In this document: piece by piece, positions 1-33,372 of the stretch
How the letters are laid out: every line of letters starts with the position of its first letter
How positions within the stretch are numbered: the first letter of the stretch is position 1
Source: Balneolaceae bacterium
Lineage (GTDB): Bacteria > Bacteroidota > Rhodothermia > Balneolales > Balneolaceae
Direction: 5' to 3'
NCBI GenBank assembly: GCA_020832225.1
Contig: JAFIFA010000047.1
Coordinates: forward strand, 1 to 33,372
Length of the DNA stretch: 33,372 nt
The notes under the pieces: model-generated
Seen by the model: only the letters and a program-made list of their open reading frames with translations
What the model was told of the DNA's origin: nothing
Database searches by the model: none
Program-made: the position numbers and the translations under genes

Positions 1-503
1 TCTCCGCTCTCATCTGATCCCTTATTCATCTCCGCGAATCCACCGAAAATGGATCGTGCGGGTGAGCCGGAACCTTGCCTGGCGAAGACAGATAGCTGAC
101 GGTCATCTAATCCTAATGATCCCGCCTCATTGAATGCCTTAGCTAAAGCGGCAAAACCGGAGGCCGATGAAGCGAGTCCTGCACCGGTTGGAAAGTTGTT
201 ATCGCTCTCCACATGAATTGCAGGGCGTTCACTTCCGACCATAAGGTCCGCAAAGCGTGAAACTTTATTGAGTGTTTGCCCTTCAGCTTTAGATCCATTC
301 AGAATCAGCCTGTCTTCCTTTTCTGACCGACTAAACTGAACCTTTGTTACTGTTCTTAATGCATCGAGTGTAAGTGATAGTGAACCAACTGCAGGCAAAT
401 TCTTCAATTGAGAACGCTTACCCCAGTATTTTATCAACGCAATATTCGAATGCGCAACAGCCGTCACCGGTTTTTCTGAAAACTCCGTTTTTTTTTCAGG
501 CAT
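1..503 (-). CDS. mvaD: Diphosphomevalonate decarboxylase, 5' part (gene runs off the left edge)
   Basis: Not in the ORF track because it has no stop inside the window. Translating the minus strand from ATG at 503 (MPEKKTEF...) gives about 167 residues with hallmark GHMP-kinase-superfamily features: NIALIKYWGKR near the N-terminus, VGSLSLTLDA, and the glycine/serine-rich NFPTGAGLASSASGFAALA loop that binds the phosphates of ATP. This combination is diagnostic of mevalonate diphosphate decarboxylase, which converts mevalonate-5-diphosphate to isopentenyl diphosphate in the cytoplasm. The chain continues into FARQGSGSPARSIFGGF, also conserved in the family. About the last half (family length roughly 320-340 aa) lies outside. 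It follows the TonB receptor gene on the same strand after a 91-bp gap, with no clear terminator between, so cotranscription is possible but functionally unexplained. Confidence 0.93.
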   Translation of the reverse strand, partial: MPEKKTEFSEKPVTAVAHSNIALIKYWGKRSQLKNLPAVGSLSLTLDALRTVTKVQFSRSEKEDRLILNGSKAEGQTLNKVSRFADLMVGSERPAIHVESDNNFPTGAGLASSASGFAALAKAFNEAGSLGLDDRQLSVFARQGSGSPARSIFGGFAEMNKGSDESG

Positions 504-594
504 CTAAATGGTGTTTCTTTGATAAGCCTGAAATTTACGAATCATTTCACTCTCATTGTAATGGTATGTTTACCTACTACATACAATCTATAGC

Positions 595-2832
595 CTACAG
601 ATTGATTTGAATAGAGAGGTTAACATTCCGCCCCGGTGCCGGCATAGAGTTTACGCTGAGGTGCTCTATATAGAACGTGTTCAGCATATTCTCCATACCA
701 ATCTGCATCGTTACGCTTCTGTTCAACGGCACCTGTGCAAACAGATCGAGAAGTGCGTAACCCCCTGTTTCTGTCTCCAGGCTGTTCTCTTCTGCAATTC
801 TGTTTTGTGAAGCCGCCCATCGAAACCGCCCTTCAAGCTGCACGGACTCAGATACCCTCTGCAGGGATATGTGACCTTTGAAGGGAGGTATCATCGGCAA
901 GGGCTCTTCGAGTTCCTGATGCGTGCCCAGCACATAGGCTATGGATCCGGAACCTCTCCATCGATCACTCAACCTGACAGATGCATCCACCTCGAAGCCT
1001 TTAAGAGTAGCCCGGCCCATATTCTGCATCCGCTTAAAGAGATCATCGGCCCGCAGACCGGCAATGTAGTTATCCATTTGGTTCACCCAAAGTGATAGTG
1101 ACCCGCTAACTCTTGACTGATCACTTCCCAAACGGGTAAATAGTTCTGCCTGAGTGCTGCGCTCCGGCGTCAATTCCGGATTACCGATGTAGAAAAAGCC
1201 ATCCAGAGGCTGATAGATATAGTAACCATACCGCTCCATATGATCGGGAATGCGCGTTCCGCTGCTTAGACTAAATCCGGCAGAGAGCCGGGAACTGATC
1301 TCATTTTTTGCCTTTATTCCCACCTGATAGGCCAGCGCAGTGGGTTCCAGTTCAATTTCACCATTATACTCTGCCCGGTAGGTTGCCCGTGCACTCTCAT
1401 TATTCAGCCGGTTCATACCGGCTTCACCTCTGATGTTTGTGGCAAAGGTCCACCCGGAGCCTGCAAACCAGGTGTGTGAGCCTGAAAAGATCAGGTTCTG
1501 TTGAACCACATCACCCAAATTAACCAGATACATATCTCTGACTGATGGGTCGGTGTGCTCCATCACCATATCGGCAAATGCATCAATTCGAAAACCCTCC
1601 AGAGAGAGATTAAATAGATGGTCACTCCTCGATGCACTTAGCTCGGAGGTAAATCCGGAGGTAACTGTTTCACCATACATCGGCATATACATATTACGCA
1701 TTACCTCCCTATCTCCAACATCCCGGTCGTAATCATCCATCCAGTGTTCAACCCTGTTTATGTAGAGGTTTGTGGTAATTGAGTGAACACCCGTAAAGGG
1801 ATTGCTCCAGGCATGTTCGAGGCCCCCAATGTGTGCATCTGCCCGGCGTGTATCCATGATCATCGACGGATATCCGATTTTGCCGGCAAAGTCGCCGATG
1901 TAGCGCAGATTGAACCGGTGTGATGGTGACGCTTCATAGAGAACGGAGGCCATCACATTCCCCTTCCGAAAACCTGACCCGTCTATTCGCCCTCCCCCGC
2001 CGGGCTGAAGATCTCCCGCATCGCGGAACGTGCCGGATAGCCTGAAGGCCCAATTCTCCTCTCCATGAGATAGACTCCCCTGATAGAACTGCTGGCGGCT
2101 AACCGACTGATACCCTGTCTCTGCTGATGCCCTAAAACCGCTGTTCAATGACGGCCGAACCATGGAGAAGTTCACCGATCCGCCGGGTGCCGTCTGCTTA
2201 CCGGTTCCGTTTTCAAATCCCCTGCCAATCTCTATCGACTGCAGGTTATCGGTCTCCACATATGCGGTTGCAGGATCCATTCCATCTACACAGGCCGGTG
2301 TGAGTCGCATCCCGTCGATCAAAACGTTAACCCGTCCGTCTCTGAGGCCTCGTATAACGGGATCTTTCGCCATGTTGGCACGGGTCACCATATCTAAACC
2401 GGAGATTCCCGACATGTGATCCTCAACAGATCTGGTTTTTGAGCTACCATAGATACCACTATGCTGCATTTGATTACGGTCTGCAGTTATAAGCAGCTCC
2501 TCACCCCGAAACTGTACAGGGACAAGTGCGATCTCCAGCTTTCCATGGCAACTGCAAACCTCACTCAATGGGATCCGTTTACCTGAAAATCCGATGTGGG
2601 AAACCGTCAGATAACTATCCGCTTCCTCAATCTGCAGCTCGAACAGGCCGTTCTTATCTGTTATTGTACCCGACGTTCCATGTTCAGACTGAACATGGAC
2701 ACCGGGGATGCTCTCCCCGGTATGCGCGTGTTTTACCACGCCCTTTATGATTTCATTTAAATTACTGCTCATTACCGCAGCAGGCAGTGACAGCAGTAAA
2801 AGAGTGATCAATATTGCATTCCTAAATTTCAT
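595..2832 (-). CDS. TonB-dependent outer-membrane receptor, OprC/NosA-like, probable copper uptake
   Basis: A 745-aa outer-membrane receptor. The ORF track starts at a TTG (2844), but ATG at 2832 is preceded by a good GGGAGAG ribosome site and opens a clean signal peptide (MKFRNAILITLLLLSLPAAV). Domains in order: CarboxypepD_reg-like beta-sandwich (about residues 30-110), plug (about 130-220, with DPVIRGLRDGRVNVLIDGMR), then a 22-strand-type barrel ending in the aromatic-poor NLSIQINL. The plug carries ACVDGMDPATAYVE. The CxxxM followed by DP-T-Y resembles the metal-binding plug segment of the copper importer OprC, so copper is the best substrate guess; the second half of the OprC site (HxM in a barrel loop) was not found with certainty. 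It is the last gene of a three-gene unit with a His/Met-rich lipoprotein (17 bp upstream) and a small Cys protein, which fits metal handling. Confidence 0.85.
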   Translation of the reverse strand: MKFRNAILITLLLLSLPAAVMSSNLNEIIKGVVKHAHTGESIPGVHVQSEHGTSGTITDKNGLFELQIEEADSYLTVSHIGFSGKRIPLSEVCSCHGKLEIALVPVQFRGEELLITADRNQMQHSGIYGSSKTRSVEDHMSGISGLDMVTRANMAKDPVIRGLRDGRVNVLIDGMRLTPACVDGMDPATAYVETDNLQSIEIGRGFENGTGKQTAPGGSVNFSMVRPSLNSGFRASAETGYQSVSRQQFYQGSLSHGEENWAFRLSGTFRDAGDLQPGGGGRIDGSGFRKGNVMASVLYEASPSHRFNLRYIGDFAGKIGYPSMIMDTRRADAHIGGLEHAWSNPFTGVHSITTNLYINRVEHWMDDYDRDVGDREVMRNMYMPMYGETVTSGFTSELSASRSDHLFNLSLEGFRIDAFADMVMEHTDPSVRDMYLVNLGDVVQQNLIFSGSHTWFAGSGWTFATNIRGEAGMNRLNNESARATYRAEYNGEIELEPTALAYQVGIKAKNEISSRLSAGFSLSSGTRIPDHMERYGYYIYQPLDGFFYIGNPELTPERSTQAELFTRLGSDQSRVSGSLSLWVNQMDNYIAGLRADDLFKRMQNMGRATLKGFEVDASVRLSDRWRGSGSIAYVLGTHQELEEPLPMIPPFKGHISLQRVSESVQLEGRFRWAASQNRIAEENSLETETGGYALLDLFAQVPLNRSVTMQIGMENMLNTFYIEHLSVNSMPAPGRNVNLSIQINL

Positions 2833-2849
2833 AATCTCTCCCAATATCT

Positions 2850-3653
2850 CTAAAAGTCGATTTCAAAAGCCTGCTGATCGATCTCAACTCCATCAATCTC
2901 CAGATCGAAACGAAGCTCCCAGTCGCCGGTCATGTTAAAGTTGACCTGACCGATGTAGAATCCATTCTCCTCATGAACCGGGGAGACATTATTGCTTGAC
3001 CCGTGATCCATCGACGGCATCCACGGTTCAAACTCCATGTTGGCGTTCAGCACCGGCGGAAAGTTCATCATCGACTCCCGCTTGTGGAGAGCTACTATCA
3101 GTTCATTCATCCCTACGGAGGGGGCTTTGGGCCCGACCAGCGTCAGCACATATCGTGACTCATCCTCTGTCATAAAGGTTTTTACACGATTGGAAGGCTC
3201 CACATCTATTTCGATGATTCCATTTGCTTCAAAACCGGTGTGCGCCTGATCGTGAATGGTGAGCTGAAGCTCCCAGGTGCCCATATCGCCTGATGGCATG
3301 GTAAAGATTGCCCAGCCGTGATAGAGATTGTACTCATCATCCCTGTGATGTCCCGGCTCCCCATACGGTGAAGCATGGGAGTGGTGCTCCATATCCATCA
3401 TTGTGTTGAAGTGAAAATGGAGGTTTTCAATCGGTGCTCCATCCTCGTGCACCTCGAACCAGATATCGTTATATCCAACTTCAAGAGGCCGATCTGTGTA
3501 GGCGATCACCGTTACATCATTATCTGTAAACTCACCGATCTTCATCAGATCCGGTTCATTTATGGTCTCGTTGCTGTTTAAGTCGCTGCATGCAGATGTT
3601 AGTACGACTAATAGAAGTATTGCAAAAACAGGTAGTCTTCTAATTGTTTCCAT
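2850..3653 (-). CDS. His/Met-rich lipoprotein with two YtkA/FixH-like domains
   Basis: A 267-aa lipoprotein: the signal peptide METIRRLPVFAILLLVVLTSAC ends in a lipobox with Cys22. Two similar beta-sandwich units follow. In the first (about 40-150) a stretch rich in His and Met (MMDMEHHSHASPYGEPGHHRDD) is followed by GTWELQLTIHD. In the second (about 165-267), MEFEPWMPSMDHGSS is followed by GFYIGQVNFNMTGDWELRFDLEI. The pattern 'Met/His loop, then G-x-Y-x-x-x-V-x-F-x-M-x-G-x-W-E-L' is typical of YtkA/FixH-like domains, often found beside copper and cytochrome-oxidase genes. The loops could bind Cu, which is inference. The gene lies between the small Cys protein and the TonB receptor on the same strand, so it is probably the periplasmic partner of that receptor. 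Confidence 0.75.
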   Translation of the reverse strand: METIRRLPVFAILLLVVLTSACSDLNSNETINEPDLMKIGEFTDNDVTVIAYTDRPLEVGYNDIWFEVHEDGAPIENLHFHFNTMMDMEHHSHASPYGEPGHHRDDEYNLYHGWAIFTMPSGDMGTWELQLTIHDQAHTGFEANGIIEIDVEPSNRVKTFMTEDESRYVLTLVGPKAPSVGMNELIVALHKRESMMNFPPVLNANMEFEPWMPSMDHGSSNNVSPVHEENGFYIGQVNFNMTGDWELRFDLEIDGVEIDQQAFEIDF

Positions 3654-3800
3654 TGTGTATAAGCTGTTTGAATAATCAATTGATCTCTATATCCAGTCTT
3701 AAGCGCATAATTACTCAATCCGGAATGGATAGAGTCTGCCCTTAGTGGTGAGAATTGTTAAGCAGACGGCATTCGTCTGATTTTAGAAGGTGGGTTTCAA

Positions 3801-4163
3801 TCAGCTTATACGCGGAGGGGGGAGATCAATCAGGCTCCAAACCGTGGCAACCTTTTGTTTACAAAAGGGTTGATGTTCTGAGCCAACTACTGCCGCAAAC
3901 GGCACTCGATCAACTTTAGCCAATATGGTCCCGGGATAGTAGTCTGTCAGAGTTCGAAAGTTTTCAGACTGCCTCTCTTGCTTTTCAAGCTGGTTGGTTA
4001 GATAGCAGATACCGTCACAATCTGATTCCGGAACGTTTCGGTTTTCACAAAACAGCTCCATGATGCTCTCTTGGAACAGGTGATACTCAATCAGTGGCAG
4101 CACCGGCTGAATGGCGCCAACCATAAATGCGAGAAGCAATATTTGTGAGTAGAGAACTTTCAT
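3801..4163 (-). CDS. Small exported protein with C...CxGxCYL motif, first gene of the copper-type operon
   Basis: A 120-aa protein. The ORF track begins at a TTG (4190); ATG at 4163 is the better start because it directly opens a hydrophobic N-terminus (MKVLYSQILLLAFMVGAIQP) that can serve as signal peptide or membrane anchor. The mature part has three cysteines in a tight pattern (Cys39, then DCDGICYL with Cys49 and Cys53) followed by a charged helix. Small proteins of this shape are familiar from Bacteroidota upstream of metal-related TonB receptors, but I know of no assigned function. The three cysteines make metal (copper) binding a reasonable hypothesis. The C-terminus has one more Cys and a proline-rich tail (LPPPRIS). 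It is the promoter-proximal gene of the unit, 147 bp before the lipoprotein. Confidence 0.65.
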   Translation of the reverse strand: MKVLYSQILLLAFMVGAIQPVLPLIEYHLFQESIMELFCENRNVPESDCDGICYLTNQLEKQERQSENFRTLTDYYPGTILAKVDRVPFAAVVGSEHQPFCKQKVATVWSLIDLPPPRIS

Positions 4164-4379
4164 ACCTAATGATAACAGAATGTTGCTCAAAAATAAACGG
4201 TATTATTATTTAAACAACCGTTTTAAGATGGCATTGTCTGAATATAAGAATATTTAAGACAAAATAAGCTTATTATTATTCATATAAGCGTTTAAAGTTC
4301 TATTTGATCGTATTTTTCTTGGTTTTTATTAAAGATAAAAATATCTTTTATTTTCATTACATCAAATCAATCCCCTCTA
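4164..4379. promoter_or_regulatory. A/T-rich divergent promoter region with palindromes
   Basis: The region separates the minus-strand copper-type operon from the plus-strand 604-aa gene and must hold promoters for both. It is strongly A/T-rich. Visible symmetric elements are AAACGG (4195-4200) facing CCGTTT (4218-4223) across 17 nt, and a perfect 12-bp palindrome AATAAGCTTATT (4263-4274). Either could be an operator for a metal-responsive regulator; neither matches a regulator site that I recognise. No regulator gene is adjacent. Confidence 0.35.
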
Positions 4380-6194
4380 ATGACAGTTCAGCAACCACAC
4401 CAGTTTCACATCCCCGTTATGGGTACCGGCCACTCCATCGACAGCCCGATCCGGGTTGCCCATCTTGGCATCAGTTCCGTTATCTCCGTGGTGGACGACC
4501 TCTTATGCGAAAAAATCCGAAAGCACTATTCCAAGGAGTTTAACCTGCCATATAAGAATATTGCACGTTCCAGGGCAGATGGCCGGGCAGAACGAATAAC
4601 CGTCTACCTAAATACCGTTCAGAAGATTGTTGAGCAGAAGTTTGAGAGCTTGAAGGAGTGCTCCTTCTACAGCAATAGCGAGAAAGACCGCTACTTCAAA
4701 TTGCTTCCTAAATCTAATCCGTTGCGAAAACTGTATGATAAGCTCTCGACATTGAATGATGAGAGTGAACGTAAGAGGCTAACAGAACAGCTGACCAAGC
4801 TGATGAGACCCGGCGAAATCGAGGTCAACATCATGGCCAAAGTGGATGCGCTGAAACTCGACAGCGACGATCAGCCGATGAGTGCCGAATTCTCAGATGC
4901 GAGTGCTGCACTGCGGGGCTTTGCAAATAGCGACCTCACCTCAAGTGTGGTATTATCAGCAGGGTTTAACCCACGACTCTACAGCTACATCTCGGAGTTT
5001 AAGGATTTCTATCGCGATAGCGCCGGAGAGATCAAAAAGAAGGTTATTCTGAAAGTAAGCGATTTTCGATCCGCACTGATTCAGGGCAAATTTTTGGCCA
5101 AAAAGGGAATTGAAGTTGCCGAATTCCGAATTGAGTCCGGACTCAATTGCGGAGGTCACGCCTTTGCATCCGACGGACATCTTATGCCCGTACTTCTTCA
5201 GGAGTTCAGGGAGAAACGGTCTCAGCTTGTTGATACATTCAGCCCTCTAATCAAAAATTATTATGAATTGGAAGGCTTGGACTACCCAGAGCTCTCCGAT
5301 GAAGAGATATCACCAAAAATCACCGTTCAGGGAGGCATTGGAACCCATGGTGAAATGCGCCGGCTTCTCGACGATTTTGAGATGGATGGGACAGGGTGGG
5401 GGAGTCCGTTTCTGCTGGTGCCCGAAGCGACATGCGTGGATGATTTCACATCAAAACTGTTGGCCAGTGCCGCAGAGAAGGATCTCTATCTGAGTAACGT
5501 CTCTCCGCTCGGCGTTCCGTTCAACAACATTCGGGGATCGGGTTCTGAAATCCACACCCGGGAGCTGATTGAAAAGGAGAAGCCCGGATCCAAATGTCCG
5601 AAAGGATTCCTGGTCTCCAACACAGAATTTACTGATAACCCGATCTGTACCGCATCTGCACAGTATCAGCTTCTCAAGATCAATCAGATTCGGGAAAGTG
5701 AAACGCTAAGCGGTGAGGAGAAGAAGAACCAAACCGAACGGGTGATGGAGAAAACCTGTCTCTGCACCAATCTTGGAACGGGATCGCTGATACGTCTTGG
5801 TATCACAAAGCCCTCATACGGGCGTCAGGCTATCTGCCCCGGGCCCAACATCGTCTGGTTCACCAGGGAGTACTCTCTGGATGAGATGGTCGACCACATC
5901 TATGGGCGCAGGGAGTCGCTTGTGCCCGATGAGAGGCCACACATGTTTGCCAAAGAGCTGACCATGTATGTTGACTATCTTGAGGAACTGGCTGATCAGA
6001 TAGATGATGGTGACAAAGGCGGACAGAATAAGCTCCAAAAAATTCGGAAGAATCTGGAGTCGGGTATGGAACTCTGCCTCGAAATTTCAGACAGGGAGCC
6101 CTACACCGGGGAGAATATCGAGTCGCTGAGGGGAGCCGTTTTTACTCAGAGAGTGAGGTTATCCGCTATTTTCGAAGATTCCCTGGTTCCATAA
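4380..6194 (+). CDS. Uncharacterised conserved protein with nitronate-monooxygenase-like (FMN TIM-barrel) motifs
   Basis: 604 aa, no signal peptide. The N-terminus (IPVMGTGHSIDSPIRVAHLGISSVISVV) resembles the start of FMN-dependent TIM barrels of the nitronate monooxygenase/FabK group ('API..M.G.STP.LA.AV..AG'). Around residue 254 it has GLNCGGHAFA after GIEVAEFRIES, comparable to the family's 'A..V.A.G.EAGGH' segment that carries the active-site His. Around residue 318 it has GGIGTHGEMRRLL followed by GTGWGSPFLLVPEA, comparable to the phosphate-binding 'GGI....... A..GA.GV..GT.F'. A helical insert (about 60-150) and a Cys-containing C-terminal part (CPKGF, NPICTASAQYQ, KTCLCTNLG, ICPGPN) are not normal for the family. 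I recall close homologues annotated only as hypothetical. The start lacks a Shine-Dalgarno. It faces the Moco cluster convergently with a 41-bp gap. Substrate and the role of the cysteines are unknown. Confidence 0.6.
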   Translation: MTVQQPHQFHIPVMGTGHSIDSPIRVAHLGISSVISVVDDLLCEKIRKHYSKEFNLPYKNIARSRADGRAERITVYLNTVQKIVEQKFESLKECSFYSNSEKDRYFKLLPKSNPLRKLYDKLSTLNDESERKRLTEQLTKLMRPGEIEVNIMAKVDALKLDSDDQPMSAEFSDASAALRGFANSDLTSSVVLSAGFNPRLYSYISEFKDFYRDSAGEIKKKVILKVSDFRSALIQGKFLAKKGIEVAEFRIESGLNCGGHAFASDGHLMPVLLQEFREKRSQLVDTFSPLIKNYYELEGLDYPELSDEEISPKITVQGGIGTHGEMRRLLDDFEMDGTGWGSPFLLVPEATCVDDFTSKLLASAAEKDLYLSNVSPLGVPFNNIRGSGSEIHTRELIEKEKPGSKCPKGFLVSNTEFTDNPICTASAQYQLLKINQIRESETLSGEEKKNQTERVMEKTCLCTNLGTGSLIRLGITKPSYGRQAICPGPNIVWFTREYSLDEMVDHIYGRRESLVPDERPHMFAKELTMYVDYLEELADQIDDGDKGGQNKLQKIRKNLESGMELCLEISDREPYTGENIESLRGAVFTQRVRLSAIFEDSLVP

Positions 6195-6235
6195 GTTGAA
6201 AAGCACGTTTTTTTGTATAGGGTTTGAGGCTGGGT

Positions 6236-6688
6236 TCAATCTGAAGAGATCTCCCCTCCCTTCCAAACAGCCTCTCCCTCATCATCAAAAAACTCTTTCT
6301 TCCAGATCGGCACATCCTGTTTGATCTGTTCAATGATTGCCAGAACCGCTTGGGTTGACTCCTTCCGGTGTGGCGTACTTACCGCCACAATCATCGATAC
6401 CTCTCCAACCGGCACCTCACCCGTTTTGTGAAAAATGGCCGCAGCTCCAAGAGGATACTCTTTCATTGCCCGATTCAGAATCACTTCGCACTGTGAAAGC
6501 GCCATCTCATCGTAGCTGTCGTAGCTAAGCAGAGTTACGCTTTTGCCGCTGTCGTGATTTCGGGTCACCCCTTCAAACAGGTTAACCGCTCCACAGTGAT
6601 CACGCCTCACAAACTTCGAAATCTCTTCAAGCGCCGGTAGTTCACCACCAATCTGGATCCAGATGTTTTCAGTTTTCTTGTGATGCAT
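6236..6688 (-). CDS. moaE: Molybdopterin synthase catalytic subunit MoaE
   Basis: Transfers sulfur from the MoaD C-terminus onto cPMP to make molybdopterin. The ORF in the track reaches 6787, but residues 1-33 of that version are encoded by a low-complexity purine-rich stretch. Starting at the internal ATG 6688 (MHHKKTENIWIQIGG) gives 150 aa, the usual MoaE length. Family features: GAVNLFEGVTRNHDSGKSV (substrate loop), LSYDSYDEMA, HKTGEVPVGEVSMIVAVSTPHRKE, and the catalytic-lysine region QDVPIWKKEFF near the C-terminus. No clear Shine-Dalgarno is visible before 6688; ATG at codon 18 of the long ORF is an alternative. It is the last gene of a minus-strand moaD-moaA-moaE unit. Confidence 0.95.
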   Translation of the reverse strand: MHHKKTENIWIQIGGELPALEEISKFVRRDHCGAVNLFEGVTRNHDSGKSVTLLSYDSYDEMALSQCEVILNRAMKEYPLGAAAIFHKTGEVPVGEVSMIVAVSTPHRKESTQAVLAIIEQIKQDVPIWKKEFFDDEGEAVWKGGEISSD

Positions 6689-6738
6689 ATGAATTAATTT
6701 CGGACCAATTAAACTATTGGAGCGTTGATAAACCATCT

Positions 6739-6785
6739 TCCACTCACCCTCTCTCCCATTCTCCCACTCCCAAACTTCACCCACC
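6739..6785. repeat. Low-complexity C/T-rich (G/A-rich on minus) spacer between moaA and moaE
   Basis: The plus strand is built from variations of 'ctcccattctcccactccc'; on the minus strand this is a near-pure purine run. In frame with moaE it would encode an unlikely peptide rich in E, G and W, which argues that it is non-coding spacer. Similar degenerate stretches occur as intergenic repeats in Bacteroidota genomes (from memory). Confidence 0.45.
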
Positions 6786-7742
6786 AATCGTAACCATACT
6801 CCGATTCTCCTGCTTGGCGATGTTAAACCGCCCTGCGTGGCTCGGTTTTTTTTCGAGTATCACCTGGCGAATGATTGGCTCCGGATCTTCCCCGTTCCTC
6901 AGCGGAGTGAGCAGGTCCGTTTCGTCGGTGGAAAAGAGGCAGTTTTTCATAGCACCATTTGCAAGCAGCCTGATCCGGTTGCAGCTTCCGCAGAAATGCT
7001 CTGTCATGGAGCTGATAATCCCGAACTGTCCTGCAAAACCGGGCACCTGATAGTGCTTTGTTGTGTCGTGCGGGCCGTCGGTGAGTTTATCGAAATCAAA
7101 CTCCTCCCCGATCCGCTCCTTCATCTCCGCCAACGGCACCATTTTATCATCATCCCAGCGATTGCCGTCAAATGGCATAAACTCAATAAACCGGATGATG
7201 ATGGGCAAATCTTTGGTCCAGCGCACAAAATCGATCAGCTCATCCTCATTCATGTTGCGCATCACCACCACATTCACCTTCACCTCAAACCCCTCATCCA
7301 CAAGCAGTTTGATGTTCTTAATCACCTTCTCAAAGCCGGTGCGGCGGGTTATCATTGCGAACCGCTCGGGGATGAGTGTATCGAGGCTAACATTGATCTT
7401 GAGCAGGCCGTGATCCTTCAAATTCCGGATATGTCGGTCTATCAGTATGCCGTTGGTTGTCATCGAGAGCTCAACATCCCTGCCGGCAAGGTGCTCCAGA
7501 ATAGTATTGAAATCTTTTCGCACAAGCGGCTCACCGCCGGTCAGCCTCACTTTGACGACCCCCAGCTCAATAAAACGGTCGATAAGAGTCAGCAGCTCAT
7601 CCGTGGTGCAGAGCTCCTCCTTTGGGGTCCAGTCTGGATTTTCGGGCATGCAGTAGCGGCAGCGGAGGTTGCATTTCTCAATCAGGGAGACCCGCAGATA
7701 GTTGTGAATTCGGCCATGTTTGTCGATCAGGGGTTCATTCAT
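6777..7742 (-). CDS. moaA: GTP 3',8-cyclase MoaA (radical SAM)
   Basis: First step of Moco synthesis: rearrangement of GTP to 3',8-cyclo-7,8-dihydro-GTP, with MoaC completing cPMP. The start is ATG 7742, not 7811 as in the ORF track: it lies one base after the moaD stop and is preceded by a strong CAGGGGGATGAG ribosome site, giving 321 aa. Radical-SAM cluster: CNLRCRYC (Cys24, 28, 31) after RVSLIEK, then RLTGGEPL and SMTTNGI. The C-terminal second 4Fe-4S cluster is HFCGSCNRIRLL with a third Cys in MKNCLFS. The chain ends in the conserved double glycine (MVTIGG), which MoaA needs for activity. All key residues are present, so the enzyme should be functional. Confidence 0.97.
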   Translation of the reverse strand: MNEPLIDKHGRIHNYLRVSLIEKCNLRCRYCMPENPDWTPKEELCTTDELLTLIDRFIELGVVKVRLTGGEPLVRKDFNTILEHLAGRDVELSMTTNGILIDRHIRNLKDHGLLKINVSLDTLIPERFAMITRRTGFEKVIKNIKLLVDEGFEVKVNVVVMRNMNEDELIDFVRWTKDLPIIIRFIEFMPFDGNRWDDDKMVPLAEMKERIGEEFDFDKLTDGPHDTTKHYQVPGFAGQFGIISSMTEHFCGSCNRIRLLANGAMKNCLFSTDETDLLTPLRNGEDPEPIIRQVILEKKPSHAGRFNIAKQENRSMVTIGG

Positions 7743-7743
7743 C

Positions 7744-8022
7744 TCATCCCCCTGATACCGGTGTGATAAAAGCCACTTCATCCCCATCATGAATAACAGT
7801 AAATGGTTCAACGTACGATTGATTAACCGCCAGCCTCACGTGTTTCTTCATTCGGTTCAGTTCATCAAACTCTTTGGCAAGTTGACTGATCAGCTCAGCA
7901 CCCGTAATACCGGATGGAAGCGTGATCGTTTCAGACCTGACCCCTCTCTTTTCAGCCAGCTGGCTGAACCATCTCAGCTCAGCTTCAATCGTCTTCAATT
8001 CCGCTTTTACAGCTCTGTCCAT
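7744..8022 (-). CDS. moaD: Molybdopterin synthase sulfur-carrier subunit MoaD
   Basis: 92 aa with a ubiquitin-like fold pattern: ELRWFSQLAEKRGVRSETITLP for the first hairpin and VNQSYVEPFTVIHDGDEVAFITPVSGG at the end. The C-terminal Gly-Gly is adenylated by MoeB and then thiocarboxylated; MoaE uses that sulfur. About 14 extra residues precede the usual start (MDRAVKAELKTIEA), and no better internal start exists. The stop codon is separated from the moaA start by one base, so the two are translationally linked. moaD is the first gene of the minus-strand moaD-moaA-moaE operon and diverges from moaCB. Confidence 0.93.
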   Translation of the reverse strand: MDRAVKAELKTIEAELRWFSQLAEKRGVRSETITLPSGITGAELISQLAKEFDELNRMKKHVRLAVNQSYVEPFTVIHDGDEVAFITPVSGG

Positions 8023-8038
8023 CTTGCTACCTTAACTG

Positions 8039-8096
8039 TTGGTGAACCAATCTTTTAATACTTTATTCCAATGATGAAGATGTCAAAAGTTTGGTT
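8039..8096. promoter_or_regulatory. Inverted repeat in the moaD/moaCB divergent promoter
   Basis: The 127-bp divergent gap contains AACCAATCTTTT (8045-8056) facing AAAAGTTTGGTT (8085-8096), pairing at 10 of 12 positions across 28 nt. The left arm is also half of a shorter inverted repeat TTGGTGAACCAA (8039-8050). Such an arrangement could be an operator controlling both Moco operons, or a coincidence of A/T-rich DNA. It does not match the ModE box or a Moco riboswitch as I know them. Confidence 0.3.
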
Positions 8097-8149
8097 GTTT
8101 GCAAAGCTCTGTCTCCAATCAACCTTTAACATGAATATCCCTTGCTGAG

Positions 8150-9055
8150 ATGATTAATATCTCCCACAAAAGAAATTCTCTACGCTACGCAAAAGCATCC
8201 GGCACCCTCTTTACCACAGAGGACGTGATCTCAAAAATCCGAAACGGAGAGATCCCGAAAGGAGATCTACTGGAGATTGCACGGGCAGCCGGTATACAGG
8301 CGGCCAAAAAGACGTCGGAGTGGATCGTGTTCTGCCACTCCATGCCGATCGACTGGGTGGGAATCAGCTACGAGTTTACGGATGAAAGTATGACGGTTAT
8401 TGCCGAGGTTGAAGCGGTCTGGAAAACCGGTGTGGAGATGGAGGCGGTTACGGCCGTTATGGGTACGCTTATGAACGCCTACGATATGCTCAAACCGCTC
8501 GATGCTCAAATTAAGATCGGCGAAATCACGCTGGTCGAGAAACGGGGCGGAAAATCGGACATGCGCGACACCTTTGATCCGCCAGTTAAAACCAGCCTGA
8601 TCAGCGTGGACAGCGACAAAAAAAAGGGACGCCAGGCTGACCGTTCTGCATCGGTAATTCTCGACTCACTCCGTAGCAAACCGGTTGAAGTGGTTTCTGA
8701 ACATCAGCTAAAGGAAGAGGAAGGGCAGGTTCGAAAGATGCTGGTGGACCTTACCGATAGCCGTGAGTGCGAGCTGATCTTTCTCTGTGGATCAACAGGG
8801 CCCGCCCCAAAAGATGTGGTTCCGAAGGTGATTCGCGAAATCTCTGACCGCGAAGTGCCCGGAATTGCCCACGCCATGCATCAGTATGGCCTTGAGCGCA
8901 CGCCTTTTGCCATGATCTCTGATCAGGTTGCAGGCATCAGAAACGGTGTGTTGATGGTTGCGCTGCCCGGCAGTGAACGCGGTGCCCGTGAGAGCATGGA
9001 CGCGCTCTTTCCCGGCCTGCTCCACATCTTCAAGACGCTTAGACGAACCCGATAA
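8150..9055 (+). CDS. moaCB: Bifunctional MoaC-MoaB fusion (cPMP synthase / MogA-like domain)
   Basis: 301 aa with two domains. Residues 1-145 are MoaC: INISHKRNSLRYAKASG start, KKTSEWIVFCHSMPIDWVGI and MEAVTAVMGTLMNAYDMLKPLD with EKRGGKSD. These are the conserved segments around the catalytic Lys, His and Asp/Lys that form cyclic pyranopterin monophosphate. After a linker (about 145-165), residues 165-301 are a MoaB/MogA-type domain: SASVILDS, FLCGSTGPAPKDVVP and MISDQVAGIRNGVLMVALPGS. The nucleotide loop is GSTG where MogA has GGTG, so adenylylation by this half may be weakened; a separate mogA lies 1.2 kb downstream. MoaC-MoaB fusions occur in Bacteroidota. The gene diverges from moaD and converges on moeB with 15 bp between ends. 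Confidence 0.93.
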   Translation: MINISHKRNSLRYAKASGTLFTTEDVISKIRNGEIPKGDLLEIARAAGIQAAKKTSEWIVFCHSMPIDWVGISYEFTDESMTVIAEVEAVWKTGVEMEAVTAVMGTLMNAYDMLKPLDAQIKIGEITLVEKRGGKSDMRDTFDPPVKTSLISVDSDKKKGRQADRSASVILDSLRSKPVEVVSEHQLKEEEGQVRKMLVDLTDSRECELIFLCGSTGPAPKDVVPKVIREISDREVPGIAHAMHQYGLERTPFAMISDQVAGIRNGVLMVALPGSERGARESMDALFPGLLHIFKTLRRTR

Positions 9056-9070
9056 TAGTGAGGCTCTTTT

Positions 9071-10180
9071 TTAAGAGTTGATAATGCGCTTCCACGCTTC
9101 CATTCCGCCCTGCAAGTTGAACAGATTCTCTGCACCACTATCTATCAACCGCTGCACAACCTTCCCGCTTCGCCTGCCTGTGCGGCAGTAAAATAGAGAA
9201 GGACGCCCGTGCTCAGAGCAAAATGAGTCCGGATCGAGCTTTTCAACCGGAATCAGTTCACCTCCGATGTTGAATGCCCGATGCTCTTCGGGCGACCGGA
9301 CATCGATCAATCGTACACTCTCCCCTCGTTTCAGCTTCTCTGATAGCTCAGCGGGTGTGATTTCAGGTATTGACTCATCTGCTGATCCTGATCTGCAAAA
9401 GACTTCATAATCGATCAGCCCGGTAATCTTCGGGGTGGCTCCCGTTAACGGATTGTCATCCCTTTTGGATAGCCCTACATGGCGGCTCTCAAGGTGAAGT
9501 GCATCGAAAAGCAGCAGGCGTCCGTCGAGAAGCCCGTCAAGTCCTGCTATCCACTTTATCGTCTCCGCAGCCTGCATGGTGCCGATCATCGTGGGAAGGA
9601 CACCTAATACACCTGCATCAGCACAATCGGGGGCCAGTTCGGCTGGAGGAGGCTCGGGGAAGAGGTCGCGATAGTTGGGTCCTCGCACTCCATCTTCCCG
9701 GAGATGATTGAAAAGTGAGAGCTGTCCCTCAAAACGGTAGATCGATCCATACACAAATGGTTTACCGGAAAGTACGGAGGCATCATTGATCAGATAGCGC
9801 GTCGGAAAGTTATCGGTGCCGTCGATGATGATATCATAGCCGCCTATGATCTCCATACCGTTTTCAGAACTGAGATAGACCGGATGGGTTTCGATCTCAA
9901 CCTCGCTGTTACGCTCTCTAAGCCGCTCTGCAGCGGCTTCTGCTTTCAGTCGGCCAACATCACTCTCTCTGTAGAGCATCTGCCTGTGGAGGTTGCTCAG
10001 CTCTACCCGGTCACCATCCACAATTCCGATCCTGCCCACACCGGCTGCAGTGAGAGCGAGCAGCGCGGGGCACCCAAGTCCACCGGCACCCACAACCAGA
10101 ACGGAGGCCTGACTGAGCTTCTTCTGCCCTTTGGCACCAACTTCAGGCAGTGCAATTTGACGACTATAGCGTGGGTTCAC
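9071..10180 (-). CDS. moeB: MoeB/ThiF-type MoaD-activating enzyme fused to a rhodanese domain
   Basis: Adenylates the MoaD C-terminus and, through its rhodanese domain, may deliver the sulfur. The ATP site is VLVVGAGGLGCPALLALTAAGVG, followed by DGDRVELSNLHRQ and the adenylation segment DGTDNFPTRYLIND; the conserved cysteine of APDCADAGVLGVLP is present. The C-terminal rhodanese domain has RLIDVRSPEEH and the active loop CRTGRR. The two CxxC pairs that bind zinc in E. coli MoeB are absent (PNYRDLFPEP and RDDNPLTGATP replace them). The track start is TTG 10264; GTG 10180 (MNPRYSRQIALPEVG) matches the family start better, giving 369 aa. TTG 10264, with AGG just upstream, is the alternative. Whether this enzyme also serves ThiS cannot be told. 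Confidence 0.9.
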   Translation of the reverse strand: MNPRYSRQIALPEVGAKGQKKLSQASVLVVGAGGLGCPALLALTAAGVGRIGIVDGDRVELSNLHRQMLYRESDVGRLKAEAAAERLRERNSEVEIETHPVYLSSENGMEIIGGYDIIIDGTDNFPTRYLINDASVLSGKPFVYGSIYRFEGQLSLFNHLREDGVRGPNYRDLFPEPPPAELAPDCADAGVLGVLPTMIGTMQAAETIKWIAGLDGLLDGRLLLFDALHLESRHVGLSKRDDNPLTGATPKITGLIDYEVFCRSGSADESIPEITPAELSEKLKRGESVRLIDVRSPEEHRAFNIGGELIPVEKLDPDSFCSEHGRPSLFYCRTGRRSGKVVQRLIDSGAENLFNLQGGMEAWKRIINS

Positions 10181-10282
10181 AGCTTCAGCTTTATGGAGAT
10201 TGAGCCCGATCCTTGATGAAGGGGCGATTTTTTCTATCTTCAGCAAAAATAGGACGAATTTCAACCTAACCTACTTAAATCG

Positions 10283-10813
10283 ATGGAGACTGTTTCAATT
10301 GGAATTATCACCTTATCCGACCGCGCCAGCCGTGGTGAATATGACGATCTCTCGGGACCTGAAATCAGGAGATACTTCTCGGAAAGATTGAAAAACACGA
10401 TTGAGTGGCATTATGAAGTGATTCCGGATGAACCAGACAGGCTAAAAAGCCTTCTCACTGAGATGAGCGACAATCACATCGGACTGATCTGCACCACCGG
10501 CGGCACAGGTCCCGCACCCCGCGACATCACACCACAGGTCACCGAGGAGGTTTGTGACAAGATTCTTCCGGGCTTTGGGGAGGAGATGAGGCGGGTATCG
10601 CTTCAGGTAGTACCAACGGCGATCCTGTCGGCTCAGACGGCGGGAATCCGCAAGAAATCGCTGATCATCAACCTGCCCGGTAAACCCAAGGCGATTGCCG
10701 AATGCCTGGATGGCGTTTATGCAGCGATCCCCTACTGCCTCGACCTTATTGGCGCACCCCGCATGGAGTTCACCGCTAAAGGGAGTGACGCATTCAGGCC
10801 GAAGAAGAAATAG
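10283..10813 (+). CDS. mogA: Molybdopterin adenylyltransferase MogA
   Basis: 176 aa. Adenylates molybdopterin before Mo insertion by MoeA. The family pattern is complete: SIGIITLSDRASRGEYDDLSG at the N-terminus, LICTTGGTGPAPRDITP (nucleotide loop with catalytic Asp), LPGFGEEMRR, LSAQTAGIRKKSLIINLPGKP, and a C-terminal CLDLIGAPRM. Unlike the MoaB half of MoaCB it keeps the canonical GGTG. The start ATG 10283 lies only 19 bp from the TTG start of the divergent moeB ORF (or 103 bp from its GTG start), so the promoters overlap if the longer moeB is real. Confidence 0.95.
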   Translation: METVSIGIITLSDRASRGEYDDLSGPEIRRYFSERLKNTIEWHYEVIPDEPDRLKSLLTEMSDNHIGLICTTGGTGPAPRDITPQVTEEVCDKILPGFGEEMRRVSLQVVPTAILSAQTAGIRKKSLIINLPGKPKAIAECLDGVYAAIPYCLDLIGAPRMEFTAKGSDAFRPKKK

Positions 10814-10874
10814 GCCGGTTCTCTCTCTAAATTGGATTCACTTTTCCCATAAATAAAACAACCAAAACACTCCA

Positions 10875-11612
10875 TTGGATCTGACTCTCCTGTTGCTTCT
10901 GCCGGCGGGCATTCTTCTGATAGCCTTCCTCTACTCCTCAGTAGGACATGGAGGGGCCTCCGGTTATCTGGCTCTGATGGCCATTTTGAGCGTCTCCCAT
11001 CTGACGATGCGTCCGGCCGCACTGCTCCTCAATATTCTGGTGGCCTCCATTGCTGCCTGGCACTTTATCCGCGCCGGTTATTTCTCAACCCGCATTTTTA
11101 TCCCCTTTGCTCTGGCATCGGTGCCTGCCGCATTCATTGGTGGCACCATTGTTTTGGGAGAGGATCTCTACAAGCCACTTGTGGGAGTGGTTCTGCTATA
11201 CGGGGCCTACAGACTTTTTCGGAGTTCTGGTTCAACGGAAGGAGCCCAAAATGTGAACCTCTCTTTTCTCACCATGTTTCTGATTGGCGCCGGTATCGGA
11301 TTGGTATCGGGACTCACCGGAGTTGGGGGTGGTATATTTCTGAGTCCGCTGCTTCTATTGGCCGGATTGTGCAACACGAAAACCGCCAGCGGAGTTGCCG
11401 CTCTCTTTGTACTGGTCAACTCGGTAGCAGGGCTCGCCGGAACTCTCATCTCACTTCAACACCTTGAACCGGCTATTGGCGCGTGGCTACTTGCCGCAGG
11501 CTTGGGAGGGTTGCTCGGTGCCCGTTTTGGAAGTCGCGTTTCACCTTTCATCATCAGAAGGCTGCTCTCAATTGTTCTGATCATAGCCGGACTGAAGATG
11601 GTCTTCACCTGA
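10875..11612 (+). CDS. TauE/SafE-family membrane permease
   Basis: 245 aa, about 7-8 hydrophobic segments, starting at TTG 10875 (no nearby ATG fits). Both family signature repeats are present: YSSVGHGGASGYLALMA near the N-terminus and GLVSGLTGVGGGIFLSPLLLL in the middle, the two pseudo-symmetric halves of TauE/SafE (DUF81) carriers. Members export sulfite or sulfoacetate or move other sulfur oxyanions. The location between mogA (61 bp upstream, same strand) and the reductase operon suggests a task linked to molybdoenzymes, for example sulfite or an oxyanion; the substrate is not deducible from sequence. It ends 7 bp from the convergent porin gene. Confidence 0.85.
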   Translation: MDLTLLLLLPAGILLIAFLYSSVGHGGASGYLALMAILSVSHLTMRPAALLLNILVASIAAWHFIRAGYFSTRIFIPFALASVPAAFIGGTIVLGEDLYKPLVGVVLLYGAYRLFRSSGSTEGAQNVNLSFLTMFLIGAGIGLVSGLTGVGGGIFLSPLLLLAGLCNTKTASGVAALFVLVNSVAGLAGTLISLQHLEPAIGAWLLAAGLGGLLGARFGSRVSPFIIRRLLSIVLIIAGLKMVFT

Positions 11613-11619
11613 ATTGAGA

Positions 11620-12954
11620 TCAGAACGAGATCTCTGCCTGCATCCAGAACTTTCGGGTATCGGGTAGTGCATTTATGCCCTGAAAGTTTGCAAACTTTAC
11701 CAGCAGGCTCAGGTGCTCGCTGACCTGCTTTCCAACCGAAGCCCCCGCCTCCCTGCCAAGAAGGTGGCCGGATTGATCTGAGTAAAACCAATGGTGATTA
11801 ATAGACGCCTCAGCGCCGCGAGGCAGGGAAATGTTCGCATAAAGCTTCAAATCCTGCAATCCTACTCCAGGTGTATTGAGAAAGAGATCAGCCCACCCCT
11901 GAAAGGCGTGAAGAGTGGCCAGCGGTGTCTGAAAGGAGGCAACGCCATCGTCACTCCCCAACACTTCCATTGACGCCCCAATTCGGCCGAGGCCTGTATC
12001 AGAAAGCCCCAAATCTACCAAGTAGTAGTTCGCATTGTAATCGAGCGGTGAGTTTCCTGCATCAGTTTGAATCGCAAACGATCCCGAGTAGTGGATCGCA
12101 TGGTCTGCGTTAAGGCTAAAACGCCCGTTAATTCGGAAACCTGCCGTTTGAGATGAGAGAACCGGGGCATTATCAAAATTGAGGTGGTAGAGAAACCCCG
12201 TCAAACGACTGCCGGGTATCAGGTTATCATACGTAAGGTGAGCCAGATGGCTGTCTGATTCGAAGATCCCCATTTGATGATCGGGTCCCTGAATGCGGTT
12301 TACCTGCCAAATGTAGTTGTACTCGAAGTGAAAAGAGTCAAGGCCCAAGGAGGTGGAGGCTGTAAATGCATCAAATGTCTGTTCATTTTGTCGCCATCCC
12401 ACATTTCCGACAAAGCGTGCGTTTTGATGGATAATCCGCTGCCTTCCGGTTCTCATCACTACCTCGCCGGTCTCACTACGAAACTCACCATAGAGTTGAT
12501 TCAGAACGGTCATTCGGGGATCGGGCACAACGGCACGCTCCGGTTGATTATTCAGCCCTGCCGCGTTGTAGCGCTCCGGTCCAATCGGTCGTACATCAAG
12601 AAAATCGACATATCCGGAAAAACCGTAGAGTGGCTGTGTTCTGTATCCAAGCCGGAGCCTGTTGGTAACGGCATGAGCGCTATCGAATCCGTCGGTGCTA
12701 ACTACTTCTGATCTGATTCTGTTGTTCAGGTCTACGCGTCCGCGGGTAAGTGCCTGCCAAAACCGTGACCGATTGGAAATGCTTCTATCAAGATCTGCAG
12801 CTGCCGTTAAGCCCACTCTGTTTTCCGTTGCGGAACTGTCACTATCGGCAGCAATAGTGGGGTTTGCCATCAGGCAGATCAGAAATACTGCCATGTAGAC
12901 CGACAGCAGCCATTTAATTTTTTGATAACACCGGACTCGATTCGGTTCAGTCAT
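11620..12954 (-). CDS. Outer-membrane porin resembling alginate-export-domain proteins
   Basis: 444 aa from ATG 12954, which overlaps the stop of the upstream small gene (ATGACTGA). A signal peptide (QKIKWLLSVYMAVFLICLMANPTIAAD) is followed by a beta-rich chain with alternating aromatic/hydrophobic strands. It contains RNRLRLGYRTQP-type and GRQRIIHQNARFVGNVGWRQNEQTFDAF segments typical of the alginate_exp porin family (AlgE-like 18-strand barrels), and ends in the C-terminal aromatic signature KFWMQAEISF. Homologues are also found beside nitrate/nitrite reductases, where diffusion of nitrate or nitrite is a sensible role. As the last gene of the napA operon it is likely an anion pore (inference). 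It appears intact, unlike the first and second genes of the unit. Confidence 0.75.
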   Translation of the reverse strand: MTEPNRVRCYQKIKWLLSVYMAVFLICLMANPTIAADSDSSATENRVGLTAAADLDRSISNRSRFWQALTRGRVDLNNRIRSEVVSTDGFDSAHAVTNRLRLGYRTQPLYGFSGYVDFLDVRPIGPERYNAAGLNNQPERAVVPDPRMTVLNQLYGEFRSETGEVVMRTGRQRIIHQNARFVGNVGWRQNEQTFDAFTASTSLGLDSFHFEYNYIWQVNRIQGPDHQMGIFESDSHLAHLTYDNLIPGSRLTGFLYHLNFDNAPVLSSQTAGFRINGRFSLNADHAIHYSGSFAIQTDAGNSPLDYNANYYLVDLGLSDTGLGRIGASMEVLGSDDGVASFQTPLATLHAFQGWADLFLNTPGVGLQDLKLYANISLPRGAEASINHHWFYSDQSGHLLGREAGASVGKQVSEHLSLLVKFANFQGINALPDTRKFWMQAEISF

Positions 12955-13180
12955 CATCCAATACTTTACGGGCACGGAGATCACGTATTACCGCATAGAT
13001 GTAGAGCACCACTCCTGCAAACATAATTGGCATTCCGAGAAATACCCCCAGCCCAACGCTCCAGGCCTGAAATCCGGCAATCAGAAACATCAGCACAAGT
13101 AACATACCGGCCATAGCGAGAAAAACGGCCGTTCGAACCAGCTTGTCCACATCACCCAATTGTTCATTCTCTTCACTCAT
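12947..13180 (-). CDS. Small two-helix membrane protein of the nitrate reductase operon
   Basis: 77 aa from ATG 13180, which has a clear GGAGAA ribosome site and overlaps the stop of the cytochrome gene (ATGAGTGA). The ORF-track start at 13210 lies inside the cytochrome coding region. Two hydrophobic helices (AVFLAMAGMLLVLMFLIAG and VGLGVFLGMPIMFAGVVLYIYAV) are joined by a short loop. The ends are charged (MSEENEQLGDVDK at the start, RDLRARKVLDDD at the end). I do not recognise a family. Position suggests an accessory subunit anchoring the reductase or cytochrome, but the sequence has no haem or metal motif. Confidence 0.7.
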   Translation of the reverse strand: MSEENEQLGDVDKLVRTAVFLAMAGMLLVLMFLIAGFQAWSVGLGVFLGMPIMFAGVVLYIYAVIRDLRARKVLDDD

Positions 13181-14128
13181 TGAACTTCTCCATAAGTTTG
13201 GCCAGATCATCGGCGCTGATTTCCATTAGCTCCTGAGAGAATACATCCGGGTGACGGTCCGGCACATTCTCTCTTTCAGCAGGTGTTGGGTGTGCAGGTC
13301 CGTGGCAGGAGCTGCAGCTAACCTCATCGGCCCTCATCTTGTCAGAGAGCGCAATATGACTCGGCACGTCGTTGAACTTTTGGGTACCGCCGTGGCACGC
13401 CATGCAGTTTTGATTGGGGTAGCTACCTGAGAAGCTGATCGGCTCATCCCAGGTGCCGGTTACATAGAGCAGCCAGTGCCGGAAACCGTCCCGCTTCCCT
13501 TCAAAGGTACCGTGTGCACCATAGGTAGTGTGGTATAGCAGTGGTACTCCGAAATCCATCGGTTCTGATAGTGTTTAGCCGCCATGGTTGTGCTCTCTTC
13601 GTCGAAGAGATCATTTACGAAAGGATCCATAACATGACAGCTGGCGCAGGACTCCACGGTTTTTGTGGTTTCAAGCACTGTTGTACCTGTACTCAGAACC
13701 ACCACAACCGGCAGTGCAAACATCGAGACAATCATCAAACTTCGGTAGCTGAGGCGGCTGATGTTGTCTCTTCTGAAAAACTCGATATAGATAAGAATGA
13801 GTATGGCTGCAACTATAGAGAAAATTCCGGCACGCCGCATCAGCTCTCCAACGGTGACTCCCGAATCCGCTTCACTGGCAACACGAGGTGCCGGGTCGGA
13901 CTGAGCCGTTGCATAGAGTGGGATCACGTTTCCGTAAACGGTTGTACGGGTCTCCTCTGGTTCCATATTCACCCCGGCATGAATCTCCTCCAGGGACGGC
14001 TCATTGGGTTGAATGTCACCATCAACAACATAAACACCTATCAGGGCACTGGTTATACCGAATAGAACCAGCAGCGCAATTGAAGCCTGCAGAATCCAAT
14101 CCGGTCTTTTTGTTGGCTCTTTTTTCAT
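13173..14128 (-). pseudogene. NapC/NirT-like tetrahaem cytochrome c, disrupted by a 4-nt loss in haem motif 2
   Basis: Two ORFs of the track are one gene. The first half, from ATG 14128 (GGAGA ribosome site; MKKEPTKRPDWILQ), has three membrane helices and the first haem motif CASCH, reaching KHYQNRWISEYHCY. The second half resumes in another frame with HTTYGAHGTFEGKRDGFRHWLL, then the haem motifs CMACH and CSSCH. The family expects CYxCHTTYG here. The sequence around 13531-13535 (minus strand TGCTATACCACACT) lacks four bases relative to a reading TGC TAT ACN TGC CAC ACT, so the frame shifts exactly within the second CxxCH. As sequenced, the product would stop early and lose three haems. The role would be passing quinol electrons to NapA. 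A sequencing or assembly error is the alternative. Confidence 0.88.
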
Positions 14129-14157
14129 AGTCTCCGGTTTTAGACCATTCCTGATTG

Positions 14158-16497
14158 TTAAACTTTCTCGATTGTGACTGCACAACGCTTGTAATCCGGC
14201 TGACGAGAAAACGGATCTACCGCATCACTCGTAATCTTGTTAACCAGATGCTTGGCAGAGTGGAACGTCGCAAAGACGAGGCCCTCACGAATATCCCCGG
14301 TAATACGGGTTACAAAGTCGGCCTCGCCCCGGCGGCTTATCACTCGTACCTCGTCCCCTTCACTGAGTCCTGCAGCCTGTGCATCTGCGGGGTGAACTTC
14401 CAGAAAATCGGTACGCACACCCTGAAGGTCTTTAATCCCTCTGGTAATCGTCTCCGTATGCCAGTGCTCCAGTACTCGTCCGGTTGTGAGCGTCAACGGG
14501 TATTGATCATCCGTTGGCTCATAAGGAGGATCCTGTTCATGCAGGTAGATAATCGCCCTTCCGTCGGGTCTGGCGTAGAAATCGAGGCGTGCATCTTCAT
14601 TACGCTCCATAGGGTCCGATCCCGGCACAAAACGTCTGCAGGTTCCGGGATGGTCTTCATCGGGGCATGGCCACAAGATCCCGGGCTGGCTTTTAAGTCG
14701 TTCGTAGGTGATTCCTTCAAAATTGTAGTACGATTGGCCTGAAATCTTTCGCCACTCGTTCCAGATATCTTCCTGGGTTCGGTTGGGGAAGAGTTCAGAG
14801 TGCCCTAAGCGATCGGCCAGGTTGATCAGGATATCAAAATCGCTGCGCGCTTCGCCCGGCGGATCGGTAAGTTTTGGAACATAGTGGTAGCGGCGTTCCG
14901 GCTGACTAAAGACACCGCTCTTCTCAACCCACATCGCTGCCGGAAGCACAACATCGGCATACTTTGTGGTCTCAGTAGGGTGGAAAGCGTCTGCTACAAC
15001 CACAAACGTGCGTTCCATTGCTTCCCGGTAAGGCAGGATATTAGGGAGTGAGTGAATTGGATTGGTCGACATGATCAGCGCACACTCCACATCACCCTCA
15101 TACATCGCCTGAAACAAGGCCATTGTGTGATATCCGGGATTTGGACTAATCGTGCCCTCAGGTACATTCCAGAGCTCCTCAACCTCACGCCGGTGTTCGG
15201 GATTTGCCACCACTCTTCCCGTTGGCAGGGCGTGTGCCAAGGCTCCTGTATCACGGATTCCGCCACCCGCATTGGGTTGTCCGGTTAGTGAAAAGGGAGT
15301 GGCTCCCGGCCTTCCAATCTGCCCAGTAAGCAGGTGCATCGCCATCATCAGCCGGTTTGAAGCGGTTCCCTGCGTCTGCTGGTTAAGGCCCATGGTCCAG
15401 AACGACATGGTAGCGGGTGAGCTTCCAAAGCGAAATGCTGCCTCCCGTATCTGTTCGGGCGAAACCCCACACGTTGCAGCTGCTCGTTCCGGCTTATAGT
15501 TCTCCAGGTTTTCCCGGAATTGGTCCAGTGATATTCGGTCTGATCCCTGCTGAAACCTTAGATACTCTTCAACCATCTCATCATCAATCATTCCGCGCCG
15601 GAAAAACTCGTATATCATCGAATTATAGAGCGATACATCGGTACCCGGGCGGATCTGCAGATGCAGGTCGGCACGCTTCGCCGTGTTGGTTTTTCGCGGA
15701 TCCACGACAATGATAAATGTATCGGGATTGGTTCGCTTTCGGTCTCTGACGCGCTCCCAAACTATTGGGTGGCAATCTGCCATGTTGGATCCGGTAATAA
15801 TGAAACAGTCGGCATGGTCGGTATCCTCATAGCAGCTCATCGGCTCATCTACAACAAAAACAATGGTGTAGCCAACGGCTGCTGATGCCATGCAGAGGCG
15901 TGGGTTTCCATCCACATTATTTGTGCCTATTCCCGCTTTGAAGAGTTTGTTTGCGGTGTAGCTCTCTTCGGTGAAAAGCTGTCCGCTGCCGCAGTAGGCA
16001 ACACTATCCGGCCCCTTATCGGCAATGGCCGTGTTGAACCTTCTTGCAATCAACTCCATCGCCTCCTCCCAGCTGGCCCGCTCCAACTCGCCATTTTTAC
16101 GAATCAGCGGATAGTGCAGCTGGTCTTAGGCGTAAAGAATCTCACGGTTTAGTATCCCCTTGATGCAGAGACGGCCGCGATTATGGGCGTCGGGATCACC
16201 TTTTACGTCAACAACCTGACCGTTATTCATGCCGATCAGCATACCGCAGCCGGTACCGCAAAATCTACAGACACCGCGATACCAGCTATCCACGTCAATT
16301 ACATACTGACGCTCCCAAAGTTCACCACACCCCGCCATCAACGAACCGGTAAAGACACCGGCGGCAGAAAGGGAGGCCAATCGCATAAGCTCCCGGCGCG
16401 ACAGCCCCTTGTACTCTTCGGAAGGATCATCCGGTGATGAGCCTCTCCCCTTTTCCCCTATACCATTAAAATTTGAGCGATCTTTATCTTCTCTCAT
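14158..16497 (-). pseudogene. napA: Periplasmic (NapA-type) nitrate reductase, interrupted by an in-frame TAA
   Basis: Two ORFs of the track lie in the same frame and are separated only by TAA at 16126-16128. The N-terminal piece (123 aa) has a twin-arginine signal (LSRRELMRLASLSAAGVF) that ends in LMAGC, possibly a lipobox. It then carries the 4Fe-4S cysteines CRFCGTGC and RGRLCIKG (Cys77, 80, 84, 111). Right after REILYA comes the stop, then DQLHYPLIRKNGELERASWEEAM, where NapA proteins read 'YGKDRL..PL'. AAA (Lys) to TAA is therefore the simplest change. The rest (about 655 aa) is a full bis-MGD domain with NPRLCMASA (Cys ligand to Mo), GSNMADCHPIVWERV, and a complete C-terminal dinucleotide-binding domain. 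No restart ATG directly follows. Without suppression the enzyme cannot be made. Confidence 0.9.
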
Positions 16498-16698
16498 AAG
16501 CTTAATTAGTTACATCCCATCAACATCCCGACAAAACAATTATAGTTTTATGAATTCAATCTCTCAAGTTCTAATTCTTATTTATACTCATTATAGCCTT
16601 CCGCTCCTCATTCACCAACCAGGGTTGTAAGACCACGTTTCTATTGGTTAGATTGAAAGCCTGAGAAAAATCAGAATGAAAATAAATTACTGATCACT

Positions 16699-17895
16699 AT
16701 GAAAAACAGAGAGTATATTTCTGTTGATGACGCTCTCAAAATCATCCGTTCAGAATCCAGACCTCACAGTAAATCTGAATCGGTTCCGGTTAAGGAGTCA
16801 CTAAGCCGGGTACTGGCCGAAGAGTTACCGGCTCAACGCGATGTGCCCCGATTTGACAACTCCGCCATGGATGGGTTTCTGTTTCTACACAGCGATCTTA
16901 AAAGCGGGGTTCGAAGTTTTTCCATCATGGGTGAAATCCGACCGGAGAACAACAACCCCAAGACCCTTAAAGCAGGCTCCTGCAGCCGTATCATGACCGG
17001 AGCAGCCGTGCCTGAAGGCGACTACTTCGTGGTTCCTGTAGAGCTGACCAAAGAGGATGGGGACACAGTTACGGTTCAGGAGCTACCCTCGAGAAATCCG
17101 ATTCGAAGAAAGGGGGAAGGATATGCCGTAGGTCGCCCCGTTCTGCAGAAAGGAACTGTGATCACCCCTTATGAACTGGGATTGATGATCGAGTCCGGAA
17201 ATAAAAAATGCCCGGTTCTGAAAGAGCTAAAGGTTGCCATACAGGTAACGGGATCTGAGATTGATGAGGACCTCAACTCCAACGGTCCGGTTCTGAAGGG
17301 CCTGCTCTCACAATGGCCTGGGCTATCAATCACCGAGCTGCCTGTTTTGGAAGATGACCCTCAGGTGGTGAGCAATCGCCTGAAAGAGCTACGTGACAAC
17401 TATGACATCGTACTGACAACGGGCGGCATCTCTATGGGTCGCCACGACTATATCCTGCAGGAGATGCAGAACCTTGGAGCAGAAGTGTTGATTCGTAAAA
17501 TCAGGCAGAAACCGGGAAAACCCTTCACCATGACCCGTCTCGGTGATACTCTCTTTTTTCACCTTCCGGGCAATCCCGTTTCAGCCATTTTTACGGCTGA
17601 ATATTATGTTCGAAAAGCCATTTACAACATGTTGGGTCTGCCGCAGCGTGAACGAAAGCTCCGATCAGCCAACTCACTGAGCAATCACCGTGGCGAAAAG
17701 ACCCTCTTTATCACTGGCTCGCTTCAAGTCGATTCCAACTATAACGTTTCAGTGAAAAGTGACGGCGTGATGAAGTCGCACCTGATGCAGCTCTATCGTG
17801 GTTGTGATCTCTACATTCGCATCGACCCCGAAACGGAGGTCAGTCCCGGCGAACCCGTAGAGGTAATACCGTTTTCCACAACCGGCAAGCTATGA
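16699..17895 (+). CDS. moeA: Molybdopterin molybdenumtransferase MoeA
   Basis: 398 aa, close to E. coli MoeA (411). Inserts molybdate into adenylated molybdopterin, releasing AMP. Visible landmarks: YISVDDALKII start, the active-site DVPRFDNSAMDGF, SRIMTGAAVPEGDYFVVPVE, RRKGEGYAVG, VQVTGSE-type VAIQVTGSEI, DIVLTTGGISMGRHDYI, RQKPGKPFTMTRLGDTLFFHLPGNPVSAIFTAEYYV, and a C-terminal beta domain ending SPGEPVEVIPF. The start ATG has no Shine-Dalgarno. The 201-bp gap upstream separates it from the divergent napA and holds both promoters; I see no convincing operator there. It overlaps mobA by 4 bp. Confidence 0.95.
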   Translation: MKNREYISVDDALKIIRSESRPHSKSESVPVKESLSRVLAEELPAQRDVPRFDNSAMDGFLFLHSDLKSGVRSFSIMGEIRPENNNPKTLKAGSCSRIMTGAAVPEGDYFVVPVELTKEDGDTVTVQELPSRNPIRRKGEGYAVGRPVLQKGTVITPYELGLMIESGNKKCPVLKELKVAIQVTGSEIDEDLNSNGPVLKGLLSQWPGLSITELPVLEDDPQVVSNRLKELRDNYDIVLTTGGISMGRHDYILQEMQNLGAEVLIRKIRQKPGKPFTMTRLGDTLFFHLPGNPVSAIFTAEYYVRKAIYNMLGLPQRERKLRSANSLSNHRGEKTLFITGSLQVDSNYNVSVKSDGVMKSHLMQLYRGCDLYIRIDPETEVSPGEPVEVIPFSTTGKL

Positions 17896-18473
17896 AATCA
17901 TCAAGGAGGCTCTACATCTTTTGCGGGGGTGGATCCCGACGAATGGGGCGCGATAAGGCACTGCTGGAGCTGAATGGCGAGACCCTGCTGAGCCGTCAGG
18001 TTCGCAGAACTGCGCCTCTGTTTGCGGAGATTGTTCTACTGGCGGGCGGCAACAGTTACGATCTTCCCAATCGTACAGTACAGGACACTATCCCCAATGC
18101 CGGTCCGCTTGCCGGACTTTTAGCTGCCCTCGATGACCAAAAGAGTGCGGATACCGTTGCCGTACTGCCGGTCGACATCCCCAATCTCACCGATTCGACG
18201 CTGCAATTGCTCTCTGAAACCAATTTAACCCCGGATTTGGATGCACTCACGCTTCAAAATGATGAAACCGTTCAGCCCCTTGCCGGGATCTACACTACTG
18301 CGTTGGCTCAGCCACTGCGCCACTATCTTGAAGATGGCCAGCGGATGGTGATGAAGTTCCTGGGGTCGATCCGCAGCGGCTCGATTGAGGTCACCGAGGA
18401 TCAACTGATCAACATCAACTATCCCGATGATTACGGGAAGATTCGGGATCGTGTGGATTCAAACCAAACATAG
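17892..18473 (+). CDS. mobA: Molybdenum cofactor guanylyltransferase MobA
   Basis: 193 aa; links GMP to Mo-molybdopterin to form the MGD used by DMSO-reductase-family enzymes such as NapA. The N-terminal nucleotide loop FCGGGSRRMGRDKALLELNGETLL corresponds to the family LxGGxSxRMGxDKALL. Further landmarks are DTIPNAGPLAGLLAAL and VLPVDIPNLT (metal-binding Asp), and the C-terminal ININYPDDY matches the family 'NINTPEDL'. The gene overlaps moeA through ATGA, indicating translational coupling. It ends one base before the end of the convergent lipoprotein gene. Because MobA serves only MGD enzymes, its intactness suggests that either a second MGD enzyme exists elsewhere or the napA lesion is recent. 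Confidence 0.94.
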   Translation: MKSSRRLYIFCGGGSRRMGRDKALLELNGETLLSRQVRRTAPLFAEIVLLAGGNSYDLPNRTVQDTIPNAGPLAGLLAALDDQKSADTVAVLPVDIPNLTDSTLQLLSETNLTPDLDALTLQNDETVQPLAGIYTTALAQPLRHYLEDGQRMVMKFLGSIRSGSIEVTEDQLININYPDDYGKIRDRVDSNQT

Positions 18474-18474
18474 A

Positions 18475-19560
18475 TCAGGGACTGTAACGCAGAAGCGTTG
18501 CTCCGGCATAGTCCAGAAAGTGGAAGCTGCCATCTTCGCCCGGTAGCATAGCCATGATCATCGACTCATAGCTTGTCTGTCCTACAAACTTCTGCTCAAG
18601 GAGTTCACCCTCCAGGCTGTACCTGAGCAGATATGCGCCTGAGACACCAGAATCAGGAAATGAAGCTGTTAGCAGGTATATGGAGTCGTCTGTGACTCTC
18701 ATTTCACGTGCATATTGCAGTCTGAATACCGAGTGCGGCGGAGATTCTGCATTCTGTTCAATAACCAGCCTGAGTATTGGCTCTGTGATCTCATTTGGAA
18801 TCTTTCGGCTCCAGACCCGTTCACCGTCGCTGCTGTATCTGCGTAACTCTCCCATGCCATACATAAACAGAATGTAATCCTCCCCATCTATTCCAACCAA
18901 CGCCTCATTCTTCATCCATCCGGGAATTTCACCACCGGCAAGTTTAAGACGATCTTCCTCTAAGTTGGGCCTTTCGGGTACTTCCGCTTCCGGTGTTCCA
19001 ATACGTTTTAGGATCTCACCATCCAGGCTCAGATCCAGGACAACCGCCAGCGCATCGTCATGACCCTGCGTTGCAACGAGCAGACGGTTCTCATCAATTC
19101 CAGCTTTAGATCCATAGTTCATATAGCGCGGATAGCTAACAGAACGCTCAAAGGATCCTTCGTTATCAAAAATGTCAAAATGAAACCGCTCACGGTTTGA
19201 AACAATGAAGTGATTCCCGGTAAAGATCAAATCACCGGCTCCCGACATCTGGCTCCACTCTCCGGGTCCGCTGCCTGTGCCCCCCATCTCCTGTAGCTGG
19301 TTTCCCTCATCATCAAAGAGAAGTATTCGGTTGAGGCCGTAATCCATGATGGCAAGCCTTCCTTCGCCGGCGCCAATCAGTTCAATCGGCTCTGCAAGAA
19401 GTCCCGAATCGGTATCGATTACCGTAGTGAATTTTTCCGGGGTGAACTCCCCTCTGATCACTTCATCGTATCCATTAGTACTACCTGTTTCGCTGTTGCA
19501 GGCAGATAACCCAATCATCAAGCCTGTTACGAATAGTACTGCTGATATTTGATTTTTCAT
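18475..19560 (-). CDS. Lipoprotein with a six-bladed beta-propeller (NHL-like)
   Basis: 361 aa with lipoprotein signal peptide MKNQISAVLFVTGLMIGLSAC (Cys21). Repeated units such as 'D-x-G-x-x-x-R-I-L-L-F-D-D-E-G-N-Q-L' (IMDYGLNRILLFDDEGNQL), FDIFDNEGSFERSV, LDLSLDGEILKRIG, LRRYSSDGERVWSRKI and LRYSLEGELLEQKFV are blades of a beta-propeller. This is the arrangement of the 6-bladed propeller lipoproteins common in Bacteroidota. GGTGSGPGEW before the second blade is a typical motif of that group. Function unknown; likely periplasmic or surface binding. It is convergent with mobA, with a 1-bp gap, and has its own upstream gap of about 97 bp. Confidence 0.75.
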   Translation of the reverse strand: MKNQISAVLFVTGLMIGLSACNSETGSTNGYDEVIRGEFTPEKFTTVIDTDSGLLAEPIELIGAGEGRLAIMDYGLNRILLFDDEGNQLQEMGGTGSGPGEWSQMSGAGDLIFTGNHFIVSNRERFHFDIFDNEGSFERSVSYPRYMNYGSKAGIDENRLLVATQGHDDALAVVLDLSLDGEILKRIGTPEAEVPERPNLEEDRLKLAGGEIPGWMKNEALVGIDGEDYILFMYGMGELRRYSSDGERVWSRKIPNEITEPILRLVIEQNAESPPHSVFRLQYAREMRVTDDSIYLLTASFPDSGVSGAYLLRYSLEGELLEQKFVGQTSYESMIMAMLPGEDGSFHFLDYAGATLLRYSP

Positions 19561-19657
19561 TCCAACGCCATTGCTATTTCGAATTACCTCAATAGCACAA
19601 CGTTACGGAAAAATCACCGGATTGATTCAGGGCATAGCATTAATCGCAGTAATTCAA

Positions 19658-20089
19658 TCAGAAAAGCAGGTTTACCGATTGTGGCCGATGCAGTAGCCAG
19701 CCGGTGAGGCTATAGCGCGGAACGTTGGTTGTAAGCACCTCATGTTCGACGCTGTCGCTGCGGAAGAGCAGTAGCCGGCGCGCTATTGGTTCAATTAAAA
19801 TATCGCCCTCCTTTCGGTAGATCTTGAGCTCGCCGCCGTCACCCGGTTTCCAGTATTCGTTGAGGTAGAGAAGTACCGTTATCTGTTGGTTGGACCGCTC
19901 ATGAAACTGATCGAGATGTTTATCATAGTGCGATCCTTTTGGGTATTTGGCGATATGAAATTCGGAACCGGAAAGACTCAGGTAGCAGAATCGTCTCAGG
20001 TTCGCCATCAGTTCATCCATCACCGCGGAAAATGGTACCATCTCCAAATCAACGTATCGGTCCAGCCAATAGATAAAATCGCCCCTCAC
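19658..20089 (-). CDS. 2-oxoglutarate/Fe(II)-dependent oxygenase, N-terminally truncated
   Basis: 143 aa from GTG 20089. The catalytic core is present: HYDKHLDQF gives the HxD iron ligands (His58, Asp60), VEHEVL the distal His, and RYSLTGW the Arg that binds 2-oxoglutarate. GGELKIYRKEGDILIEP is typical of the family. Related bacterial proteins are about 200 aa and have some 50-60 more residues before the conserved RGDxxxWL, which is here nearly at the start. Upstream in the same frame only 17 codons (ending NNFPIQSEV, itself family-like) separate it from a TAG that is the stop of the ferredoxin gene. So the front of the gene appears deleted, leaving the core abutting the neighbour. No good start or ribosome site is visible; GTG is the only candidate. 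Activity is uncertain. Confidence 0.75.
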   Translation of the reverse strand: MRGDFIYWLDRYVDLEMVPFSAVMDELMANLRRFCYLSLSGSEFHIAKYPKGSHYDKHLDQFHERSNQQITVLLYLNEYWKPGDGGELKIYRKEGDILIEPIARRLLLFRSDSVEHEVLTTNVPRYSLTGWLLHRPQSVNLLF

Positions 20090-20131
20090 TTCAGACTGGA
20101 TCGGAAAATTATTTTTTTCAGACTGTTCGAC

Positions 20132-20515
20132 CTATCTGTCTAGATCGTTCTCTGCAAAGATAAAATCGCGGACGGGCTCACCGCCGATAAGGTGCTCCTG
20201 AATAATCCGTTCCACTACTTCCGGCGTACAAGAGTGATACCAGGTGCCTTCGGGATAGACCACGGCTACCGGACCCCTCTTGCAGATTCTCAGGCAGTCT
20301 GCCTTGGTTCTGTAGACACCTCCCTTTCCATCAAGGCCTAGCTCCTTCAGCCTCTTTTTAAGATATTTCCAGGACTTCCTCCCCTCTTTTCCCTTGCAGC
20401 ATTTTGGTTTGGTGGGGTCAGCACAAATAAATATATGTCGCCTTACTGACTCAAGCTCGAGTTCACTGCTCTTCTTTTTCAGGCGTTTAAGGCTCTTTTC
20501 GTTCATTGCGATCAT
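20132..20515 (-). CDS. Thioredoxin-like [2Fe-2S] ferredoxin domain protein
   Basis: 127 aa. Cluster ligands are arranged as in thioredoxin-like [2Fe-2S] ferredoxins: Cys31 in RRHIFICAD, Cys39/40 in KPKCCKG, then Cys74 and Cys78 in [20 protein letters not shown]. The following [21 protein letters not shown] is the conserved C-terminal part, and the protein ends at the usual place (AENDLDR). Members are cytoplasmic electron carriers of unknown partners. The N-terminus is very basic ([11 protein letters not shown]). It lies in the same frame as the truncated 2OG oxygenase downstream, with only a TAG and 13 codons to the GTG start, so readthrough would create a fusion. It diverges from the SMP-30 gene. 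Confidence 0.88.
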
Positions 20516-20680
20516 TTTCCGGTTGGCTGCTTAAAATAGGAACTACTTTTGAATTAGATGTTAATTGTTAGCGGAAAGTGCGTTTAAAATCCAGGTTAAT
20601 TGATGGATCCAAAAAGAGACCTTTCCAATCCCGTCCTTTTTTATCAAATTGGAGCTCACACTTCACCCAATCCTGAGGTT

Positions 20681-21580
20681 ATGAGACCGATCTCCATTAC
20701 TCTTACATCCCTTCTGATCAGCCTGCTTTTTCTTAATTTAGCTTATGCACAAGAATCTGAACTTGTAGGTGAACCGGAGTTGATTGCAGATGGATTTCAG
20801 TTTACAGAAGGCCCTTACTGGCATCCGGACGGATTCCTGATCTTCAGCGACATACCGGCAAGTATTATCTACAAATGGTCGCCGGAATCGGGTGAGACTG
20901 AAAGCTGGATAGAGCCGAGCGGCAACTCAAACGGCATCTCTGCCAGACCTGATGGCACAATGCTGGTTGCCCAGCATGCGGGACGGGTATCAGAGATCGA
21001 TGAAAATCGAGAACTGGTGCCAATTGCTGAGGAGTTTGACGGTAAAAGGCTCAATAGTCCAAATGATATCGCGGTGCGCTCTGATGGGCTGATCTACTTC
21101 ACGGACCCTCCGTTTGGCGTTTCCGATGATGACCGCGAACTGGATATCAGCGGCGTGTTTCGAATTGATTCTGATGGATCCATTACTCTTGTATATTATG
21201 TTTTTAACCTGCCCAACGCACACGTTTTTACACCCGATTAGCAACATTTCTACATTAACGACTCTGAAACAGGTGACATCCTGCGCTTTGAAGTAGAGGA
21301 GAACGGCGATCTGGTAAATCCAATGGTCTTCGCCAATGTAGGACCGATGGGCGACTTAGGTGGCGCCGACGGAATGGTAACCGATAGCGATGGAAACCTC
21401 TATACCACGGGTCCAAACGGTTTTATCGTCTTTGATCCGGAGGGAAACCGCATCCACCAAATTCGTTTCGATCATCAGATTACCAATATGACCTGGGGTG
21501 GCGAGGATCACAGCGACCTCTACATTACCGCGCCGGACCGTCTATATCGACTGCCTACTTCTGCCGAGGGTTGGTACTAA
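20681..21580 (+). pseudogene. Secreted SMP-30/gluconolactonase-like protein, split by an in-frame TAG
   Basis: Two ORFs of the track are collinear in one frame with TAG at 21239-21241 between them; corrected length is 299 codons. ATG 20681 opens a signal peptide (RPISITLTSLLISLLFLNLAYAQ) with AGGT just upstream, better than the track start at 20600. Propeller motifs: FTEGPYWHPDGFLIFSD (metal-binding Glu), GNSNGISARPDGTMLV, LNSPNDIAVRSDGLIYFTDPPFG, and after the stop HFYINDSETGDILRFEV, GGADGMVTDSDGNLYTTG (metal-binding Asp) and DLYITAPDRLYRLP. The segment before the stop, LPNAHVFTPD, deviates from the family PNGxxFSPD, so it may have drifted. The family hydrolyses sugar lactones or related esters; here probably inactive unless the stop is an error. 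Confidence 0.85.
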
Positions 21581-21758
21581 CCGCACTTTTGTTAAAAACT
21601 TAAAGAATGAATACCACTATAAGCCCCATCTAAAGTGGATTTCATGACCTGATTTACTTTTACCCCAATCTCTAATGTAACATTTTACATATAAGCATCT
21701 CTTTAAAGAGTAGTCCCTTTTTCGGGAATGGATTGCAGCGAGAATTTTAACTCAAGCA

Positions 21759-21787
21759 CCGGTTTAACAGACCGGCCGGCAACGGCC
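21759..21787 (+). promoter_or_regulatory. Two overlapping hairpins directly upstream of the pilin-like operon
   Basis: CCGGT (21759-21763) can pair with ACCGG (21771-21775). Alternatively GGCCG (21774-21778) pairs with CGGCC (21783-21787) around a GCAA tetraloop. The two stems share bases 21774-21775, so they cannot both form. The second ends one base before the ATG at 21789 and no Shine-Dalgarno is visible, so folding would affect initiation. Further upstream are TGTAA/TTACA (21676-21689) and a perfect palindrome CTCTTTAAAGAG (21699-21710). The whole 208-bp leader matches no riboswitch class that I recognise. Confidence 0.4.
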
Positions 21788-21788
21788 A

Positions 21789-22205
21789 ATGAATGACTAC
21801 TCTGATATTATAATGCTGACAGGAGCTATCCTGCTCTTCTCCATACTTACGCTTCAGGTAAACAGGAGCATGCTCTATAACAACCTGATGAGCGTAAATG
21901 CAGAAATAGACTATCACGCACTTTCGGTAGCTCAGGAGCTCATTGATGAAGTTCGCTGGATGACCTCACCTGCCGATCTCGAGGAGTTTGCTGAAGGTTT
22001 TCCTACGATCATTGACTTCACTACAGATTTTGAAGGTGAGAGTTCTATTCCCTTTACGGTGAACCTGATCTATGAAAGCGGCATCCTTGAGAATGAGAAT
22101 ATCGTCTCCTATCAGGTAACTGTTCAGGTTCAGAGCCCATATATGACCACTGGTGTTGGTGGGTCTCCAGTTGTCCTGACCATCGACAAATCATTTAATT
22201 CCTAA
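21789..22205 (+). CDS. PilV-like minor-pilin-type protein without leader peptide
   Basis: 138 aa. The protein begins almost directly with a hydrophobic helix (DIIMLTGAILLFSILTLQV) followed by an amphipathic stretch NRSMLYNNLMSVNAEIDYHALSVAQELIDEVRWM and a small beta domain ending VVLTIDKSFNS. A helix continuing into 'A..LAQ.LI..IR' is the layout of PilV-type minor pilins. However, there is no positively charged leader and no G/A-F/M-xxxE prepilin peptidase site; Asp/Ser stand where the GFTLIE motif would be. It is the first of four closely spaced genes (gaps 13, 11 and 33 bp) and is followed by PilW- and PilX-like proteins in the order seen in pil clusters. Family assignment is by layout, not by strong identity. 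Confidence 0.6.
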   Translation: MNDYSDIIMLTGAILLFSILTLQVNRSMLYNNLMSVNAEIDYHALSVAQELIDEVRWMTSPADLEEFAEGFPTIIDFTTDFEGESSIPFTVNLIYESGILENENIVSYQVTVQVQSPYMTTGVGGSPVVLTIDKSFNS

Positions 22206-22218
22206 CAATGGTTTTCAT

Positions 22219-22788
22219 ATGAATTTTGGAATCACCATCAGTTTTGCAATCGGAGGTCTTCTCCTCATCTCTATTCTGACAATGAATAATACCGTCATGA
22301 AGAATTCCTACCAATCGGTTGCAGATATGAGGGAGAAAAACCAGGTCGACAATTTACGTCGCCTTATTTCGGAAGATATGCGGTATATCGGCTTTGGGCC
22401 CGGTAATGATTTGCTCAACTTCAGCGACAATCATATTCGATTCAGAGCACGAGTTGATGGCCAAAACAGGGTAATCAGTTGGCGAATCATGCCCGGAAAC
22501 AGTTTTAACGTACCAACTAATCCAAACTTGAAAGGATTGCGGCGAATGGGGCCCTACGGTGACCAAAACAATACGCAGCTCAACTTTCCTGTAAGCCGAT
22601 TTACCGTTCAGGCCTTCAGTGACGAACAGGGAACTCAGCCAACAGACCAGAAAGATCAGGTCCGAAGCATTTTGATTGAGTTGGAGGTGGAATCGAGAGA
22701 ACCGGTGGGATACAATCCTGATGGCACGCCCCGATATGCCCGTGCAAGCTGGCGCCACCTATTCAAACCAGACAACTTCATGTTTTAA
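22219..22788 (+). CDS. PilW-like minor-pilin-type protein without leader peptide
   Basis: 189 aa. MNFGITISFAIGGLLLISILTMNNTVMKNSYQSVADMREKNQVDNLRRLISEDMRYIGFGPGND: a short N-terminal membrane helix, then a helix ending in 'LI..D.R..G...G'. This matches the PilW pattern (LLARDLRMAGY-like), including the position about 45-60 residues from the helix start. The rest is a beta-rich domain with RVISWRIMPGN and several hydrophobic strands (RSILIELEVES). As in the preceding protein, the prepilin cleavage motif is absent. It could be inserted as an ordinary type II membrane protein or be a subunit of a pilus-like fibre whose maturation differs. It is the second gene of the operon. Confidence 0.6.
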   Translation: MNFGITISFAIGGLLLISILTMNNTVMKNSYQSVADMREKNQVDNLRRLISEDMRYIGFGPGNDLLNFSDNHIRFRARVDGQNRVISWRIMPGNSFNVPTNPNLKGLRRMGPYGDQNNTQLNFPVSRFTVQAFSDEQGTQPTDQKDQVRSILIELEVESREPVGYNPDGTPRYARASWRHLFKPDNFMF

Positions 22789-22799
22789 CCCGATACATT

Positions 22800-24095
22800 A
22801 TGGGACGAGCACTTCTTTTTCTAACAGGCGGGATGTTTATCGTTTTTGGGATCATACAGTCGGGGGTTCAAAATCGACTGATGATGCTTCCCGAAAGAAC
22901 TTATAACTATCACGAGGAGCTGCATGCTGAAAATGCGGTTAATGGTGTTATGGAGTATGCTATCCGTGAAATTATTCGAGATCAGAGTTGGGACGAGGGT
23001 TATCAGAACAACACCTACATGGATGCTGATGTGAGCCTTCGGGTATACGACCGTAATACTCCGGACCGTCCCGCAAACAACATCGAAAACTGGGACGAAT
23101 ATACTCTGCTTCTATATGCCACAGCTCAATATGAGGGACAACTCGCTCAATCTGAAGTCTATCTCAGAAAAGACTCCTTCTCCAAATGGTCCTACTTCAC
23201 CGATTTTGAACCAAACAATATCTATTTCATCTGGTCGGATGAGGTTTCCGGACCGGTTCATACCAACGGCAGATTCAACATGGCGGGCGACCCAACTTTT
23301 TACGGACCAATTTCCAGCCCTGAAATGTGGCACGCCTATGAGCTGATGGATACCGATCCCAACTTCTTTGGAAGCACCGACTTCAATTCACCACGTCGTG
23401 ACCCTCCAAGTACATTGGAACTCGACCAGTTACGATCTCAGGGAACAAATGGCGGTCTCTATTTTGAAAACAATGCTGAAATCGAATTCCTGGATGATGG
23501 TCAGCTTTTGGTACGTGAAGAGCCCTCAAGGCCCTGGCAGCAACCATCTGAGTATACCGTCGATCTCTCACTCTACAATGGGGTAATCTCATCCAACTCC
23601 AGAATATCACTGAAAGGAACCGTAAACGGTAGTTACACTGTCCACTCTACGGATGATATTATCATTACCGGAGACATCGTATATAACGAAGATCCGAGAG
23701 ATGAACCCTCTTCCACTGATCTTCTCGGCATTGTCAGTGAAAAAAGCGTAATCATCGATCGTGATGCACACCAAAGCTCCGGGAATAACGACCTCAATAT
23801 TCACGCCTCTATTATGGCTTTAGATAAGTCATTTTCAGCAGAAGACTACAACCAGGGGTCATCAAGGGGCGATCTCAACTTGCTGGGTGGAATCATTCAG
23901 ATGGAGAGAGGACCAATGGGTACATTCAGCGGCGGACAGATCCGTTCCGGTTTCAACAAAGATTATGAGTATGACGAACGTCTACTACAGATGGTACCAC
24001 CAAGTTTTCCACGAGAAAGTGTCTTCTCCATCATTCACTGGCTTACCAATGTCTACCCTCACACTCCTTCACCTGATCCGGATGAAGAGGTTTAA
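22800..24095 (+). CDS. PilX-like protein with large extracytoplasmic domain (DUF4900-like)
   Basis: 431 aa. The N-terminus MGRALLFLTGGMFIVFGIIQSGVQNRLMM is a membrane helix; it is followed by a helix YHEELHAENAVNGVMEYAIREI like the 'A..AAEAAL..A' part of PilX. The large remaining domain contains YFIWSDEVSGPVHTNGRFNMAGDPTFYGPISS, recalling DUF4900 proteins, which have 'GPVHSNG...I.G.P.F.G.V'. It also has a run of short beta-helix-like strands (RISLKGTVNGSYTVHSTDDIIITGDIVYN, EKSVIIDRDAHQ, SIMALDKSFSAEDYN). Such right-handed beta-helical modules often form adhesive tips. No prepilin leader is seen. It is the third gene, probably the largest subunit of the same assembly. Function is inferred from layout only. 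Confidence 0.6.
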   Translation: MGRALLFLTGGMFIVFGIIQSGVQNRLMMLPERTYNYHEELHAENAVNGVMEYAIREIIRDQSWDEGYQNNTYMDADVSLRVYDRNTPDRPANNIENWDEYTLLLYATAQYEGQLAQSEVYLRKDSFSKWSYFTDFEPNNIYFIWSDEVSGPVHTNGRFNMAGDPTFYGPISSPEMWHAYELMDTDPNFFGSTDFNSPRRDPPSTLELDQLRSQGTNGGLYFENNAEIEFLDDGQLLVREEPSRPWQQPSEYTVDLSLYNGVISSNSRISLKGTVNGSYTVHSTDDIIITGDIVYNEDPRDEPSSTDLLGIVSEKSVIIDRDAHQSSGNNDLNIHASIMALDKSFSAEDYNQGSSRGDLNLLGGIIQMERGPMGTFSGGQIRSGFNKDYEYDERLLQMVPPSFPRESVFSIIHWLTNVYPHTPSPDPDEEV

Positions 24096-24128
24096 CGTAT
24101 CAAGAACTATTATCACAGCTCAGAAACC

Positions 24129-24533
24129 ATGAAAAGTTATCATCTAACTCTAACACCACTACTAACTGTGATGGTTTTCGCCTTCACTGCGGTCATCGCT
24201 TCAGCTCAAACCAACATCACCTTTCAGGTGAATCTCTCTTACGAGATTGAACAGGGAATTTTTGACACTGAAGAGCATACCGTTCAACTTTTGGGTAATA
24301 CCCACCCTCTATCTCCATCCCGAACAATTGAGATGGAACAAGATGGCGATGACCCATCTCTCTACATTGCGCAGGTCTCGTTTTCAGGAATCTCTGTAGG
24401 GAGCAACATTCAGTATAGTTTCCGCCTCGATCTCGGCGACCGCTTCATGAGTGAGGATATCCCCCGCTCTTTCCGAATGCCGGAAACCTCTACTGAACTT
24501 GATGCACTCTATTTCAATGCGTATGCGTGGTAG
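24129..24533 (+). CDS. Small secreted beta-sandwich protein closing the pilin-like operon
   Basis: 134 aa with a signal peptide MKSYHLTLTPLLTVMVFAFTAVIASAQ. The mature part, about 107 residues, reads like a starch-binding (CBM20)-type or related immunoglobulin-like sandwich. The pattern is ITFQVNLSYEIEQGIF, then EEHTVQLLGNTHPL, DDPSLYIAQVSFSGISVGSNIQYSFRLDL and the C-terminal RSFRMPETSTELDALYFN. That is the sequence 'F.V..S...... V.L.G....L ... Y...V.....G..I.Y.F.......E..PR.F.M'. Carbohydrate binding is inference. It follows the PilX-like gene by 33 bp on the same strand. Confidence 0.6.
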   Translation: MKSYHLTLTPLLTVMVFAFTAVIASAQTNITFQVNLSYEIEQGIFDTEEHTVQLLGNTHPLSPSRTIEMEQDGDDPSLYIAQVSFSGISVGSNIQYSFRLDLGDRFMSEDIPRSFRMPETSTELDALYFNAYAW

Positions 24534-24893
24534 GTGAATTGAGAAGGCAGACGAAAGACGTGAGACGAATGAACTTTGCAACAAAAAAGTGGCCAATTGA
24601 ATTAGATTGATTTTACAGCTTAGTTTATGCTCTAATATCTACAAAGCTACCTTTACTGATATCCATTTTCATGATTCATAGTGTGACGGTGACTTGGTGG
24701 CAGTTTTTCCCGAATTTTTTTACCACAACGACGCTAAGGCAGTAAGTTCACAAAGTGTTGCTAACTTCATCTTTACTGAAATGGCTGGCTACTTGCCGTC
24801 TCCCGTTTCGCTTCGCGGTTCTTTGCTTCACTTCGAATCCCGTCTCACTTCTCACGTTTCACGTCTTCCATCTCACATCTTTCTTCCCATCAT
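24534..24893. repeat. Long intergenic region with degenerate repeat-like segments
   Basis: No gene is supported here; the 73-aa ORF at 24694 looks incidental. Two kinds of segment stand out. One is 'accacaacgacgctaaggca' (24722-24741) followed by 'gtaagttcacaaagtgttgc', which resembles a widespread Bacteroidota/Chlorobi intergenic repeat (recalled, not searched). The other is tracts of 'cgtctcac/ctcacgtttcacgtcttcc' type near 24840-24885. The latter have a complementary counterpart 'gacgaaagacgtgagacga' at 24550-24568, so the region is bounded by imperfect inverted copies. This may be a non-autonomous repeat element. Confidence 0.45.
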
Positions 24894-24900
24894 AAAAAAA

Positions 24901-24923
24901 CCCGGACCTTATTAAAGCCCGGG
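24901..24923 (-). terminator. Rho-independent terminator of the M14 peptidase gene
   Basis: On the minus strand CCCGGGC pairs with GTCCGGG (7 bp, one G-T) around a nine-base loop, followed by a run of seven T. It lies 27 bp after the stop of the peptidase gene, in the right orientation. Confidence 0.8.
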
Positions 24924-24949
24924 CTCATAAAAATACCGACAGTCAGATA

Positions 24950-27526
24950 TTAATTGGTTGCCTGCCAGCTAATTGTGTTTCCAAAGAAAACCGCATTCGC
25001 AAACAGCTTGTTGGTGCCGTACCAGAATGCGCGGAAGTTAGGGTTATCAACGAAGGCTATTACCCGACCGCTGCCGTAACTGCTCACAATCACAGAGGCT
25101 GTGCCACCAATTATCTCGAGATTCTCATCAGAGATATAACCACTTACAAGCGGCTCATCGGTCAACCAAAGTGGAGTGGCTGCCAGATTGGAGGTCTGCT
25201 GAAGGAAGTTTGTGCTGTTTCTGAAGATATGGAGATCTTCGCTTCTGAAACCGTATCCCAGCGGGTTTGTCACATCGATTTTACCACTGAATATGGACCC
25301 TCCAAGAACCTGCGCGCCTCTGGTAGCAGAGAGGTCTGCATAGGGAACACGCCCCTGCTCGGTCGACTCACGCTCTACAGGCTCCACATCTTTCAGGCCT
25401 TCACGCCTTGCCCAGTTGATAGCATTTCTCTGAACGATCAACGTACCACCATCACGAACCCACTCTTTGATGCCTTCAACGGCTCCATTTGAGAGATCGC
25501 CATAGTTGCCATTTACCATCACAAGGGTGTTGTATCGGCTCAGCGTATTCCCGCCTACCCGATGTTTGTCGAGAATCGTGATCGGCATCTCATAGCGCTG
25601 ATCGAGCTGGTGCCACACTTCACCCACTTCCAGATTGCTCACTCCGCGACCGGCAAGTATCGCTACATCAGGCTTTCGCAGATTGTTCATGCTTGGGCTT
25701 CCAAGATCAATTCCTCCAGTAGAAAGTCCGGAGCTCAGGCTGTAGATCGTCACACCATCCTCCTCGGCTGCGGTTCGGAGAGTCTGATAGATCTCCTCTT
25801 CATCCACATCCTGAATTCCCAGGGATACAAGTATGGTACCGTAATCGAAATCTTTCGAGCCACCGGCCGTAACCGACTGGAATGTATCTGAAGCCACTTT
25901 TAGCCTCAGCCCCAAATCGTGCAGTCGGTAGAGGGTTCGGGGAGCGTAGTACTCGTCCCATTCGAAGGCGTATGCGTAGTTGCTGCGCCCACCCACTACT
26001 TCAGCAGCAGGCAGTTCGGGTGCAGACACTTCACTACCCATCAGGCTGCTTCCAAACTGCCGGCTCGACAGTTCTGCATAGGGCAGGTTGAATGCGTGCG
26101 GAAGAGTCCATGTAGAAACATCATAGAATAGGCTGTCTTCAAACTCTGTGCGCTGCTCAAACATCGCCTCAATAAATTTGTACTCCTGCTGCTCCATCGG
26201 AATTACCCATGCACGCCCTGCCTGGAACTCCTTGTTGTCTACAGTGAGATCTTCAGCCAGTTCGTAAAGCTTCACATTGTGGTGGCTCATCAGATCGGCA
26301 AAGTGGAAGTTTTTCCCCTGATCTCTGTGATCGCCAATCACGATCCCTTTCACGCTGCTTCGGGCTGCTTCATCACGCACTTCCCGGTAGTGGGCTCTCA
26401 TATTTTCGTGGAGCTCAAGTCTCATATCAACTGACGCATCCACCGTAGAGAGCGAGGTGAGGAACTGGTTCCGAATGGTAAATGGAAACTCAACAACACC
26501 ATGTACGCTCTCCTGAGCATGTCCCCTTGAACTGGCCTGCTCAAAAAGGATACCGATTGAGCCGAAAATATCAGGGTAGGTGGAACCTTTTCCGTAGTAG
26601 AAATCATCAAACACCTCTTTTGTGTAGTAGAGTCCCTGAACCTCGTCCAGTGCCGCTGCGTGGTACTCAGCAATTGCTGCTGTGAGATCCTGATTTCGCT
26701 GCGGTGTGAGCGGGTGTGTTCTTGAAGGAATTCCTGGCTGGAAGAAGTAGGTGGCGTTGGTTCCCATCTCATGATGGTCGGTTAGAACGTGCGGACGCCA
26801 TTTATGGAACATATTGATACGTCCCCGGCTTTCCGGATGAACAACCGGCATCCAGTCGCGGTTAAGGTCGAACCAGTAGTGGTTGGTCCGGCCGTTGGGC
26901 CACACTTCGTTATACTCACGATCAGCGGGATCAGGGTTTATCACATTGCTCTTGTGCATGTTCACCCAGCCTGCAAATCGCTGAAGCCCGTCAGGGTTCA
27001 GCGAAGGATCAATCAGAATAATAGTATTGGAGAGCTTTTCCTCCATTTCCGGTCCTTGAGCAGCAGCGTAGTAGTAGGCAGAGAGCAAGGAAGCGTTTGA
27101 ACCGCTCGGCTCATTACCGTGTACACTGTAGCCAAGATTCACGATCACGGGCATGGCATCAACATCCAGGTCACCGGATCTGTCTGCATCTCTCAAGAGA
27201 GCCTGGTTTTCACGGATCTGATCGATATTCGCGTGGTTTTCAGGCGTGGTAATGGTTAGAAGGAGGAGCGGGCGACCCTCAAAAGTACGGGCGTACTCTT
27301 CGATGGTAACCCGATCAGAGGCCTCTGCAAGTGCCTGCATGTAGAATACAAGTTTGTCGTGCGTAATGTGCCACTCACCCACCTCGTGGCCAATTACCTC
27401 GGCCGGTGTGGGAATATCGGGATCGTAGGTAACATCATCGGGCAGATAGTAATCGAGCTGCACCTGTGCAAGAAGCAGTGCAGGCGTTATAAGCCAAAAA
27501 AGAAGGGATAGTAACGTAGACTTCAT
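24950..27526 (-). CDS. Secreted M14-family zinc carboxypeptidase with C-terminal amidotransferase-like domain
   Basis: 858 aa with signal peptide MKSTLLSLLFWLITPALLLAQ. The M14 domain (about 50-400) holds the zinc ligands HGNE in NLGYSVHGNEPSGSNA and His in LTDHHEMGTN, the substrate-binding SLNPDGLQRF and FDLNRDW, and the catalytic Glu in GSIGILFEQASSRG. All key residues are present. After a middle domain (about 400-600), the C-terminal part shows a class I glutamine-amidotransferase/DJ-1-like fold pattern (PDVAILAGRGVSNLEVGEVWHQLDQRY, YNTLVMVNGNYGDLSN, IKEWVRDGGTLIVQ, GSGRVIAFVDNPNFRAFW), common in these large M14 proteins of Bacteroidota. It acts outside the cytoplasmic membrane and probably trims peptides. 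Monocistronic, with a terminator downstream. Confidence 0.9.
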   Translation of the reverse strand: MKSTLLSLLFWLITPALLLAQVQLDYYLPDDVTYDPDIPTPAEVIGHEVGEWHITHDKLVFYMQALAEASDRVTIEEYARTFEGRPLLLLTITTPENHANIDQIRENQALLRDADRSGDLDVDAMPVIVNLGYSVHGNEPSGSNASLLSAYYYAAAQGPEMEEKLSNTIILIDPSLNPDGLQRFAGWVNMHKSNVINPDPADREYNEVWPNGRTNHYWFDLNRDWMPVVHPESRGRINMFHKWRPHVLTDHHEMGTNATYFFQPGIPSRTHPLTPQRNQDLTAAIAEYHAAALDEVQGLYYTKEVFDDFYYGKGSTYPDIFGSIGILFEQASSRGHAQESVHGVVEFPFTIRNQFLTSLSTVDASVDMRLELHENMRAHYREVRDEAARSSVKGIVIGDHRDQGKNFHFADLMSHHNVKLYELAEDLTVDNKEFQAGRAWVIPMEQQEYKFIEAMFEQRTEFEDSLFYDVSTWTLPHAFNLPYAELSSRQFGSSLMGSEVSAPELPAAEVVGGRSNYAYAFEWDEYYAPRTLYRLHDLGLRLKVASDTFQSVTAGGSKDFDYGTILVSLGIQDVDEEEIYQTLRTAAEEDGVTIYSLSSGLSTGGIDLGSPSMNNLRKPDVAILAGRGVSNLEVGEVWHQLDQRYEMPITILDKHRVGGNTLSRYNTLVMVNGNYGDLSNGAVEGIKEWVRDGGTLIVQRNAINWARREGLKDVEPVERESTEQGRVPYADLSATRGAQVLGGSIFSGKIDVTNPLGYGFRSEDLHIFRNSTNFLQQTSNLAATPLWLTDEPLVSGYISDENLEIIGGTASVIVSSYGSGRVIAFVDNPNFRAFWYGTNKLFANAVFFGNTISWQATN

Positions 27527-27947
27527 TCTCAGGAGGTTAATTGCGGTTGAATTTTGAATGTCGTCATATAGTAACCATTTCAGGCCATTCTGTGAAATTC
27601 AACTCTCCCGTGAAACCTATTTTAACGAAATTACTGATAATGAATTAAAACTACGCCGACTGAAATTTCTCATTCAGTTTACGGGGATCAGTTTAAATAA
27701 GTGAGGGCAAGTTAGTCCGAATTGTAATTGAAAAAGACGGAATGGATTAGAAGATCATTGATAATATTCAATTACGTTATAAGTCAACCATCAAAGAGGT
27801 AACTCCGTAAAGTTTCAGTGGGCGCAATTCTCCGCCAACTGGTTACGACTAATTGTTAGCGAAGAAATCCCTGATTGATTGAAACGGTTCTATTCATTAT
27901 TTGGGTTCATCAAAACAAATCACCATCTACATAAGAGGTTTCTATTC
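27527..27947. other. Divergent intergenic region between M14 peptidase and TonB receptor
   Basis: No coding region is supported. It must contain promoters of both divergent genes. It holds the left copy of a 19-bp direct repeat (27609-27627) and no other structure that I could defend: no cobalamin riboswitch or other leader was recognised upstream of the receptor. Confidence 0.5.
27609..27627 (+). repeat. Left copy of exact 19-bp direct repeat flanking the TonB receptor
   Basis: CGTGAAACCTATTTTAACG, identical to 30426-30444. The flanks differ, so identity is limited to exactly 19 bp. A chance exact 19-mer repeat is very unlikely in a window of this size. Confidence 0.75.
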
Positions 27948-30320
27948 ATGAGGTTACAATATATTTTAACACTATTTATTACCTATTGCATACTCCTTTT
28001 ATCTGCACTAACATCGACCGATCTGTTAGCCCAATCTACAGGAACTTTGTCAGGCTATGTTACCGACTCAAGGACTGGAGAACCCCTGATTGGTGCCAAT
28101 GTGGGCATTGAGGGAACCTCACGCGGAGCCAGTACTGACTCAGACGGCTTTTACGAAATCACAAATATTGAACCCGGCAGCTACAATATCACGGCTACCT
28201 ATATCGGGTATGAGCCTCAACGGCAAGTAAATATCAACATTCGAAGTGCCGGTAATCGTAGTATTAATTTTGAGCTGACACCCACTGCTGAACAGCTTGA
28301 AGAGATCGTTGTATCTGTGAGTGAACCATTTAGAGCACCTCCCGAGAACCCGGTTAGTTTCAGGAGGCTCTCCCCCGAAGAGATCTCCACATATCCGGCC
28401 GGGAACAGCGATATTGCAAAAGTGGTGCAGTCGCTACCCGGGGTATCCGGATCCGTAACCGGCTTTCGAAACGATGTGATCATACGGGGTGGTGCACCTA
28501 ATGAGAACGTCTACTTCCTGGATGGGATTGAAATTCCCACCATCAACCACTTCTCTACACAGGGAAGTGCGGGCGGGCCGGTGGGACTGCTGAATGTTGC
28601 TTTTTTTGATGGAGTGGATTTAAGTACAAGTGCCTTCAACGCTTCAGCAAGTAATGCGCTCTCCGGAGTGTTACGGTTTAATCAGCGCACCGGAAACGAT
28701 CGTGAATTCCGCACAAACTTTCGTTTAGGAGCCAGTGAAGCAGCTCTTACCACCGAAGGCCCCCTGTTTAAGGGTGATGATTCCTTCTCAAATACCACCT
28801 TTATTGCATCCGTACGCCGTTCCTACCTGCAGTTGCTTTTTCAATTGATCGACCTCCCATTTCTGCCAGATTACTGGGACTATCAATACAAGGTGAATCA
28901 TAACTTTAATTCAAGAAACCGCGTCTCGCTTACCGGCGTAGGCTCAATCGACGATTTCCGGATCAACGTACCGGACGATATCACACCCGATCAACAGGCC
29001 ATTTTAGACCAGGTGCCGGTTATACGTCAGCGCTCCAATACCACGGGAATCACGTGGCAGCGCAGAATGAGTGACGGCAACGGTATTTCCCGAACATCAC
29101 TAAGCCGAAGCTGGTTTTACAACGACTTTTTGAGATATCGGGATAATGAAAACGAGGAGGGCCTGTTTTCCCGAAACCGTGCAAGAGAGTGGAGAAAAAC
29201 CCTTCGGAGTGAATTTACCTTTTTTCGTGATCGCTCTACCATCACAACCGGTGGATCAGCAAGGGTAAACACGTTCAGGAACGATTTTTTTGATGAAAAT
29301 ACTGATGTAGCATTTGATTCCGACCTCTCCTTTTTGAGTTACGGAGCATTTGTTCAATGGTCGTCTGAAGGTCTTTCCGACAGACTCGATCTAACGGCAG
29401 GAATCAGGTTTGACGGAAATAGCTTCACAGATAGCGGCAATGAGATCTACAGGACCCTCTCGCCCCGCGCCGCCCTTTCGGTCAAGCTTGATGAGGCAGG
29501 ACGCTGGAATTCGGTGATTTCTGCCGGACGATATTTTAAGAAGCCCCCTCTAAACCTTCTTGGATACCAAGAGAATGGTGAATTTGTTAACCGCGATACA
29601 CGCTATATTCGATCTGATCATTTCACCGGCGGTATTAACTTTTTTCCACGACCCAGTACCAAAATTTCTATTGAAGGTTTTCTGAAGCTCTATGATCACT
29701 ACCCTGTTTCCAGTAGAGAGGGAGTAAGCCTGGCAAACCTGGGCGGTGGTTTTGAAGTGCTTGGAAACGATAACGTTGAATCTGCCGGCAAGGGGCGAAC
29801 CTACGGAGTTGAATTTTTAACCCAGCAGACCTTCGAAACCAGCTATTACGCTATTCTGGCGTATACGCTTTTCTGGAGCGAGTTTACCGGTTTTGACAGG
29901 GATCTCTACCTTCCTTCGGCTTGGGACAGCCGTCACCTTCTCACCTTTACCGGCGGCTACCGTATAGGGAACAGCTGGGAGTTTAGTCTCAGAACGCGGC
30001 TGCTTGGAAAAACACCCTTTGCCCCAATTAACGAAGAGCGGAGTATCGAAACCTACCCCGCTTTTGTATTCGACTACAATCGTCTGGGAGATGAACGACT
30101 GAGACCGTTCCATGCAACAGACATCCGGGTCGACCGGAAATGGGATTTCACCAATTTTTCACTCGATGTGTACTTTGAGATTCAAAACGTGTTTGCCCAA
30201 AATACTCCCTCTGAACCAAGCTACCTGCTTCAAAACGGCTCGGACCCCGAACTTGTGAGGGTTGATCAGCTTAGTGAATCGTCAATACTTCCGACTATAG
30301 GTGTTATTTTGGATTTTTAG
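27948..30320 (+). CDS. TonB-dependent receptor with CarboxypepD_reg domain
   Basis: 790 aa from ATG 27948, which has AAGAGG upstream and opens the signal peptide (MRLQYILTLFITYCILLLS...LLAQ); the track start (27879, TTG) adds an unlikely tail. Domains: CarboxypepD_reg-like (about 30-110, GTLSGYVTDSRTGEPLIGANV, GFYEITNIEPGSYNITATYIGYEP), plug (about 140-250, DIAKVVQSLPGVSGSVTGF and NDVIIRGGAPNENVYFLDGIEI), then the barrel, with a C-terminal SILPTIGVILDF strand. No SusD-like partner is adjacent, so a glycan role of the SusCD kind is unlikely; the ligand is unknown. An exact 19-bp repeat flanks the gene on both sides. Transcribed alone. Confidence 0.88.
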   Translation: MRLQYILTLFITYCILLLSALTSTDLLAQSTGTLSGYVTDSRTGEPLIGANVGIEGTSRGASTDSDGFYEITNIEPGSYNITATYIGYEPQRQVNINIRSAGNRSINFELTPTAEQLEEIVVSVSEPFRAPPENPVSFRRLSPEEISTYPAGNSDIAKVVQSLPGVSGSVTGFRNDVIIRGGAPNENVYFLDGIEIPTINHFSTQGSAGGPVGLLNVAFFDGVDLSTSAFNASASNALSGVLRFNQRTGNDREFRTNFRLGASEAALTTEGPLFKGDDSFSNTTFIASVRRSYLQLLFQLIDLPFLPDYWDYQYKVNHNFNSRNRVSLTGVGSIDDFRINVPDDITPDQQAILDQVPVIRQRSNTTGITWQRRMSDGNGISRTSLSRSWFYNDFLRYRDNENEEGLFSRNRAREWRKTLRSEFTFFRDRSTITTGGSARVNTFRNDFFDENTDVAFDSDLSFLSYGAFVQWSSEGLSDRLDLTAGIRFDGNSFTDSGNEIYRTLSPRAALSVKLDEAGRWNSVISAGRYFKKPPLNLLGYQENGEFVNRDTRYIRSDHFTGGINFFPRPSTKISIEGFLKLYDHYPVSSREGVSLANLGGGFEVLGNDNVESAGKGRTYGVEFLTQQTFETSYYAILAYTLFWSEFTGFDRDLYLPSAWDSRHLLTFTGGYRIGNSWEFSLRTRLLGKTPFAPINEERSIETYPAFVFDYNRLGDERLRPFHATDIRVDRKWDFTNFSLDVYFEIQNVFAQNTPSEPSYLLQNGSDPELVRVDQLSESSILPTIGVILDF

Positions 30321-30425
30321 GCTCTATCATGCCTTTGCCGCATGAACTATCGATGACAGACTGGAAAGTACTTCTAAATCATCAATTGATCATCCCTCTC
30401 GGCTAAAGTGTGGAATCTAGATTAT

Positions 30426-30444
30426 CGTGAAACCTATTTTAACG
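30426..30444 (+). repeat. Right copy of exact 19-bp direct repeat flanking the TonB receptor
   Basis: CGTGAAACCTATTTTAACG, identical to 27609-27627 and in the same orientation. It lies 105 bp after the receptor stop and 24 bp before the terminator hairpin of the next gene. Confidence 0.75.
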
Positions 30445-30467
30445 TCTCGTCCGCCAACCATATAAAA

Positions 30468-30497
30468 AAAGCACTCTCACCTGAGTGAGAGTGCTTT
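30468..30497 (-). terminator. Strong Rho-independent terminator (13-bp perfect stem), probably bidirectional
   Basis: AAAGCACTCTCAC-CTGA-GTGAGAGTGCTTT: a perfect 13-bp stem with a 4-nt loop. On the minus strand the stem runs into seven T in a row (three of them inside the stem), fitting the gene ending at 30521. On the plus strand it runs into TTTGATTTTA and could also stop transcription from the TonB receptor. Confidence 0.92.
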
Positions 30498-30520
30498 GAT
30501 TTTACTGATTGATCACACGA

Positions 30521-31648
30521 TCAGAATCGATAGGAGGCTGCCACCATCGACTTCATTGGCATCTCCTCTTTTGGCAGGATAAATACCTTGCTTCCCTGTT
30601 TGTGGGCGGTAATTGAGAGCCAGTTCAGCAGCTCCACATCTCCGTTTCGGGGTTCTGTGCTGAAGTGCACGGTTTGATTATCCTCGTCGTAGTGTCCCCA
30701 CTTGGACTCACCGCGGGAGATAAAGACGGCTTGAGACCGGCCCATTACGGTTGCCTCAACAATTTCGCTGAGGTTGTTGGACACCTTGCCTTCGCCACGG
30801 GTTGTAAAACTCTCAAGGCTCGAATACATATCCTTGAGGAAGTGCTCCTGAATGAGTTCCCACCCTTTGTCGCGAAGTTTCTTATCCGACAACTCATCGG
30901 GGTTGTGATCTATATGCTGATCGATAGCTCGGCTGTAGTTGTTCACCTTCTTATAGAGGCTCACATTATCGGGTAGGCCGATTAGCACAACCGGATCACC
31001 ATTAACCCTCAATTTGGTGGTAGCCGCTTTTTCAAACTCACGGAAAAACTGCTCTACAACAATTTTGCGATCCTCTTCACTTGCTCCGTGGCCGAAGTAC
31101 ATCGCTTTCTGTCCCTTAGCACCACTGTGAAACTGAAGCTGCTTTTCAGGATCCACCTCAAGATAATCTTCTACCGACGTAGAGACTCCTTCAGGGGTGA
31201 TGTCGGTTACTTCGTTTCTGGTGCATTCCAAAAGCCTCATTTTTTGACGGCTGAGAGCAAGAACGGTGAATCGGCCGTCCATACTGAGCATTGGCAAAAG
31301 CGGTGTGACCAAATGGTGGTCATTTACATAAACCTGCTCCTCTACACTGTAAGGGAGCTTATAGACATTAAATCCTTCATCATTCAGATAGATAGCCAAT
31401 CCGTGATCGGCGTGTGACCAAAACATAGGTCTTTCCAAAAGATCTTTTGCCGGTTTCAGATACGCTTCTGCTTCCGCCTCTTTTTTCCCTCGCGCTTTCA
31501 GAATTTCAGTTGCCTTGCTTATTAGATTTTTAAACCTGATGGGGTCCTGTTTTGACTCTTCTCCTTTTTTGTGTGTGGGTAGTGTGATTGTTACAAGCTC
31601 CTTCCCGTTCTTTGTGATCAGCTCTTTAATACTTTTTTCACTTACCAT
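30521..31648 (-). CDS. baeRF-like (bacterial archaeo-eukaryotic release factor) family protein
   Basis: 375 aa, cytoplasmic. The N-terminus IKELITKNGKELVTITLPTHKKGEESKQDPIRFKNLISKA is characteristic of a bacterial group whose fold is related to archaeo-eukaryotic peptide release factors (baeRF, probably type 3 or 7). The central LVTPLLPMLSMDGRFTVLALSRQKMRLLECTRNEV and the C-terminal ITAHKQGSKVFILPKEEMPMKSMVAASYRF also fit. FGHGASEEDRKIVVEQFFREFEKAATTKL corresponds to the core helix-strand region. Such proteins are proposed to act on ribosomes or in stress and conflict systems, without experimental proof known to me. The GGQ motif of true release factors is absent. Divergent from the Nramp gene across 107 bp of A/T-rich DNA; a terminator follows. 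Confidence 0.7.
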   Translation of the reverse strand: MVSEKSIKELITKNGKELVTITLPTHKKGEESKQDPIRFKNLISKATEILKARGKKEAEAEAYLKPAKDLLERPMFWSHADHGLAIYLNDEGFNVYKLPYSVEEQVYVNDHHLVTPLLPMLSMDGRFTVLALSRQKMRLLECTRNEVTDITPEGVSTSVEDYLEVDPEKQLQFHSGAKGQKAMYFGHGASEEDRKIVVEQFFREFEKAATTKLRVNGDPVVLIGLPDNVSLYKKVNNYSRAIDQHIDHNPDELSDKKLRDKGWELIQEHFLKDMYSSLESFTTRGEGKVSNNLSEIVEATVMGRSQAVFISRGESKWGHYDEDNQTVHFSTEPRNGDVELLNWLSITAHKQGSKVFILPKEEMPMKSMVAASYRF

Positions 31649-31755
31649 CCTAACCTCGCTACTAGCTTTGGGTTATTATTAATCGTGTGTTATAAAAACA
31701 TAAAAAAAATCTATATATAAAGGTTCCGAATTCATAGCCCAAAAAATATATTTAC

Positions 31756-33009
31756 ATGTCTGGCTTCACACTGAAAGGATTGCGCAAAGCCGTTGGGCCC
31801 GGTATCATTATGGCTGCCGCCGCTATCGGAGTTTCCCATCTGGTACAGTCTACGAGAGCGGGCGCAGAGTTTGGCTTTGCCTTGGTCTGGGCTGTTCTTC
31901 TCGCAAATCTTTTTAAATACCCTTTTCTGGAGTATGGACCGAGATACGCCCTTGCCACCGGCCGTGATATGATCCGGGGTTATGCATCGCTCCACCCGGC
32001 AGCTTTATGGATTTTTATCATTTTCACCGTCTCCACCATGTTTGCCATTCAGGCAGCGGTAACACTTGTGAGCGGAAGTCTTGCTGGCAGCCTGACCGGC
32101 ATTGATCTTCCCGTATTATGGTGGAGCGGCATCATTTTACTCATCTGCATCTTTCTGCTGATACGCGACCGCTACTCTGTGCTGGACCGGGCCATTAAAA
32201 TCATCATGGTGATCTTTGCCATCTCCACGATGATTGCGATGATTGCGGCCTTTGCCGTTACCGACTATCAGCCCGATCCCGGTTTTGTTGGCCCGGAGCT
32301 CTGGACCGTTGGGGGTGTCGCCTTTTTGATTGCGTTGATGGGCTGGATGCCGATTCCCATTGATGCCGCCGCCTGGCACTCCATCTGGTCTGTAGAGCGT
32401 GTAAAGCAGACCGGTTACAAGCCTAAACTAAATGAAGCACTTTTCGATTTTAACCTGGGCTATATTGGAGCATCCGTTATTGCACTGGCCTTTCTCACGC
32501 TGGGCGCGATGGTTATGTACGGCACCGGTGAGTCGTTTGCATCAAGTGCAGCGGCATTTTCAGGGCAACTTGTGAGTCTCTACACCCTCACCCTTGGCGA
32601 GTGGGCGCGCGCGCTGATTTTGATCTGCGCATTTACAACGATGTTCAGCACCACACTTACCGTTACCGATACCTACCCCAGGGTGTGTACACGAATTGTA
32701 TCGGTGTTGAAGGGTGAGGATGGCTATTCAAGCAGCCTCTACAGGAAACTACTGGTTGGCATTGCGGCCGGCTCCTTCCTCTTCCTCCTCTTTCTGGGTG
32801 AGCAGTTCCGCTTTTTGATCGACCTGGCCACCACTCTCTCCTTTCTGACAGCGCCGGTTCTTGCTTTCATGAACCACAAATTGATTCACTCTCCGGAAGT
32901 GAACGAAGAGTTTCGACCAAAACCTTGGTTATGGTGGCTCAGTATTTCCGGAATTATTTTTCTGTCACTATTTGCTATACTCTATCTCTATTGGATGATC
33001 CGATTTTAA
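31756..33009 (+). CDS. Nramp-related divalent-metal transporter, non-canonical metal site
   Basis: 417 aa with about 11 hydrophobic helices. GPGIIMAAAAIGVSHLVQSTRAGAEFG is helix 1 of an Nramp (APC-fold) subfamily. Where canonical Nramps have DPGN as metal site, this protein has AIGVSHL, and helix 6 reads GWMPIPIDAAAWHS instead of MPH(N). The rest of the family pattern (LLANLFKYPFLEYGPRYALATG, DRYSVLDRAIKIIMVIFAIST, FSTTLTVTDTYPR) is present. So a transporter is likely but the ion may not be Mn/Fe. It starts with no Shine-Dalgarno, in A/T-rich DNA, and is followed after 13 bp by the next gene on the same strand. Confidence 0.85.
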   Translation: MSGFTLKGLRKAVGPGIIMAAAAIGVSHLVQSTRAGAEFGFALVWAVLLANLFKYPFLEYGPRYALATGRDMIRGYASLHPAALWIFIIFTVSTMFAIQAAVTLVSGSLAGSLTGIDLPVLWWSGIILLICIFLLIRDRYSVLDRAIKIIMVIFAISTMIAMIAAFAVTDYQPDPGFVGPELWTVGGVAFLIALMGWMPIPIDAAAWHSIWSVERVKQTGYKPKLNEALFDFNLGYIGASVIALAFLTLGAMVMYGTGESFASSAAAFSGQLVSLYTLTLGEWARALILICAFTTMFSTTLTVTDTYPRVCTRIVSVLKGEDGYSSSLYRKLLVGIAAGSFLFLLFLGEQFRFLIDLATTLSFLTAPVLAFMNHKLIHSPEVNEEFRPKPWLWWLSISGIIFLSLFAILYLYWMIRF

Positions 33010-33022
33010 AACCCCGTTTGAC

Positions 33023-33372
33023 ATGCGAAAATCGCTACTTCTCATTTTTTCACTCCTCTTTGCAGCGCCTCTGCATGCTCAGTTTTACAATACCCAATAC
33101 AGACTGCCCGATCAGAACTGGCAAGAGATTCGGAGCGAACAGTTTCGGGTAATCTACCCGGCCCGATATGAGTCGGAAGCGATTCGCACCCTTTCGATTC
33201 TGGAAAAGGAGAGCAGTGATATCAGAGAGCTGGTGGGGGGAGAACTTCGTCACTTTCCCTTTATTCTGAATCCGGAAAATGATCGTTCAAACGGCTTTGT
33301 CTCCCCTATGAATTTTCGTTCAGAAGTAGAGATTGCCCCGATAAAGGGTAAGGCCCTGAATCCGCAATCGGG
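33023..33372 (+). CDS. Secreted protein, 5' part only, probable peptidase-MA/TolB-propeller-like family
   Basis: ATG 33023 starts MRKSLLLIFSLLFAAPLHAQ, a clear signal peptide. The frame then stays open to the window edge (116 complete codons) with FYNTQYRLPDQNWQEIRSEQFRVIYPARYESEAIRTLSILEKES. The 'W..I.S..FRVIYP......A......LE' pattern and the later NGFVSPMNFRSEVEI resemble the N-terminus of large Bacteroidota proteins in which a peptidase-MA-like domain precedes a WD40/TolB-like propeller. Too little of the gene is visible to be sure. The ORF track misses it because there is no stop. It follows the Nramp gene by 13 bp and may be cotranscribed. Confidence 0.65.
   Translation, partial: MRKSLLLIFSLLFAAPLHAQFYNTQYRLPDQNWQEIRSEQFRVIYPARYESEAIRTLSILEKESSDIRELVGGELRHFPFILNPENDRSNGFVSPMNFRSEVEIAPIKGKALNPQS

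Follow-up and report, generated by a model that had tools for sequence, protein, structure and literature searches.

Which reaction is carried out by a conserved protein of about 600 residues that has neither a family model nor a name? This question is raised by an open reading frame in a contig of a Balneolaceae bacterium (JAFIFA010000047.1, assembly GCA_020832225.1), of which we have analysed a stretch of 33,372 nucleotides, here called the window. The frame lies on the forward strand at positions 4380-6194 and encodes 604 amino acids. An initial annotation, made from the sequence alone, had assigned the product to an uncharacterised family with a barrel like that of nitronate monooxygenases (NMO), a helical insert and a cysteine-rich C-terminus, and had suggested an Fe-S or flavin oxidoreductase encoded between copper-type and Moco genes. 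The ORF list and the translation confirm the coordinates, the length and all motifs named there: GLNCGGHAFA spans residues 254-263, TVQGGIGTHGEM residues 315-326 and GTGWGSPF residues 337-344, while NPIC ends at C423, CLC contains C460 and C462, and CPGPN begins at C486.

Distribution of the family

Relatives of the protein were found in 52 of 59 related genomes and in 75 of the 198 genomes with which the phylum was sampled. Nearly all of these matches consist of one full-length open frame free of internal stops and, since such relatives dominate the matches in both genome sets, the reading frame cannot be a product of chance. The family extends to records titled Neomarinimicrobiota, Planctomycetota, Lentisphaerota, Hydrogenedentota, Flavobacteriales and Pedobacter, with identities of 46-55%. 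Judged by the sequences compared, it is an unnamed, slowly evolving and mostly single-copy family. One genome harbors, in addition to an intact copy, a second one that is broken by stops and frame changes (G148:C1:4371179-4372904).

Searches of Pfam, NCBIfam, PHROGs and PDB sequences with the 604-aa protein returned no family match, and the family is uncharacterised, as had been proposed. The NMO model PF03060 matched 0 of 34 members at E values up to 1, and among the NCBIfam models neither PfaD nor FabK matched the 604-aa protein, with nothing near a cut-off. A tblastn search of plasmids gave no match to the protein, and a literature search returned nothing on the family. More than one third of the sampled genomes of the phylum encode a conserved enzyme of about 600 residues that lacks a family model or name.

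Fold and conserved residues

The AlphaFold2 model, built from 34 sequences (pLDDT 88.7, pTM 0.90), is an alpha/beta barrel of the NMO type with helical inserts, and the model contains two of these where one had been noted (Table 1). In a Foldseek search of the PDB the top rank was taken by FabX of H. pylori (E 4.7e-11), and the top entries reached TM scores by target length of 0.62-0.66. PfaD, other trans-acting enoyl reductases, PA1024, FabK and nitronate monooxygenases follow in this ranking. A second model, calculated for a 44% identical Pedobacter member, falls into the same fold group, with PfaD at the top and FabX in third place. Since both predicted models match the same group of structures, placement in the NMO/FabK/FabX superfamily is secure at the level of predicted fold, and the barrel predicted earlier has held up in this fold check. 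As to FabX or PfaD, the predicted fold taken alone leans towards FabX without deciding the matter.

Conservation of the named cysteines, the other check that had been suggested, was found as well. All 63 full-length sequences have C257, C406, C423, C460 and C462, and 62 of them also have C486; in the sole exception (L062) the cysteine sits one alignment position later. C43, C352 and C566 vary among the 63 sequences and C94 is nearly private. The catalytic GGH motif and the GG of the phosphate loop are also invariant in all 63. In the alignment of 34 sequences the invariant positions include N150, M152, SAG (193-195), E252-S253-G254, N256, GGH (258-260), T315, QGG (317-319), E349, S375-P376, H506 and R519-P520. 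In several distant members the alignment of the closest match ends before residues 520-601.

Table 1. Features of the 604-aa coding sequence and of neighboring genes in the window.
Feature	Position	Strand	Basis
Complete coding sequence (604 aa) of the unnamed family	4380..6194	+	ORF, homologues, alignment
Helical insert between barrel strands 1 and 2, residues 40-145	4497..4814	+	AlphaFold2 helices 40-53, 68-92, 101-107, 114-122, 128-141
VNIM strand, residues 146-152; N150 corresponds to FabX FMN ligand N99	4815..4835	+	N150 and M152 invariant; joint alignment; PMC8626469
GLNCGGH, residues 254-260; H260 corresponds to FabX catalytic H182	5139..5159	+	invariant in 63/63; alignments
Second helical insert, residues 269-310	5184..5309	+	AlphaFold2 helices 269-297, 307-310
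TVQGGIG, FMN phosphate loop, residues 315-321	5322..5342	+	T315, Q317, G318, G319 invariant; G318-G319 correspond to FabX G220-G221
GWGSPF, residues 339-344, aligned with FabX QMATRF	5394..5411	+	joint alignment, conservation
SP, residues 375-376; S375 corresponds to FabX S273, holder of the catalytic His	5502..5507	+	invariant; joint alignment; PMC8626469
Cysteine domain, residues 400-495, putative [4Fe-4S] site: C406, C423, C460, C462; C486 possible alternative	5577..5864	+	invariance; alignment with bridging-family cysteines
C-terminal helices, residues 520-601, least conserved	5937..6182	+	AlphaFold2 helices 522-540, 546-570, 581-601
Moco genes moaE, moaA, moaCB, moeB, mogA, downstream of the 604-aa ORF	6236..10813		gene neighborhood
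NapA-like nitrate reductase, interrupted by in-frame stop	14158..16497	-	gene neighborhood

A true nitronate monooxygenase that detoxifies nitronates would fit the barrel, the catalytic GGH and the phosphate-loop GG, all of which the protein shares with FabK and the NMO proteins of PF03060, and NMO structures do occur among the fold matches. However, members lack a sequence-level match to these families, the protein is about twice as long, and four of its five invariant cysteines belong to a C-terminal domain that sets it apart from FabK and NMO. The fold ranking favours FabX and PfaD, and NMO chemistry requires O2, while the gene context described below is one of low oxygen. We regard this explanation as most improbable.

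Relation to FabX

FabX of H. pylori is an acyl-ACP dehydrogenase/isomerase of unsaturated fatty acid synthesis, which binds FMN and whose C300, C304, C308 and C320 hold a [4Fe-4S] cluster; the cluster domain stands in place of the NAD(P)H site of FabK (PMC8626469). Its catalytic H182 is held by S273, and the FMN ligands are N99, E175, Q240 and T243 (PMC8626469). Direct profile comparisons of the 604-aa family with one FabX and one FabK sequence gave weak matches, and that with FabX was not significant. The sequence link to FabX becomes significant only via a bridging family of about 420 residues from anaerobic Bacteroidota (alignment A2: L129-L134 and L138-L161). The barrel of these proteins is 36-45% identical to that of H. 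pylori FabX, and their C-terminal part reads NC...KC...KTCLC...CWTC. They occur in 42 of the 198 sampled genomes, with FabX proper (L137) in one more, and match only generic NMO/FabK models.

Comparison of the 604-aa family profile with A2, a single comparison and not a database search, gave a probability of 82% (E 1e-5) over residues 131-464; with a larger A2 set the values were 81% and 1.2e-5, again for a single comparison. The controls, reversed A2 and ten unrelated families, reached at most 0.5% probability. In this profile alignment H260 falls on H204 of the bridging family, and C406, C423, C460 and C462 fall on C319, C332, C358 and C360, so that the KTCLC motif is included. The 420-aa proteins are shorter, lack the large inserts and have an extra CWTC after CLC, in place of which the 604-aa family has the single C486. 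They also match the FabK and NMO models, unlike the 604-aa family.

A joint alignment with a FabX-type protein (H. pylori numbering) places C406 on C300 and C423 on C320, the first and last cluster cysteines, S375 on S273, N150 on N99 and G318-G319 on G220-G221. H260, S375 and N150 are thus invariant counterparts of the catalytic histidine of FabX, its serine partner and an FMN ligand. The one-loop pattern C-x3-C-x3-C-x11-C of FabX is absent from the 604-aa family in this alignment, C304 and C308 having no counterpart in the loop; the remaining two putative cluster cysteines would come from CLC farther on. E175 and Q240 are not kept either: E252 stands one position early, with S253 in the E175 column, and G339 replaces Q240. 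The layout, with an NMO-type barrel, a catalytic histidine in GGH and a cysteine domain after the barrel, resembles that of FabX (HP0773) and UfaA (NGO1024). Since this FabX-like layout comes without the strict cysteine pattern, we have not filed the protein as a FabX; it also differs in length (604 versus 363 residues), in its two helical inserts and in its C-terminal helices. In our reading, the family forms a new and distant branch of the FabX/UfaA kind, in which the protein is larger and the cysteine domain has been rebuilt. This kinship, together with the bridging family and the low-oxygen respiratory context, goes beyond the initial annotation, and it brings to light another family like FabX, in which the cysteines follow the CLC pattern. 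It also bears out the suggestion of an Fe-S or flavin oxidoreductase: by homology the protein probably binds both, as FabX does.

The same folds raise the question of an enoyl reductase like PfaD or FabK, which would reduce a trans-2-enoyl thioester and whose Fe-S domain would draw electrons from ferredoxin or a flavoprotein and not from NAD(P)H. Among the structure groups, PfaD ranks second for the 604-aa protein and first in the case of the Pedobacter member, and PfaD and the trans-acting enoyl reductases of polyketide synthases share with our protein the barrel and the large size. However, they show no match to it in sequence, its conserved cysteine domain aligns with that of the FabX-like bridging family, the PfaD and FabK models do not match, and inspection of the neighbors recognised no genes for PUFA or polyketide synthases near family genes. 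Such a reductase therefore seems unlikely to us.

Genomic context

Most copies of the gene look monocistronic on inspection of their neighbors. Where neighbors recur, they share low-oxygen themes in unrelated lineages. In Fodinibius-type genomes the family gene follows nosD-nosF-nosY-hemN-ppdK-ctaA-RIC, in other genomes nosZ-nosL-nosD-nosF-nosY. At some loci it adjoins a copper ATPase and ccoNO, and in Pedobacter a gene for a FixL-like sensor comes next, then hemN, a copper ATPase gene and ccoNO. RIC, NosD, NosZ, HemN, NirK, Rrf2, CtaA and CcoNO were confirmed by family models; NosF, NosY, NosL, PpdK and FixL were named by reading of the sequences. With related genomes counted repeatedly, NosZ lies within 15 kb of the family gene in 11 of 39 genomes that have both (0.29 expected), in four taxonomic families. 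HemN is this close in 9 of 60 genomes (0.45 expected), related genomes again being counted repeatedly. Inspection of the neighbors recognised no fab genes near family genes, and upstream FNR boxes showed no excess over shuffles.

These neighbors may suggest a role outside fatty acid metabolism: the protein would be an Fe-S flavoprotein that acts in low-oxygen or nitrosative metabolism, for example as a reductase for NO-derived or nitro compounds or in damage repair during denitrification. The di-iron repair protein RIC, NirK, NosZ and an Rrf2 regulator are found among them, and the proximity to NosZ fits as well. However, many carriers of the family have no NosZ, other copies adjoin the cbb3 oxidase and hemN, which points to low oxygen rather than NO, and the nearest folds are acyl-ACP enzymes. 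We consider this role rather unlikely.

In the window itself, Moco genes do follow the 604-aa ORF, as had been noted. The location given there is confirmed in part: the upstream gene described as copper-type encodes a TonB receptor, whose scores against heme and copper models are about the same and stay under the cut-offs. The receptor belongs to a cluster at 595-4190 (reverse strand) with a His-rich lipoprotein-like ORF and a small Cys-containing ORF, which is also present at two other loci (L040, L050) and is possibly a metal uptake unit. Farther downstream, a TAA stop in frame at about 16126-16128 divides the NapA-like gene. Cytochrome-type ORFs at 13173-14185 overlap one another in different reading frames, which looks like the effect of a frameshift; these features suggest either a pseudogene or an assembly error. 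The source genome has nosZ and hemN elsewhere.

Two further kinds of neighbor were seen. Genes similar to tryptophanase/tyrosine phenol-lyase, sometimes two of them, adjoin the family gene at many loci (L048, L049, L051, L053, L055, L064 and L115; also L031, L033, L042 and L058), and pass the cut-off of the tryptophanase subfamily model, not the specific ones. An unannotated membrane protein of about 410 residues recurs near low-oxygen clusters (L051:11934-13196, L109:1508-2740, L078 and L065); it has no Pfam or NCBIfam match.

Co-occurrence across genomes

Among the 198 genomes, 75 encode the 604-aa family, 43 a FabX-type protein and 3 a FabA-like protein, with zero overlap. Mutual exclusion with FabX-type proteins and FabA might reflect replacement, but the pattern is suggestive only, since it follows taxonomy and most FabX-type genomes belong to one family. 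Desaturases of PF00487 are found in 55 of the 75 carriers versus 1 of the 43 FabX-type genomes; in 20 carriers, the source genome included, no desaturase of this family was found at E 1e-15.

HemN is present in 60 of the 75 carriers versus 34 of 80 other genomes, with the FabX-type genomes left out, and 15 carriers are without it. For NosZ the odds ratio of co-occurrence with the family is 2.7, with P 0.24 among desaturase carriers, and co-occurrence alone is a weaker signal than physical proximity. Clade II NosZ is absent from 36 of the 75 carriers, and a strict denitrification gene was rejected on this ground. A link to anaerobiosis by way of NrdD was likewise rejected, there being no association.

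Carriers without NosZ, HemN or a PF00487 desaturase, and the scattered neighbors at many loci, would also suit an oxidoreductase of acyl thioesters or 2-enoyl compounds that serves some catabolic or lipid pathway with no part in membrane unsaturation. The superfamily evidence is the same for such an enzyme, but respiratory neighbors recur in several lineages, and it appears to us distinctly unlikely.

Proposed function

On homology and predicted fold, the protein is probably an oxidoreductase of the NMO/FabK superfamily with predicted FMN and [4Fe-4S] cofactors. Its likeliest job, by analogy with FabX, would be an acyl-ACP desaturation step at low oxygen, to which we give a probability of roughly 0.4. 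The bound cofactors, acyl-ACP substrate, product, direction of the reaction and electron acceptor are those that we infer as follows. The barrel would hold FMN, with H260 as the catalytic base, and C406, C423, C460 and C462 would hold an Fe-S cluster at the position of FabK's NAD(P)H site; C486 may be an alternative ligand. H260 would take a proton from the acyl thioester and FMN would accept two electrons. By the FabX analogy the substrate would be a medium-chain acyl-ACP, and the new double bond may move to cis-3. The cluster would then relay the electrons to an acceptor other than O2 under low-oxygen conditions. The enoyl-ACP product could seed unsaturated fatty acids without O2 when an O2-dependent desaturase cannot work, as has been reported for gonococcal UfaA.

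In favour of this reading we counted the top FabX match among PDB folds and the ranks of PfaD (first) and FabX (third) for the Pedobacter model, the invariant cysteines and FabX-type residues, the A2 profile match with its clean controls, the proximity of NosZ and HemN, and the lack of overlap with FabX-type proteins or FabA. We also counted the gonococcal FabX homologue. Anaerobic synthesis of unsaturated fatty acids is reported to require it, with an acceptor that is unknown there (PMC11300592), and it is induced anaerobically in an organism that is a denitrifier (PMC3032703). Against the reading we counted the non-significant direct FabX profile match, the changes at two cluster cysteines, E175 and Q240, the lack of recognised fab neighbors and of an FNR box excess, the taxonomic course of the exclusion, the carriers without NosZ (36 of 75), HemN (15) or a PF00487 desaturase (20), and the use of O2 by H. 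pylori FabX in vitro.

A wider proposal is more tentative, and we think it less probable than not: the family may be the missing oxygen-independent enzyme of unsaturated fatty acid synthesis in facultatively anaerobic Bacteroidota and Balneolota, a FabX-type protein with a rebuilt cluster site that would pass electrons to the respiratory chain and not to O2, and that would be used alongside denitrification and other low-oxygen respiration. The kinship with FabX allows specific cofactors, FMN plus [4Fe-4S], to be predicted for an unnamed protein, and suggests a role that can be tested. That role would bear on the question of how fluid membranes may be built during growth on nitrate or N2O by bacteria that depend on desaturases requiring O2, or that seemingly lack such desaturases.
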